Positions 1 through 64,000 of a stretch of DNA of 64,000 nt are shown piece after piece. Each line of letters starts with the position of its first letter. Position 1 is the first letter of the stretch. Below the pieces are notes generated by a model, which had not been told where the DNA came from, searched no databases, and saw only the letters and a program-made list of their open reading frames with translations. The position numbers and the translations under genes are program-made. Origin of the DNA: Chloroflexota bacterium (GTDB lineage Bacteria > Chloroflexota > Anaerolineae > Aggregatilineales > Phototrophicaceae); assembly GCA_011523515.1 (NCBI GenBank), contig WTGO01000031.1:1-64000 (forward strand), given 5' to 3'.

Positions 1-2
1 AC

Positions 3-797
3 AGCTTGACCGAGCCCATGTCGGGCAGCGACGCCGGCAATATGGCCAGCCGCGCTGTGCTCAACGAAGCGGGCACGCACTATATCATCAGCGGGCGCAA
101 GAGCTGGGTGACCAGCGCGCCTTTCGCTGACCGGATTGTGCTCTTTGCGATGACGGCCGCGGAAGAGCAACATCGCGGCATCACCTGCTTTCTCATCGAC
201 ACCAGCCAGCCCGGATTCAGTCGCGGCAAGACCGAGCCCAAGCTGGGCATTCGCGCCAGCGCCACCAGCGAAATCATCTTCGACAACTACGCCTGCCCGA
301 TTGAGCAGGTGCTTGGGGGCGTGGGGCAGGGCTTCAAGATCGCCATGACGGTGCTGGACGCCGGGCGCATCGGCATCGCGGCGCAGGCGCTGGGCATCGC
401 CGAGGCGGCCTATGAAGCGGCGCTGGTTTACGCGCGCGAACGCGAGGCTTTCGGCGCGCCCATCGGCAGCTATCAGATGATCCAACAAAAGATCGCCGAT
501 ATGAAGACACGCATCGAAGCCGGCCGCGGCTTGATCTACGGGGCGATTGTCGCCAAGGAGCGGGCGCTGGCGAGCGGCGGACGTTACACCACCGAAGCAA
601 GCATGGCCAAGCTGTTCTGCAGCGAGACGGCGGCATATGTCACCGACGAGGCCCTGCAAATCCACGGCGGCATGGGTTACAGCAAAGAGATGCCGATCGA
701 GCGCTATTATCGCGATGCGCGCATCACGCGAATTTACGAAGGCACGAGCGAGATCCAGCGCATGGTGATCGCTCGCAATGAATTGGGGTTACGATGA
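3..797 (+). CDS. acyl-CoA dehydrogenase (5' truncated by window edge)
   Basis: Translation LTEPMSGSDAGNMASRA...GRKSWVTSA...YYRDARITRIYEGTSEIQRMVIARNELGLR is typical of the acyl-CoA dehydrogenase middle and C-terminal regions; the frame is open to the window start. Confidence 0.93.
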   Translation, partial: SLTEPMSGSDAGNMASRAVLNEAGTHYIISGRKSWVTSAPFADRIVLFAMTAAEEQHRGITCFLIDTSQPGFSRGKTEPKLGIRASATSEIIFDNYACPIEQVLGGVGQGFKIAMTVLDAGRIGIAAQALGIAEAAYEAALVYAREREAFGAPIGSYQMIQQKIADMKTRIEAGRGLIYGAIVAKERALASGGRYTTEASMAKLFCSETAAYVTDEALQIHGGMGYSKEMPIERYYRDARITRIYEGTSEIQRMVIARNELGLR

Positions 798-1825
798 GAG
801 CAGCAGTCTTAAGAGGACACGGCGGCCACGAGGTCGTCGATTATGCAGAGGGTTTGCCCATGCCTGAGCCGGGCTACGGCGAGGCGCGGGTCAAGATCAA
901 AGCGGCGGCGCTGAACCGGCTGGATTTGTGGGTGCGGGCCGGCTGGCGTGGCTTGGAGCTGGACTTTCCGCATGTAGTCTGCGCGGATGGCGCCGGCGTG
1001 GTGGACGCGGTGGGCGAGGGTGTGACGACGGTCGCGGTTGGCGACCCCGTCTGCATCGACCCGACCATTGTAGCGGCCGACGATCCGGCGCTGCATAGCG
1101 GGCTGGAGAATCAGACGCGTATCGCTATCCTGGGCGAGCATCATAGCGGGACGGCGGCCGAGTACGTGGTCCTGCCGCAGCGCAACTTGATGAAAATGCC
1201 GGTCGGTTTTGACTACGGCGAGGCGGCGGCGGTCGGTCTGGTGGGGGTGACGGCCTGGCATTCGCTGATCACGCGCGGCGGCCTGACCGCGGGCGAATCG
1301 GTCTTGATTGTGGGCGCGGGCGGTGGCGTCAACAGCATCAGTATTCAGATCGCCAAGCTGGCCGGCGCGACCGTGTATGTGGTCGGCAGCGATGCCCGGA
1401 AATGCGCGCAAGCCGAAGCCATCGGCGCGGACGTGACGATCAACCGCGACGACGAGCCGCAGTGGTCGCGCGCGATCTACCGGTTGACGAATCGGCGCGG
1501 GGTGGATGTGGTTGTCGACAATGTCGGCGCGGCGACCCTGGGGCAGAGCATGCGCGCTTGCCGCATCGGCGGTCGCATCCTGATCGTCGGCGGCACCAGC
1601 GGCTATCAAGTCGAGCTCAACGTGGCGCAGTTATTCGCGCGGCATATCGAGCTGATCGGCAGTACAATGGGGCCGCATCGCGATTATGTCACCTTCATGG
1701 AGCAGGTCTACGCCGGGCGTATCCAGGCGGTGATCGGCGCGCGTCTGCCGCTCAGCGAGGCGCGACACGCGCAACAGCTGCTTGAGGAGAATGCGGTCTT
1801 CGGCAAGGTCGTGCTGGAGGTTTAG
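794..1825 (+). CDS. zinc-binding alcohol dehydrogenase / quinone oxidoreductase family (MDR superfamily)
   Basis: MDR fold motifs: VKIKAAALNRLDLWVRAG, VLIVGAGGGVNSISIQIAKLAGATVYVVGSD; overlaps the upstream acyl-CoA dehydrogenase stop by 4 nt. Confidence 0.9.
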   Translation: MRAAVLRGHGGHEVVDYAEGLPMPEPGYGEARVKIKAAALNRLDLWVRAGWRGLELDFPHVVCADGAGVVDAVGEGVTTVAVGDPVCIDPTIVAADDPALHSGLENQTRIAILGEHHSGTAAEYVVLPQRNLMKMPVGFDYGEAAAVGLVGVTAWHSLITRGGLTAGESVLIVGAGGGVNSISIQIAKLAGATVYVVGSDARKCAQAEAIGADVTINRDDEPQWSRAIYRLTNRRGVDVVVDNVGAATLGQSMRACRIGGRILIVGGTSGYQVELNVAQLFARHIELIGSTMGPHRDYVTFMEQVYAGRIQAVIGARLPLSEARHAQQLLEENAVFGKVVLEV

Positions 1826-1846
1826 CCCGGGTAGAGTCAGGCCAGA

Positions 1847-2320
1847 ATGCCATTTGACGGCACGGACGTTTTTTTGCTGGCGAGCCAATTAGGGTTGCCG
1901 GATTTGGAGCGCGCGGCGGGCGCAGCCGGCGTGATGAGCATCTTGCAAGTGTCGGCCTATTATGCCGAGCGCAGGGTGCGGCATTCGGTGGCGCGCGTCA
2001 GCGAGTATCAGACCGGCGAAATCGAATTGCGGATCGTATTTCAAGGCGTGAGTCTGGCTGAGCCGCTGCGGCTCGCGGTCGAGCGCGAGAGTATGGAGAA
2101 GCTGGATGAAGTGCTGCTGCGGGTTAAGTTCGGCAGGCTGGTCGATCAGCCCGGGCTCTCTTACGCCGAGCGCAGTTTGTGGCTGATTCAGCGGGCGGCG
2201 GGGAATCACAACCATGGCATTCTGGTCGCGCCTGATCGGCCGGAGACGCCCTACTCGACCATTGTCAACGCGATTGACGCCTACCTGCCCGAGGCCATTC
2301 GCGAGATACCCTTGAGGTGA
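1847..2320 (+). CDS. hypothetical protein
   Basis: 157-aa ORF in a same-strand gene chain, overlapping the next ORF by 4 nt; no family recognised. Confidence 0.7.
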   Translation: MPFDGTDVFLLASQLGLPDLERAAGAAGVMSILQVSAYYAERRVRHSVARVSEYQTGEIELRIVFQGVSLAEPLRLAVERESMEKLDEVLLRVKFGRLVDQPGLSYAERSLWLIQRAAGNHNHGILVAPDRPETPYSTIVNAIDAYLPEAIREIPLR

Positions 2321-2325
2321 CGCCG

Positions 2326-2922
2326 ATGAACGATGACGCGCTGCACGAGGTCGAGGTCAAACTTTATACGCCGGATTTGACGCGCGTCAAGACGGCCCTG
2401 GAAGCGGCCGGCGCCGCACTGGTGAAGCCGCGGGTGTTCGAGCGCAACGTGCGTTATGACAGCGCCGATGGGATGCTGACGGCAGGGGGCGTTGTGCTGC
2501 GCTTGCGGCAGGATGATGCCGCGCGGCTGACATTCAAGGCCGACGAACGGGTGGTGGACGGCATCTCCAGCCGCTTCGAAGCCGAGGTCGAAGTCAGCGA
2601 TTTCGCGTTGATGGGTCTGATTTTGGAGCGGCTGGGCTATGTAGTCGCTCTGATTTACGAGAAGTACCGGACGACCTATGCGCTGGCGGGAGCGGAAGTG
2701 GTGCTGGACGAGCTGCCCTTCGGCAATTTCACCGAGATTGAGGGCGATGCGGCGACGATTGAGCGGGTAGCGGGTCAGCTGGGGCTGGCTGGCGCGCGGC
2801 GCATGGGCGGGAGTTATGTGTACATTTTTTTGGGCTTGAAGGAGCGCTTGGGATTGATGGAGCGGGATTGTACGTTTGAGGTGTTTGCTGGGGTGGATGT
2901 GGATTTGTCACAGGTGATTTAA
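2326..2922 (+). CDS. class IV adenylate cyclase-like / CYTH domain protein
   Basis: HEVEVKLYTPDLTRVKTALEAAGA...RNVRYDSADGMLTAGGVVLRLRQDD...LTFKA...FEAEVEV matches the CYTH ExExK signature. The start could be 2317 or 2326. Confidence 0.85.
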   Translation: MNDDALHEVEVKLYTPDLTRVKTALEAAGAALVKPRVFERNVRYDSADGMLTAGGVVLRLRQDDAARLTFKADERVVDGISSRFEAEVEVSDFALMGLILERLGYVVALIYEKYRTTYALAGAEVVLDELPFGNFTEIEGDAATIERVAGQLGLAGARRMGGSYVYIFLGLKERLGLMERDCTFEVFAGVDVDLSQVI

Positions 2923-2982
2923 CCACCGAGATCACAGAGAACGCAGAGAAATTTTACCACTGAGTACACCGAGGACACCGAG
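2923..2982 (+). repeat. intergenic cACCGAG/CACAGAG-type repeat (left copy)
   Basis: accaccgagatcacagagaacgcagag...accactgagtacaccgaggacaccgag; related inverted copy at 4046-4074 and related sequence at 31.4 kb. Confidence 0.7.
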
Positions 2983-3006
2983 TCTAACGAAAACACCGAC
3001 TATAGG

Positions 3007-3027
3007 ATTGTAGGGGCGAGCCTTGGC
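3007..3027 (+). repeat. left arm of 21-bp inverted repeat flanking the TIR gene
   Basis: ATTGTAGGGGCGAGCCTTGGC; exact reverse complement at 3980-4000. Confidence 0.85.
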
Positions 3028-3075
3028 TCGCCGCACTCGTGAAATCGCGAGACCTACGCAAAGAGGACAAGTGAG

Positions 3076-3852
3076 ATGATGACAACTCCAGAGAAGCAAG
3101 AGAGACTACGTCGGTTTCTGGCTGAACGAGAGACTGTGCCAATTCCGCGCAATTACGGAAAGCTGGTCAAGTTACTGGCGTTGGAATTTGCGCAAGGCAT
3201 ACATTTAAATCTGTGGCGCCCTGAAATAATTCTTGTCCGTCAAAACGAGCCGCATCGACCGGACCAGGCAATTTTGCGACAGTTTATTGAAGAGCGTTGG
3301 AAGGATTCAATCGACAGCACATTTACGATTGTTTTGTTGGCACACGGTTACATAGCTGCGACACAGTATGAGACAAGGTACCGCGTCACAGAGAAGGCGA
3401 TGGATCTTCTCGAATACCCGGACCCGCACGACGTCTTCATTTCGTACCGACGACTCGACAGCAGCGCGCTCGCCCTTCTGGTGCTTGCGCGACTCAAAGA
3501 ACACAGTCTTGTCCCATTTTGCGACATGGCGCTGGAAGCGGGTGGCAACTGGCACGCGGATTTAGAAGATCGCATCCGAGACTGTGATTATTTCATCATA
3601 TTGCTCGGCAAAGACACGCTGTCGTCGCCAATGACGGTAAAGGAAATCCAATGGGCGCTGGAATACGAAAAAACAGTCATACCCGTTTGGCACAGCGGTT
3701 TCGACATTGATTCCGACCAGTGGAACCATGTCCCGTCCAAAGTGATTGACGCGATTCAGCAGACAAACGCGATCATCGTTCAAGACGAAAGCGCGAGCGG
3801 CTACAACAGCGCCATCGTCGAGTTACTGAACCGTTTCGGTATAACGCCGTAG
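3076..3852 (+). CDS. TIR domain protein with N-terminal winged-helix-like region
   Basis: TIR motifs DPHDVFISYRRLDSSALA...DCDYFIILLGKDTLSSPMTVKEIQWALEYEKTVIPVWH; the N-terminal segment VLLAHGYIAATQYETRYRVTEKAMDLL resembles a winged-helix wing region. Confidence 0.85.
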   Translation: MMTTPEKQERLRRFLAERETVPIPRNYGKLVKLLALEFAQGIHLNLWRPEIILVRQNEPHRPDQAILRQFIEERWKDSIDSTFTIVLLAHGYIAATQYETRYRVTEKAMDLLEYPDPHDVFISYRRLDSSALALLVLARLKEHSLVPFCDMALEAGGNWHADLEDRIRDCDYFIILLGKDTLSSPMTVKEIQWALEYEKTVIPVWHSGFDIDSDQWNHVPSKVIDAIQQTNAIIVQDESASGYNSAIVELLNRFGITP

Positions 3853-3979
3853 GCAAGCAGCGCTGTACGGGCTACCTATCAGGTCGCCCGAAAATGTAGG
3901 TGAAATGACCGGCGGGCGACCCACCGGCTCGCCCCTGCGCACAGCGCGTATGGCGGATTTCGGATGAGGACGTGGGCGG

Positions 3980-4000
3980 GCCAAGGCTCGCCCCTACAAT
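3980..4000 (-). repeat. right arm of 21-bp inverted repeat flanking the TIR gene
   Basis: GCCAAGGCTCGCCCCTACAAT is the exact reverse complement of 3007-3027. Confidence 0.85.
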
Positions 4001-4045
4001 TTTCGACGTTGCACGTGTTTTTCGCGTTGGGCGGATAGCAGACTT

Positions 4046-4074
4046 CCTCTGCGCCCTCTGTGTCTCTGTGGTGA
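4046..4074 (-). repeat. intergenic cACCGAG/CACAGAG-type repeat (right, inverted copy)
   Basis: cctctgcgccctctgtgtctctgtggtga; its reverse complement tcaccacagagacacagagggcgcagagg resembles 2923-2948. Confidence 0.7.
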
Positions 4075-4149
4075 ATCTGCCTTGAGCAAAGCGGCGAGTC
4101 TGCGTATCATGCGCTCTGTTTTGTACGCGCTTGGCAGGCAAGCTGTGCT

Positions 4150-5073
4150 TTGATTGAGCTAATCCACATATTCATCGACAACTTGCTGCCGGTGCTGGCG
4201 ATTGCCGGCGTCGGTCTGTATTTGCGGCGCCGTTTTGATGTCAATCCGGCGATGATCTCGCGCATGATGTTCCACGTCTTTTCGCCGGCGCTTGCCTTCA
4301 ACGCGCTGTATACGCGCGACATCAGCGGCGGGGACTTCCTGCGCATGTATGGCGGCACGGTGGCGCTGGCGCTGACGGTCGCGTCTATCGCCTTTCTGGC
4401 GCTGCGCTGGCAGAAGATCAAAGCGAACGAGCGCGCGGCGGCCTTGGTCTCCACCTTTGTCTTTAACGGCGGCAACTTCGGCATCTCGATCGTCAGCTTT
4501 GCCTTCGGGGCGGAGGCGCTGAGTTACGCTGTCATCGCTTATGTGGCGGGTTCGACCACCGCTTACACGCTGGGCGTCTATATTTCGTCCAAGGGCAAAG
4601 CGTCTATGCTGCAGTCGCTGAGCAGCATCTTGCGTACGCCGTCGGTGTACGCGCTAGTCTTGGCTTTCGCGCTCAAGGGGCTTGGCATCAACGAGCTGCC
4701 GCCGGCGCTTGCCCGCACGTCGCAGCTGTTGGCCGATGCGTCGATCCCGCTGATGCTGGTGCTGCTGGGCTTGCAGCTGGGCGGGCTGGGCAAACCGAGC
4801 GGTTGGCGGTTGGTCGTCTCAGCCGGCGCTATTCGCTTGCTGCTCGCGCCATTGATTGCGGTGTTCTTCGCTTCGCTGTTTGGCTTGGAAGGCGCGGCGC
4901 GCTTCGCCTTTATCTTGCAGGCCGGCATGCCCACGGCGGTCATGACCATCGTGCTGGCGCACGAGTTCGGCACTGACCAGGACCTGGCGCTCAATCTGAT
5001 TATGGCTACCACTGTGGTCAGCCCGCTTACCTTGTCCCTGCTGATCTACCTGCTTCAGAACGGCATGATCTAA
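4150..5073 (+). CDS. AEC family transporter (auxin efflux carrier-like permease)
   Basis: Multi-TM protein with FVFNGGNFGISIVSFAFG, ADASIPLMLVLLGLQLGG and LQAGMPTAVMTIVLAHEFG, typical of the AEC/Mem_trans family; TTG start. Confidence 0.9.
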   Translation: MIELIHIFIDNLLPVLAIAGVGLYLRRRFDVNPAMISRMMFHVFSPALAFNALYTRDISGGDFLRMYGGTVALALTVASIAFLALRWQKIKANERAAALVSTFVFNGGNFGISIVSFAFGAEALSYAVIAYVAGSTTAYTLGVYISSKGKASMLQSLSSILRTPSVYALVLAFALKGLGINELPPALARTSQLLADASIPLMLVLLGLQLGGLGKPSGWRLVVSAGAIRLLLAPLIAVFFASLFGLEGAARFAFILQAGMPTAVMTIVLAHEFGTDQDLALNLIMATTVVSPLTLSLLIYLLQNGMI

Positions 5074-5169
5074 GTCCGGGCGATTCGGTTGCGCATTTAG
5101 CGAACTTATCTATCTTAACCTGCTTCAAACCAGTATAATACCCGAGTCATTGATTGGTAGGGAGCCCGC

Positions 5170-6264
5170 GTGCCACACCACAAACTTGTTGAAGCAGTGC
5201 CGCTTGGCAAGCCCTCAAGACAGCTGCGAGTGCTGCGCGTCGGCTGGCATGATACACGCGCGCTGTTTCGCGAGTTCCGCAAGCCGCTGTTCATATTCGT
5301 CCTGGCGATATTTGTCGGTGGCTATATCTACATGAAGCTCAACAATGATTGGTCCGACAATGACGCGCTGAACTATGTCGATATGCCTTATATCATGTTG
5401 GCGCTGATGGTGCTGGAAGCCTCGATTGACGTGCCCAATGAGCCTTATCTGATCATATTTTGGTATATTCAGCCGCTATTGGCGGTGTATATCGTGGGGC
5501 GGGGGGCGGCGGATTTCCTGCGGCTCTTTATCAATCGCGAAGAAAGGCGCAGCGCCTGGGAGGCAGCCGTGGCATCTACGTTCAAGCGGCACATCATCGT
5601 GGTCGGCATCGGCCACACCGGCATGCGGATCACGCGCGAGCTATCGCAGATGGGATTCGAAGTGGTGGCGATCGATGCTGGCGTTAGCAAGGAATCGCAC
5701 GAGGCGCTTCATGGCCTGGATGTACCCTTGATCGCGGGCGACGGCCGGCAAGAGCAGGCGCTGGAAGCGGCCGGGCTTGGCCGGGCGACAGCGGTCGTTG
5801 TCGCCACGTCGGATGATCACGTAAACCTCGAGGTTACGATGCGCGTACGGGATATGAATGAGCATGTGCGCGTGGTGACGCGTATGTGGGATCGGCGGTT
5901 GGCGCAGCAGATCGAGCGGTTTTTCGGTGTTGAGGTCCTCAGCGCTTCGGATTTGGCGGCGCCCGCATTTGCCGGTGCGGCTGTCGGCGCGGAGATTACG
6001 CAGAACCTGCATATCGCGGGCATGGAATACAGCATGATCCGTCTGGTCGTCCGCGCCGATTCTTTTATGGACGGTCAGACTGTCGAGGCGATCCAGGAAA
6101 ATGAAGGCGTAGACATCGTCCTGTTGCACCAGGGGAACGGCAGTTCGCCCGATGTACATCCGCGTGGCGACATCCTTGTGCGCGGCGGCGATACAATCGT
6201 GCTATTCGCCCACCATGATCGCATCACCGAGCTTATCGGACGCAACGAAAGCGGTGGCCGCTAG
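5170..6264 (+). CDS. TrkA/RCK-type NAD-binding potassium-channel-family protein
   Basis: Two TM segments, then IIVVGIGHTGMRITRELSQMGFEVVAID (TrkA-N Rossmann motif) and a TrkA-C-like tail; GTG start. Confidence 0.85.
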   Translation: MPHHKLVEAVPLGKPSRQLRVLRVGWHDTRALFREFRKPLFIFVLAIFVGGYIYMKLNNDWSDNDALNYVDMPYIMLALMVLEASIDVPNEPYLIIFWYIQPLLAVYIVGRGAADFLRLFINREERRSAWEAAVASTFKRHIIVVGIGHTGMRITRELSQMGFEVVAIDAGVSKESHEALHGLDVPLIAGDGRQEQALEAAGLGRATAVVVATSDDHVNLEVTMRVRDMNEHVRVVTRMWDRRLAQQIERFFGVEVLSASDLAAPAFAGAAVGAEITQNLHIAGMEYSMIRLVVRADSFMDGQTVEAIQENEGVDIVLLHQGNGSSPDVHPRGDILVRGGDTIVLFAHHDRITELIGRNESGGR

Positions 6265-6279
6265 CGCATTGGCGGCGTC

Positions 6280-9200
6280 TCACTTGCGCCGGGGAAAGCG
6301 CGTCAGAATGGTAAGCGGCTCCGGCACCTTGATGCGTTCGCTGAGCGACAGATTGCCCAGGTTGGTCGTTTTGGCGCGGGCGGCGCCGGCATAAAGCGCC
6401 AGCTGCGTTCCCGCTTTGCGGAAGCCAATTTCCATCAACGCCTGCCCAACCTGGTAACCCTCCGAGTCGATATTGCAACTGGTGACTTTGCCGACGACGC
6501 GTCCGCGCGGGCTGACGATGGGGTCGCCATAGTGCGCCGGGCGCGCGCCACGATTGTCCATGCGGAAGCGGCTGAGCTGGAATTTGCGCTGCGCTTCGTG
6601 GGCGATGAAGGCGGCCTTGCCAATGAAGAAGGGTTTGTACAATTTGACGTAGGCGCCAAAGCCGGCGTCGGCCGGGTTCATATTGAGCTCGCCGGCCAGC
6701 TCCAGGCCGTACAGGGGCAGCCCGGCTTCGGTGCGCAGGCTGTCGCGGGCCGCCAAGCCACACGGTGTCACGCCGGCATCAACCAGCGCCTGAAAGAGGG
6801 CAGCCGCCTGATCGGGATGCGCGAAGAGCTCGTAGGCGACGCGTTCGCCAGTGTAACCCGTGCGCGAGACGATCAGGTCGATGCCGCCGAGCCTAACACG
6901 TGTCACGCCCGCCCATTTCAGCCGCTTGACGCGCGCCTTGTCTGCCGCGCTGCCGTCGAGCGAGAGCAAGCAGTCGCGGCTCTTTGGTCCCTGCAGCGCG
7001 ATGTCGACGCGCCGTTCCTTGTCCCACTGCCGCAGGCGCAGATCACGTAATTGGAAGCGGTCGGCGCCGGACAGACGCCGGCTTGGATGGCGCGAATCGA
7101 TCATCACCTCGCCCGTGATGACGGCCTGGAGCCATTGCCAGTTTTTGTCGTTGTTGGAGGCGTTGACGACCACCAGGAAGTGTTCTTCGGCCAGGCGATA
7201 GATCATCAGGTCGTCAAGCGGGATGCCGGCGACATCGAGAAAGTAGGTATAGTGCGAGCTGCCGACTTTCAAGCGCTTGACATCATTGGTGGTGACCTGA
7301 TCGAGGAAATCGGCCGCGCCGCGCCCCTGGATGTCGAAAACGCCCATATGCGCCACATCAAAGATGCCTGCGCCGTTACGGACGGCGTTATGCTCTTCGC
7401 TGACCGAGCGATACCATAGCGGCATATCGTATCCGGCGAAGGGCGCCATCTTCGCGCCCAGGTCCAGGTGCAGCGCATGCAAAGGCGTCTCCTGCAGCAT
7501 ATCTACAGCGGCGACATCCGGTTCAAACTGGGGCAGATCGGCCGCAGGTTGGCGGGGATAAAGCTCGCCGTTTATGCCGACGCAATAAGTTTTCTCTGCG
7601 TAGCCGGCGCTATCGGCCAGCATTTCCGGCTCGCCTTCGCCGATGATTTGCACGGAAACCGGGCCCGGCAATTTTGCGTGCGCATCGGCGTCGTCGAATA
7701 GAACGAAACCGTCGCTGAGGCTGCGCATCCATGCCACGGCGCGCTCGGCCCATCCGGCCAGGGTCAGGCGATATTCGCTCTGCGAGAGCCGCTCGACGCT
7801 GCCGCTGGCCATCGCCGAGCCGTCCTTCTCGAGGATGCGGGTCGGCTGCTGTTCGCCGTCCTTGAGCGCTGCTACATCGCTGGACAGGACAAGTTGCAAG
7901 AAGTCTGCGGCAACCGCTCCGCTCACGCTGATGTTGATGCAGGTTTCAGCGGCGTTGTGATCCAATTGATAGAAATGGGGGTAGTCATCGGCGTCGGCGT
8001 TGGTATCGATTCCGAGTTGGGCGGACAAGGCGCGCGACCGCCGTTGCGCCGCCTGCAGCACATCAAAGTCGATCTTGGCCCGCGCAAGAGGGCGCACTCG
8101 GCCGGTCAAGCTGAAGGGCAGGCAGGCTTCCAGCACATCAGCGATGATGTCGCCGAGCTCGTCGATTTGGCTTACGCTGATGCCGCGTTGCGTGAGCCAG
8201 GTAGTTCCAAGGCGGATCCCGCTGGGACGCAGCGCCGAGGTGTCGCCGGGGATCGTTTGCCGATTGACGACGACGCCGGCCAGGTCGAGGATGCGCGCGG
8301 CCATGTCGCCGCTGAGTTCTGCGCCGTCGGCCCCGACGATGGACTTGCAGTCCAGCAGCAGCAGATGCGTGTTCGTGCCGCCGTAGGGCACGCGGAATCC
8401 GCGATCGGTCAGCTTGGCGGCCAACCGCTCGGCATTGACCAGGGTATTTGCTTGCAGGTCCCGAAACTGCTTGGTCGTGGCCAGGCGCAGGGCGACCGCC
8501 AAACCAGCCATGGCATTGATATGCGGCCCGCCTTGCTCGCCGGGGAAGACAGCGCGGTCCAGCTTGCGGGAAAGGTCGCGCCGGTGGGTGATAAGTACCG
8601 CTCCGCGCGGTCCATTCAGTGTTTTGTGGGTGGTGAAACTGACGACATCGGCGATGCCGACCGGGCTGGGGTAGACGCCGGCGGCGATCAGCCCGGCGAC
8701 ATGGGCCACATCCGCCAGCAGATAGGCGCCAACTGCATCGGCAATTTTGCGATATTCGTCCCAGTCGGCGGCGTAGGGATAACTGCTGAAGCCGCCGATG
8801 ATGAGGCGCGGCTTATGCTCCAGCGCAAGCTGCATCATCTGCTGGTAGTCAAGTTTTTCGCTTTCGGGATTGATGCTGTAGCTGACAATGTTGTAGTTGC
8901 TGCCGCTGCGGTTGACCGGGCTGCCGTGGGTCAAATGGCCTCCCATGATCAGGTCCATGCCCATCACGGTGTCGCCGACATCAAGCAGGGCTGAATAGAC
9001 GGCGTTATTGGCTGGCGCGCCGGAAAGCGGCTGCACATTCACGTAGAGGTCGTCGGCGTCGAGTCCGTTGCCCTGGAAGACCTCGGCCGCGCGCCGCCGC
9101 GCCAAAGACTCCAGAATGTTGGCGTATTCCGTGCCTTTGTAATAGCGTTGATCGGCATTGCGGCGGAATTCCGGCAGTCGCTGGGCGTAATCGAGAACTT

Positions 9201-9423
9201 CAGTCTGTGTCATGCGGCGCGAGTTTGATAGCGGATAGCCCTCGGCGTACAGATTGTGGAAAGGAGAACTCAGAGCATTGCGCACGGCAGCGGGCGCCGT
9301 GCTCTCCGAAGGGATCAGGATGAGCTTTTCTTGTTGACGGGCGGTTTCGTGGCGGATGAGCTCGGCGATTTCAGGGTCAATCTGGTCGATGCTGTCACGG
9401 AATAGGAAGTCCTTGGAAGTCAT
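6280..9423 (-). CDS. fused serine hydroxymethyltransferase / aminomethyltransferase (GlyA-GcvT fusion)
   Basis: N-terminal SHMT with PLP-lysine motif [13 protein letters not shown]; C-terminal GcvT with [40 protein letters not shown]. One uninterrupted 1047-aa ORF. Confidence 0.93.
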   Translation of the reverse strand: [1047 protein letters not shown]

Positions 9424-9520
9424 TGGCGTACTCCGTTTCTAGGTCTCCACTGCAAGCTGAGATTCTAGCACGATGACAGTGTCCATACTATTGGAATTCG
9501 TGTAGACGCCGACGGTTGAA

Positions 9521-10711
9521 TCAGTCCACCACCAAGACGCTCTCGATCTTGAATGCGGCCTGATCATCGAAGCGTGAGAGGGCGCAGGATTCATTTTGCA
9601 GGCAGGACCGGATCTCTTGCGCGACCGTCTCAGCCACAAGCGCGTGCAACTCCGGCCCGTAATGCTTGGTCGCGCTCCAGTACTCATCGTTCGCGTGAGC
9701 AGGCTGCAGATGCCCTTCGAAAGGAATGTAGTTGTAGACTTCGCTGCAGTGATCCAGCAGAAACTGGAAGGGCGCCTCAATGCCATTCAGCCGCCAAACC
9801 AGGTGGGCTTGCAACGGCAGGTGCAAGACGACAAAGGCGGCGCCGGTTTCGCGGACATCCGCGGCAAAGGCGTCGACAATCGCTTGCCCAAGTTGCCCGC
9901 CTTCGCTTTCAAAACCGAACTGGCTGGTGCTGGTTTCCTCTTGTTTCAGCGTTTCGTATAGCAGGCTGGCGAGGCGGCTGGCGGACCACAAATTGGAAGC
10001 CGCATAGCGGCTGCCGTAATAGTGCTCGTAGACGGCCAGCGGCTGTGCGGCAAAGTTCTCAAAGGCCGTAGTGAGTTGATCCGGCGGCATGGCGGGTGAA
10101 TTCAGCAGAACCAGCTCGCTCTCAGCAAGCGTGAAGCGGGGCTTGGAGAATGGCGGACCGTTGATATTCATCAGTTGGCGGAAGACGTTGAGATTGCGCT
10201 TGAGGTTGTCAGGCTGTAATCCGAAAATTACGATATCCGGCGCATAAGCCTTGCCTTCATGCTGCCAGCGCAAGAAAGCCTGATCCATGCCGTAGGCGCC
10301 GACGCCGAAGTTCAAGACTTCCGCTCGGATGCCGGCATCGCGCAGGAGCAGCTCAAGGCGCGCGCCCCAGACATCGTCATCGCCCACATCGTCGCCGGCG
10401 GTGAATGAATCGCCAAATAAGGCGATTCGCAGGTGATCCGGCGGTGGCAGTTGACTGAATTCGCGCCGGGCGCGGATGCCGGCGCCGTTGATGGTAAAGT
10501 CGCCGTCTTGGCGCAGGGCGTGTGGGCGGTAAGTCCAACCCAGCATCTCGTCGTAAATTACGGTCGACCATTCTTCCAGATCCAGATATTCCTGGACGGG
10601 CGCGCGCAGTTTTTCCAGCGGCAAGACGTATGGCTCCAGAGCATAGCCCAGAAAGGAGAACTGACCGTCAGCGTCGGTGTGTCCAGCGAGGCGGATCAAA
10701 GCTTCCAGCAT
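9521..10711 (-). CDS. SGNH/GDSL hydrolase family protein (start uncertain)
   Basis: RIALFGDSFTAGDDV block I, LNFGVGAYGMDQAFLRW, IVIFGLQPDN. The open frame continues upstream of the first ATG and encodes a hydrophobic segment. Confidence 0.75.
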   Translation of the reverse strand: MLEALIRLAGHTDADGQFSFLGYALEPYVLPLEKLRAPVQEYLDLEEWSTVIYDEMLGWTYRPHALRQDGDFTINGAGIRARREFSQLPPPDHLRIALFGDSFTAGDDVGDDDVWGARLELLLRDAGIRAEVLNFGVGAYGMDQAFLRWQHEGKAYAPDIVIFGLQPDNLKRNLNVFRQLMNINGPPFSKPRFTLAESELVLLNSPAMPPDQLTTAFENFAAQPLAVYEHYYGSRYAASNLWSASRLASLLYETLKQEETSTSQFGFESEGGQLGQAIVDAFAADVRETGAAFVVLHLPLQAHLVWRLNGIEAPFQFLLDHCSEVYNYIPFEGHLQPAHANDEYWSATKHYGPELHALVAETVAQEIRSCLQNESCALSRFDDQAAFKIESVLVVD

Positions 10712-11024
10712 GCCTAGCGTTAGAAAGATGGCGGCCCATGCGATCAGGAGGTTCGTGGAATGTCTACGCAGCAGATTCTCTCCCTCTAGCTGACGGCGTT
10801 GTGTGATGGCAGGCCTTCAATGTGCAACTTATCTATATTATCCCAATGTCGCTTGCCGTACTTGCGCTGCGCGCCCGGCGCCGGATTCACGGCCTTGGCT
10901 GAAACTGCGACTTTGACAATAGGCTTGCGCGCCTTTAAAATCCTTCCTACTGTCGGCTCCTGTTGAGTCGGATTCTGTTCGCGCGCATGTCAATGACAGG
11001 CGCTGATTGGGAGGCGCCCCCCAC

Positions 11025-13091
11025 ATGAAAGCTTATCAGACGGAAAAGATCAGAAACATCGCTCTAGTAGGGCATCAAAGTTGTGGCAAAACCTCGCTGG
11101 TTGAAGCGCTGCTATACAGTACCGGCGCCACCACCCGCATGGGACATATTTCGGAAAAGAACATGGTCTCTGATTGGGATGAAGAGGAACGCGAGCGCGG
11201 CTTGTCGCTCTCTACATCTTTGATGCCCGTTGAGTTTAACGATGTCAAGATCAACATCCTGGACACGCCCGGCTTCACAGATTTCCAGGGCGAGCTAAAG
11301 AATTCCATCCTGGTTGCCGATTCGGTAGTGGTGGTGGTTGATGCGGTGTCCGGCGTCGAGGTCGGCACCGAGCTGGCCTGGGAATACGCCCGCGTCACCG
11401 AGCAGCCTGTGATCGTCGTGATCAACAAGATGGACCGTGAGAACGCCAACTTTGAGCAAGTGCTTGAGCAACTCCGCAGCCAATTTGAAGAGTATAAGTT
11501 TATCCCGGTTATGCTGCCCATAGACGCTGAAGGCGGCTTCAAAGGCGTGGCCAACGCGCTGACGCAAAAGGCCTATTTCGAGGAGGGTTCGTCCCCGGCT
11601 GATTTGCCGGCTGAGTACGCTGATGCCCTTGAAGAAGCCAATATGGAATTGATGGAGGCAGCGGCGGAAGCGGACGACGACCTGCTGGAGAAGTACTTTG
11701 AAGAGGAAACGCTGTCATTTGAGGAGATCCGCGCGGGCATGCGCAAGGCATCGCGCTCGCCTGAGCTCAAGACGGTTCCGGTATTCGCCATGTCCGCTAC
11801 CGAGAATATCGGAACGGTTCCCCTGATGGCAGCGCTGGTGGCTTATGCCTCGTCGCCGGCGGAGCGCCGAGTCAATATCATGCGTGGCGATGATGCCGAT
11901 GTCTTGCAACCGCCGCAAAGCGATGACGATCCGCTGGCCGCCTATGTCTTCAAGACGCTTAACGATCGGTACGTGGGTACTTTAAATTACTTCCGCATAT
12001 TCTCGGGCACGATATCCAGCGACGGGCGCAACCTCAATGGCAACAGCGGCGCCGAGGAACGCTTCAACTCGCTTTTTGTTATGCGCGGTAAAGAGCAGCT
12101 GTCGGTCGACAAACTGCACGCCGGCGATATCGGTGTGGTTGCCAAGCTGACCAATACCAAAACCGGCGATACCTTTGTCGATTCGGATACCAGCATTCGT
12201 GTGACCAAGCCTGATTTTCCCGCGCCGCTTTACATGCTGGCGGTCTCGCCGCGGGCGCAGGCCGACAGCGCCAAGATGGGCCCAACGCTCAGCAACTTGT
12301 GCGATTCGGACCCGACGCTGCGCTGGCGACAGGATGGCGATACGCGCCAGACCGTGCTGGAAGGCATGGGGCAGATTCACCTGGAAGTCACGCTGAAACG
12401 GGCGGAGTCGCTGGGCGTGAATATCGACACGCACATGCCCAAAGTTCCGTATCGGGAGACGATCACCAGCAATGCGGAGGCGAGCTATACGCACAAAAAG
12501 CAGACCGGGGGCGCCGGGCAATACGGCCGCGTTGACCTAAAGGTCGAGCCGACGCCGGAAGGCTTCGAATTTGAGTCGAGCATATTCGGCGGGGCCATCT
12601 CCCAGCAATTCGTCGCCTCCACAGAAAAGGGGATTCGGGCCGTTTTGCCCGATGGAGTAATCGCCGGTTATCCGGTCGAGCGGGTGAAAGTGAACATCTT
12701 CGACGGCAAGGAACACCCGGTAGATTCCAAAGACATCGCCTTTCAGATCGCTGGTCGCGAGGCTTTCCGCGATGCATTTCGCAAGGCAAAACCCGTCTTG
12801 CTTGAACCGATCATGGATGTCAAGATCACCGTTCCCGAGACCATGATGGGCGATGTCATGAGCGACCTTAATACGCGCCGCGGCCGTGTGCAGGGCATGG
12901 ATACGATGGGCTTCAAGAGTGTGGTGACCGCTGAAGTGCCGCTGGCCGAGATGCTGCGTTACGGCAACGACTTGCGCTCGATGAGCGGCGGTCGCGGCAT
13001 CTACACCATGGACTTCAACCGCTACGATCGCGTGCCGACTTATGTGCAAGACGAGATTATCGCCGAGGTCGAAGCGGCCGCCGCGCAGTAA
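11025..13091 (+). CDS. elongation factor G-like translational GTPase (EF-G2-type)
   Basis: NIALVGHQSCGKTSL, DTPGFTDFQGE, NKMDREN, and C-terminal SGGRGIYTMDFNRYDRVP. Confidence 0.92.
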   Translation: MKAYQTEKIRNIALVGHQSCGKTSLVEALLYSTGATTRMGHISEKNMVSDWDEEERERGLSLSTSLMPVEFNDVKINILDTPGFTDFQGELKNSILVADSVVVVVDAVSGVEVGTELAWEYARVTEQPVIVVINKMDRENANFEQVLEQLRSQFEEYKFIPVMLPIDAEGGFKGVANALTQKAYFEEGSSPADLPAEYADALEEANMELMEAAAEADDDLLEKYFEEETLSFEEIRAGMRKASRSPELKTVPVFAMSATENIGTVPLMAALVAYASSPAERRVNIMRGDDADVLQPPQSDDDPLAAYVFKTLNDRYVGTLNYFRIFSGTISSDGRNLNGNSGAEERFNSLFVMRGKEQLSVDKLHAGDIGVVAKLTNTKTGDTFVDSDTSIRVTKPDFPAPLYMLAVSPRAQADSAKMGPTLSNLCDSDPTLRWRQDGDTRQTVLEGMGQIHLEVTLKRAESLGVNIDTHMPKVPYRETITSNAEASYTHKKQTGGAGQYGRVDLKVEPTPEGFEFESSIFGGAISQQFVASTEKGIRAVLPDGVIAGYPVERVKVNIFDGKEHPVDSKDIAFQIAGREAFRDAFRKAKPVLLEPIMDVKITVPETMMGDVMSDLNTRRGRVQGMDTMGFKSVVTAEVPLAEMLRYGNDLRSMSGGRGIYTMDFNRYDRVPTYVQDEIIAEVEAAAAQ

Positions 13092-13105
13092 GCTCGCCGG
13101 AGCAA

Positions 13106-13128
13106 GGGCGAGGCGAGCGACCTCGCCC
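13106..13128 (+). terminator. stem-loop downstream of the EF-G-like gene
   Basis: GGGCGAGG-cgagcga-CCTCGCCC, 8-bp perfect stem 15 nt after the stop; no strong T tract. Confidence 0.45.
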
Positions 13129-13157
13129 AATAAACTGCGCGTATCGAGAGACTGACA

Positions 13158-13440
13158 ATGACAGTACAGAACAAGAATTACGCTAAAGGGGAGCGCCCAA
13201 AAGCCTCAATGGCTTGGGTGCTTTTTTGGGCTCGTGTTCGGGATACTAAGTCTAGCAGTAGCAAAAATAACTGACCGAGGCGATGGGCGGGTAAGCGAAA
13301 CGCTTGCTGGATGCATAATGTGGCTGCCGATAGCAGCCTTGGCTAGTCTTATTATCCTCGCTCTGTTGGGCCCCGCAGTCGAAAATGAGTTCAGTAATAC
13401 AGTAAACTCGCTAAGTCCTACAATTACACCAGCGACTTAG
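13158..13440 (+). CDS. small two-TM membrane protein, interrupted by an apparent frameshift at a T6 run (13222-13227)
   Basis: Frame A from ATG 13158 gives MTVQNKNYAKGERPKASMAWVLF; dropping one T joins [70 protein letters not shown]. Confidence 0.6.
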
Positions 13441-15455
13441 CCCTCAACCTCAGCGGTTTCCGTGGAATCCGAGCCATTCTGATCGGCCGGCTCCGGCTCG
13501 CGCAGGTGTTTGGCCACCGATGCCGGCACAAATTCGTCTGTATCGTCTTCCAGGCCCAGAATACGCAAGATTTCTCCGCGCTCGACTGTTTCTTTGGAGA
13601 GCAGCGCCTCAGCCAGCGAATCGAGCGCGTCGCGATTGTCATCCAGCAGCTCGCGCGTTTCCTGGTAGGCGACATCGATGATACGCTTGATCTCGGCATC
13701 AAGCTTGGAGGCGGTGTCGTCGCTGTAGTCGCGGCCGCTGGCGATAGCGTAACCCAGGAAGGGCTGCTCGCCGTCATCGCCATAATTGACCATGCCGACT
13801 GAGTCGCTCATGCCGAACATCTTGACCATGCGGCGCGCGATTTGCGTCACTTGCTGGATATCGTTGGCGGCGCCGGTGGTGACATCGTCGAATACGATCT
13901 CCTCGGCGATCCGGCCGGCCAGACCAACGCGGACGTAGGCTTCCAGCTGTTTGCGCGATTGATGCAGCGAGTCGTCCTTGGGCATGTAGAAGGCCACGCC
14001 GAGCGCTCGCCCGCGCGGAATGATCGTGGTCTTGAGCAGCGCCATCGCATCCGGGATCAAGAACGAAACCAGCGCGTGACCCGCCTCGTGATAAGCCGTA
14101 ATGCGGCGGTCTTTCTCATTGGACAGGGGTGGTCGCTTGGTGCCCAGCCGGATGCGCTCATAGGCGGTCGTGAAATCCGACATGGTGATTAGTCGCCGGT
14201 CGTAGCGGGCGGCGTGCATGGCCGCTTCATTGGCCAGGTTGGCGATATCGGCGCCGGAAAAGCCGATGGTCGCGCGCGCCAGCGATTGCAATTCGACATT
14301 GTTCGCCAGCGGCTTGTTTTTAGTATGAATCTTGAGAATCTCGTGGCGGCCTTTGACGTCAGGCAGGTCGACGGTGATTTGACGGTCGAAACGGCCGGGG
14401 CGCAGCAAGGCCGGGTCCAGCACATCAGGCCGATTGGTGGCGGCGATCATGACGATATTGGTGTCGTTATCGAAGCCATCCATTTCCGATAGCAACTGGT
14501 TCAAGGTTTGCTCGCGCTCATCGTGCCCGCCGCCCAGGCCGGTGCCGCGGCGACGGCCGACGGCGTCGATTTCGTCCACGAAAATGATGGCCGGGGCGTT
14601 TTCTTTGGCGCGCTTGAACAGGTCACGTACGCGGGACGCGCCCACGCCGACAAACATCTCGACAAATTCCGAGGCGGCGATGCTGAAGAAGGCGACGTTG
14701 GCTTCACCAGCGACCGCGCGCGCCATCAGCGTTTTGCCGGTGCCGGGAGGGCCAATCAGCAGGACGCCACGCGGTACTTTCGCGCCCACCTTGACGTACT
14801 TTTCTGGCTGCTTGAGGAAGTCCACGACCTCCGTCAGCTCCAGCTTGGCGGCATCTTGCCCGGCGACATCTTCGAAGCGTATGGACGGCATCTCGGGCGT
14901 TTTTTCACGCGCCTGGGACTGACCGAAGGAAAAGATGCCATTCATCTGGCCTTGGGCGCGCCGGCCCATCCAAACGAAGAATCCGATGATGAGCACGAGC
15001 GGCAGGAAATTCAAGAAGATGGAGAGCCAGGGCGACGTGCTGCTGTATTCCTGAGCAACGGGCTTGATTCCGTTTTGCAGGCGCAGGCGCTCGATTTCGG
15101 GTCCGGCGAAGACGGGAATCTGCGTGGAGAAGCGCCTTACGCTTTGCGTCCGGCCCGAGGGCGCGACCACGACAATGCTGCTTTTGAATTCGCCGACGAC
15201 AGCGGTTGTATCTTGGTAATCGAAAGCGGCGACGTTGTTGAGCAGCAACTGCTCGTAGAAGTCGGAGTAAGCGATTTCCGGCGTCGACGAGATGCCGCCC
15301 AAGAGCCCGGGTGAGGAGATCAAGGCGAGCAGCATGACCAGCACCAGCAGACCCGGTGACACCCAGCGGCGCCAATTAGGCGGTGGTTGCGGCGGTCGGT
15401 TGTTATTGCCGCCGCCTTCGCTGTCCTCGTTATTGTTGTTTTCCCAGAATTGCAT
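13437..15455 (-). CDS. ftsH: ATP-dependent zinc metalloprotease FtsH
   Basis: [33 protein letters not shown] region [26 protein letters not shown] zinc motif. Start chosen at [16 protein letters not shown]. Confidence 0.96.
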
Positions 15456-15668
15456 GGATTGATAGTACCCGCAAAATGTGGTTTGTATACCCTGATTATA
15501 CCGTATCAACTGGGCGAACTGTGCAAGTATTGTCTTAGAATCAGGCCTGGCGCCGACGAGCGCTGCGAAAGACTGACGATATCGCTTCTGGCGGATGTCC
15601 ATTATGCTTAGCCCGCGAGCAGCTGCCGGTGACTGAGCCGGATGCGTAGAGCGACAACGAGGCAATTG

Positions 15669-17738
<2,070 letters not shown>

Positions 17739-17752
17739 GCGGCGCCGGCCGA

Positions 17753-18214
17753 ATGTTTATGGAGCGCGAGCGACAGACCGGTCAAGAGTATTTCGGCACG
17801 CTGCTGCAGACGGTGGTGGGTCAGGCCTTCGCAGCGGCGGGTTATCAACTGGAGCGGGCGCCGCTGCAATCAGCCGGCGGTCGCTTTCGTTACGTCAAAT
17901 CTTTCTCGGACCGGGCGCGCGGCATCATTGATTTTCAGGTGCTGGTCTATAGCGACACAATGTGGTCGAGCGGCGCATCATCACGCTTCCGCGTACAGCT
18001 CACGCGCGCGACCGAGCCGGGCGGCGATGTCAGCCGCAGCTTGAGCCGGCTGGTGGTGGAAGACTTCGGCGTCAACATACTGCCGGCGGCGGACTTCTGG
18101 TGGACTTATAACGATACGGATTCCCTGGGTAAAGCGCTGGCCGAGGCGGGCCACCTGATTGTCGGTTACGGTCTGCCCTGGCTTGCGGGCGAGTTGAGCC
18201 CGCCGCTGGATTAG
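17753..18214 (+). CDS. hypothetical protein
   Basis: 153-aa ORF between two same-strand genes; no family recognised. Confidence 0.65.
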   Translation: MFMERERQTGQEYFGTLLQTVVGQAFAAAGYQLERAPLQSAGGRFRYVKSFSDRARGIIDFQVLVYSDTMWSSGASSRFRVQLTRATEPGGDVSRSLSRLVVEDFGVNILPAADFWWTYNDTDSLGKALAEAGHLIVGYGLPWLAGELSPPLD

Positions 18215-18257
18215 CGCACTGCGAGCCTGCTTGACAAGCCGACCGCGGCTTCGTACC

Positions 18258-20753
18258 ATGACCGAACTGAACTTATCGGGCGAATTCACTCTTATGCTGC
18301 CTTTCCGCATGATCGCGCTGAGCCTGTGTGTTATGGCGAGCGCCTGTAATATACGCAGCGCCGACAATACGCTGCCCACACCGAATGCGGACAATATCAT
18401 TTACGTCACGGCCACGCCCCAGCCGGCGCAGCCGCAATCTCTTCCCGCTGCAAGCGCCACCATTACGCCTACGCCGACGGCAACGCCGACCATCCAGCCA
18501 GCACAGCTATTTCAGCGGGGCGACCGGCTGGTGCTGAACGGCTATCTGGAAGACGCGGCAGGCATGTACCAAATGCTCTTGAGTTATGGCAGCGCCATCA
18601 CGCCGCAAGAGCGGGCGCAGGCGGCATTTCGCCTTGGACAAGTTACGCTGCGGGCCGGCTTCTTTCAGCAGGCGGCTGATGCTTTAACCATGTTGATCAA
18701 CGACTTTCCGGGCAATGCGCAGATCGCGCAGGCTCATTTCTTGCGCGGCGACGCCCGTATCGGCTTGTCGCAGTGGGAAGCGGCGATCGCTGATTTGAAG
18801 CAGTACATATCCCTGCGCCCCGGCTTGATCGACAGCTATGTGTATGAGCGCATTGCTGATGCCCAGATCGCACTCGGGCAAACGGACGCGGCGCTGCAGA
18901 ACTACGAGTTCGCCATCAGCGCCAAGCGGTCTAAAATACCGTTGCTGGTGCTGAGGGAAAAACTGGCGCAGATATACATCAGCCTTGAGCGCTACGGCGA
19001 CGCCATCGCGCAGTATGACGCGATCCTGGCTGTGGCGCGCAATGCGCCCTACCGCGCCAATATCTCGTTCAGCGCGGCGCAAACGGCGCTGAACGGCGGC
19101 GACCTGGCTGCCGGTGTGGATCGCTTGCGGGCGGTGTTCGCCAATTACGCTGGCACGGCTACCGCCTGGAGAGCCCTGGAGCTGCTGGGCCAGCAGGGCG
19201 TAGTCTACGACGGATTACAGCGTGGCCGCGCGGCCTTCAGCGCAGGCGACTATCAAGCCGCCATCGACGCCTTTAACGAATACACAACGACGCATCAGTT
19301 GGCGGCGATACCGGCTGACCTGTTTTTGACGTTGGGGCGCGCCTATCGGCAGATCGGCAATTCAGATGCCGCCGCCGTCGCCTTCCAGACCATCATCGAC
19401 CAATATCCGCAAGATTCGCTCTTCGGCGACGCGCTGCTGGAGCGCGGGCGCACCCGATTTCTGGCCGGCGACAGCCCTGCAGCGATTCAGATCTATCTAT
19501 CAATCGCCGATACCTATCCGCTGTTTGAGCAGACAGCCGGTGTGGCCTTGTGGCGCGCCGCATACCTCTATGGCACCAACGGCCAGACGGCGCTCTCGCG
19601 TCAAGTGTTTACGCGCCTCGCGGATAGCTATCCCGATCACGAATTCACCATCAACGGGCTCTTCAACGCCGCCTCCGCCGCCGTGAAAGACGAGGAGTGG
19701 GCGGTGGCCGAGACCCTTTACGCGCGCATCGCCAGTTTGAGCAGCGGCGATGATCAGGCTGCCGCTTATTTGTGGATGGGCCGGATTGGGCTGCTCAAGG
19801 GCGATGAAGAACTGGCCAGGCAAGCCTTCGACTTGGCCATTGCGGCGGCGCCCGACAGCTATTTTGCGGCGCGTTCAGCGGACTTCCGCCTGGGCCTTCA
19901 ACCCTTTGATCCGCCCGCCAGCTGGCGATTTGACTTCGATGAAAACGCCGATCTGGCCGTTGCCGAGGGGTGGCTGCGGCAGACATTTTCCATTGATGAG
20001 CAGGGCAGTTTATGGCAACTGACGGCTGACTTAAACGGTGACCCTCGCATGATTCGCGGACGGGAGTTGTACGCGGTCAGCGCCTTTGACGAAGCCTTCA
20101 TTGAATTCGAAGATCTGGTTGATGACGCGCGCGATGGGGGTAGGGTGCTGGACAGCTATCGGCTGGCGGTACATTTGCGCGGTTTGGGTGTATATCGCGA
20201 GAGCATCATTGCGGCGGCCGATGTCATTATCGCGTCGGGCACGGGCACGCTGGAGGTCCCGCCGTTCCTGGCCCGGATGCGTTTCCCGGCCTATTACATA
20301 GATATCATCCAGCCGGAGGCGGCCGCGCGCGGCATTGACCCCTTGCTGATGCTCTCGCTAATCCGCCAGGAGAGTTTGTTCAACACCTTCGCTACGGCGG
20401 GCGCCGGCGAAAAGGGCATGATGCAAGTGATTCCGTCAACGGGTCAGTACATCGCCGAGCAATTGAATTGGCCTGATTACCAACACAGTGATCTATTTCG
20501 CCCTTACGCCGGCGTGGCCTTCGGCGCCTTCTATATCGACGAACAGCTGGAACTCTTCAACCAGAATTCAATAGCGGCGCTGGCCGCTTACAACGCTGGA
20601 CCAGGCCGCGCTTACGATTGGAATGCGCTCTCCGGCGGCGACCCCGACCTGTTCATGACGGCGATTACCATCGACTCCACTCGGCATTACGTGCAATTCA
20701 TATACCGCAATTACAATATCTATCGGGCGCTGTACGGCAGCGATGACGCTTAA
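18258..20753 (+). CDS. TPR-repeat soluble lytic transglycosylase (Slt-like), probable lipoprotein
   Basis: Lipobox-like CVMASACN, Thr/Pro-rich linker, many TPR-like repeats, and C-terminal LMLSLIRQESLFNTFATAGAGEKGMMQVIPSTGQYIAEQLN...ALAAYNAGPGRAYDW. Start uncertain (18231, 18258 or 18294). Confidence 0.9.
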   Translation: MTELNLSGEFTLMLPFRMIALSLCVMASACNIRSADNTLPTPNADNIIYVTATPQPAQPQSLPAASATITPTPTATPTIQPAQLFQRGDRLVLNGYLEDAAGMYQMLLSYGSAITPQERAQAAFRLGQVTLRAGFFQQAADALTMLINDFPGNAQIAQAHFLRGDARIGLSQWEAAIADLKQYISLRPGLIDSYVYERIADAQIALGQTDAALQNYEFAISAKRSKIPLLVLREKLAQIYISLERYGDAIAQYDAILAVARNAPYRANISFSAAQTALNGGDLAAGVDRLRAVFANYAGTATAWRALELLGQQGVVYDGLQRGRAAFSAGDYQAAIDAFNEYTTTHQLAAIPADLFLTLGRAYRQIGNSDAAAVAFQTIIDQYPQDSLFGDALLERGRTRFLAGDSPAAIQIYLSIADTYPLFEQTAGVALWRAAYLYGTNGQTALSRQVFTRLADSYPDHEFTINGLFNAASAAVKDEEWAVAETLYARIASLSSGDDQAAAYLWMGRIGLLKGDEELARQAFDLAIAAAPDSYFAARSADFRLGLQPFDPPASWRFDFDENADLAVAEGWLRQTFSIDEQGSLWQLTADLNGDPRMIRGRELYAVSAFDEAFIEFEDLVDDARDGGRVLDSYRLAVHLRGLGVYRESIIAAADVIIASGTGTLEVPPFLARMRFPAYYIDIIQPEAAARGIDPLLMLSLIRQESLFNTFATAGAGEKGMMQVIPSTGQYIAEQLNWPDYQHSDLFRPYAGVAFGAFYIDEQLELFNQNSIAALAAYNAGPGRAYDWNALSGGDPDLFMTAITIDSTRHYVQFIYRNYNIYRALYGSDDA

Positions 20754-20949
20754 CGACAAGGGCTGCTTTGATACCGCGGCGGGGCTGCTGCGTATAGTAG
20801 TGCAGACGTCGACAGAGTCAATGCTGTGGCCCGCGCGTGATTTGGGAGAGCGGGCGGCGGCAGCGGTCAAATCCAGTTGATCTGATTATTCGAATTCTTG
20901 TAGTATGTTACACTTTTAGGAGCGGTCAATTTCGCGGGGCGGGAGCCTC

Positions 20950-22278
20950 ATGCAATCGCAGCGTCTACTGGAAAATCTGCAAGCTCAACAGCATAAGAGC
21001 CCGGACGAATTCTTCGGCATCACTAATTTGCTGGAGCAACGGCATGCCGGCGAAACCTTTGCGTCGGTGAAAAGGGTCGCAGTGTTGACGGAGTCATTCT
21101 TGCCCAAGGTTGATGGCGTGGTTAAGACATCTTATTTCACGATTCGCTACTTGCAAGAAACGGGCCGTGAAGTGCTAATCTTTGCGCCGGATATCGCCGT
21201 TGAAAGAGTGGGCGACTCGCAGGTGATTCCATTGCCGTCTATCAGCTTGCCGCAAGCGCCGGAGACGCGCATGGCGCTGCCGAATCCGGTAGTCGCGCGC
21301 CACATTGAGGAGTTTGAGCCGGACCTGATTCATCTATTCAGTCCGGCTGCTATGTCCGTGAACGGCATGGCTGTCGGCAGGCACTTAAACTTGCCGGTGA
21401 TCGCCAACTACCAGACCGACTTGCCCGGTTACACCGAACACTATGGCTTTCCGATGCTTTCGGGCCCGGTCAATCGTTGGCTGCGTTATATTCACAACGG
21501 CTGCCACCTGACGCTGGCGCCCACCCGTACCATCATCCGCGAATTGCGCGCCGCGGGTTATCGCCGTGTGCGACATTGGGGGCGAGGCGTGAATACCGAG
21601 CGCTTTAATCCGCGCCATGCCCGCCCGGCGATGCGCCAGCGGCTGCTCAACGGGCGCGATTCCGACTCGCTGCTGTGCATATTCGTCGGCCGCCTTGCAA
21701 ATGAGAAGCGGATTGATCTACTGCGCGATGTCGCTCGATCGCCTGGCGTCGCCTTGACGATCGTCGGGGATGGCGCATTGCGCGAAGAGCTTGAGCAAGT
21801 CTTCGCCGATACTGACGCTCATTTCACCGGCTACCTCATCGGCGACGAGCTCGCGCAAGCCTACGCCAGCGCTGATGTCTTTGTATTCCCCGGCGAGTAC
21901 GAAACTTTCGGCCAGGTCATCCAGGAAGCCATGGCCTCGGGACTGCCGTCGGTGGTCGTCAACGCGGGCGGCGCGCCTGATGTTGTGGAAGACGGGGCCA
22001 GCGGTATTGTGGTCGAGGCGGACCCGCAGGCTTTCGTCGAGGTCATCCAGCGGCTGCGCGCTCGACCGGAGCTGCGACAGCGGATGGGCCGCTACGCGGT
22101 TACGAAGGCCGAGAAGCGGCCGTGGTCAGCTCTGATGGCGCAGCTCGAGGGCTACTACGAAGAAGCATACAATATGAATCAGCGTTTCAAGCGTTTGTTC
22201 GGCTTCACCAACTATCACCGGCCCTTGTCGATCCCGGCCCGGCTGGTGCGCCGGCCGCGCGTTGGAACGCCTTCTTGA
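20950..22278 (+). CDS. glycosyltransferase family 4 protein
   Basis: AVLTESFLPKVDGVVKTSYFTIRYLQ, GRGVNTERFNP, IFVGRLANEKRIDLL, VFVFPGEYETFGQVIQEAMASGLPSVVVNAGG. Confidence 0.93.
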   Translation: MQSQRLLENLQAQQHKSPDEFFGITNLLEQRHAGETFASVKRVAVLTESFLPKVDGVVKTSYFTIRYLQETGREVLIFAPDIAVERVGDSQVIPLPSISLPQAPETRMALPNPVVARHIEEFEPDLIHLFSPAAMSVNGMAVGRHLNLPVIANYQTDLPGYTEHYGFPMLSGPVNRWLRYIHNGCHLTLAPTRTIIRELRAAGYRRVRHWGRGVNTERFNPRHARPAMRQRLLNGRDSDSLLCIFVGRLANEKRIDLLRDVARSPGVALTIVGDGALREELEQVFADTDAHFTGYLIGDELAQAYASADVFVFPGEYETFGQVIQEAMASGLPSVVVNAGGAPDVVEDGASGIVVEADPQAFVEVIQRLRARPELRQRMGRYAVTKAEKRPWSALMAQLEGYYEEAYNMNQRFKRLFGFTNYHRPLSIPARLVRRPRVGTPS

Positions 22279-22419
22279 CACCAAATTGGGTTCATTTGCG
22301 TATAACCTGCTCGTGGTGGAGATTGCGCTCCGGCGCTTCGCAATCGGACCTGCTGCGGATGCATGGGCAATAGCGACGCATGTGCCGCTTGAATCGACTA
22401 TCTGAGGACGAGAGGCAAT

Positions 22420-22797
22420 ATGCCAAAACAGACCAGGAAGCGTACGCTGGCCCTGATTTCGCATGATGGCAAAAAAGCCGACATGGTCGGATTTGTCAAA
22501 GATCATCGGGAGCGCCTGTCCGAATTCGATTTGGTCGGCACAAATACCACCGGACAGCTCATCACGGATAAGACCGAACTGCCCGTGAAACGCATGCTTT
22601 CCGGACCCTACGGCGGTGATGCGCAGATCGCGGCGCAGGTCGCCGAAGGAAAGATCAGCGCGGTATTTTTCTTCGTCGATCCGCTGGGCAAGCATCCGCA
22701 TGACCCGGATATCCAGGGGCTGCTGCGAATCTGCAATGTGCATAATGTGCCGCTGGCGACCAATATCGCCACCGCGGTGCTGTTGATTAATGCGTGA
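22420..22797 (+). CDS. mgsA: methylglyoxal synthase
   Basis: TLALISHDGKKADMVGFV, VGTNTTGQLI, KRMLSGPYGGDAQIAAQVAEGKISAVFFFVDPLGKHPHDPDIQGLLRICNVHNVPLATN. Confidence 0.95.
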   Translation: MPKQTRKRTLALISHDGKKADMVGFVKDHRERLSEFDLVGTNTTGQLITDKTELPVKRMLSGPYGGDAQIAAQVAEGKISAVFFFVDPLGKHPHDPDIQGLLRICNVHNVPLATNIATAVLLINA

Positions 22798-22930
22798 GAG
22801 ATTCCGTTCTAACGCGTTTCTTGCTTTTGTCGCTGCCGATCACGCTTCATAATAGGGTGCGCGCTTAAGCCGCTGAGATACGCGAATCTGGCGACCAGGC
22901 GCAATCATCCGCCTTGCTTGAGGCAGGTAC

Positions 22931-23542
22931 GTGACGGAACAAGATCGCATATTGGTCGATTGGATCATTAAGGCCAGGTTGGGCGACCAGGAAGCCTTCG
23001 CCGAGCTGGTTCATCTGTTTCATGATCCGGTTTACAACTTCTGCTATCGCATGCTGGGTGAGAGCGGGGAGGCGGAAGACGCCTCGCAGGAAACATTCTT
23101 GCGCGTGCACCGCAATCTGCACCGTTATGATATCTCGCGCTCGTTCAAAACCTGGCTGCTGTCCATCGCCTCTAATCACTGTATTGATCGGCTGCGCAAA
23201 CGGCGGGTGCAATACGTCTCGCTCGATGACGAGCCAACGGCAGCCGCCTTGGCATTGAGCAGCAGCGACCCCACGCCCGAGCAGGCTGCGCTCAAACTGG
23301 AGCTGAAAGACGCCATCCAACAACTGCTGCTGCAGCTCGACGAACACTATCGCCTGGCGGTGATTTATCGTTACTGGTATGACTATTCCTATGCTGAGAT
23401 CGCGCAAGCCATGGACACCACCGAGAGCGCGATCAAGAGCCGCTTGCACCGCGCGCGCAAGAAATTAGCCGACTTGTTGGACGACTCCGCAATTGGAGGA
23501 TTGGACAGCAGGCTGGCTGACCCTGGCACGAAAGGAACCTGA
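22931..23542 (+). CDS. RNA polymerase sigma factor, ECF subfamily
   Basis: Sigma region 2 QEAFAELVHLFHDPVYNFCYRMLGESGEAEDASQETFLRVHRNL and region 4 YSYAEIAQAMDTTESAIKSRLHRARKKLADLL. Confidence 0.93.
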   Translation: MTEQDRILVDWIIKARLGDQEAFAELVHLFHDPVYNFCYRMLGESGEAEDASQETFLRVHRNLHRYDISRSFKTWLLSIASNHCIDRLRKRRVQYVSLDDEPTAAALALSSSDPTPEQAALKLELKDAIQQLLLQLDEHYRLAVIYRYWYDYSYAEIAQAMDTTESAIKSRLHRARKKLADLLDDSAIGGLDSRLADPGTKGT

Positions 23543-24104
23543 GATGTCCGATGAGCGGAGCCTGCCTCAGCAGGACATGATGCAAGACGCCTTGGACGGG
23601 CAGCTCTCCGAAGAAATGGCGAGCAAGCTGGTCGAAATCTTGCGGCGCGACGAATCGGCGGCGGAAGAGTACAGCCGCTTGCAACGCGTTGATGCTTTGC
23701 TGCGCCGCGCGCCGCATCAACGGGCGCCGGCGCGCCTCGCGGCCACCATCATGGCGCGGGTGGCGGCTGGTGTGCAGGCTGAAACCGAGAAATCGGGCCT
23801 GTCGCCGGAAATGCAGCGCGTCATGATGTTGAGTCTCTCGGCGGCGATGATGGCGATGATGCCCATGATGGAAGCGGCCTCCTGGCTGGTGCTGAATGCC
23901 CAGCGCGATCCCGAATTGCTCAGCGATGTCATGATCGAAACAATCGGCTGGATGTCGCTGGTTACCAACGCGTTGATTCAGCTGCTGGAAGATGCCGAGA
24001 GCCTAGCCCGAACTGATCCCGAGGTCGCGGCGGCCACGCTCGCGCTGACGCCCTACCTGCTTTCGACTATTCTGGATTACCTCGACGAGCTGGAGCTGCA
24101 GTGA
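23543..24104 (+). CDS. putative anti-sigma factor / membrane-associated protein
   Basis: Immediately downstream of the ECF sigma gene; N-terminal DALDGQLSEEMASKLVEILRRDESAAEEYSRLQRVDALLR resembles anti-sigma (zf-HC2-like) helices, followed by a hydrophobic Met-rich segment. Confidence 0.6.
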
Positions 24105-24167
24105 TGATGGCGGAAAGGTTGCCTGCAGCCCGATGCGGAGATCTGAGGGAACGCGGATCTCAAGCAT

Positions 24168-24198
24168 AAAAGGGGACGCTCTTGCCCGGCGCCCCCTG
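24168..24198 (-). terminator. probable rho-independent terminator of the greA-like gene
   Basis: On the minus strand, AGGGGGCGCCGGGCAAGAGCGTCCCCTTTT: GC stem followed by TTTT, downstream of the stop. Confidence 0.55.
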
Positions 24199-24222
24199 GA
24201 AATTGCGCTGAGCGCCTATTGC

Positions 24223-24711
24223 CTAGCCGGCCTCATCAGGAATCATTTCTATCCTGCGGACTTTGTAAGTAACCAGGCCGTCCGGCACTTCCACCTTAAC
24301 GCGATCGCCGATCTGCTTGCCGAGCAGGGCTTTGCCCACCGGCGAGTCCAGCGATACGCCGCGCCGCCCATGCGTGATCTCCTCGTGATCAAGCAGATCC
24401 ATGGTGAATTCTTCCTTCTCGGATGTGTCATAGACGGTCACGCGATTGCCAGGCGTAATTGTCTCCGGGTCTTCGTCAGCGTCGATGATTTCGGCGCGCG
24501 CCAGCACATTCTGCAAGTGCGAAACGCGTTCGTCCAGCCGTTCCTTCGATACCATCGCATCAAAGAAAACCGCCTCTTCACCCTGATCATCTTCGCGCGC
24601 CTCAGCGAGCATCTCAGCGACTTTGTTATTTTCTTCGCTGGTAAGCACGTTGAGTTCCCGCTGCAATTTCTGGAAGCCTCGCCGCGTCAATTGAATGCGT
24701 CGTTCTGCCAT
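24223..24711 (-). CDS. greA: GreA/GreB family transcription elongation factor
   Basis: MAERRIQLTRRGFQKLQRELNVLTSEENNKVAEMLAEAREDDQGEEAVFFDAM; C-terminal SPVGKALLGKQIGDRVKVEVPDG. Confidence 0.92.
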   Translation of the reverse strand: MAERRIQLTRRGFQKLQRELNVLTSEENNKVAEMLAEAREDDQGEEAVFFDAMVSKERLDERVSHLQNVLARAEIIDADEDPETITPGNRVTVYDTSEKEEFTMDLLDHEEITHGRRGVSLDSPVGKALLGKQIGDRVKVEVPDGLVTYKVRRIEMIPDEAG

Positions 24712-25069
24712 GATTTGGTCCTTTCGTGTCGCAGTCACCAAGTTATACGGCGACCCCTGCTAAAAGTTCTAGCTACCCCACATTGGACGCAGCAGCGAGG
24801 GTAGTAGACGAAACGCCCTACCCACCGGGCAGGACGCGCACAGTCATTCACATGGTTGCTTATACACGAATTATACTGGAATACGCTCTTTAATCAAATC
24901 GTAATCCTTACACAGCTTCCCGGCGCCCTCATCAGCCGCAGACAGACATGGTATGCTGGCGGCGGATTGGGCGCTTATTCTCATTTATTTCACGAGATTT
25001 GTCAAACAAGGCGGCGAGTCCTGCCCGACGGCATCCCGATCAATAATGGCTCGCGGGTATGCGATCGAC

Positions 25070-26056
25070 TCATCCGCGCTGATACACTTCCGGGTTGACA
25101 CAAGTCGGCAGCGCCTGTCCTCGCAGGCCGGCGATCACGTTGTCGACCGCCATCTCAGCCATCTTGGTGCGCGTGGCGACGCTGGCGCTGGCGATATGCG
25201 GCACAATCAGGCAGTTTTCGAGCGAAAGCAGCAGGTCATCGAGTGGAATGGGCTCCGGCTCCGTGACATCCAGGCCGGCGGCCAGAATCTCGCCGTCGCG
25301 CAGCGCGGTGTAGAGCGCCTCGGGGTCCAAAACGCTGCCGCGCGCCGTATTGATCAGAATGGCAGTCGGCTTCATCTGTTTCAGTTCTCTCTCGCCGATC
25401 AAATGGTGCGTTTCCTCGGTTAAAGGGACGTGCAGGCTCACGAAGTCGCTCTGGCTCAGCAGCTCATCCAGCGACACTTTTTCGCCGCCCAATTGTTGGA
25501 TCTCGTCCGCGCTCTCCAGGCTGTTGACGAGTACGCGCATGCCGAAGCCGCTAGCGCGCCGCATGACCGCGGCGCCGATGCGTCCGCAGCCAATGATGCC
25601 TAGCGTGGCGCCGAATACGTCTTGACCGGACAAAACGGTAGGATGCCAGGTGAGCCACTTGCCATCGTGGATGTATTGCCGCGCTTCGGGAATCCGGCGC
25701 GCCGTCGCCATCAGCAGCGCGAAGGCGAAATCGGCCGTAGTTTCGTTCAGGACGCCCGGCGTATTGCCGATGGGAATGCCTCGCTGGGTGGCGGCGGGGA
25801 TGTCGATATTGTCATAACCCACGGCCAGGTTGCTGATGACTTTGATGTCGGGCGCGGCATCCATGAGCTGCGCGTCAATGCGGTCGGTGAGTAAGCAGAG
25901 CAAGCCGGCCAGCCCGCCGATCTTGTCCAGAATGATTTCGTAATCGGGTGGCAGAAATTCATCCCAAACTTCCACGTCGCAATGTTCAGCGAGCTTGCCC
26001 AACATTTTCGGCGGCAATTCACGTGTGACAAATACTTGGTCTCGACCCATGTTCAT
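25070..26056 (-). CDS. D-2-hydroxyacid dehydrogenase (glyoxylate reductase-like)
   Basis: GATLGIIGCGRIGAAVMRRASGFGMRVLV, NTARGSVLDPEALYTALRDGEILAAGLDVTEPEP, LLSLENCLIVPHIASA. Confidence 0.93.
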   Translation of the reverse strand: MNMGRDQVFVTRELPPKMLGKLAEHCDVEVWDEFLPPDYEIILDKIGGLAGLLCLLTDRIDAQLMDAAPDIKVISNLAVGYDNIDIPAATQRGIPIGNTPGVLNETTADFAFALLMATARRIPEARQYIHDGKWLTWHPTVLSGQDVFGATLGIIGCGRIGAAVMRRASGFGMRVLVNSLESADEIQQLGGEKVSLDELLSQSDFVSLHVPLTEETHHLIGERELKQMKPTAILINTARGSVLDPEALYTALRDGEILAAGLDVTEPEPIPLDDLLLSLENCLIVPHIASASVATRTKMAEMAVDNVIAGLRGQALPTCVNPEVYQRG

Positions 26057-26177
26057 TCTCCCGCTGAGGTTTCTCGCGCGAGATTATAGCGCAGATTCGC
26101 GTTGGCAGTCACTAGGTGCGGTGGCGCCAGGGAATGTAGTTGACCAAGGAGGAGACTCGTGTCGGAAAATCGGAGCC

Positions 26178-27005
26178 TCAGGGCAGGCAAGGCAGTGATA
26201 TCTTTACCAGCGTACCTTTACCGGGTTTGCTGCCCAACTGCAGGCGGCCGCCACAGCCTTCAATGTGGCGCCTGGCCAGATATAGTCCAAGACCCAGGCC
26301 CGGATCCGGTTCCCGCGACTGCCAAAATGGCTCTACGGTGACATCGGATGTCGCCCGAAAACCGCGACCTCTATCGAGGATGGCGATGTCGGTCTTATAG
26401 CCGAATTCTTGTACGTTAATCTTGACTTCGTCGACGCCCGCGTGCCGGCGGATGTTGTACGCTATTTCCCCAAATGCGTAAGACAGATACTCCTCGTCGC
26501 CGATGGCGCAGAAGCCCGTTTCGACGGCTGGCAGGGCGATGTCGCCCAGCACGGAGCGCACTCTGTGGATGAGCACCGCGCCATCAAACTCGTCATCCGC
26601 ATACTCCAGCATATCGTGCCTCAGCATCGAATAATGCCAGATACTTGTCATCATGCGCTCAATCGACTGCAAAGCCTCCATAACGTGGGCGATGGTGATC
26701 TGCTGCTCTTCACCCAGGGGCCCGTCGAAGCCGGCGGACAGATTGTCCAGCGCCGTTTTGGCTGGGTGGTTCAGGGCGTTGAAACGCTCAAGGACGGCTG
26801 GGCGCGTGGCAGCGTTTTCGATGCCGAGCGAGGTGATGACATCCATAACCAAGGTGTGCAAACCCCAGCTATAGGCGTGAATTCGCTTGCAGCATTCGCG
26901 CTGATCGCCTGTGGTCGTGCCGAAGGCGCCAGCCATCATTGATTCCATCAGCGCGATTATGTCGCTGACCGGGTCCAGAAGTTTACTATAGGAGATGTTG
27001 GACAC
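26178..27005 (-). CDS. sensor histidine kinase-like protein (HATPase domain)
   Basis: C-terminal DVTVEPFWQSREPDPGLGLGLYLARRHIEGCGGRLQLGSKPGKGTLVKISLP matches F/G boxes; N-terminal DHp-like helices. Confidence 0.8.
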   Translation of the reverse strand: MSNISYSKLLDPVSDIIALMESMMAGAFGTTTGDQRECCKRIHAYSWGLHTLVMDVITSLGIENAATRPAVLERFNALNHPAKTALDNLSAGFDGPLGEEQQITIAHVMEALQSIERMMTSIWHYSMLRHDMLEYADDEFDGAVLIHRVRSVLGDIALPAVETGFCAIGDEEYLSYAFGEIAYNIRRHAGVDEVKINVQEFGYKTDIAILDRGRGFRATSDVTVEPFWQSREPDPGLGLGLYLARRHIEGCGGRLQLGSKPGKGTLVKISLPCLP

Positions 27006-27134
27006 GTTCTGAGACTCAATCTATACGCTCTATACGCTTGCATTAATTATAGCGCATAGATTCTCAGAACGGGGTGATTGTGGGCTAATGGCAATCTAAC
27101 AGCGGCCGAGCGTCTGAAAGGCGTCAGACTAAAC

Positions 27135-27163
27135 AAAGCAGCTGGCGCTGCGCCAACTGCTTT
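27135..27163 (-). terminator. strong stem-loop downstream of rplL
   Basis: On the minus strand, AAAGCAGTTGGCGC-a-GCGCCAGCTGCTTT then GTTTAGT: 13-14 bp stem with one G-T position. Confidence 0.7.
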
Positions 27164-27228
27164 CGAATTCTTCAGTTACTGTTCTCGATCGGTGTGAACT
27201 GCCGCTGAAAGCCCTTGGGCGCGTGAAG

Positions 27229-27618
27229 TTACTTCAGCTCGACAACGGCGCCGGCTTCTTCCAGCTTGGATTTACCGTCTTCGGCCATATCCTTGCTGAC
27301 TTCCTCAAGCACGGTCGCGGGCGCGGATTCGACCAATTCCTTGGCTTCCTTCAAACCCAGCGGCGTGATGCCGCGGATGGCCTTGATGACGTTGATCTTC
27401 TTGGGGCCGATTTCCTTCAGAATCAGGTCAAATTCGGTCTGCTCTTCTTCCGGCTCGGCCTCAGCGCCGCCGGCAACAGCGCCGGGCGCCATCATCATCA
27501 TACCGCCGCCGGACGCCGCTTCCACGCCCCAGGCGTCTTCCAGCTTCTTCTTCAAGTCAGCGGCTTCCAAAATGGTCAATGCGCTGAGTTCTTCTACCAG
27601 CTTTTCCAGGTCTGCCAT
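27229..27618 (-). CDS. rplL: 50S ribosomal protein L7/L12
   Basis: [56 protein letters not shown]. Confidence 0.97.
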
Positions 27619-27701
27619 TGTTTCTTCCCTTTCTCGGGTTGCTTTCGCTTTTGGATGAATTCTTGGCCGCGCCGAACGCCCGAAGTACGGGGCGCAGCGC
27701 T

Positions 27702-28253
27702 TTACTCTATGGCGCCGGCGCCCTCTTCCTGCTTATCGAGATAAGCCTGGAGGACGTTGACGACGCCACCCGTTGCTTGATGCATAACGTTGACGATGCC
27801 TTGGGCTGGCGCAACCACTATACCCGCCAGCTGCGCGCGGAGCTCGTCGAGGGTCGGCAGTTGCGATACGTCTTCAACTTGCCGCGCGTCGAGAATGTCG
27901 CCGCTCATCATGCCGCCGGTTACTTGCATCTTTTCGGCGAATTCTTCGTCCTCAATGTGCTTGAGCAAGGCTTTGGATACGCCGGGCATATTATCGCGCC
28001 CGAAGATAAATGCCACGGGTCCGGTGAGCAAATGCTCGGGAACCGTCCAGTTGGCAGTTTCCAGCGCCTTCTTGATCAGCGTATTCTTGGCGACGAGATA
28101 GCGCCCGTTCTGCGCGCGCAAGGCGTTGCGCATCCCTTGAATCTGGGAGACGCTAAGGCCCTGCGTTTCCACGACAACAAAGCCGTCGCTTTCGTTGAGA
28201 ATGTCAACGTATTCGGCGACAAGCTCTTTCTTGCGTGCCTTTGAAACTGGCAA
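27702..28253 (-). CDS. rplJ: 50S ribosomal protein L10
   Basis: [60 protein letters not shown]; followed by rplL. Confidence 0.96.
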
Positions 28254-28323
28254 GTGCCGCTCCTTTCCTGGTCAGGCGCGCCCTTCCATAATGGAAATGC
28301 ACTGAGGCGGTAGAAACAAATAA

Positions 28324-28345
28324 GCGACCCGCATATGGAGGTCGC
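28324..28345 (-). promoter_or_regulatory. possible rplJL leader stem-loop (L10-leader/attenuator candidate)
   Basis: Minus strand GCGACC-tccatatgcg-GGTCGC followed by TTATTTGTTT, 71-92 nt upstream of the rplJ start. Confidence 0.4.
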
Positions 28346-28573
28346 GTCAAGGTCCGATCAATGCATCGAGAGAAAGGCTATGGCGCGCGCCTCGGCAGGA
28401 GATTAAGGGCGGTCGCCCACCTGCTGTCTACGGACTGCGTCGCTATTCGGTTGATACGAATTCGGATTATAGAGCGGAATGCGCGCCGGTCAAGATGCAG
28501 TTCAGGATTTGACGCGGAGACGGCGCTGCGCTACAACTTGTTCGAATGTTCAACGGCAAGGACTGGGCTAACT

Positions 28574-29458
28574 ATGGAATTGGATCGCGCTGCGCTGCAA
28601 GAGAAGGTGCATGACATGTATGCCAGAGAGCATGCCGAATTGGGCGAGACCGGAACGCTCGAGCATTTGGAGCGCGGGCGCGACTGGCGGTTGGCGGATA
28701 CGCTGAACGCGGGCGGCATTTTGGTGTTTCCCCACGCGGGTGTACACGATTGCGGTTATCAGATTGCGGCCTGTGTTCATGCGGCGCTGGATAGCGGCGC
28801 CGATAAGATCGTCGTATTGAGCGTGCTGCACGCCTTCACTGCCGAGATGGAAGCGGCCCGAGTCGCGGTCGCCGCGGGTGAAGATCCGGCGCAATTCGAG
28901 CATTGGGGCATTCAGGGGCCTGGCATTGAGGGGCGGCGCGAGTGGATGGGCGATCACGCGCTGATTAGCTGGCGACATTTTTGGCGCGCCGAGCGACGGC
29001 GGCGCGGCATTGCAGAGCAGAGCGCGCCCGCCGCTTTTGAGCGTTATCCCTACCTGGCCGGCGGCCGACCCCAGGATCTGCCCGGCATCGATGAGCTGGC
29101 CAGATTGATGGAAGACGCAGTCGTGGTCAGCACCGCCGATCCCTTTCATCATGGCATTGGCTATGGCGACGCGCCAAGCGACGCCTACAATCACGACGCG
29201 GAGGGCTTGGCGCACGCGCAAAGCATGATCGAGTCCGGCATTCGCATTCTGGAGCGGGGCGACTACTGGGCGTATAACCAGCATTGCATCGAGTCCAAGA
29301 GCGATGCCCGCGATACCGGGCAGGTTTACCGCTACCTGCGCGGGCCGATGAGGGGCGAAGTGCTTGATATCAGCTTTACGGATTCGTCAGCGCTATATGA
29401 TCAGCCGCCGCCGACCTGGGTGGCCGGCGCCTTGATCGAGTGGAAACCGAGTGGCTGA
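28574..29458 (+). CDS. Memo-like / class III extradiol dioxygenase superfamily protein (tentative)
   Basis: FPHAGVHDCGYQIAACVHAALDSGADKIVVLSVLHAF and VVVSTADPFHHGIGYGDAP resemble Memo/AmmeMemoRadiSam B motifs. Confidence 0.55.
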   Translation: MELDRAALQEKVHDMYAREHAELGETGTLEHLERGRDWRLADTLNAGGILVFPHAGVHDCGYQIAACVHAALDSGADKIVVLSVLHAFTAEMEAARVAVAAGEDPAQFEHWGIQGPGIEGRREWMGDHALISWRHFWRAERRRRGIAEQSAPAAFERYPYLAGGRPQDLPGIDELARLMEDAVVVSTADPFHHGIGYGDAPSDAYNHDAEGLAHAQSMIESGIRILERGDYWAYNQHCIESKSDARDTGQVYRYLRGPMRGEVLDISFTDSSALYDQPPPTWVAGALIEWKPSG

Positions 29459-29488
29459 GGGCGAGTAAGGCGCGCGCCGACTCTCGCT

Positions 29489-30154
29489 CTACGCCGAAGC
29501 GCTGCCGGTCTCGTCGTCGAAACGGCGTTCCATTGCCTTTAGCGCATCTTGCAATTTCTGCTGTCTCAGGCTCTGCGTCAGATCGCCGCGGGTACGCTCG
29601 AGCACGCCGCGCACGACATCCGTTTGCCGACGCAGGCCGTGGGTCAACGCATCGGGAAAATCGAAAGTCACCAGCTGATCGTATATGTCATCCATCGCCA
29701 GCAGCAAGCGCTCGGCTTCCTCGCTATGTCCGTCTGTCCTGCGCATGATATCCAGGATGAAGCGGCGCAGTTCGGTTGCCGCTTCGCCCAGACCCTTGAG
29801 ATAAGTCGAGCTTTCGACGCCGAGTTCGGCGGACGATGGCAGCGCCTCGCCCTTGACGATAGCTAGCGTTATAAAGGCTTCAGCCACCTCTTTCAGCGCG
29901 TCTTGCGTGTAACCGGTGTGATACAAGTCGGGGAAGTCCTTAACGATGGACTTCAATTCAGCCGCGCCGGCTCGGACTTGCGCGAGTTTCTGATCGGCCG
30001 TGTCCCATTCTCGCCGATGAATAGCGCGGATGCTCTGGGAGCAATGCCGCACGAGTTGGCGCGAACGTACGATGGCGTTGTCACGGGCGGCATTACGCTC
30101 TTCCAAGTCGGCCCGAATAGTTTCGCAAATCTGTTCCAGATTATTCATTGTCAT
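29489..30154 (-). CDS. translin family protein
   Basis: IVRSRQLVRHCSQSIRAIHRREWDTADQKLAQVRAGAAELKSIVKDFPDLYHTGYTQDALKEVAEAFI...YLKGLGEAATELRRFILDIMR resembles translin-type all-helical proteins. Confidence 0.72.
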   Translation of the reverse strand: MTMNNLEQICETIRADLEERNAARDNAIVRSRQLVRHCSQSIRAIHRREWDTADQKLAQVRAGAAELKSIVKDFPDLYHTGYTQDALKEVAEAFITLAIVKGEALPSSAELGVESSTYLKGLGEAATELRRFILDIMRRTDGHSEEAERLLLAMDDIYDQLVTFDFPDALTHGLRRQTDVVRGVLERTRGDLTQSLRQQKLQDALKAMERRFDDETGSASA

Positions 30155-30467
30155 CGTCCGCCGGTTTCACCGATCCGAAGAGTTGATCCGCCAGCGTCTG
30201 GCGCGCCGGCGCCTCGATCTTGCCGTGCTTGGCTTCATACTTGGTCATGTTTTCCTGCAGGGCATTGAGGAAGAGCTTGCTGTGGGTCGGGGTCATCATG
30301 ACGCGTTTTTGCAGGCGGGCGCGGTCGTCATTGGGCAAAACCTGGATGAAGTCAAAAATCACCTCGTTGGCCGTGTGCGTGATCATAACCATGTTGGAAT
30401 AGATGGCGCTGGGATCTTTGGGCAGCTCAATTTTGACTTTGCGTTGGCCGGATTGTGGATCTGTCAT
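30141..30467 (-). CDS. DUF3467 domain-containing protein
   Basis: PSAIYSNMVMITHTANEVIFDFIQVLPNDDRARLQKRVMMTPTHSKLFLNALQENMTKYE matches the DUF3467 pattern. Confidence 0.82.
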   Translation of the reverse strand: MTDPQSGQRKVKIELPKDPSAIYSNMVMITHTANEVIFDFIQVLPNDDRARLQKRVMMTPTHSKLFLNALQENMTKYEAKHGKIEAPARQTLADQLFGSVKPADDDNE

Positions 30468-30629
30468 GGCGTCCTCGCGCTATCCGTCAAAGATGCCGCC
30501 ATTATAGCGGATGTTTTTGGCCGCCTCAGGTCCTTTCTGTTGGCAGCCTCGCCGATTGAGTCTCGGTCTGCCTTGGCGTTTCAGGTAAGTTATAGTGAGC
30601 GGAGAGCACCTAAAGCGCCGGAAGATCAT

Positions 30630-30950
30630 ATGCCAACATACATTTATCGGATTCAGCCGGTGCGGCCCGCCATGCTGGCTGAGGGACCGACCGCAGAAGA
30701 AGCGCGTATCACCGCCGAGCACTTCGAATACTTGAAGCAGCTGATGGTGGATGGCCTGCTCATTCTGGCGGGACGTACGCTTAACAGCGACTACGCGGCC
30801 TTTGGCATTGCTATCTTCAACGCGCGAGACGATGATCATATGGGTCAAATCACCGAAGCCGATCCCGGCGTGGCCCAGAAACTTTTCCGCGCTGAGTGGT
30901 ACCCCTACCGCATCGCGCTGCACGAGCCCGGCAACTGCGAAGAGGAATAG
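30630..30950 (+). CDS. YciI family protein
   Basis: LAEGPTAEEARITAEHFEYLKQLMVDGLLILAGRTLNSDYAAFGIAIFNARDDDHMGQITEADPGVAQKLFRAEWYPYRIAL. Confidence 0.85.
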   Translation: MPTYIYRIQPVRPAMLAEGPTAEEARITAEHFEYLKQLMVDGLLILAGRTLNSDYAAFGIAIFNARDDDHMGQITEADPGVAQKLFRAEWYPYRIALHEPGNCEEE

Positions 30951-30953
30951 ACC

Positions 30954-31406
30954 GTGACGGACAATACGCCGAGGCATATCGTTGCCGCCAGCGCTCTGAT
31001 ACGCAACGAGCAGGGCGATATCGCGCTGGTAAAGACCGAGCGCCGCGGCTGGGAACTGCCCGGCGGGCAGATCGAAATCGGCGAGTCGCTGACCGACGGC
31101 CTTCAGCGGGAGATTTTCGAGGAGTGCGGTATTCAGGTCGAGCTGGGCCGGCTGGTGCAGGTGCGCAGCAATCTACGTTCATCCATTGTCATTTTCTGCT
31201 TTCAAGCCAGCTACGTGAGCGGCGACTTGCGCCCCAGCGATGAAACGCCGGAGGTTTGCTGGGCGAGCCCGGCCACCGCTAGGGAATTGATTACCCATCC
31301 CATCTTGCTGCACAGCTTGAGCGACATGCTGCGCGATGACGGGCCGGTGATATACCACGCCTATCGCACGCGTCCATTTGCGCTGCTGGAGACGCGCCTG
31401 ATCTAA
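30954..31406 (+). CDS. NUDIX hydrolase
   Basis: Nudix box: GGQIEIGESLTDGLQREIFEECGIQVE. Confidence 0.93.
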   Translation: MTDNTPRHIVAASALIRNEQGDIALVKTERRGWELPGGQIEIGESLTDGLQREIFEECGIQVELGRLVQVRSNLRSSIVIFCFQASYVSGDLRPSDETPEVCWASPATARELITHPILLHSLSDMLRDDGPVIYHAYRTRPFALLETRLI

Positions 31407-31414
31407 GCAAATGT

Positions 31415-31645
31415 AAGTAAGTCATGCAAACACAATTGCCACCGAGTACACAGAGTAAAGAACGAGGACACCGAGTAAAGCCTTCCGGCAAGATTGTAGA
31501 AGCGACGGTCCCCAAGGAAGGCTGTGGCATACATTGTACGAGCGTTGAAGCGACAAACAGTCCTCTGTGCCCTCTACACTACTCTGTGTACTCTGTGGCA
31601 AGAGTGCATTCATTTGCGTTGCCATAGGAGTGGCATAACTTACTT
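31415..31645. repeat. nested inverted-repeat element (MITE-like) filling a convergent intergenic gap
   Basis: Outer arms AAGTAAGTCATGC (31415-31427) / GCATAACTTACTT (31633-31645), 12/13 complementary; inner arms TTGCCACCGAGTACACAGAGTA (31436-31457) / TACTCTGTGTACTCTGTGGCAA (31580-31601), 21/22 complementary. Confidence 0.75.
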
Positions 31646-31653
31646 GGTGTTGC

Positions 31654-32367
31654 TCAGATTATGGGCTGGCGTGAAGGTATTCCCGCGCTACGGGGGAAGC
31701 GCCTGGGCGTCGGCCGGATTTTGTCTATGGCGGCCAGATAGCGCGGGTTATCCAGCGTCGGCAGCCTGACCTCTTCAATGGTGAAGAGCTCACCGCCAAG
31801 TAGATCAATGGCTTTGGCGGCCTCGTTTGTGTCCTCATACGCCGATGTGCCGCGCATGGCGATCACTTGGCCATCAAGGCGGGCCAAGGGCAGGGTGTAT
31901 TCCATGAGCGCGGGCATTTTGGCGACAGCGCGCGCGACGACGATATCGTAGCGTTCTCGATGCCGACCGCTGCGGCCAGCGTCTTCGGCCCGCGCATGCA
32001 GCGTTTGTACATTGGCCAGCCCCAGCGCTTCGCTCGCGTGCTCGATGAAATGCAGTTTTTTGCGCGTTGAGTCGAGCAAGGTGGCGCGTAGCTGCGGGAA
32101 TGCGATGGCTAAGGGCAGGCCGGGAAAGCCGGCGCCTGTGCCCACGTCGATGAGCCCCAGCGAGTCGAAACGTGGCACGACGCGCGCCAGGGAAAGCGCG
32201 TCGAGGTAATGTTTGACGACGATCTCGGACGGATCGGTGATTCCGGTCAGATTCATCCGCTGGTTCCAGTCCAGCAGCAGCTCCGTCAGCGCATCAAACT
32301 GCCGGAGCTGACACTCAGAAAGGTCGAACTCCAACAGCTCCTTGGCGTGCGCGCGCAAAAGGGACAA
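31654..32367 (-). CDS. rsmG: 16S rRNA (guanine-527-N7)-methyltransferase RsmG
   Basis: WNQRMNLTGITDPSEIVVKHYLDALSL...LIDVGTGAGFPGLPLAIAFPQLRATLLDSTRKKLHFIEHASEALGL. Confidence 0.95.
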   Translation of the reverse strand: MSLLRAHAKELLEFDLSECQLRQFDALTELLLDWNQRMNLTGITDPSEIVVKHYLDALSLARVVPRFDSLGLIDVGTGAGFPGLPLAIAFPQLRATLLDSTRKKLHFIEHASEALGLANVQTLHARAEDAGRSGRHRERYDIVVARAVAKMPALMEYTLPLARLDGQVIAMRGTSAYEDTNEAAKAIDLLGGELFTIEEVRLPTLDNPRYLAAIDKIRPTPRRFPRSAGIPSRQPII

Positions 32368-32382
32368 TTGGGCTCAGCTGGA

Positions 32383-33426
32383 CTAATTCTGCGGAAAGCC
32401 GCTATAGGTCCGCAGCGGCATGGCCGGCTGTTCGTGCAAGACCGCGACTCCGTGCGGATTCTGCTGGATTCTGAATTGGCAGCGGCTGCCCAGGCGCTCG
32501 TTGGCTGTACCGGGGCCGAATTCCTCGTAGCCATCGCTGATGGCTTGTGACCAGCCGACGGCCAATCCAATTTCGTAAACGCCCGGTTCCCATTTGCCAC
32601 CGAAATTGGCCGTGTAGAATACCCACCAATTTAGACTGCCCGGTATCTGCTTGATTTCACTTATCTCGGCCGGGATGTCGAGTGAATTGAGCGTGACCGA
32701 ATACTGCGCCGTATTGAGGTGGTCCTGGACTTGCTGGGCAGTCTTGGCGTACCAGGACCAGAATACGCGGATCTCATCCGTATCGTACAAGATGCCGGGG
32801 TCCGCCCCGTCCACATCGGCGCATTCGGCGAAGATCAGACCGGGGTCGGCCATCCGGTCCGGCATAAGGATAGCGCTGGGCCGCGCGCCGATTTGCACAA
32901 TCGGCTCCACGGGCTGTGAGAATACGGGATTCAACATACTGCCGTTTGGGGTGAAGACGCCCGATGACGAGACTAGTTGCGGCAATGCCGAGACATCGGA
33001 GCCTTCAACCAGCGTGCTGCCCGGCTCCTCGCACTCGCCCAGCGTATCGTCTGACGGCTCCTGGAACAGTGTGCTGTCCGGATCGTTTTCGCGGGCGATG
33101 CGAATGACGACGCTGATGGGCGTATTCAAGGCGCGGGTTGCGCCGTCGAGCCAGTAGATCACTTGGCTCACGGCATAATCTTCATTGACGCTGATCCGGC
33201 GCAGACCGGTGATCGCTTCGCCCAAGCCGCCAAATTGGTCAAAGGCCTGATAGTAGAGGTCATAGCCCTGCTCCATGGCGCCAGACAGATCGATCACCAT
33301 GCGATCATCACATGCGCTGTAAAACCAGTTGACCGTGGAGGTGAATTGAGTTTCGTCCTGAGCCTGCGCGCCGAAAACCATAATGATTAAAAGCAGCACA
33401 ACGAGAGAAGATTCCGCAAAACGCAT
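32383..33426 (-). CDS. secreted hypothetical protein
   Basis: N-terminal signal peptide MRFAESSLVVLLLIIMVFGAQAQ; no known domain recognised. Confidence 0.7.
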   Translation of the reverse strand: MRFAESSLVVLLLIIMVFGAQAQDETQFTSTVNWFYSACDDRMVIDLSGAMEQGYDLYYQAFDQFGGLGEAITGLRRISVNEDYAVSQVIYWLDGATRALNTPISVVIRIARENDPDSTLFQEPSDDTLGECEEPGSTLVEGSDVSALPQLVSSSGVFTPNGSMLNPVFSQPVEPIVQIGARPSAILMPDRMADPGLIFAECADVDGADPGILYDTDEIRVFWSWYAKTAQQVQDHLNTAQYSVTLNSLDIPAEISEIKQIPGSLNWWVFYTANFGGKWEPGVYEIGLAVGWSQAISDGYEEFGPGTANERLGSRCQFRIQQNPHGVAVLHEQPAMPLRTYSGFPQN

Positions 33427-33740
33427 GAGATCTACTTCCTGTCTGAGCCGTCTACCGAAATTATTCTACCGCATTTGCCCGGAAAGCTAAGCCCGATATC
33501 CCGGCTGGCATAGCTGGACATTACTATGTATAGCATACATCGCTTACAATGAGATGGAAATTCAGCCGCCAACAAGGCGCGATAGCGTGGGCGCGTCCCC
33601 CAGCCGCGCGCGGACGGGCAACCTGGCGTAGCCGTTTTGCTCCGCTCGGCTCATTCACCTGCTGACTGTCCCGACCGGATAGAAAGTAGAGGGGGCGGAT
33701 AGTGTGGGACGGCGGTGAATGAACCGTCGCGTGGGCTGGT

Positions 33741-34559
33741 TTAGAGCCTGCTGAGGTAGATCCAACGGATATTGGGCAAGTCTACAAGTCGGAATTCGGA
33801 GCAGTATTCGTGGCCGCCGTAGTTGTAGTTGATGAACATGATGCAGGCATTCCGGCGTGGGTGAAGATGGTAACGCGTGATGCGCCAGACGTTGCCGGGC
33901 AAGCGTAGGACGCGGCGGGCTCTGCATACGTAGGAAGACCATCCGCGGTTTCTGCCGTGGCCTTTGCCGCGAGTGTCGCCTCTTGGACAGGTAGAACGTG
34001 TAGAGAGGGTGCCATCTAGGCTGGATATGAGGTTTTTGCGGGCTTGGAGGTCGGCAGTTGGAATGTCGGTGCAGATGTAAACGCGGTCATGATGGGTGAC
34101 TTGGGTGCAATCAAGGGCGCTTGATAGTTTGGTGGTAGCATCTGATCCAAAGAACATCTCGTCGTTGTGGATTACGACAGTGTGTGGGTAATAGTGGGTT
34201 TGGTCACGGAGAATCCAGAGTAGGGCACCTTGGTTGTGTTGGATACCGTACCAGTTATTGGTGGAGGTGTTTGTAACGAGGAGAGGTGTGTGAGCTGGAG
34301 CTTGACTCGCGATGTAAGCGTCGGGGTGGGCGCTCACATGGATGTTGCCGGTTAGTCCGGGCTTAACGGTGACCACGAATGGGGCGTGATCGTAGAGGCT
34401 GGCCTGTATGGGGGCAGAGGTGAGAGCGAGGAGGAAAAAGAGCGCGGCGAGCAAAAGTGCAGTGACGACCTTGTGTGCAAATTGGCCCTCTAGTGCGAAT
34501 TCTGCGTCTGCTACTTTGTAAATCATGCGAGACATCTTTCCTAGTACTGTATGAAACAA
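33741..34559 (-). CDS. secreted/membrane-anchored hypothetical protein with SH3-like segment and Cys-rich C-terminus
   Basis: Hydrophobic segment VVTALLLAALFFLLALTSAPIQAS; IHVSAHPDAYIASQAPAHTPLLVTNTSTNNWYGIQHNQGALLWILRDQT resembles a bacterial SH3 repeat; six Cys follow. Confidence 0.55.
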   Translation of the reverse strand: MFHTVLGKMSRMIYKVADAEFALEGQFAHKVVTALLLAALFFLLALTSAPIQASLYDHAPFVVTVKPGLTGNIHVSAHPDAYIASQAPAHTPLLVTNTSTNNWYGIQHNQGALLWILRDQTHYYPHTVVIHNDEMFFGSDATTKLSSALDCTQVTHHDRVYICTDIPTADLQARKNLISSLDGTLSTRSTCPRGDTRGKGHGRNRGWSSYVCRARRVLRLPGNVWRITRYHLHPRRNACIMFINYNYGGHEYCSEFRLVDLPNIRWIYLSRL

Positions 34560-34602
34560 TACACTGTAGTGCGAAATAACTTATAATCAAGGCAGAATCC
34601 AA

Positions 34603-35685
34603 GTGAATAAGAATACGATCTGTATTTTGCAGGGAGATGAGACGGGTCAGGAGCTACTGGAGGAAGCGCTGCGCGTGCTTGTTCCCAGCGTAATCCGCAT
34701 GCGCGACCTGGCGTTTGAGACCTTTGACCTGTCTCTGGAAAACCGGCGGCGCACGAAAAATCAGGTCGTGCATGAAGCGGCCGCGCGCATACTCGAGACC
34801 GGCCTGGGCATCAAAGCGGCCACGATCACACCCGGCGATCCGGATGATGTCGGCAGCCCCAATGCGTTGCTGCGCGAGCTAGTGCATGGCAGCGTGATCC
34901 TGCGTACGGGCCGGCGCATACCGTCGGTGCTGCCGCTGGCGGGCGTTCATTCGCCGATTGCGGTGGTGCGCATGGCGGTGGAAGGCGCGTACTCCGCTGA
35001 AGAGTGGCGCGAGGGCGAGGGGCTGGATGAAGTCGCCTACAACAAGCGCCATATCAGCCGGCGCACCTGCCGCGCCGTGGCTGAATTCACCTTTCGCTAT
35101 GCTGAGCAGCACGCCGCGACCGTGTTCGGCGGGCCAAAATACACCGTGAGCCCGGTCTACGAAGGACTGTTCAAAGAAGAGCTGGACCGTGCCGCCAGCT
35201 TGCACCCGAGGGTTCGCTACAACCCGCAGTTGATCGACGCCACCTACGCGCTGCTGCTCGAGACTGCGGGCGAGCCGCTCGTAATCCCGGCGCTGAACCG
35301 CGACGGCGATTCGCTGAGCGATTTGGTGATCAAAATGTTCGGCACCATTGCCGGCGCCGAGTCGGTCATTATCGGCTTTGACGATGACTTCAAGGTCAAG
35401 GTCGCTGTCACCGAGGCGCCGCACGGCACCGCGCCCAGCCTGCGGGGCAAGAATATTGCCAATCCCATGGCCATGATCCTGGCTTGCGCAGCGCTGCTGC
35501 GATACATCGACAGCAAGGACGCGGCGCTGGCCAGTCGCGCGCTCTACGAAGCGACTCTGGAATCCGTCTACAACGGCATCAAGACGCCTGATCTTGGCGG
35601 GCGCGCCAGCACCACGGAATTCGTTGATGAAGTCATTCGCGAGGCGCGTGGTAAACTTGAGGTATGGGATGCGCTGGGTGACTGA
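34603..35685 (+). CDS. isocitrate/isopropylmalate dehydrogenase family protein
   Basis: CILQGDETGQELLEEALRVL, RTGRRIPSVLPLAGVHSPIAVVR, GFDDDFKVKVAVTEAPHGTAPSLRGKNIANPMAMILACAALLRYI. Confidence 0.9.
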   Translation: MNKNTICILQGDETGQELLEEALRVLVPSVIRMRDLAFETFDLSLENRRRTKNQVVHEAAARILETGLGIKAATITPGDPDDVGSPNALLRELVHGSVILRTGRRIPSVLPLAGVHSPIAVVRMAVEGAYSAEEWREGEGLDEVAYNKRHISRRTCRAVAEFTFRYAEQHAATVFGGPKYTVSPVYEGLFKEELDRAASLHPRVRYNPQLIDATYALLLETAGEPLVIPALNRDGDSLSDLVIKMFGTIAGAESVIIGFDDDFKVKVAVTEAPHGTAPSLRGKNIANPMAMILACAALLRYIDSKDAALASRALYEATLESVYNGIKTPDLGGRASTTEFVDEVIREARGKLEVWDALGD

Positions 35686-35718
35686 GCGTGAGGGCGGAGG
35701 CGGCCGGAATTGGACGAC

Positions 35719-36180
35719 ATGCTCAACCGCGATGTGGCGGAATTATGGTCGGTGCTGTTTGATATCGTCACTGACGGCGAGAAGCGTTTAGCCAGCCACT
35801 TTGAGTCGCATCAGCTGACTCCGCCGCAGTTCTACGTGCTTAAGACTCTGTCGGAAAATGAAGGCGAATGCCGCATCGGCGATATCGCCCGTGACCATCA
35901 CTTGACCAGCGCGACGATGACGGGCCTGGTCAAGCGTTTGGAAGGCATGGATCCGCCGCTGGTGCTGCGCCGGCGCAATTCCCAAGACGGGCGCTCGGTC
36001 GATGTCATCCTGACGCCCGACGGCGCGGCGCGCTTTGTGGCGGTACAGCGTGCGCTGATGGATCAGTTGAGGGCCGTCTTCGCGCTGCTGCCGGAAGCGG
36101 AACGGCGCGATATCATCGGCAAAGTCCGCTTATATTTCAGCGTGTTTTCGCAGCGATTTCCCCTCGGCAGGCTATCCTGA
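35719..36180 (+). CDS. MarR family transcriptional regulator
   Basis: HQLTPPQFYVLKTLSENEGECRIGDIARDHHLTSATMTGLVKRLEG...DGRSVDVILTPDGAARF. Confidence 0.9.
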   Translation: MLNRDVAELWSVLFDIVTDGEKRLASHFESHQLTPPQFYVLKTLSENEGECRIGDIARDHHLTSATMTGLVKRLEGMDPPLVLRRRNSQDGRSVDVILTPDGAARFVAVQRALMDQLRAVFALLPEAERRDIIGKVRLYFSVFSQRFPLGRLS

Positions 36181-38211
36181 CGCGCCCGCCTGGACACTGG
36201 TATAGCGGTCGAACCATACGACCATTTCGGTCAAGCGGCTGATCCGATGGCCGGGTTCGCCGCTGCGCGACAATTCATGCCCCTCGCGCGGATAGCGCAG
36301 CATCTTGACAGGCGTGTCGGTCGCGCGCCGCACCCAGGCGAATAGCTGCTCGGCCTGCTCAATCGGCACACGAAAGTCATTCTCGGAATGGATCAGCAGC
36401 AAGGGCGTCTTGATGCGCGCGGCGTATTTCAGCGGTGAATTGTCCCAATAGACATCGTGGCCATCCCAGGGTTCGGTGTCAAATTCGTTTGAAATCAGCA
36501 GCGGTACATCCGACGTTCCGTAAAAGCTTGAGAGATTGTAGACGCCGCGCTGCGAAACGGCGGACTTAAAACGGTCAGTGTGGGTGATGATCCAGGCGGT
36601 CATGTAACCGCCGTAGGAACCGCCGGTGATCGCCATGCGCTCCTCGTCGGCGAATCCCAACTGCAGGACGGCGTCCACGCCGGCCATGATGTCATCCATG
36701 GCGACCGGTCCCCAAGCTGCGTGCAGCTTGCGCTCAAAGGCCTCGCCGTAACCGCCGCTGCCATGCGGGTTGCAGTAGAAGACGGCATACCCGCGCGCGG
36801 CGTGGAATTGCCACTCATGCCACATGGACTTGGTTGAAAAGCCCCAGGCGGCGTGTGGACCCCCGTGGATATTCAGCGCCAGCGGCGCCTTGTCGCCCGC
36901 TCTGTGGTCTACTGGCAGGATGTACCAGCCTTGAACCGCGCCGTTGGGCGAGTCGTAACGCAGCTCCTGTACATCTTGCACAAAGACTTCATCCAGTAGC
37001 GCGTGATTGAAATCTGTGGCTTCTTGTAACTCTCCGTCTACGAGAAGGTAGAGTTCGTGCGGGTTGACGGGCGTTGAGAGTGTCATGGCCAGCAAGCCGC
37101 CGCGCCCGGCGTCAACTTGCTCAATTTCATAAATGCCTGCGTGCGCCGGGTTAAGCTCGTCGGTTTCCGGATCGTAGCGCCAGGGTGAGACATTGCCTTC
37201 GCTCTCCACAGTCAGGGCGAGTGTGCTCTCCGGCGACCAGGCGTAGTCTATCGTCTCGCGGTCGATGCTCGCATTAACAATCCGAGTATCGGAAGCGTCG
37301 GCAGCCATGACGAGCAAGCGGGTTGGCATATCCGTAGCGCCGATAGGGCTGCGCTCGCAGGCGATCCACTTGCCGTCGGGTGATGGCTTGGGCGCATAGA
37401 CACTGTATTCGCCCCCGGTCAGCGCGTCTTCGGCGCCAGTTTGCGCATGCAGCCGGTAGACGTTGAGCGCGCGCCAGGGTTCGTCCCCTCGCGGCATTGT
37501 GGTTCGAGCAGTATAGATGGTTTCGCCATCGGGCGACCAGCGCGGCGCATCGTGATCGGCGTCGATCGCGGTCAGGCGCTTGGGCTTGCTTTCGCTGGAT
37601 TCGGCCGCGTCCGTCACAAATACCTGATCGTAGCGTTCGTCGACGTAGGCTGTTCCCTGTCTATAGGGTATTCGCCACATAGGGCGTGGGTCCCAACGCT
37701 TGAGCTCATCTTCAGCTTTCCGCTCTTTATGATGTTTGCCCTCCAGCTTGTCAGCGGGCTCGGGGTTCGGCTCGCCGTCTGCTTCTTCGGCCTCGCGTTC
37801 TTCGCGGCTCATCGGCGCCAAAAAGGCGATCCGATCGCCACCGGGCGACCAGTCGGGGCTGTGCGCGCCATTTTCCATGTTAGTCAGCGCGCGCGCTTCA
37901 CCGCCCGGCGCTGCGGTCGGCAGCAAGTAAATCTGCGGCTTGTCACCCCGCGCGGATACAAATGCCAGTTGCGATCCGTCCGGCGACCAACGCGGCTGGG
38001 CGTCTTTGTCGCCACGCGTCAGCTGAAGGAGCGCGCCGTCCGCCAGCGAGTAGAGCCAGACGTTACGCTTATACGATTTCTCGAAGGGATCCGGCGATAT
38101 CTTGACGAAAGCGACCGCGCGACCGTCAGGGCTGATCTGCGGGTCCTGCACATAGTGAATGCGATTGAGATCTTCCGCGGTGATGGGCCGTTTATTGGCG
38201 GGCATCGGCAT
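36172..38211 (-). CDS. S9 family peptidase (prolyl oligopeptidase/acylaminoacyl-peptidase-like)
   Basis: WD40-like beta-propeller (PRWSPDGSQLAFVSARGD...), catalytic GGSYGGYMTAWIITHTDRFKSAVSQRGVYNL, LLIHSENDFRVPIEQAEQLF. Confidence 0.94.
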   Translation of the reverse strand: MPMPANKRPITAEDLNRIHYVQDPQISPDGRAVAFVKISPDPFEKSYKRNVWLYSLADGALLQLTRGDKDAQPRWSPDGSQLAFVSARGDKPQIYLLPTAAPGGEARALTNMENGAHSPDWSPGGDRIAFLAPMSREEREAEEADGEPNPEPADKLEGKHHKERKAEDELKRWDPRPMWRIPYRQGTAYVDERYDQVFVTDAAESSESKPKRLTAIDADHDAPRWSPDGETIYTARTTMPRGDEPWRALNVYRLHAQTGAEDALTGGEYSVYAPKPSPDGKWIACERSPIGATDMPTRLLVMAADASDTRIVNASIDRETIDYAWSPESTLALTVESEGNVSPWRYDPETDELNPAHAGIYEIEQVDAGRGGLLAMTLSTPVNPHELYLLVDGELQEATDFNHALLDEVFVQDVQELRYDSPNGAVQGWYILPVDHRAGDKAPLALNIHGGPHAAWGFSTKSMWHEWQFHAARGYAVFYCNPHGSGGYGEAFERKLHAAWGPVAMDDIMAGVDAVLQLGFADEERMAITGGSYGGYMTAWIITHTDRFKSAVSQRGVYNLSSFYGTSDVPLLISNEFDTEPWDGHDVYWDNSPLKYAARIKTPLLLIHSENDFRVPIEQAEQLFAWVRRATDTPVKMLRYPREGHELSRSGEPGHRISRLTEMVVWFDRYTSVQAGASG

Positions 38212-38218
38212 GTCCTCG

Positions 38219-38818
38219 TCACAGATTCGATAGCAAAGCGGTTCCCGATTGCAGCAGCTTGGCGAATTGTACATCTTGCGCCAACTCGCCGATCGAGCGC
38301 GGCGGACGCGGCGCCTCAGGCATGGGGCGCAGCTCCAGCTGCCACCAGCCGGTATGGCGCCAGTTGCCCGCTTTGAATCCCACATTTTCGAATACGCCGA
38401 TTTTGCGGAAACCGGACGCTTCGTGCGCGCGGATGCTGCTTTCGTTAGGCAAGGCGATCACGCCGACGGCGTTGCAGTAGCCTTGGGCGCGCAAAATGGC
38501 GACCAGCGAGTGATAGAGCGCGCGGGATACACCGCGTCTCTGGAAATCGGGATGAACATATACGGTGGTTTCAGTCGTCCATTGATAGGCGTAACGGGTG
38601 CGAAATGCGCTGGCGTATGCGTAGCCGGCCAGCCTGCCATCGATTTCGCATACCAGCCAGGGATACTTCGCCAGCGTTTTGCTGATGCGGGCCGCGATTT
38701 CGGCGACGGCGGGGACTGAGATTTCGAATGAAATATGCGTATCGCTGACGATCGGCGCGTAAACATGATGGATGTCGGTGGCATCGGAGGGTGAAGCCAG
38801 CCGGATGACGGCGCTCAT
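38219..38818 (-). CDS. GNAT family N-acetyltransferase (phosphinothricin acetyltransferase-like)
   Basis: IRLASPSDATDIHHVYAPIVSDTHISFE, TTVYVHPDFQRRGVSRALYHSLVAILRAQGY, HEASGFRKIGVFENVGFKAGNWRHTGWWQL. Confidence 0.92.
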   Translation of the reverse strand: MSAVIRLASPSDATDIHHVYAPIVSDTHISFEISVPAVAEIAARISKTLAKYPWLVCEIDGRLAGYAYASAFRTRYAYQWTTETTVYVHPDFQRRGVSRALYHSLVAILRAQGYCNAVGVIALPNESSIRAHEASGFRKIGVFENVGFKAGNWRHTGWWQLELRPMPEAPRPPRSIGELAQDVQFAKLLQSGTALLSNL

Positions 38819-39351
38819 TGCACTTCACTGACCTCGCCGGCCGGGGATTCCTCTTCCTCTGGACGCCAGACGTCGGTGGCGATGTCAATATAAAGGACGC
38901 CGTCGAGGTGGTCAATCTCGTGCTGAAAAACGCGCGCCAGCCAACCGCCGGCGCTCAGGCGCATCGGCTTTCCGTGACGATCCTGGCCGGCAACTTCAAT
39001 ACTTTCATGGCGGTCGACATCGCCCAGCAGGCCGGGCAAGGACAGGCACCCTTCGACGCCGCTGACTTTATCCTCGCTGCGCCACACGATGCTGGGATTG
39101 GCGACGACATAGAGCTTTCCGGCGTCTTCGCCGTATTCTTCAACGCTCTCTTTGTCGTCGGGCAGTCGCAGGACTATAAGGCGGCGGCTGTGGGCGACCT
39201 GCGGCCCCGCCAGGCCCACGCCTTGCGCGGTCGTCATTGTTTCGACCATGTCATCAATAATAACCTGTAGCTCGGCATCGAAATCAGTCACGCGCTGGGC
39301 TTGCCGCCGCAAAATCGGATTATCAGGCTGGATGATGGACAGGACGGTCAT
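38815..39351 (-). CDS. def: peptide deformylase
   Basis: GVGLAGPQVAHSRRLIVL, VEGCLSLPGL (EGCLS motif), ARVFQHEIDHLDGVLYID (QHEIDHLDG). Confidence 0.95.
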   Translation of the reverse strand: MTVLSIIQPDNPILRRQAQRVTDFDAELQVIIDDMVETMTTAQGVGLAGPQVAHSRRLIVLRLPDDKESVEEYGEDAGKLYVVANPSIVWRSEDKVSGVEGCLSLPGLLGDVDRHESIEVAGQDRHGKPMRLSAGGWLARVFQHEIDHLDGVLYIDIATDVWRPEEEESPAGEVSEVQ

Positions 39352-39702
39352 CTCTTGGTCTCGTTTTGGTTTAGTATTGGTCGACAGGTCGCACGGTATT
39401 GTAACCTTTTCCAAGTCGTATACAAATACAACAATTTGGCTGTCGCAATCGTATCTATTGCAGAAAACGTGGCGATTTTTCGACGCAGCGATTGTGCCGC
39501 AATTAACGGAAATTTTACACAATGATTATGTATTGGTGACAATCTAATGTCAGACTAAAAGAAGAATGGCATGCTGCGTGAGTTAGCCGTTTGTCGCGGG
39601 CTGCCGTGGTTATGCCGAAGGCGGTTGACATGCGCCAGTCAGCCAATGGATTAGGGCGCTGTCGCCTGCGATCCAGCGAGCCGAGACAATCTCGCCCGAT
39701 CA

Positions 39703-40416
39703 TTGTGGAGGTGGCCTCAATTGCAGCGAAACAAGACCGACAGCATTCTCATCGTGGATGACGAGCAGCGAATCATTGATCTCGCCAAGATGTATCTGGA
39801 GCCGGATGGCTTCTGCGTGACCAGCGCGACCAGCGGCGCCGCCGCCAAACGGATGATTTTGCGCGACAAGCCGAGTTTGGTGGTGCTGGACCTGATGCTG
39901 CCGGGCATGGATGGGCTGGAAGTCTGCCGGCGCGTGCGCGAAGAATCGGATGTGCCGATCATCATGCTGACGGCGCGCAGCGAAGATATCGACAAGATCG
40001 TCGGGCTTGAGTTGGGCGCCGACGACTATATGACCAAGCCTTTCAATCCCCGCGAGTTGCTGGCGCGCATACGAGCCATCCTGCGCCGAGCCGACCGCGC
40101 CGACGCGGCCGATGAAGCGCCCGAACCGATCAAAGTCGGCAATCTGCTCATCGACCCGCAGCGACGCCGCGTCGAGGTGGACGGCGCGGCTGTGGACCTG
40201 CGCATGAAAGAGTTTGACCTGCTGCAAGTCCTGGCGGAAAATAAGGGCCTGGTCTTCAGCCGCGACAAACTGCTTAATGTTGTCTGGGGCTATGACTTCA
40301 GCGGACAGACGCGCACGGTTGATGTTCACGTCGCCCATTTGCGCCATAAGTTGCAGGGCATGGATCTGGCGATTGAGACGGTTTGGGGAGTGGGATACCG
40401 ACTGGATGAACCATAG
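39703..40416 (+). CDS. OmpR/PhoB family response regulator
   Basis: ILIVDDEQRIIDLAKMYL, VVLDLMLPGMDGLEVCRRVR, LELGADDYMTKPFNPRELLARIRAILRR, and DNA-binding TVDVHVAHLRHKLQ...GVGYRLDE. Confidence 0.95.
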   Translation: MWRWPQLQRNKTDSILIVDDEQRIIDLAKMYLEPDGFCVTSATSGAAAKRMILRDKPSLVVLDLMLPGMDGLEVCRRVREESDVPIIMLTARSEDIDKIVGLELGADDYMTKPFNPRELLARIRAILRRADRADAADEAPEPIKVGNLLIDPQRRRVEVDGAAVDLRMKEFDLLQVLAENKGLVFSRDKLLNVVWGYDFSGQTRTVDVHVAHLRHKLQGMDLAIETVWGVGYRLDEP

Positions 40417-41929
40417 ATTGCCGCGCGTCGCCTTTAACTTGCGGCTGCGTCTATTGTCGTCGTATCTACTGATGCTGACGGTCGCGCTGGGCGTGATCGC
40501 ATTGGCGCTTTTTGTGCTGATCGGCAACCGCGCCGCGCCGCCCGAACCGACATTTGAGCGGCTGGCCGCTTTGACGCAGGGCCTGAACTATATTGACTTC
40601 CTCGCCGACATTCCTGTCGACCGGGATTCGCAAATCTTGCATGAGCGGGTACATGAGTTGCTGGCGGTATTCGCCCGGACGCGCAATGTGCGTACGCTGC
40701 ATATTCAGGTTACGGCCGATGGAACTCGTGTGGTTTACGACAGCTCGGGCAGCTACAAGGCCGGCGCCCCGGTCAATTTGCTGAGAGATGGTTACAAAAA
40801 TCGCCAGCTAGAGAAAGTGTTGTCCCGCGGCAGCGAGCAATTCTTTGGCCGTTTTCACGATCCGAGTGGCGGCGAATGGCTGTACTGCGGTGTCATGTTC
40901 GGGCGGTTGCGCCAGCTTGACCGTCAACGCAATGGCGATCTGTGGCTGCTTGCGGAGCCGCGCCCGACGGTCAGCTTGCAGGAGACGCTGGCGGTATTCG
41001 GCAACGCCTTGGCGCCCCCGCTGCTCCAAGCCGGTGTCGCGGGCATATTGTTTGCAGTGCTCCTGGCGGCGCTGATCAGCCGGACGATTGCGCAGCCCCT
41101 GCAGCGCCTGGCCAAGGCGGCCAGCGACGTAGCCGATGGCGATTATTCGGTCCACGTGCCGGTCAGCGGACCCGGCGAGGTGCGAACGCTGGCGGAATCA
41201 TTTAATCGGATGACGTCAGAGGTGCTGGCGGCCAACACGGCGCAGCGCGATTTCCTGGGCAACGTCTCCCACGATTTGAAAACGCCGCTGACATCAATTC
41301 AGGGCTATGCGCAAGCCATAATTGATGGCGCGACCGACGAGCCGGAGGCGGCGGCGCAAACCATCTTTGAAGAGGCTAGCCGCCTCAATCGCATGGTGGT
41401 CGAATTGACTGATCTTGAGCGACTGCAAACCGGCAAGCTGTCGATGAACAACGACATCCTGCGTATAGAGCGGCTGAGCGAGGCGGTGGTACAGAGCCTG
41501 GTCGTGGTGGCTGAGCAAAAGAACCTCAAGCTGGAATCGTCGGCGGCGCCGACGCCTCTGGTCATCGGCGACGGCGACCGGCTGGCGCAGGTGCTGGTGA
41601 ACTTGATCAGTAACGCCTTGAAATACACGCCGTCAGGTGGCGCGGTGCATGTCGCGACCGATGCAGCGCCGGACGGCGTGGTAGTTTCAGTCCGGGACAA
41701 TGGCATCGGCATCCCGCCGGATGATCTGGCGCGCGTCTTTGAGCGTTTCTACCAGGTGGACAAGGCGCGCGGTCCACAGCGCGGGACGGGCTTGGGCCTG
41801 GCGATTGCCAAGGAGATCGTCGAGGCGCACGGCGGCCGTATCTCAGTAGAGAGCGATGGGTGTGGGCGGGGCGCGACTTTCCGTGTGTGGCTGCCGCGGG
41901 CGAGCGCTGGCGACGCTCGCCAGCAATAA
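40405..41929 (+). CDS. HAMP-domain sensor histidine kinase
   Basis: TM plus HAMP; QRDFLGNVSHDLKTPLTSIQGYAQAIIDGA H-box; VLVNLISNALKYTPSGG N-box; GTGLGLAIAKEIVEAHGG G-box. Confidence 0.95.
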
Positions 41930-41957
41930 CTCGAATTGCGTCTAAATTGTGTAAGTT

Positions 41958-43007
41958 TTAACTCAGCGTATCATCGTTCGCCGGGTCATAAGCCAAAGCC
42001 GGCAGCGCCATTGTTACAGTGACTTGGTCGCCGCGCCGAATATAAGGAGCGACGCCCGTCCGCGCGATCAAACCCGTACCGTTCGCCAGCGCCAATCCAA
42101 GCCGCTGGAAATGCCCATGAAACTCCCGCCAGCGCACTGTGGCGGATGTACCGCCATCGTCCACATTCACCGCTAGCGCCTCCGGGCGGATCATGAGCTC
42201 CACATCGCCCGTCCTGGGCAGGTACAGCTTGACCTCGCCGAGCAGGCAATCGGCTGTATATCCGTTTGCGATCCCGGGCAGAAAGTTCGCCTCGCCGATA
42301 AAATGCGCCACCTGAGAATTGATAGGCCGGTTGTAGATCACGTGGGGCGTCGCCACCTGCAGAAGCCGGCCGTCGTGAATCACCGCGATCTCATCGGAGA
42401 GACTTAGCGCTTCTTCCTGGTCATGCGTCACAAATATGGCGGTGGTTTCGGTCTCATGCAGGATGTCTCGCACATGTGTCCGCACCTGGGCGCGCAAACC
42501 CGTATCCAGGTTTGAAAAAGGCTCATCCAACAGCAGTATGTCCGGCTCGGGCGCCAGCGCGCGCGCCAATGCCACGCGTTGTTGTTGGCCGCCGGACAAT
42601 TCATGCGGCATGCGCCCCGCGAATTGTGACAAACCAACCAGCGACAGCAATTGCTTCACCCGGCGCTCGCTTTCGGCGCGGGACCCGCGCAGGCCGAAGG
42701 CGATATTCCCCGCCACGTCCACGTGCGGGAAAAGCGCGTAATCCTGGAATACCATGCCGACCTTGCGTCGCTCGGGGGGGACGAAGCGCGAATCGTCGGC
42801 GACGATGCGCGGGCCAATCTGGATGCGTCCGCTGGTAGGTCTTTCGAAGCCAGCCAAAAGCCGCAGCATGGTCGTCTTTCCGCTGCCGCTGGGTCCCAGC
42901 AAGGTCAGGAACTCGCCGGGCTTCACGGTCAGCGTAATGTCGTTGACAGCCGGCAACTGCCCGTCAAAGAGCTTCGTAAGGTGGTCGGCTTGAAGCGAGT
43001 ATTCCAT
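41958..43007 (-). CDS. iron(III)-type ABC transporter ATP-binding protein
   Basis: LLGPSGSGKTTMLRLLAGFERPTSG Walker A; LSGGQQQRVALARALAPEPDILLLDEPFSNLD; start chosen at MEYSLQADHL. Confidence 0.93.
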   Translation of the reverse strand: MEYSLQADHLTKLFDGQLPAVNDITLTVKPGEFLTLLGPSGSGKTTMLRLLAGFERPTSGRIQIGPRIVADDSRFVPPERRKVGMVFQDYALFPHVDVAGNIAFGLRGSRAESERRVKQLLSLVGLSQFAGRMPHELSGGQQQRVALARALAPEPDILLLDEPFSNLDTGLRAQVRTHVRDILHETETTAIFVTHDQEEALSLSDEIAVIHDGRLLQVATPHVIYNRPINSQVAHFIGEANFLPGIANGYTADCLLGEVKLYLPRTGDVELMIRPEALAVNVDDGGTSATVRWREFHGHFQRLGLALANGTGLIARTGVAPYIRRGDQVTVTMALPALAYDPANDDTLS

Positions 43008-43090
43008 CGGCGTCGGTTCGCAGCAAAAATTTACCTGACCAAGAATAGTGCAAAAGCTGGATGCATAAAGGGGAAATAGATGCTTCGGCT

Positions 43091-43879
43091 CTAGACTGGC
43101 AGGATATAACCGGCAGTTGCCAGCGCCACGAAAACCAGACCGATGGCCGCTTCCTGAATTCCCGCGAGTTTCGGCGCGACCTGCGCGCCAAAACGCAAGA
43201 AATAAATCGAACGGGCAAGCAGAACCAGGACGGCAACCGTGGACAAGAGTGGTGTCAGCGCGCGCCAGTGGAGGAAGAGTACGCCGCACAGCGCCACAGC
43301 CTGGATGGTTATGGGAAGCCAATACGCGTCTTCGCTTGACTTTATCTGCTTCAGGCGCGCGCGTACATACATGATGGCGGGAACCGATCGCGCGAGCACG
43401 ATCACGCCGACTGCTGCCGAATGGTCCCAGCTCCAGTCGCTAGCCAGGCAAATGCTCACGGCAAATGTCGACATGACCACTGCAGCCAGCGATTCGGGCA
43501 GCCAATGCCGGCTGTTGCCGCCCAGGTCGAAACGCCAGACGATTGCCGCAGCGGCCAAGTAGGCCGGAATCAGCGGGAGCAGCGTCTGGTAATCGCCGCG
43601 CCAGACAATCGCGAATGTTGCTGAGGTCGCGCAACATACGTATAGACATACAAAGAGGGCGCCTTGACGGGTGCGCCGATAGACTTTGCTTCTGCTGATG
43701 TCAATCAGCATGATTTTGAGCGGCTGGCGAACCAGCAAGGAAAAAAGGCTGAGGATGGCGATAAGCGCGCCCGTGCCCGATGGCGCGATTAACAGCGCCA
43801 GCAGTACGGGCTCGAGCCATAAACTCCAGGCGCCGCGCTCGACTGGCAGGGCTACGCCTCGCATTATCTTACGCGCCAT
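43091..43879 (-). CDS. YwiC-like integral membrane protein
   Basis: VALPVERGAWSLWLEPVLLALLIAPS...ISLFSLLVRQPLKI-type multi-TM protein; matches the YwiC-like pattern. Confidence 0.72.
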   Translation of the reverse strand: MARKIMRGVALPVERGAWSLWLEPVLLALLIAPSGTGALIAILSLFSLLVRQPLKIMLIDISRSKVYRRTRQGALFVCLYVCCATSATFAIVWRGDYQTLLPLIPAYLAAAAIVWRFDLGGNSRHWLPESLAAVVMSTFAVSICLASDWSWDHSAAVGVIVLARSVPAIMYVRARLKQIKSSEDAYWLPITIQAVALCGVLFLHWRALTPLLSTVAVLVLLARSIYFLRFGAQVAPKLAGIQEAAIGLVFVALATAGYILPV

Positions 43880-43888
43880 AGCCTCTTG

Positions 43889-45523
43889 CTAGCCAAGCGC
43901 CTCTTCACGGCGCAGAATGAGAGCCAGCGCAAAGGCGGAGACCAGTATTAGCACGAGCCCCGGCAGCGCGATGGATGACAAGAAGGCCTCGTCATATGAA
44001 CTCCAGATGCGCGTGGCAAATGTGCGGAAACCGATGGGCCGTAGAATAAGCGTGGTGGGCAATTCCTTCATCACATTCAGGAAGACCAAGGCTAGGCCCG
44101 CGAGAATACCGCCGCGCGCCAAGGGCACGGTTATGCGCGCCAGCGCCGCCCAGGGGGATAAACCCAGGCTGCGCGCGACTTCTTCAAAGCGCGGGTTGAT
44201 TTGAGCGAAGGCGCTTTCCGTGGCGCCGATGCTGAAGGGCAAGTAGCGGATGGAGTAGCCAATGATCAGCAGAGGCAAGGTCTGATAAATGCTCATCAGA
44301 TTCCGCGTGGCGAACATGACCAGCGCCAGAGCGATGACGATGCCCGGCAAGACGTTGCCGGCGTAGGCGGCATTAACCAGCCAGCGATTAAAGCGCGACG
44401 TGCCTCGGGTCGCCAGCAACGCCAGCGGGAAGGCCGCAATGGTCACGACCAGTGCGGATACAGCGCTAACGCCGATGGTGTTGCGCATCAGCAAGGTCAT
44501 TGGCACCTGTATCGGATTGGTGATGATGTGGCCAGCGAGCCATTTGAAAAGTACCAGCACGGGAATGCCAACGCCTGTAAACACAACGGCGCCGCAGAAG
44601 ATCAGCGCCGGGAATTTCCACTTGCCCAGCGGTATGGCCTCTAAATGCCGCTGAGCGCCGACGCCGATGCGGTAATGCCGTCCGCGATGCCGCTGCCAGG
44701 AACGCAGCAGCAGCAGGGCGGCGGTCAAAGCGATGAGCAGCAGCGCAAGCATCGACGCGTTATCCATGCGAAACGACGCGGTCTGGATGAATATGGCGCG
44801 GGTGAAAGCGTTGAAGTGCATGACAGCGACCGCTCCGAAATCGCTCAGCGTGTAGAGCGCTGTCATCAGCGTGCCCGCCGATAGCGCTGGCCGCAGCTGT
44901 GGCAAGGTGATCTGGCGGAAGACCTGCCAGCGGTTCAAACCCAGGCTCTGGCCCGCCTCCTCCAAGCTGCGGTCGCAATGAAGCAGCGCCGCTCGCAAGG
45001 GCAGTACGATATATGGAAAAGTCACAAATGTAATCGTGAGCGTCGCGCCGAAGAATCCACGGATGCCGGGCAAGCGTTCGACGCCGAATGGCGCCAACAG
45101 CGATTGCAGAATCCCTCTGGGACCAAAAGCCTCGGCGTAAGTCACGGCCGTCAGATACGAGGGAATGACCATTGCTGCCAGACCAAAAACCAGCCAAGCT
45201 CGCTGACCGGGCAAGTCAGTGCGGCTGGTAAGCCAGGCAAAGGGAATGGCGATCGCCGTTGCGCAAAGGGTCGTCGCCAGCATCAGCCCGACGCTGTTGC
45301 CGACGATCCGAGCCGTCCGCGCTCGCAGCAGGTATTCGAGGCCCTCCTGGTCCGCGCTGATAGCCCCGATCACCAGATAGACCACCGGAATCATGACGAC
45401 CGCGACCACCGCCAGGCCGACAACCTGCGCCAGCTTGCGATTGCCGACATGCCAACGCGCCAGCGAAACCTGATGTTGTCCGTTTAATCTCAGCCTCGGC
45501 CGAATCGCATCCGCTAGCGACAT
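43889..45523 (-). CDS. iron(III)-type ABC transporter permease
   Basis: Two binding-protein-dependent permease modules: ATTLCATAIAIPFAWLTSRTDLPGQRAW, EEAGQSLGLNRWQVFRQITLPQLRPALSAG, EEVARSLGLSPWAALARITVPLARGGILAG. Confidence 0.93.
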   Translation of the reverse strand: MSLADAIRPRLRLNGQHQVSLARWHVGNRKLAQVVGLAVVAVVMIPVVYLVIGAISADQEGLEYLLRARTARIVGNSVGLMLATTLCATAIAIPFAWLTSRTDLPGQRAWLVFGLAAMVIPSYLTAVTYAEAFGPRGILQSLLAPFGVERLPGIRGFFGATLTITFVTFPYIVLPLRAALLHCDRSLEEAGQSLGLNRWQVFRQITLPQLRPALSAGTLMTALYTLSDFGAVAVMHFNAFTRAIFIQTASFRMDNASMLALLLIALTAALLLLRSWQRHRGRHYRIGVGAQRHLEAIPLGKWKFPALIFCGAVVFTGVGIPVLVLFKWLAGHIITNPIQVPMTLLMRNTIGVSAVSALVVTIAAFPLALLATRGTSRFNRWLVNAAYAGNVLPGIVIALALVMFATRNLMSIYQTLPLLIIGYSIRYLPFSIGATESAFAQINPRFEEVARSLGLSPWAALARITVPLARGGILAGLALVFLNVMKELPTTLILRPIGFRTFATRIWSSYDEAFLSSIALPGLVLILVSAFALALILRREEALG

Positions 45524-45586
45524 AATTCTCCTTAAAAATTAAGCCGGCGCGAAGGCGCCCCCGCCCCGGCTGTTAACTTGCGGCTG

Positions 45587-46606
45587 CTATTCGAGCGCGC
45601 CGCTATCTTCAATCATTTGCACGGTACCCTGGAGATCCGCCAGATCCGACAGGTCGATTTCCGGCGTCTCAATTTCGGCCAGCGCAGGCAAATCAACCGA
45701 AGGGTGGACAGACGCGACCAGCGGATATTCGTAGGTGCTTTGGGCGAAGTATTCTTGCGCCGTATCGCTGAGCAGGTAGTCGACCAGCGCCAAGGCGTCA
45801 TAGGGTTGATCGGTCGATTTGAGAATCGCCGCGCCCGCTATATTGATCAGGGAGCCCAGGTCGCCGCCGGGGAAGAAATGCAGCGTGGCCGTGATATCCG
45901 GGTCCTCCGCCAGGAAACGGAACAGGTAGTAGTGGTTGACCAGGCCGCCAACGACCTCGCCGTCAATGGTCGCCTGAACGATTGGCGTGTTCTTGGGATA
46001 GGCTTGCACGCCGTTGGCGATCATTTCCGCCAGCCAGCCCGCGGTCTCATCTTCACCCAGCAAGACGCGCATGGCGGTGACATTGGCGACGAAAGACGCG
46101 TTTGTCGGCGCCCAGCCAACCAGGCCGCTCCATTCTTCGCCGGTGAGATCGAGGATCGAGCCCGGCAACTCCAGCCCATGCTCTTCCAGCGATTCCGGGC
46201 TGTATACAAAGACGCGCGCGCGTCCGCTCAAGCCGGCCCATAGGCGGTCAGGAGACACAAATGCGGAATCGACAACGCGCTCGATTGTCGCGTCGGGCAG
46301 CCTGTGGAGCATATCAGCCGCCGCCAGCGCGCCCAGGGCACCGCCATCCTGCGCGATGAAAACATCGGCCGGGCTGTTTTCGCCCTCGGTGAGAATCTGA
46401 TTGGCGACCGCGCTGGTGCCGCCATAGAGAATTTCCACGGTGATGCCGGTGTCCTCGCTGAATTGCGCCAGAATCGGACCGATCAAGCTTTCGTTGCGGC
46501 CCGAGTATACGGTAAGGACTTGTTCGTCATCCGCGAATGCCGGCGCGCCGACAAGCGTGACAAGCAGGATGACCAGGCTAAACAGGATAAAACGTTGTGT
46601 GGACAT
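45587..46606 (-). CDS. iron(III)-type ABC transporter substrate-binding protein
   Basis: Signal peptide; VLTVYSGRNESLIGPILAQFSEDTGITVEILYGGTSAVANQILTEGENSPADVFIAQDGGALGAL. Confidence 0.93.
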   Translation of the reverse strand: MSTQRFILFSLVILLVTLVGAPAFADDEQVLTVYSGRNESLIGPILAQFSEDTGITVEILYGGTSAVANQILTEGENSPADVFIAQDGGALGALAAADMLHRLPDATIERVVDSAFVSPDRLWAGLSGRARVFVYSPESLEEHGLELPGSILDLTGEEWSGLVGWAPTNASFVANVTAMRVLLGEDETAGWLAEMIANGVQAYPKNTPIVQATIDGEVVGGLVNHYYLFRFLAEDPDITATLHFFPGGDLGSLINIAGAAILKSTDQPYDALALVDYLLSDTAQEYFAQSTYEYPLVASVHPSVDLPALAEIETPEIDLSDLADLQGTVQMIEDSGALE

Positions 46607-46628
46607 ACGCTACGCTCCTTGCGTTTGC

Positions 46629-46652
46629 TGCAAATCCACGTTAGGATTTGCA
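46629..46652 (-). promoter_or_regulatory. palindromic stem-loop in the 5' region of the iron-type ABC operon
   Basis: TGCAAATCC-acgtta-GGATTTGCA, 9-bp perfect inverted repeat 23 nt upstream of the substrate-binding protein start. Confidence 0.5.
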
Positions 46653-46662
46653 TAGATAGACG

Positions 46663-46717
46663 AAGGTCAATCGGGAATGTGGTCAGGTGACGAAGCCTTT
46701 TCATCCCGATTGACCTT
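46663..46717. promoter_or_regulatory. long stem-loop in the divergent intergenic region
   Basis: AAGGTCAATCGGGA (46663-46676) / TCCCGATTGACCTT (46704-46717), 14-bp perfect inverted repeat with 27-nt spacer. Confidence 0.5.
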
Positions 46718-46994
46718 TCTGTTTTATCAGAGACTGCTTGAGCCTGTCCACGCCACTGGTAAAGTCCGAATTGTCGGTGCTGCAGGACGGGTATTGATGT
46801 CGCTTACGCTTGGGGATTAATTGCCCTGGTGGCGCAAATTTCGGCCGGTTAAACTTGCATTCGCAACGCGCTGGCGCTTGCTGCGCGCCTTAGCCAAATT
46901 ATCAGCGCCGGGTTGCTGAACCTAGACAAGTTTTGAGTAAATCAATAGAGTTGATTCGACCAGGTAGGTTCAGCCGCAGGTCGGAGAGCGCCCA

Positions 46995-47468
46995 ATGTCA
47001 AATTGGTGGGGAACGCGCAAGAATGTCTCAGCCCGCCTTGTCTGGGAAGTCGAGGCGATGAAAGCCGCCTTTGGCAATACTTTTAAGTTGGTCGTGCCTC
47101 CTTTTGGCGGATTGCTCTACTGGCAAGGCGTGGTCGAAATCAATATGAGCATCCTGGACTCGCCCCGTCACAGTCTGAAACTGGTTTATCCCAAAGAGTA
47201 TCCCAATCGCCCGGCTGAAGCGTATTGTGTCAAACCGCGGATTTACAGCGAAAAACACCAGTACGAAGACGGCCAGCTCTGCCTGTTCAATCCGAAAGAT
47301 GGCGAACAATACGGGTGGAATCCGTCCAAATCGACGGCAGTGACCGTTGGCGGCTGGGCGATTCAGTGGCTTTACGCTTATTACACTTGGCGCTCCACCG
47401 GCAACTGGCCCGGCATAGAAGAACGGATCAAAGCGAGCACGCCCTTGCCGCGCCGCCGGAGACGCTGA
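46995..47468 (+). CDS. E2/UBC-like ubiquitin-conjugating enzyme fold protein
   Basis: LKLVYPKEYPNRPAEAYCVKPRIYSEKHQYEDGQLCLFNPKDG...TVGGWAIQWLYAYYTWRSTGNWPG: UBC-like YPxxPP region followed by GQLCLF with candidate catalytic Cys96. Confidence 0.78.
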   Translation: MSNWWGTRKNVSARLVWEVEAMKAAFGNTFKLVVPPFGGLLYWQGVVEINMSILDSPRHSLKLVYPKEYPNRPAEAYCVKPRIYSEKHQYEDGQLCLFNPKDGEQYGWNPSKSTAVTVGGWAIQWLYAYYTWRSTGNWPGIEERIKASTPLPRRRRR

Positions 47469-47470
47469 TC

Positions 47471-48667
47471 ATGCGGACAACGGATGAACCGGAATTCGTC
47501 AGGCTGATGCAGGCCGAATTCGAACATGTCAGGAATCGCTTGCGGGGGATGGCCATGATTTCACGCGGAATCGTACCCAATCTGGTCCTGTCGCAGCGAG
47601 CTGTTGAACGCATGCTGTCGGCTGCCAGCCAATTCATGGCGGACGAAACCGGCGAAGCCATGGTGGGTTTTGTCATAAACGATGACACGCCGGAAGGTCT
47701 GCCCACGATCTACGTCCTGGACACAATATCGCCGGATGAAACGGCTGTGCGCCGCTCGCACACATTTCAGCAAGGCGACGCCCTGCAAGACGAGATCATC
47801 TGGTGGCTGCAGGAGAATTGGCATTTTCATCGCGAACGCCATCGCGGCAGCGAGGCGCTTGAGGATCGCTTCGATGTTCCGCTGCGGTATTTGGGGGATT
47901 GGCACAAGCAACCGGGGTCCATGATTCAACCTAGCCATGGCGACCACATGACAGCGCTGTCCTGGCTCGACGATGATGACCTCGGCATGGATTCACTGCT
48001 GGTGCCAATTGTTACCGTAGGCCATGCGCCCATCATAGGCGAGACGGAACTGGCGGTAAACTATATCACCGTGCCGATGGAAAATGGCTATGATATGCGG
48101 GTGGACTGGTGGTATATCCACCGCGATGTGCGCAAATTTCAGCCGGTGCATCCGGTCGTCGTGCCCGCCGATAACTTGCCGTCAATGATGAAATACGGTT
48201 GGCATGTGGTGCTGGCTGATCGCCTGACCGACGAGACTTTCGCGCTGGCGAACGATGGGCTGCTGGTTCGCACGCTATTCTACGAATGCGACGGCGAGGT
48301 GCCGCTGGAATTCTGCTTTATCACCCTACGGCAAGACTCCTCGTCCTTTGTCCTCTTCGTCACTCAGCATGACTATCCGCAACGCGACCCGCAGGCTTAT
48401 CATGCGCCCTCAGTCGCAGGTGTCAACTTGATGGATCCGGTCGCCAGTTTTCAGCTGCTGTGGGAGGTCGCCACACGGATTGAAGACCCGCCGGGCTGGC
48501 AGTGGTCCAGCGACAAACAGCTCATCGACTACCTCATCGCGATCGAGGTCGAAATGGGATTGCGGCAACCGCCGATTCAGATTATTCCGGTGTTCAATCA
48601 CGCCGACGAGGCAATCGGCGATGCCGACGATTTACAATCCGATTCCGAGGCGCAGGAGCATGACTGA
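47471..48667 (+). CDS. JAB/JAMM (MPN)-like domain protein with additional C-terminal domain
   Basis: ETGEAMVGFVINDD...VPLRYLGDWHKQPGSMIQPSHGD aligns with the JAMM E...HxHx7Sx2D motif, but with Q in the second His position; sits between E2-like and E1-like genes. Confidence 0.7.
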   Translation: MRTTDEPEFVRLMQAEFEHVRNRLRGMAMISRGIVPNLVLSQRAVERMLSAASQFMADETGEAMVGFVINDDTPEGLPTIYVLDTISPDETAVRRSHTFQQGDALQDEIIWWLQENWHFHRERHRGSEALEDRFDVPLRYLGDWHKQPGSMIQPSHGDHMTALSWLDDDDLGMDSLLVPIVTVGHAPIIGETELAVNYITVPMENGYDMRVDWWYIHRDVRKFQPVHPVVVPADNLPSMMKYGWHVVLADRLTDETFALANDGLLVRTLFYECDGEVPLEFCFITLRQDSSSFVLFVTQHDYPQRDPQAYHAPSVAGVNLMDPVASFQLLWEVATRIEDPPGWQWSSDKQLIDYLIAIEVEMGLRQPPIQIIPVFNHADEAIGDADDLQSDSEAQEHD

Positions 48668-49586
48668 CATGTGGCAACGCGTAGAGCGGCTCATCGGTGC
48701 GGACAATTTGGGGCGACTCGCCGAGAAAAAGGTGGCTGTCGTCGGGCTGGGCTCGGGCGGCGGATTTGTTGCCCTCAGCTTGGCTATGAGCGGCATCGTC
48801 AATTTCGTCCTGGTGGACAACGACGACCTGGAAAGGGGCAATGTGACCCGTCACGTCTGTGATCTGCGTTATGTCGGCCGCAACAAAGCCGAGGCCGTGG
48901 CTGATCTGATCGAGAATCGCAACCCTGGGGCGCAGGTCGAATCGCGCGCCGGCTTGATCGAGGACCATTGGGATTGCCTGGACGATGTGGACATCTTGGT
49001 CGCGGCCGTTGATAGCGAGCAAGTAAAATTCACGATCAACGAACAATGCCTGAAGAGAGGCCTTTGCGCGTCTTACGCCGGCGTCTATGAACGCGGCGAA
49101 GGCGGCGACCATGTGATCATTCGGCCCTTTGAAGGACCCTGTTATGCTTGCTGGTCGGAGGCGACGCGCGATGGCGTCATGGTCGCCCTAAGCCCGGGTG
49201 GTGATCTGGATTATGGCATGATCGGGGAAGCGGGCACTCTGGAAGCCGAACCGGGCCTCTGGGTCAACGTCACCAAAGTGGCCGGCATTCAGACGGATCT
49301 CATCATTAATGAGCTGTTGCGCGGCGCCAGCGCTCACGAACCTATGCCGGCCAACACGCTGATCGTCACCAATGGCTACATGGATATATTTGAGGGGCAA
49401 GAAAACGAGCCCCATACCGGCGTCTGGCTCGAAATCGGTCGCGATCCCGATTGCCTGGTCTGCGGGGAGCGGCTCAAACAAGGCGTGAGAAAGCTGGTCG
49501 AGAGCGATGAGGGCAGTATTTCCCTGGCCGATCTGGCGGCTTCCGGCCTGACGACCGACATCGAATTTGAAGATGAGGACGACTAG
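48660..49586 (+). CDS. ThiF/MoeB/E1-like adenylyltransferase
   Basis: KVAVVGLGSGGGFVALSLAMSGIVNFVLVDNDDLERGNVTRHVCDLRYVGRNKAEAVADLI: E1-like nucleotide-binding signature; CYAC and CLVC Cys pairs. Overlaps the JAB stop (ATGACTGA). Confidence 0.9.
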   Translation: MTDMWQRVERLIGADNLGRLAEKKVAVVGLGSGGGFVALSLAMSGIVNFVLVDNDDLERGNVTRHVCDLRYVGRNKAEAVADLIENRNPGAQVESRAGLIEDHWDCLDDVDILVAAVDSEQVKFTINEQCLKRGLCASYAGVYERGEGGDHVIIRPFEGPCYACWSEATRDGVMVALSPGGDLDYGMIGEAGTLEAEPGLWVNVTKVAGIQTDLIINELLRGASAHEPMPANTLIVTNGYMDIFEGQENEPHTGVWLEIGRDPDCLVCGERLKQGVRKLVESDEGSISLADLAASGLTTDIEFEDEDD

Positions 49587-50134
49587 CTCGCTTCAAGCTT
49601 TTGCCGCCAACTTGCCACGATATTTTTGAGCGTTTGTCGATGATCCAGGCGCTCTTTTTCCAGGAAACGGCAACGATGCAGCAACGTGTCTCCGGCATCA
49701 GGCGGCCCGCCGCCATCTTGATAATACAAATTAAAGTGATTCTGAATCGCCACACGATAGACGCCGGCGTCGTAGACCGGCGCGCGATACGGCAACTGGC
49801 GCTCGGCGATGCTTAGCAAGATGCGTTCGTCTTCGTAATGCGCCCAAACCCCCAGCAGGCACAGGGTTTGATAACCGTGGTATCCCTTGTGATGAAACCA
49901 GACGACCACGGCGGACCAAGCCGGACCGCGCAATGGCTTGGGACCGTAACAAAGCACTTGCTGATAATCTCTGCGCGTCAGCTGGGCCAGCGTGTCGTAG
50001 GCGTTGATGCGATCAAGGGCGCGATCCTGTGGTGTCTGCGGCAGCAGCTCGCGCCTTCTGTGGCCGAAGGGGCGTCCCTCGGCGATACGCCTGAGAATGT
50101 CGTTATAGCGTTCGTCGTCGCGATCAGCCTTCAT
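49583..50134 (-). CDS. hypothetical protein
   Basis: 183-aa ORF, tail-to-tail with the E1-like gene (4-nt overlap); no family recognised. Confidence 0.6.
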   Translation of the reverse strand: MKADRDDERYNDILRRIAEGRPFGHRRRELLPQTPQDRALDRINAYDTLAQLTRRDYQQVLCYGPKPLRGPAWSAVVVWFHHKGYHGYQTLCLLGVWAHYEDERILLSIAERQLPYRAPVYDAGVYRVAIQNHFNLYYQDGGGPPDAGDTLLHRCRFLEKERLDHRQTLKNIVASWRQKLEAS

Positions 50135-50157
50135 AACCGCATATATCAGCGTCTGAC

Positions 50158-50991
50158 TTAGACGGCTGCCAAGAATTCCCGCAGCCTTGCTTCAAACCGC
50201 GCGGGATGTTCCATATTTGGCAGGTGCGCCGCATTGGACAGGATAAGTTTACGCGCGCGCGGAAGCTGCACCGCCATATAGTCAGCCGCTTGATGCAAGT
50301 AGGGCAGATCATTCTCGCCGATGACAACCAGGGCGGGCATCGTCAGCTCCTGCAATCGCTGAGCCGCGGGTACATCGACATGCTTGCGCTTATGCTCCCC
50401 AATTCCGCTGAGCTCATGCTGGGTCGCCTGGCGCGCCATTGCGAAGGCCTTGGCGCGGATTGCCGGGTCGACATCGGCGCGAGAGCGACCGACGCCGTCG
50501 AACCAGATCTGCATATCGAGCTCAGCCACGGCTTCTACATCACCCCGCTCAAAGGCTGCGTTCGACTGCGCGATCAGCTCGTCCGGCCAGGCGGCATCGC
50601 CGTCGAAGCCGCGTGGATCGCTGCCGAGGAGTATCAGCGCCGATACCCGCTGCGGATGCGCCAAGGCGTATTCGATCGCCAGACCACCTCCTATCGAACA
50701 GCCCATCAAGCTATACGGCGCGGGTATGTCCAGGGCGTCCAGCAAGCTTTCCAGGTCATCATGAATATTGAACTCGCCGCCGACTGGCAAGCTGCGCCCG
50801 TAGCCGCGCATATCAAAGCGCAGCGTCTGATAGCTGTCAGCGAGCGACGCGAATTCATAGTCCCACATGCGGCAATCGGCGATTCCGGCGTGAATCATGA
50901 TCAGCGCTTGGCCGACGCCCGCGCGCTCATAGTAGAGTTGCGCGCCATTGACCTCGACGAAGCCAGCGTCTATTTCCATTGACGGTCTCAA
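50158..50991 (-). CDS. alpha/beta hydrolase
   Basis: GVGQALIMIHAGIADCRMWDYEF, DMRGYGRS, YSLMGCSIGGGLAIEYALAHPQRVSALILLGS, VVIGENDLPYLHQAAD. Confidence 0.93.
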   Translation of the reverse strand: MRPSMEIDAGFVEVNGAQLYYERAGVGQALIMIHAGIADCRMWDYEFASLADSYQTLRFDMRGYGRSLPVGGEFNIHDDLESLLDALDIPAPYSLMGCSIGGGLAIEYALAHPQRVSALILLGSDPRGFDGDAAWPDELIAQSNAAFERGDVEAVAELDMQIWFDGVGRSRADVDPAIRAKAFAMARQATQHELSGIGEHKRKHVDVPAAQRLQELTMPALVVIGENDLPYLHQAADYMAVQLPRARKLILSNAAHLPNMEHPARFEARLREFLAAV

Positions 50992-51995
50992 TCCACCGCT
51001 ACCTTGGCCAGCTCAATACCTTGCCGCAGGACTTTTTCATAGACATTGAAGCGCTGATAAATGTGCATACCCACGCGCTCATACAGGGCCACGGCGTTAG
51101 TCAGGCTCTGGCCGTCCACGTCCAGATGGACCAGCCGCTTGCCGCGATCCCAAAAGGCCGCGAAGCTGTGCTGCAGCATCGCCGACGCCAGCCCGCGCCG
51201 GCGATAAGCGCGGCGGACACCGACCGTATCGACATAGCCGGCTTCGGGATCGCGGAAATCCTGCGTCAGCCCGAGCAAGCAGCCGACCACCTCGCCGGTT
51301 GCGCTGTCTACCGGGAAAATGACCAACTCCGGATCAAAGAAGGGATCGTTATCCAGCCAATGGCGGAACACCTCCAGATCTCTCTCGAACGACTCTTCGA
51401 TAAAGCCGAAGTGATCGGAGAAGGCATCGCGCACGACATCGACCAGGACGGGCAGGTCGATCTCATGGCGGTAGGGGCGCGTGACGATTCCATTCGGATA
51501 GGGCGGGGGAAGCGGTCGCGCCGTCAGCTTGATTTCCATATCATAGAAGCTGCGGCGGACACAGTACCCGGCCGCCTGCAGCGCGCCCTCGGCGAAGGCA
51601 TATCCTTGGCGCGCGCCGGTTTGCAGGCTGATCCGCGCCTCAGGCGGGCAGCGGAGGATAACTTCGCTGGCTCTGGCATCAGCCCAGGCCAGCAGGGTTT
51701 GCTCAAGTTTGCGCTCCAGATACGCGGGATGAACGCCCCAATTCACGCCGGGGCGAACCGGTTTTTCGGCGGTCGCCGAGAAAGTCGCATAGGCGGCCAG
51801 CTGCCCCTCGGCATCGATATACGCGATCGACGAATTCCTAAGGTCGAAGCCCGGCTCCTGCCACTCTAGACGCACAATATCAGGCTCTATACGTTCCTTC
51901 ACGCCGATGGACGCCGAGATAGCATTTTGCGTGTCGACATAGATCTGGACGTCGTCCAAGGCAAGCGGGCGGGTCTCAAATTCTGAAGCGCTCAT
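50988..51995 (-). CDS. GNAT family N-acetyltransferase
   Basis: Tandem acetyltransferase-like halves; YVDTVGVRRAYRRRGLASAMLQHSFAAFWDRGKRLVHLDVDGQSLTNAVALYERVGMHI. Confidence 0.88.
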   Translation of the reverse strand: MSASEFETRPLALDDVQIYVDTQNAISASIGVKERIEPDIVRLEWQEPGFDLRNSSIAYIDAEGQLAAYATFSATAEKPVRPGVNWGVHPAYLERKLEQTLLAWADARASEVILRCPPEARISLQTGARQGYAFAEGALQAAGYCVRRSFYDMEIKLTARPLPPPYPNGIVTRPYRHEIDLPVLVDVVRDAFSDHFGFIEESFERDLEVFRHWLDNDPFFDPELVIFPVDSATGEVVGCLLGLTQDFRDPEAGYVDTVGVRRAYRRRGLASAMLQHSFAAFWDRGKRLVHLDVDGQSLTNAVALYERVGMHIYQRFNVYEKVLRQGIELAKVAVD

Positions 51996-52183
51996 AGATT
52001 GGCCAGTCTTAGTTGATGAGTTTGGCAGCTTGAAAGCGATCGCCGCGGCGCGCGATTTGCGGATCCCGTTTTGATGAATGCGCGCCGCCGGCGGATTATA
52101 CGGAGAAAAAGTCTTGCTTAACAGTGTTGCCCTTTTGCGGTATGATGACCGCGCTTAAACGGTGCGCCTGGAGCGGGGCTTGA

Positions 52184-53302
52184 ATGAATAAAACCACCAA
52201 GACTTTAACCTACGTCATCGGCATCATTATGACGATTGCAATGGTCGGCAGCTTGATCCTGCCCATGCTATCGGGCAATATCGGCCAAGCGGAAATCGAT
52301 GCGGAAGCAGCGCGCCCGACTCCACTGCCAGAACCGACGCTGCCGCCACCGCCGGACACTGACGCGATCGTCTTTGACCGCACCTACCTTCACAATTCGG
52401 GTCTGTTTACGATCGGCGCGCCGACAGGTTGGAGCCCGATCGCCGGCAGCAATACGCCGGATGAATTGCGCGCCAGCTTGACCAACAGCGATCTGCTCAG
52501 CGTGATTGAAGTGCGTATCAGCAAGGACCATGCCGGCTTGACAGATAGCGAGGCGCTCAGCGCCTTTCTCGACAAGTCCTGGCTTGGCCATACCTGGAGC
52601 GGCTACTCCCGTTGGGACGAGACGAGTCGCAAGATAATCGACGATGAAATCGTTCAGATCGACTTCAATCTGTCACGCGGCCGATCGCACATGATTGCGC
52701 GGCAGGAATCGTGGCTGAAAGACGGCGACATCTATAGCGTTCGCGTGGTCATGGCCGAAAATGCGCCGCAGGAGCTCAAGTTCATTTTGAAGGGCGTGGC
52801 AGCCACGATTGAACGCCTGCCGATTTACGCGGAGGCGCCCTTCGGTTGGGATGCCTATTTTGACAATCTTGACAAGCATATCGCGCGCTATCCATCCGAG
52901 TGGGATCTTACTGATGCTGCCCAAGGCGTGCCGGCCACTATCGCCGGCGACGGGGCGTCGCTGGTCTTGTCGACCGTTGATGTAGCGGTCAGCAGTAGCG
53001 ATGACGCGATTGACTGGGTTCAGAGTTGGCGCAGCGGCGTCACGGCGCGATCGGTCGCAGCGGTCGAGGTCGATAGCCACGCCGGGTTTAAAGTCTCGTA
53101 TCGTTTTGTTACCCTCGATGGCGAGACCGATAGCGGCCTGGCAATCATGCTCAATGGCGCAGACAATCGCCTGCATGTGGCTAACCTGCGCCTCACCAAC
53201 ATTGATGAAGACTTGCTGGCAGTTGATCCGAGCGAATTCCCCTGGCTTGCCACGATTGATTCGTTCCGTCATGTGCCGGATCTAAATGCCGAACTTCAAT
53301 AG
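52184..53302 (+). CDS. secreted/membrane-anchored hypothetical protein
   Basis: N-terminal TM MNKTTKTLTYVIGIIMTIAMVGSLILPML followed by a Pro-rich linker and two similar globular repeats. Confidence 0.7.
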   Translation: MNKTTKTLTYVIGIIMTIAMVGSLILPMLSGNIGQAEIDAEAARPTPLPEPTLPPPPDTDAIVFDRTYLHNSGLFTIGAPTGWSPIAGSNTPDELRASLTNSDLLSVIEVRISKDHAGLTDSEALSAFLDKSWLGHTWSGYSRWDETSRKIIDDEIVQIDFNLSRGRSHMIARQESWLKDGDIYSVRVVMAENAPQELKFILKGVAATIERLPIYAEAPFGWDAYFDNLDKHIARYPSEWDLTDAAQGVPATIAGDGASLVLSTVDVAVSSSDDAIDWVQSWRSGVTARSVAAVEVDSHAGFKVSYRFVTLDGETDSGLAIMLNGADNRLHVANLRLTNIDEDLLAVDPSEFPWLATIDSFRHVPDLNAELQ

Positions 53303-53352
53303 AGCGAATGGGTGACTCCGCTCCGCAGTGCTCCATCTCCGGAACAGTTGTG

Positions 53353-54123
53353 ATGGGACAGCCCAAGGAAATCCTGCCCAATCTGTGGATTTACGAGGCG
53401 GACTCGGCAGAAATTACCGTGCGCGGCGCAATGATCGTCGGCGAGCGCCAGGCTGTGGTATGGGATACGCTATCGCACCCGCGTGACATTTCCGCGCTAT
53501 CCGGCATTCTAGGCGACAAGCCCTTTTACGTCGTGTACAGCCACGCAGATTGGGATCATTGCTGGGGTACGTCTGGAATCGCGCGCAGGCCGCTGAGCGT
53601 AGTCGGCCACGATGAATGCGGGCGTCGCTTTGAAGACGATGTGCCGCAAACTCTGAGCAGCATGCAAAATGCGGAACCGCAAAAATGGGCTGGAATACGC
53701 TTGCTTAAACCTAATATTACATTTGACACTTGCTTGGTCCTCGACCTCGGCGGCGTCAAGCTGGAGCTGCACCGTCTACCCGGCCATACCGCGGATTGCA
53801 TCGTGGGCTGGATACCGGAATGGGGCGTCTTGCTCGGCGGCGACGCCATCGAAACGCCATTGCCTGTTGTCAATAGCGCCCCGCTGATTGACGCCTGGCT
53901 GCCTGCGCTGCAGGCTTGGGCGGGCAGACCCGATCTCAGGCGGTCGATTCCGTCTCACGGCTCGATCAGCGGGCGCAAGGCTTTGGATCGGACGGTCGCC
54001 TATTTGCAGTCATTGACGGGCGACCAGGACTTCAAACTGCCAAAGCGTCTTACAAAGTTCTATAAAGAGACGCATCAAAGAAATATGGAGCTGCTCGGTG
54101 TAGAGCGGCGCCGCCATGATTGA
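53353..54123 (+). CDS. MBL-fold metallo-hydrolase
   Basis: YVVYSHADWDHCWGTSGI (HxxxDH), HRLPGHTADCIVGWIPEWGVLLGGDAIE. Confidence 0.9.
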   Translation: MGQPKEILPNLWIYEADSAEITVRGAMIVGERQAVVWDTLSHPRDISALSGILGDKPFYVVYSHADWDHCWGTSGIARRPLSVVGHDECGRRFEDDVPQTLSSMQNAEPQKWAGIRLLKPNITFDTCLVLDLGGVKLELHRLPGHTADCIVGWIPEWGVLLGGDAIETPLPVVNSAPLIDAWLPALQAWAGRPDLRRSIPSHGSISGRKALDRTVAYLQSLTGDQDFKLPKRLTKFYKETHQRNMELLGVERRRHD

Positions 54124-54631
54124 TGTGCTGCCGGATGTTTTGAGGGACGATTTGCTGGTCGTGTTCTGCGGCACAGCGGCCAGCGCGGTCTCGGCGCGCG
54201 AAGGCGCCTATTACGCCAATCGCTCGAACGCCTTCTGGCGCGCCTTGCATGAGACCGGCATGACCGCGCGGCGATTTGCGCCCAGCGAGTTTCCGCAACT
54301 GCTTGATCTACGCATCGGGCTGACCGACGTGGCCAAGACCGTGTCTGGCAGCGACAGCAGCTTGAGCCGCGGCGACTTTCGCCCGGAGCGTCTAAGCGAG
54401 AAGATTCACCGCTATCGGCCCCAGATCATGGCTTTCACCAGCAAGGCCGCCTGGCGCGCCTGGAAGCGCCGGCCCACCGCCGAAGTCGCGTATGGCTGGC
54501 AGCCCGGCCGTCTGAATCGGACAGAATTCGTCGTGCTGCCATCGCCGTCTGGCGCCGCCCGCGGCTACTGGGACCTATCGTATTGGCAAGAATTAGCCGA
54601 CGAATATCACCAGCGTCGGCGGCTCGTGTAA
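54116..54631 (+). CDS. mug: mismatch-specific (G:T/U) DNA glycosylase, Mug-like
   Basis: LLVVFCGTAASAVSAREGAYYANRSNAFWRALHETGMT...LRIGLTDVAKTVSGSDSSLS...VVLPSPSGAARGYWDLSYWQELAD. Confidence 0.88.
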   Translation: MIDVLPDVLRDDLLVVFCGTAASAVSAREGAYYANRSNAFWRALHETGMTARRFAPSEFPQLLDLRIGLTDVAKTVSGSDSSLSRGDFRPERLSEKIHRYRPQIMAFTSKAAWRAWKRRPTAEVAYGWQPGRLNRTEFVVLPSPSGAARGYWDLSYWQELADEYHQRRRLV

Positions 54632-54640
54632 GTTTCCAAC

Positions 54641-55072
54641 ATGCGCGTGTTTCGGAACGACAGACTGCGGGATCTCGATATTGACTTCGCTGCGCCGCGC
54701 GCGGGAGATGCCGGCTACGACCTCTACTCAATTGTGGACTGCAGCGTAGCGCCAGGCCAGAGGGCCCTGGTCGACACTGGATTGCATCTGGAGATTCCGG
54801 CCGGCTTCGTCGGCCTGGTCAAGGACCGCTCCAGCGTGGCTTCAGCGGGCATTCATACGCTAGCCGGCGTCATTGACAGTTCCTACCGCGGCGAGCTAAA
54901 GATAGTGCTGGCGAATTTGGGCGTGACCCAGTATCAAATCCGCGCGGGCCAGAAGATCGCGCAGCTACTGCTTGTGCCAGTCCACATCGAGGCGATTGAG
55001 TACGTGGAGTCTCCCAATGACCTGTCGGCTTCTGCACGCGGCGCCGATGGATTCGGTTCCACCGGGGATTGA
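54641..55072 (+). CDS. dut: dUTP diphosphatase
   Basis: DAGYDLYSIVDCSV, KDRSSVASAGIHTLAGVIDSSYRGELKIVLANLG, IRAGQKIAQLLLVP, RGADGFGSTG: all five dUTPase motifs. Confidence 0.93.
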   Translation: MRVFRNDRLRDLDIDFAAPRAGDAGYDLYSIVDCSVAPGQRALVDTGLHLEIPAGFVGLVKDRSSVASAGIHTLAGVIDSSYRGELKIVLANLGVTQYQIRAGQKIAQLLLVPVHIEAIEYVESPNDLSASARGADGFGSTGD

Positions 55073-55091
55073 CATCCGCCAAATGGGTCTG

Positions 55092-55832
55092 TTATTCGGC
55101 TGAATCATCGCGATCCGCGACTAGAACCTGTCCCGTCATTTCCTGAGCTGCGTTAGAGGACAGAAAGAGGGCCGTCTCAGTGATGTTACCGACCGAACTT
55201 GTCCCGAGACGCGGCGCGCCGCTTGGATTAGAAGCAGCCACAGCATTGGGCGAGTTACAGCCGGTCACTATGGCGTTAACGCGAATCCGATGTGACGCTA
55301 GCTCGCGGGCGGCCTGCTGAGTCATGGCGATCACCGCCGCTTGGCTCGCCATATAGCCGATGCCGTGCGGCCGCTTGGCGCCCAGCCCGTCGACGGAAGC
55401 CAGGTTGATCATTACCCCGCCGCCTTCGTCAGCCATGACGCGACCCAGCAATTGCATACAGAAAAAGATGCCGGTGATGTTGATCTCCAGCTGGCGCCGC
55501 CAATTCCATTCGTCGATGCTCAACATTGCTTCGGGATGCGAAATGGCAGTGGCATTAGCAAGGAGGTGAATCTTCCCGAAGGCGTCGCGGGCCATTTCGA
55601 TCATGTTGGCGGTCTGAAAGCGGTTGGAGATATCGGCCTGCAGCGCGATTGCTGTGCCGCCGAGCGCGTGAATTTCATCGCAGGTACGCTCGGCGCGCTC
55701 AATGTTGATATCGCTGACTGCGACCGACGCGCCCTGCGCGGCAAGAGCCAGCGCTATCGCGCGTCCATGCCCGGCGCCGGCCCCGGTGACAAGGGCATTA
55801 CGGCCGCGCAGATCAATGCTGTGAGCCGGCAC
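55092..55832 (-). CDS. SDR family oxidoreductase
   Basis: NALVTGAGAGHGRAIALALAAQGASVAVSDIN, MINLASVDGLGAKRPHGIGYMASQAAVIAMTQQAARELASHRIRVNAI. Confidence 0.88.
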   Translation of the reverse strand: MPAHSIDLRGRNALVTGAGAGHGRAIALALAAQGASVAVSDINIERAERTCDEIHALGGTAIALQADISNRFQTANMIEMARDAFGKIHLLANATAISHPEAMLSIDEWNWRRQLEINITGIFFCMQLLGRVMADEGGGVMINLASVDGLGAKRPHGIGYMASQAAVIAMTQQAARELASHRIRVNAIVTGCNSPNAVAASNPSGAPRLGTSSVGNITETALFLSSNAAQEMTGQVLVADRDDSAE

Positions 55833-55871
55833 TGTGAGTCAACTGCTGTGCAATGCGACAGCGATTGGACG

Positions 55872-56339
55872 CTAAAAGGGTATATCGTCGACGGAGGCCG
55901 GCTGATCCGGGTAATTCGAGGCCCGATCGCTTTGCTGAGAGGGGCCGCGCTGTCCCCCGCGCTGACCGCCGCCCTGCCAGCCGCCGCCTTGTTGACCGCT
56001 GCCGCCATCGCGTCCGCCAAGAAAGCGCACATCGCGCGCGGTCAAGTCCAGGGAAGCTGCCGCCTCGCCATTGTTATTGACATAACCCCGTGCTTGCACA
56101 TTTCCAATGACCATGACCTGCCGTCCTCGCGACAGATAGGTGTTGCAAGTCTCGGCCTGGTTGCCCCAGACAGCCACCCGATACCAGGTCGTTTTTTCCT
56201 GCTGTTCGTTGGTTTGGCGGTCGCGCCAGCGTTCAGAGACCGCGACGCTGAAGTTACAAACGGCGCGTCCACTTTGCAAATAGCGAAGTTCAGGATCGCC
56301 ACCCAGATTGCCTACGATTATGGTTTGATGCCATGACAT
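55872..56339 (-). CDS. ssb: single-stranded DNA-binding protein
   Basis: TIIVGNLGGDPELRYLQSGRAVCNFSVAVSERW...TWYRVAVWGNQAETCNTYLSRGRQVMVIGNVQARGY; C-terminal DIPF tip. Confidence 0.96.
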   Translation of the reverse strand: MSWHQTIIVGNLGGDPELRYLQSGRAVCNFSVAVSERWRDRQTNEQQEKTTWYRVAVWGNQAETCNTYLSRGRQVMVIGNVQARGYVNNNGEAAASLDLTARDVRFLGGRDGGSGQQGGGWQGGGQRGGQRGPSQQSDRASNYPDQPASVDDIPF

Positions 56340-56365
56340 AAGTTTGTGCTCCCGTCGTCTTTATT

Positions 56366-57823
56366 CTATTCTCGCAATTCTGTAAGTTTTTCGTTGAGCA
56401 GTTGGCGGACAACTTTGGGGTCGCCTTTGCCGCGCAATTCGCCCATAATGCGGCCGAATATGGCGTTGACTACTTTGTCGTTGCCTGCGAGGTAGCGCTG
56501 CGCCATGTCGTCGTTGGCGCGCAGAACCTTGTCTACGGCGTCCGCAATCAGCGATGCGTCAGATACCTGCGCCAATCCCTGCTCGTCCACGATTGAACGG
56601 GCGTCCTTGCCCGTCTCCCACATGGCAGGCAGCACTCGTTTGCGCGCCGTGCTCTGGTTGATGGCGCCCTCTTGAACCAAAGCCAGCAGCTCGGCGAAGC
56701 CGGACGCGGTGATGGGAATCGCGCCGATAGCTTCCCGCTCGATCTCCTTGGCGTTCATCAGCCGGAAAAGATCGCCTGTAATCCAGTTGGCTGCCGATTT
56801 CGCCTCCGTCCCCTGGGCGATCATCGCCTCAAAGTAGTCGGCGACGGCGCGTTCCGCGGTCATTACGGCGGCATCGTAGTCGCTCAAGCCCAATTCTTCA
56901 ACATAGCGCTGCTGCAGCTGATCGGGCAGCGCGGGCAGCCTGGCTCGGATCTCGTCGACCCATTCGCGGCTAACTTCCACGATGGGCAGGTCGGGCTCTG
57001 GGAAATAGCGATATTCATCGGCTCGTTCTTTGTAACGCTGTATCGTAATGCGTTGCGCGGCTTCATCCCAGCCCAGGGTCGCGGGCCTTACTGTCTGACC
57101 GTCTTGGTACAGCTTGATTTGCCGCCGTACTTCATAGTCGATCGCCCGGACCATATTACGGATGCTGTTCAAGTTCTTGATCTCGGTGCGCTCGCGCAGT
57201 TTGGTATCGCTGGAGCGCATGACGCTTACGTTGGCTTCAAAACGCAGAATGCCCTTGGACATGTCGCCACTGTTGACCTTCAGATAGCGCAGAATCGAGC
57301 GAAGTTTCCGGGCGTAGCTGGCGGCCTCGTCCGCGCTGTGGAGATCAGGCTCCGACACGATCTCTAGCAGCGGTACCCCGGCCCGGTTGTAGTCGACCAG
57401 GCTGCCGCCCATGATGTGGGTGAGCTTGCCGGTGTCTTCTTCCATATGGGCGCGGCGTACTCGAATTCTCTTGGTCGACCCCGCTTCCGTCTCAATGGCG
57501 ACGTATCCATTGATAGCCAGCGGACGGTCGTACTGGCTGATTTGGTAGCCCTTGGGCAAGTCGGGATAGAAATAATTCTTGCGCGCGAACTGATTGATCG
57601 GCGGGATTTCGCAGTTGAGCGCCAAGCCCACCATGATGCCGTATTCCATGGCCTGCGTGTTGATGACGGGCAATGTACCCGGCATGCCCAGCGACAGCGG
57701 ATCGACCGCTGAGTTTGGATCTGCTTCGACGCTGTCCACAGCCGGGCAGCGGCTGAACATCTTGCTCGCCGTCTCGAGCTCGGCGTGGACCTCCAAGCCG
57801 ATGACGGTCTTCCATTCGCTCAT
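56366..57823 (-). CDS. gatB: Asp/Glu-tRNA amidotransferase subunit B
   Basis: WKTVIGLEVHAELETASKMFSRCP...LPKGYQISQYDRPLAINGYV...RAHMEEDTGKL...DYNRAGVPLLEIVSEPD. Confidence 0.96.
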   Translation of the reverse strand: MSEWKTVIGLEVHAELETASKMFSRCPAVDSVEADPNSAVDPLSLGMPGTLPVINTQAMEYGIMVGLALNCEIPPINQFARKNYFYPDLPKGYQISQYDRPLAINGYVAIETEAGSTKRIRVRRAHMEEDTGKLTHIMGGSLVDYNRAGVPLLEIVSEPDLHSADEAASYARKLRSILRYLKVNSGDMSKGILRFEANVSVMRSSDTKLRERTEIKNLNSIRNMVRAIDYEVRRQIKLYQDGQTVRPATLGWDEAAQRITIQRYKERADEYRYFPEPDLPIVEVSREWVDEIRARLPALPDQLQQRYVEELGLSDYDAAVMTAERAVADYFEAMIAQGTEAKSAANWITGDLFRLMNAKEIEREAIGAIPITASGFAELLALVQEGAINQSTARKRVLPAMWETGKDARSIVDEQGLAQVSDASLIADAVDKVLRANDDMAQRYLAGNDKVVNAIFGRIMGELRGKGDPKVVRQLLNEKLTELRE

Positions 57824-57970
57824 CGAGCATTCACTCCGCGCGCCAATTGCTTGACCCATAATGTAGCCCAAAAGCTTGCAAACGCAAGGGATTGAATTTC
57901 GATTGTGTCGCAAGGAAAACCTCGACGTCTGCGCCGAGGCCAGTCTAAACACATCGCTGCCGGTTGAAGA

Positions 57971-59167
57971 CTACGCCAATGCAGACTCCAGGGCTGGCTG
58001 TAGCAGACCGCGCCGCGCCAGGAAGCGCTCCAGACGGCGCAGCGCCTCTCGGATATTCTCTTCGCTAGTCGCATAGCTGGCGCGAACGTAGCCGCGGCCG
58101 CTGTCGCCGAAGGCGCTGCCCGGGATAAGCGCGAGCCGTTCTTCATTTAGAAGGGCTTCGCAGAACGACTCGTCATCCATTCCGCTCAACGTAATGCTGG
58201 GAAAGGCGTAGAAAGCGCCTTTCGGTTCAAAGCATTGCATGCCCAATTGATTGAAACCGTCCACGAGCAATCTGCGGCGGCGGTCGTATTCCTGGCGCAT
58301 CATCTCAACGTCATGTTCGCCGGCATGGATGGCCTCCAGCGCAGCCGCTTGTCCCATTGTGGGCGCGGACATGATCAAGTACTGATGGATTTTGTACATG
58401 GCTTGGGCAAAGGCTTTGGGCGCGGTTACATAGCCGATTCGCCAGCCGGTCATGGCATACGATTTGCTCATGCCGCTCAAGACAATGGTGCGGTGCAGCA
58501 TTTCCGGCAGCGTAGCGAAATTGATGTGCTCAATGCCGTAGACCAGCCGCTCGTAGATCTCGTCGGAGATTACGATCAGGTCGTGTTTCTCGGCCACTTG
58601 AGCCACCTGCAGCATGTGCTCCTTGGTCAATACGGCGCCGGTGGGATTGCTGGGATAACTGAGCAGAATCGCCTTCGTCCGCGGCGTGATTCGCGCTTCC
58701 AGGGCGGCGCCGGTGACCTGAAAATCGTCTTCCACCCGGCTTGGCGCCATCACAGGTATACCGCCCGCTGTCTCAACCAGGGCCGGATTGGCGACAAAAC
58801 AGGGCTCGACCACAAGCACCTCGTCGCCAGGATCAAGCAAGACCTTGAGGGCCAGATACAGCGCTTCGCTGACCCCAACGGTCACCAGCACCTCGTCGTC
58901 GGGCGAATAACTGAGCCCGTATCTCCTCTTAATATGCGCCGCGATGGCCGCCCGCAATTCGTATGTCCCGGCGTTTGATGTATAACCTGTGTTACCATCA
59001 AGCAGACTTTGCAGGCCCGCTTCAACGATATGATTGGGCGTGACGAAATTCGGCTCGCCAATGCCAAGCGTCACTACATTGTCCATCGTGGCGGCGATAT
59101 CGAAATAGCGCCGAATGCCGGATGGTCGAAGGTTTTGAACGCTCTTGGATAGATAGCGGCTCATCAA
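57971..59167 (-). CDS. PLP-dependent aminotransferase class I/II
   Basis: LGIGEPNFVTPNHIVEA, LSYPSNPTGAVLTKEHML, ISDEIYERLVYG, VLSGMSKSYAMTGWRIGYV. Confidence 0.94.
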   Translation of the reverse strand: MMSRYLSKSVQNLRPSGIRRYFDIAATMDNVVTLGIGEPNFVTPNHIVEAGLQSLLDGNTGYTSNAGTYELRAAIAAHIKRRYGLSYSPDDEVLVTVGVSEALYLALKVLLDPGDEVLVVEPCFVANPALVETAGGIPVMAPSRVEDDFQVTGAALEARITPRTKAILLSYPSNPTGAVLTKEHMLQVAQVAEKHDLIVISDEIYERLVYGIEHINFATLPEMLHRTIVLSGMSKSYAMTGWRIGYVTAPKAFAQAMYKIHQYLIMSAPTMGQAAALEAIHAGEHDVEMMRQEYDRRRRLLVDGFNQLGMQCFEPKGAFYAFPSITLSGMDDESFCEALLNEERLALIPGSAFGDSGRGYVRASYATSEENIREALRRLERFLARRGLLQPALESALA

Positions 59168-59413
59168 ATGGATCTCCTCTGAAATTGCAACCCTTCACGT
59201 TATATCATTGAATTCCTGCGCGGTCATCACACAGCAATCATCAAGTGTATCGTAAGTTTTTCTACACTTTGTACGATGATGTTCGCTGTAAATGATAATG
59301 AACGGAAAACATTAACGCAGAGTGTATGAAGACTCAGCGCAGACTTAGACTTCATTTAACCTGGTCGACCAAAGTGATAAGTAGAGGCGCCGGCGGCAAG
59401 GGAGGGCAAGCAA

Positions 59414-60203
59414 ATGGCATTACCAAGCTTGGCGAATTGGGAATCTACGCGAGATGCCTTACACCAAATCGCGCTTATCGTAGGCGCGTTTCGCGTTGCC
59501 TGTACCGATCCGCGGCCGAACGATCTGCATTTCAGCCTGGATTTGACGGCTGGCGGATTCTCGACCTCGACAATGCGTTGTGGGGGTGTACTGGAATTCG
59601 ACCTTAATTCACTGCAACTGAGGTTTTCGCGATGTGAAGCGACCGTCTTCACCTTAAGCGTTAATAGCCACTCGCAAATCTCGCTTGCCCGTGCCCTGAC
59701 CGCGATCTTTCAGGACAGCGGGTATTCGATTGCGCCGTCTATGAAGCATATCACGTATGACATTCCGCTGGACATCGACGTGACTCTGGCGCGAGATTAC
59801 CTGCTGGTGCTGGATCGCGCTTATACAGCGCTGGCTCGCTTTCGCGCCCGGCTCAGCGGATTCATGACGCCGCTGGTGCTCTGGCCTCTGGCCGCACCAT
59901 TTCGATATGGGATTCATCTGGTTTCCCGGGGCGGGATCCGACGAACACGCTGATCCGCAGATCGCTTACGGTTTCGCCCCCTTTAGTGATGGGCTTGGAC
60001 ATCCGTACATTTACGCCTATGCCTGGTCGAAATCGACCGGATATGTCCAGGCGCCATTGACGGCGCCGGCGCAGGCGATCACGGCGGGTTATACCGGACT
60101 GTATGCAGCTTATGACGATCTGCGGGAAGCGAGCGATTTCGACGCGGTCATTGGGTCTGTGTTGCAGCAGTTTCAGCGTCTGGCCGCGCCACAAATCCAA
60201 TAG
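59414..60203 (+). pseudogene. DUF5996-like family protein, frameshifted by a 7-bp tandem duplication (59880-59893)
   Basis: Frame 1: WESTRDALHQIALIVGAFRVACTDPRPNDLHFSLDLTAGGFST...FMTPLVLWP; a different frame continues HHFDMGFIWFPGAGSDEHADPQIAYGFAPFS. Removing one TCTGGCC copy restores LVLWPHHFDMGFIW. Confidence 0.8.
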
Positions 60204-60546
60204 CCGTGTTTGGCGGGCTCCGCTTCGTTCTTAATTCACTGTATCCTGCTGTCGTGGCCGGACGCTAAGCAGTGAAGCGGGCAAGCCAAAATTTCACGGT
60301 GTACGACCTTTTGGGCGCGCGCGCGTATTAGTAGGTAGGCGGGCAAATCTGATGGCATGTGTCAACCGTATTGAAGCGCTGTTAAGGGGAAGGGCAAGCA
60401 GGCGCTCATTTGTGAATCTGCGCGCTGAATTCTACTTGGCAAATGCAGTGACTATCGTCTACACTATGAAGTCGAAGGCGCAAGTGCTGCAGAATCAAGC
60501 CGTAGCAGTGTAGTATAGCGTTTCAGCGTCACGACAGAGGTAGGTC

Positions 60547-60804
60547 ATGAGCGACGAAAACAGAAACAACAACGAAGACAATGATGAAAACCTGAACGGT
60601 CCTTCGGCCGAAGATATGGATGATCGCCTGGAGCGCCTCGGCGGCGAGCCGGCGCCGGCCATAACACCGGAAGAATTCGAGCGCTTGCAGAAGGCGGGTC
60701 AGGTACACATCGACTCGCGCGGACGAGTACGGACCGCGCGCCGCAGCGGCGCCGAAGCGGGCGTATCGCTGCGGAAGCGGCGGGCCTGGTACACATCCGG
60801 CTGA
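60547..60804 (+). CDS. small acidic hypothetical protein
   Basis: 85-aa ORF with upstream purine-rich AGAGGTAGGTC near the ATG; no family recognised. Confidence 0.5.
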   Translation: MSDENRNNNEDNDENLNGPSAEDMDDRLERLGGEPAPAITPEEFERLQKAGQVHIDSRGRVRTARRSGAEAGVSLRKRRAWYTSG

Positions 60805-61021
60805 CGCGGCCAGCGTCGGCGCAGCGGCTTGAAGCGAAGTGTCTTCGAGCGCTTGCTGCTGCCCGGCGCTCCGATTCCTCCGACGATTGCCTATCCCTAG
60901 CATGTTTGCCGGCAACAGTTAAGGTGCTTGCGGGCCTCATACGCGCGCCAGTCCATTAGTGACGGGTCAACTTGGCCGTCGGAGATTCGGCGTCTCCGCG
61001 GGCGCGGCCAGGAATCATACT

Positions 61022-61681
61022 ATGACTGGATTAATCAGTTTCGATCACGTCTCAGCGGCGCTGGCGCTGGACAACTTTGACTCAGCTAAAGCTCGGCAGC
61101 TTATGGCGCCAGTGCCGCGCGGATGGCAAAAGCGCGACACGCCGCCGACGCCCGCGGCCGTGATGATCCTCATTTTTGCGGATGCGCCGGGACGTCTAAG
61201 CCTGGTGCTGACCTTGCGCAATTCTGAGTTGCGCGGGCATAGCGGGCAGGTGAGCTTTCCCGGCGGACGACAAGACCCGCAGGATTCGAGCCTGACATGC
61301 ACCGCGCTGCGCGAGACCTACGAGGAGATCGGCATCCGCAGCGACACCCTGCGCATACTCGGGGGCTTGCCTTGTGTCTATATCCCCACCTCTCACTTTG
61401 ATGTAGCGCCGATCGTAGCGCGATTCGACGGCGGGCCAGCCTTCGCACCCAATCCTGCCGAGGTCGCCGAGATATTTAGCTTTGGTCTGGATGAGCTGCT
61501 GCAGCCGGGCTACAAACGCGTCGAAACGCGCCGAATCCGCGGCATCGACGTGCGAGTACCCTTCTACGCTGTGCACGGTCACAAAGTATGGGGCGCCACC
61601 GCCATCATGCTAAGCGAACTTGAAGGTCGTTTACGCCGCGTCTTGCCGCATTGCGTGCTGCATTCGTTGGCGACCTTGTAG
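61022..61681 (+). CDS. NUDIX hydrolase, CoA pyrophosphatase-like
   Basis: LRGHSGQVSFPGGRQDPQDSSLTCTALRETYEEIGI: UPF0035 plus Nudix motifs of CoA pyrophosphatases. Confidence 0.92.
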   Translation: MTGLISFDHVSAALALDNFDSAKARQLMAPVPRGWQKRDTPPTPAAVMILIFADAPGRLSLVLTLRNSELRGHSGQVSFPGGRQDPQDSSLTCTALRETYEEIGIRSDTLRILGGLPCVYIPTSHFDVAPIVARFDGGPAFAPNPAEVAEIFSFGLDELLQPGYKRVETRRIRGIDVRVPFYAVHGHKVWGATAIMLSELEGRLRRVLPHCVLHSLATL

Positions 61682-61819
61682 CGGGCCGCGTGACCAGCGC
61701 GAGGTCCCTTTCGGCGCGCCGGCATGAAACCTTGTGCGTATTTGGCTTGATTGATATGCTTTACGCAACTGAGTGAATGCTTTCAACGATTCAGCGCCGT
61801 CCGCCCGTCAACGGAACAC

Positions 61820-62980
61820 ATGGATAGCATCCCCACAATCATCCCGATACTAGCGGTCACAACCGGCGCGGAAGGCGCGGGCGAATGGGGCGCGCTGATA
61901 TTCTACGTGGTGATCGCGCTCGGCGTGTCATTTCTGTGCTCGGTTTGGGAAGCGGCAATGCTGTCCACGCCGGTGTCGCATATTGAACTGCTGGTACAGC
62001 AGGGCAGCAAAGCGGGCGTCATCATGCAAGGTCTGCGGCAGAATGTCGAGCATCCCATCTCGGCTATCCTCACGCTGAATACCATCGCGCATACCGTGGG
62101 CGCAGCCGGCGCCGGCGCGGAAGCCACCGCTATATTCGGCAGTGAATTCTTCGGCATCATTTCGGCGGCGCTAACACTGATGATTCTGGTTTTCTCTGAA
62201 ATCATTCCCAAAACGCTGGGCGCTGTCTACGCCAAACCGCTGACGCCCTTCACGGCTTATTCCCTGCGCATGCTGCTGGTTTTACTTAAGCCGGCTGTAT
62301 TCCTCTCGGAATTCGTGACGCGCTCCATGCGGCCTAGCGAAGAAACGCCGACCGTGACGCGCTCCGAATTGCAGGTGATGGCGCGCATCAGCGCTGAAGA
62401 GGGCGGCATTCAAGAGCGCGAAAATCGCATCGTAGCCAATTTGCTGCAACTGGCCGACGTGCAAGTGGAAACCATAATGACGCCGCGCACGGTGATGGTG
62501 ACGCTGCAAGAAGATGAGAAGGTTGGCGACGTAATGGGCTCGAACGTTATTCTGCCATTTTCGCGCATTCCGGTTTTCGGCGAATCGGCAGACGATATCA
62601 AGGGCTACGTACTGCGCCATGAGATATACAAGCGCGCCGCCGCCGACGAACACGATGTCAAGCTGCGTGAGATCGCGTTGCGCCTTGATGTCGTGCCGGC
62701 GACGAATTCTGTCGCCGATGTGTTGGATGACTTCATCGCCAAGCAAGATCACATTTTCTTGGTGATCGACGAATACGGCGGCACAGCCGGCCTGATCACC
62801 ATGGAAGACGCGGTTGAGACCTTGCTCGGCATTGAGATCCTCGATGAATCTGACCCCGTCCCTGACCTGCGCGAATTGGCGCGCCGCCGCTATCAGGGTC
62901 AACTCCTGCCGCAGGCAGACAGCCAGCCCGCGCCTTCAGCGCCCGACCCGGATTCGCCCGATGCCGGCCGCGCTGAATGA
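61820..62980 (+). CDS. hemolysin family / CNNM transmembrane (DUF21) and CBS domain protein
   Basis: SVWEAAMLSTPVSHIELL, VFSEIIPKTLGAVYA, VQVETIMTPRTVMVTLQEDE, DHIFLVIDEYGGTAGLITMEDAVETLLG. Confidence 0.93.
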   Translation: MDSIPTIIPILAVTTGAEGAGEWGALIFYVVIALGVSFLCSVWEAAMLSTPVSHIELLVQQGSKAGVIMQGLRQNVEHPISAILTLNTIAHTVGAAGAGAEATAIFGSEFFGIISAALTLMILVFSEIIPKTLGAVYAKPLTPFTAYSLRMLLVLLKPAVFLSEFVTRSMRPSEETPTVTRSELQVMARISAEEGGIQERENRIVANLLQLADVQVETIMTPRTVMVTLQEDEKVGDVMGSNVILPFSRIPVFGESADDIKGYVLRHEIYKRAAADEHDVKLREIALRLDVVPATNSVADVLDDFIAKQDHIFLVIDEYGGTAGLITMEDAVETLLGIEILDESDPVPDLRELARRRYQGQLLPQADSQPAPSAPDPDSPDAGRAE

Positions 62981-63894
62981 CGGAAATCTGCCTGCCGCTG
63001 CCCGCCTGCGCCTATCGCTTTGACTTGCTGCTTGAATTTGTGCGGCGCATCGCCTATCCGGCGCGTTTAATCGTACGCGGCGACACGCTATGGCGTGTTA
63101 CCGCGGGCCAGTTGCTTTCCTATCGCGAGTCGGCCGATTCCATTATTGTTCGCGGCGAATCGCTGCCCGCTGATCTCGTTTCATGTATTGAGCGGAGGTC
63201 TCGGATCTGCCTGGGCCTGGACCAGGATCTGACCGACTTCTATTGCTTTGCGCAGAGCGACGCCGACTTATGGCGGGTGGTCGAGCCACTAGTCGGACTG
63301 CCGCTATTTTGCAGCGAGTCCGTTTTCGAGGCGCTGATCACGCTGATCATCGAGCAGCATATCACCTGGAAATCGGCCATGCGCTCTCAGCGAGAGCTGC
63401 TGCGAATCGCCGGCCGCTCCGTGCGGGCCGGGCAAACTGTGCTATATGATTTCCCGGCGCCCGCCCGGCTGGCTCGCGCCTACCAAGAGGCACTCAAGCC
63501 CTTGAAAATCACCAACAAGCGCATCGATCTGATTATCGCGATCGCTGGCGACGTGAACCACGGCCGGTTGGATCTCGAAAGGTTACGCCAACTTCCTGCG
63601 AAAGAAGCCTATGCCCGGCTGCTGTCCATTAAGGGCGTGGGGCACTGGACGGCGAGCAATGTCATCGGCCGCGCAATGGGCCGTTACCCTTACGTCAGCC
63701 ACAACGATGTCGCGCTGCAAGCGGCGGTGCGTCATTACTTTCATGGCGACGCCGGGCGAAAGAGCGCAGAGCTGGTAAACGACACGCTGAACAGATACGG
63801 CGAATTCGCCGGCATGGCCGGGCACTTTACTTTGCTGAGATGGGTCCTGGATCGTTATCCGCCGCTGGACAGCCAAACGCGCCGTTTGACTTAG
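62977..63894 (+). CDS. DNA-3-methyladenine glycosylase (AlkA-like, HhH-GPD)
   Basis: PLFCSESVFEALITLIIEQHITWKSAMR, LLSIKGVGHWTASNVIGRAMGRYPYVSHNDVALQAAV (HhH-GPD). Confidence 0.9.
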   Translation: MTEICLPLPACAYRFDLLLEFVRRIAYPARLIVRGDTLWRVTAGQLLSYRESADSIIVRGESLPADLVSCIERRSRICLGLDQDLTDFYCFAQSDADLWRVVEPLVGLPLFCSESVFEALITLIIEQHITWKSAMRSQRELLRIAGRSVRAGQTVLYDFPAPARLARAYQEALKPLKITNKRIDLIIAIAGDVNHGRLDLERLRQLPAKEAYARLLSIKGVGHWTASNVIGRAMGRYPYVSHNDVALQAAVRHYFHGDAGRKSAELVNDTLNRYGEFAGMAGHFTLLRWVLDRYPPLDSQTRRLT

Positions 63895-64000
63895 GCGCCA
63901 AGTTCGTCGTAGAGCATGTCGGTGTTCAGCGACTGCAGCACCGTATCTTCGCTCTCCAGTGTCAGTGATGCCGCGGCGACGCCGAGCCGCATCGCCTCGT
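63891..64000 (-). CDS. PfkB-family sugar/nucleoside kinase C-terminus (truncated by window edge)
   Basis: Reverse strand EAMRLGVAAASLTLESEDTVLQSLNTDMLYDELGA-stop resembles the pseudouridine/PfkB kinase C-terminus (ALxxGxAAAxLTLxSxxTV). Confidence 0.6.
   Translation of the reverse strand, partial: EAMRLGVAAASLTLESEDTVLQSLNTDMLYDELGA

Follow-up and report, generated by a model that had tools for sequence, protein, structure and literature searches.

Most members of one Anaerolineae order carry genes for an E2-like conjugating enzyme, a JAB protein fused to a UBC/RWD-like domain, an E1-like adenylyltransferase and a tiny fourth protein, which we call X, as one linked set that has been inherited vertically. 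The representative analysed here lies in a stretch of 64,000 nucleotides from a Chloroflexota genome (contig WTGO01000031.1, positions 1 to 64,000; the window), where E2, JAB and E1 form a compact operon and X is found farther downstream (Table 1). The operon is one that falls outside the known types and yet works like an E1-E2-JAB system, and X, with its invariant tail, may be a tag that is attached to other proteins. We give very nearly an even chance to the reading that the set would constitute a resident, non-mobile conjugation system in the style of ubiquitin, with X as a tiny dedicated modifier that does not have the beta-grasp fold.

Table 1. Positions of the components of the gene set, and of one neighbouring marker gene, in the window
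Feature	Position	Strand	Evidence
E2, UBC-like conjugating enzyme, 157 aa	46995..47468	+	PADLOC E2 3.3e-15; UBE2L3 match
JAB/MPN protein, 398 aa	47471..48667	+	PADLOC JAB 2.3e-8; AlphaFold; Foldseek
JAB/MPN domain, about residues 37-235, including WHKQP..PSHGD	47579..48175	+	Secondary structure of the model; conservation
UBC/RWD-like C-terminal domain of JAB, about residues 244-365	48200..48565	+	AlphaFold model; profile comparison
E1-like adenylyltransferase, 308 aa, single ThiF domain	48660..49586	+	Pfam ThiF 7.2e-29
X, 85 aa, proposed modifier	60547..60804	+	3' of E1 in other genera; co-occurrence; KRRAWY; distant homologues
NUDIX hydrolase after X; marker of the ancestral neighbourhood, outside the claimed mechanism	61022..61681	+	Pfam NUDIX 5e-12; synteny

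The E2-JAB-E1 operon

An earlier note on this DNA had described three consecutive ORFs on the same strand as a candidate conjugation operon, and everything that it read directly from the letters is present. The JAB gene starts 2 nt past the E2 stop, the E1 start overlaps the JAB stop (ATGACTGA), and codon 47280-47282 encodes Cys96 of E2 within GQLCLF, as part of a motif GQLCLF...WNP. The translational coupling that the note had suggested is supported by this spacing alongside the gene set, and its assignments of the three proteins to the E2, JAB and E1/ThiF families were borne out by the profile and structure searches.

The first protein matches the E2 models of PADLOC, with values down to that in Table 1, and human UBE2L3 was reached at about 1e-5 both by phmmer and by hmmsearch with a profile of the E2 family; in the alignment, Cys96 falls on the catalytic Cys and is followed by W-x-P. 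Cys96 is invariant across the E2 alignment. With its Cys in the aligned, active-site position in these comparisons, where the earlier note had expected it, the protein is predicted to be a UBC-type E2. An HPN motif before the Cys is absent from this E2, in which the segment reads IYSEKHQYEDGQLC; the motif is common but not universal in E2s, and some known bacterial E2s are missing it too.

The co-occurrence of the three genes, which the earlier note had made one test of its proposal, was confirmed. The identical order E2-JAB-E1 was found in all 20 other genomes that were fetched (one locus hits the contig end before E1), and of 80 named genome loci, 79 have E2 and JAB side by side, so that the grouping is not due to chance. 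The linkage of the set is not absolute, since at one locus (L118) E2 stands without JAB or E1 inside 6 kb, and in one genome (G335) E1 and X lie on a different contig from E2. In the window, an ORF of 183 aa on the minus strand (49583-50134), for which Pfam gave no match, overlaps the E1 stop in antisense.

A JAB protein with an altered JAMM motif

A Pfam search of the JAB protein gave no match, and its first link to the JAB family is a PADLOC model (Table 1). Its AlphaFold model (pLDDT 86, pTM 0.80) retrieves BRCC36, Rpn11 and CSN5 in Foldseek (E 1e-7 to 1e-5, probability 1.00), and from this model the protein is predicted to have the MPN fold of JAMM metallopeptidases. The description as JAB/JAMM-like thus stands for the fold. 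It does not extend to the metal site, a point that the first reading had missed: the motif is E62..H145-K-Q147..S155..D158, in which the second zinc-ligand His is a Gln, so that HKQ takes the place of the HxH in a complete E..HxH..S..D site. E62, H145, S155 and D158 are invariant. Among the 94 distinct motifs from the fetched loci, 86 have HxQ at the second ligand and 8 have HxH (HKH); among the latter are a locus of a distant family (f73), another from genus g6 of the window's own family, and members of family f5. This natural variation from HxH to HxQ offers a probe of what a JAB protein does without a full metal site.

The Foldseek list includes a structure of BRCC36 labelled 'QSQ mutant' (5cw5), which we take to be a version with the HxH motif changed to disable the enzyme; changes of this type are used to disable JAMM enzymes. 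Judged by the exchange of a metal-ligand His for Gln, full deconjugating JAMM activity of the JAB protein in this genome is doubtful. One may argue that it is an active JAMM isopeptidase all the same, with Gln147 as a metal ligand and reversible conjugation intact, which would be compatible with X as a modifier. The invariance of the four other residues points to a site under selection and HKHP is kept in some lineages, but the prevalence of HxQ and the presumed effect of the changes in 5cw5 make this reading unlikely, though well worth considering.

The C-terminal domain of the protein has, in the model, a topology of one helix, four strands and two helices, and a catalytic Cys is absent. Its profile scores 30.1 against the E2 alignment, the maximum among 150 column shuffles being 20.0. 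At two distant operons (L174 and L175), a second JAB with RWD-like and TPR-like membrane parts was noticed by eye, as was an SPFH/band-7-like protein, which hints at a membrane-linked complex.

The E1-like protein

The E1 of the operon is MoeB-like and has a ThiF domain with GxGSGG and structural zinc cysteines, C161/C164/C265/C268, in two CxxC pairs. These four are its sole invariant cysteines, the next-best Cys column reaching 15 of 20, so that the protein does not share the conserved catalytic Cys of canonical E1s and of ThiF proteins with a thioester. The other E1 in the genome is MoeZ-type and has a Cys in the loop PSCAEGG; the same loop in the operon E1 reads DYGMIGEAGT.

Near the C-terminus of the E1 (window positions of about 49510-49560) there is a conserved SL[DA]xL motif. 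The same motif, in the form SL[DE]xL, is also found at the C-terminal end of proteins with a membrane anchor whose genes directly precede E2 in families f2-f5 (loci L066, L067, L068, L070, L071, L073, L074 and L075). Across 344 other proteins, the motif is about 28 times commoner in the final 45 residues than in the remaining parts, and most of the matches are the upstream proteins. By its sequence, it is possibly a docking motif shared by the E1 and these proteins.

That other proteins may be tied to the system in this way would suit a reading in which X is a dedicated substrate or conjugate partner and E1 and E2 act on the C-terminal tail of another protein. However, the upstream proteins are not beside the operon in the window's family and X is nearly always present, and we regard this reading as very improbable. 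The upstream membrane proteins of family 5 were also considered as the modifier itself, and were rejected because of this same absence beside the operon in the window's family.

A small fourth component

According to the earlier note, the operon was a minimal variant without an obvious Ubl. The view of a minimal set that has no candidate for the modifier has to be revised, as the comparison of 20 neighbourhoods exposed a small conserved gene, X, directly after E1. This position immediately 3' of E1 is the one that X takes in most genera other than the window's. In the window itself, 11 kb separate the two genes and the first reading had passed over X, and in other compared members of the window's genus X is displaced by about 10-15 kb. 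The NUDIX gene, which in other genera is found close downstream of E1 and X, still adjoins X in the window. Neither this gene nor the downstream PCMT gene was accepted as a part of the system; both are missing from several loci and serve as synteny markers only.

X consists of an acidic, disordered and variable N-terminus, a helix, a short hairpin and a conserved C-terminus, SLRKRRAWY plus TSG. All 50 distinct copies have KRRAWY. A hypervariable stretch of 0-6 residues comes after it, and in 30 of the 50 the first of these is Gly or Ala. The motif search had demanded TL/SL-x-KRR-x-W-aromatic, such that the invariance of KRR and W in these copies is partly built in; a motif-independent alignment found the same residues invariant in 23 sequences. 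Searches of Pfam, NCBIfam and PHROGs with X returned nothing significant. AlphaFold gives, at low confidence (pLDDT 66, pTM 0.30), a helix-hairpin-helix arrangement without a beta-grasp. Past the Tyr the tail is variable, a small C-terminal Gly or Ala being the trait of beta-grasp Ubls. With its abrupt end of conservation and its short variable tail, X resembles a Ubl precursor.

No Ubl gene was recognised in the 20 fetched neighbourhoods of 15-20 kb, and a search of the window's own genome (94.9% complete) with two Pfam families gave no ubiquitin-family match above the cut-off. To this extent, the statement of the earlier note that the operon comes without a cyclase, a RING protein or a recognisable Ubl was correct. 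The genome has two ThiS-family genes, one of which adjoins the other, MoeZ-type E1.

Distant relatives of X

At other Chloroflexota loci (L174, L175, L178, L183-L187 and L190-L192), an X-like ORF is located directly upstream of E2, and most of these loci have E1 and/or JAB. In the distant proteins the helix and the hairpin (SLEDLKRQL..PVFVDSQGRL) are kept, and the linkers differ greatly in length. Most of the proteins end in ...[VL][KR]P[SQT]RWF, often exactly at the Phe and in some cases with a short tail. The profile of the order's X scored 24.7 against distant X over the helix and hairpin alone, and none of 150 column shuffles scored above 16. The distant kind of E2 is patchy (9 of 159 genomes of its class), which sets it apart from the core system found in the window's order.

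It appears plausible, if somewhat short of probable, that with X a new class of protein modifier has its first member: a mini-protein of helix, hairpin and flexible linker with an invariant aromatic end (such as KRRAWY or KPSRWF) that would be activated by E1 and E2 without a ubiquitin fold, in a system resident throughout the order.

A locus on a Mesorhizobium plasmid (L197, 3774-7489) has a 57-aa ORF of similar plan (ending in LGGEY) before an E2, followed by an E2-like paralogue with Ser at the Cys position, an E1, a JAB with HTHH, an MBL-fold-like protein and a patatin. It is possibly a proteobacterial relative of the X system and, as a single example, a lead only.

A proposed mechanism

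In our model, the MoeB-like E1 would adenylate the C-terminus of X, and the activated X would go directly to Cys96 of E2, a direct transfer that we infer from the lack of an invariant catalytic Cys in the E1. From E2, X would then be moved onto amino groups of target proteins. The JAB-RWD protein would originally have trimmed the tails of X and/or removed X, which it may still do in HxH lineages, while in HxQ lineages, including that of the window, it may be an altered-metal enzyme or else a pseudo-peptidase scaffold that would hold E2/E1 via its RWD-like domain. The nearest precedent for X as a modifier is Cap2, which uses the C-terminus of CD-NTase, a protein without a beta-grasp fold, for conjugation (PMC10097602); a 2025 review describes Cap2 as the sole known such system that activates a non-beta-grasp protein (PMC12355090).

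If X is a modifier, it would represent a new class of modifier and would show that E1-E2 cascades can operate with modifiers other than those of the beta-grasp kind. The locus is a concrete and testable candidate, with one invariant Cys in E2, a tiny partner whose tail is invariant, and over 100 orthologous sets.

Against the modifier model speaks the invariant end of X, an aromatic residue that is Tyr in the window and Phe at the distant loci; known E1s want Gly or Ala at the end of the modifier. For Cap2 of CBASS, which needs a Gly or Ala end, a change from Gly to Trp abolished conjugation (PMC10097602), and in view of this need X could be a docking or regulatory protein. Furthermore, if JAB is dead here, nothing obvious removes the TSG tail. 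The modifier may instead be a Ubl that is too divergent for Pfam, or one that is encoded elsewhere.

The N-termini of the distant E2s at L174 and L186 (ILRPMRWYAAW and RLKPTRWYAAW) resemble the C-terminus of X, as if they were a copy of the tail motif.

These considerations lead to the alternative that X is an obligate adaptor, scaffold or regulator of E1 and E2, E3-like or allosteric, and that the real modifier is a beta-grasp protein from elsewhere, for instance of the ThiS/MoaD type. X lacks a recognisable fold, its aromatic end would be unusual chemistry for a modifier, the LKPTRWYAAW-like segments in distant E2s suggest that the motif may serve docking, and the two ThiS-family genes could supply the modifier. 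On the other hand, one of these two genes sits beside the MoeZ-type E1, no Ubl gene was recognised in the 20 fetched neighbourhoods while X is nearly always in the genome, and the conservation of X stops as abruptly as in Ubl precursors. We therefore consider an adaptor role rather unlikely, and continue with X as the modifier.

Distribution and inheritance

The genome is of the Chloroflexota/Anaerolineae type, and the named relatives include entries from Aggregatilineales and Phototrophicales. E2 is present in 137 of the 154 genomes of the order and in 87 of the 90 of high quality, X in 138 and E1 in 139 of the 154, counts that were tallied by hand from tables and include draft MAGs. All three are found together in 132 genomes and none in 13, with one missing in 9, often incomplete assemblies. 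Families f6, f60 and f61 make up 12 of the 13 empty genomes, E2, X and E1 being absent together there. This co-occurrence is at the level of clades and largely of one origin, and does not amount to many independent events. The E1 tree fits the family labels with the minimum number of changes, a congruence that indicates vertical inheritance.

The earlier note had proposed to look for a defence-island context, and such a context was not supported. The system is single-copy and nearly universal in most of the order, and its neighbours in the window are housekeeping genes: an ABC transporter, a dUTPase, an SSB, a uracil-DNA glycosylase-family protein, an acetyltransferase and the NUDIX hydrolase. 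Together with vertical inheritance, these features argue against a mobile defence island, a reading that we reject. In the plasmid and viral collections that were covered outside Chloroflexota, no relatives were found on viral contigs, and the plasmid matches are remote, with no close relatives among them.

A phage-defence system of the Bil or CBASS kind is a related but separate reading. The best profile matches of E2, JAB and E1 are defence models of PADLOC, and more distant relatives of the E2 adjoin CD-NTase-like genes and a SAVED effector. Nevertheless, we hold this reading to be quite improbable, given the inheritance and surroundings described above, the lack of close relatives on viral contigs or plasmids, and the fact that no effector gene is linked to the operon. 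For the resident conjugation system that we favour, a physiological role in housekeeping or stress regulation is more likely than one in phage defence. The distribution suggests that an E1-E2 system can serve bacteria as core cellular machinery and not as a mobile weapon.

Comparison with known systems

Nothing specific was found in the literature on such operons in Chloroflexota. Type II CBASS likewise combines E1, E2 and JAB, in that Cap2, an E1-E2 fusion, and Cap3, a JAB, act on the C-terminus of CD-NTase. Like the CD-NTase, X as the proposed modifier would not be a beta-grasp protein and would be recognised through a flexible tail at its C-terminus. In contrast, E2, JAB and E1 are separate genes here, the JAB carries a UBC/RWD-like domain as a fusion, no catalytic Cys is conserved in the E1, inheritance is vertical and X is tiny and dedicated; a CD-NTase or effector gene is absent among the neighbours of the operon.

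BilABCD is another operon that contains E1, E2 and JAB. Its BilA is a protein with two Ubl domains, and its BilD is made up of IAD, AAD and a Cys domain (PMC11354881), whereas here no recognised Ubl lies beside the operon and the E1 of 308 aa has a single ThiF domain. Iyer et al. (2006) described operon types 6a-6e, in which genes for E1-like, E2-like and JAB proteins stand together and which are sporadically distributed (PMC1779556). In 6a-6c and 6e, the E1 usually forms a fusion with E2 or JAB; type 6d includes a small protein together with an E2 that lacks the usual histidine, type 6e an RWD-like inactive E2 domain, and both carry beta-grasp Ubls (PMC1779556). None of the five types is described with an X-like protein or with order-wide conservation, and of their partners (beta-grasp Ubl, MBL, nucleotidyltransferase and metal-binding protein) none is conserved beside the operon at 20 loci. 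As features that define type II CBASS, Bil and types 6a-6e are missing here, we do not file the operon under any of them, and the suspicion of a distinct subtype has gained support.

With respect to modifiers, Pup is small, largely disordered and without a beta-grasp (PMC5286830). In a comparison with Pup and UBact, X as proposed would share these traits of Pup. However, Pup uses the PafA ligase (PMC8599861), as opposed to E1 and E2 here, and a search of the genome (94.9% complete) for proteasome-family genes, which go with a PafA-type ligase in Pup and UBact systems, gave no match.

Type II-short-like CBASS is mobile and defence-associated, and shares with the present system a stand-alone E2 of the same kind. 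Such E2s adjoin CD-NTase-like nucleotidyltransferases at five Chloroflexota loci (L176, L177, L179, L180 and L188), which resemble type II-short CBASS and at which E1 or JAB was not seen beside E2. The nucleotidyltransferases end in ...HR[FY][YF]G plus a tail, an end comparable with the ...RRAWYG and ...SRWF signatures of X.
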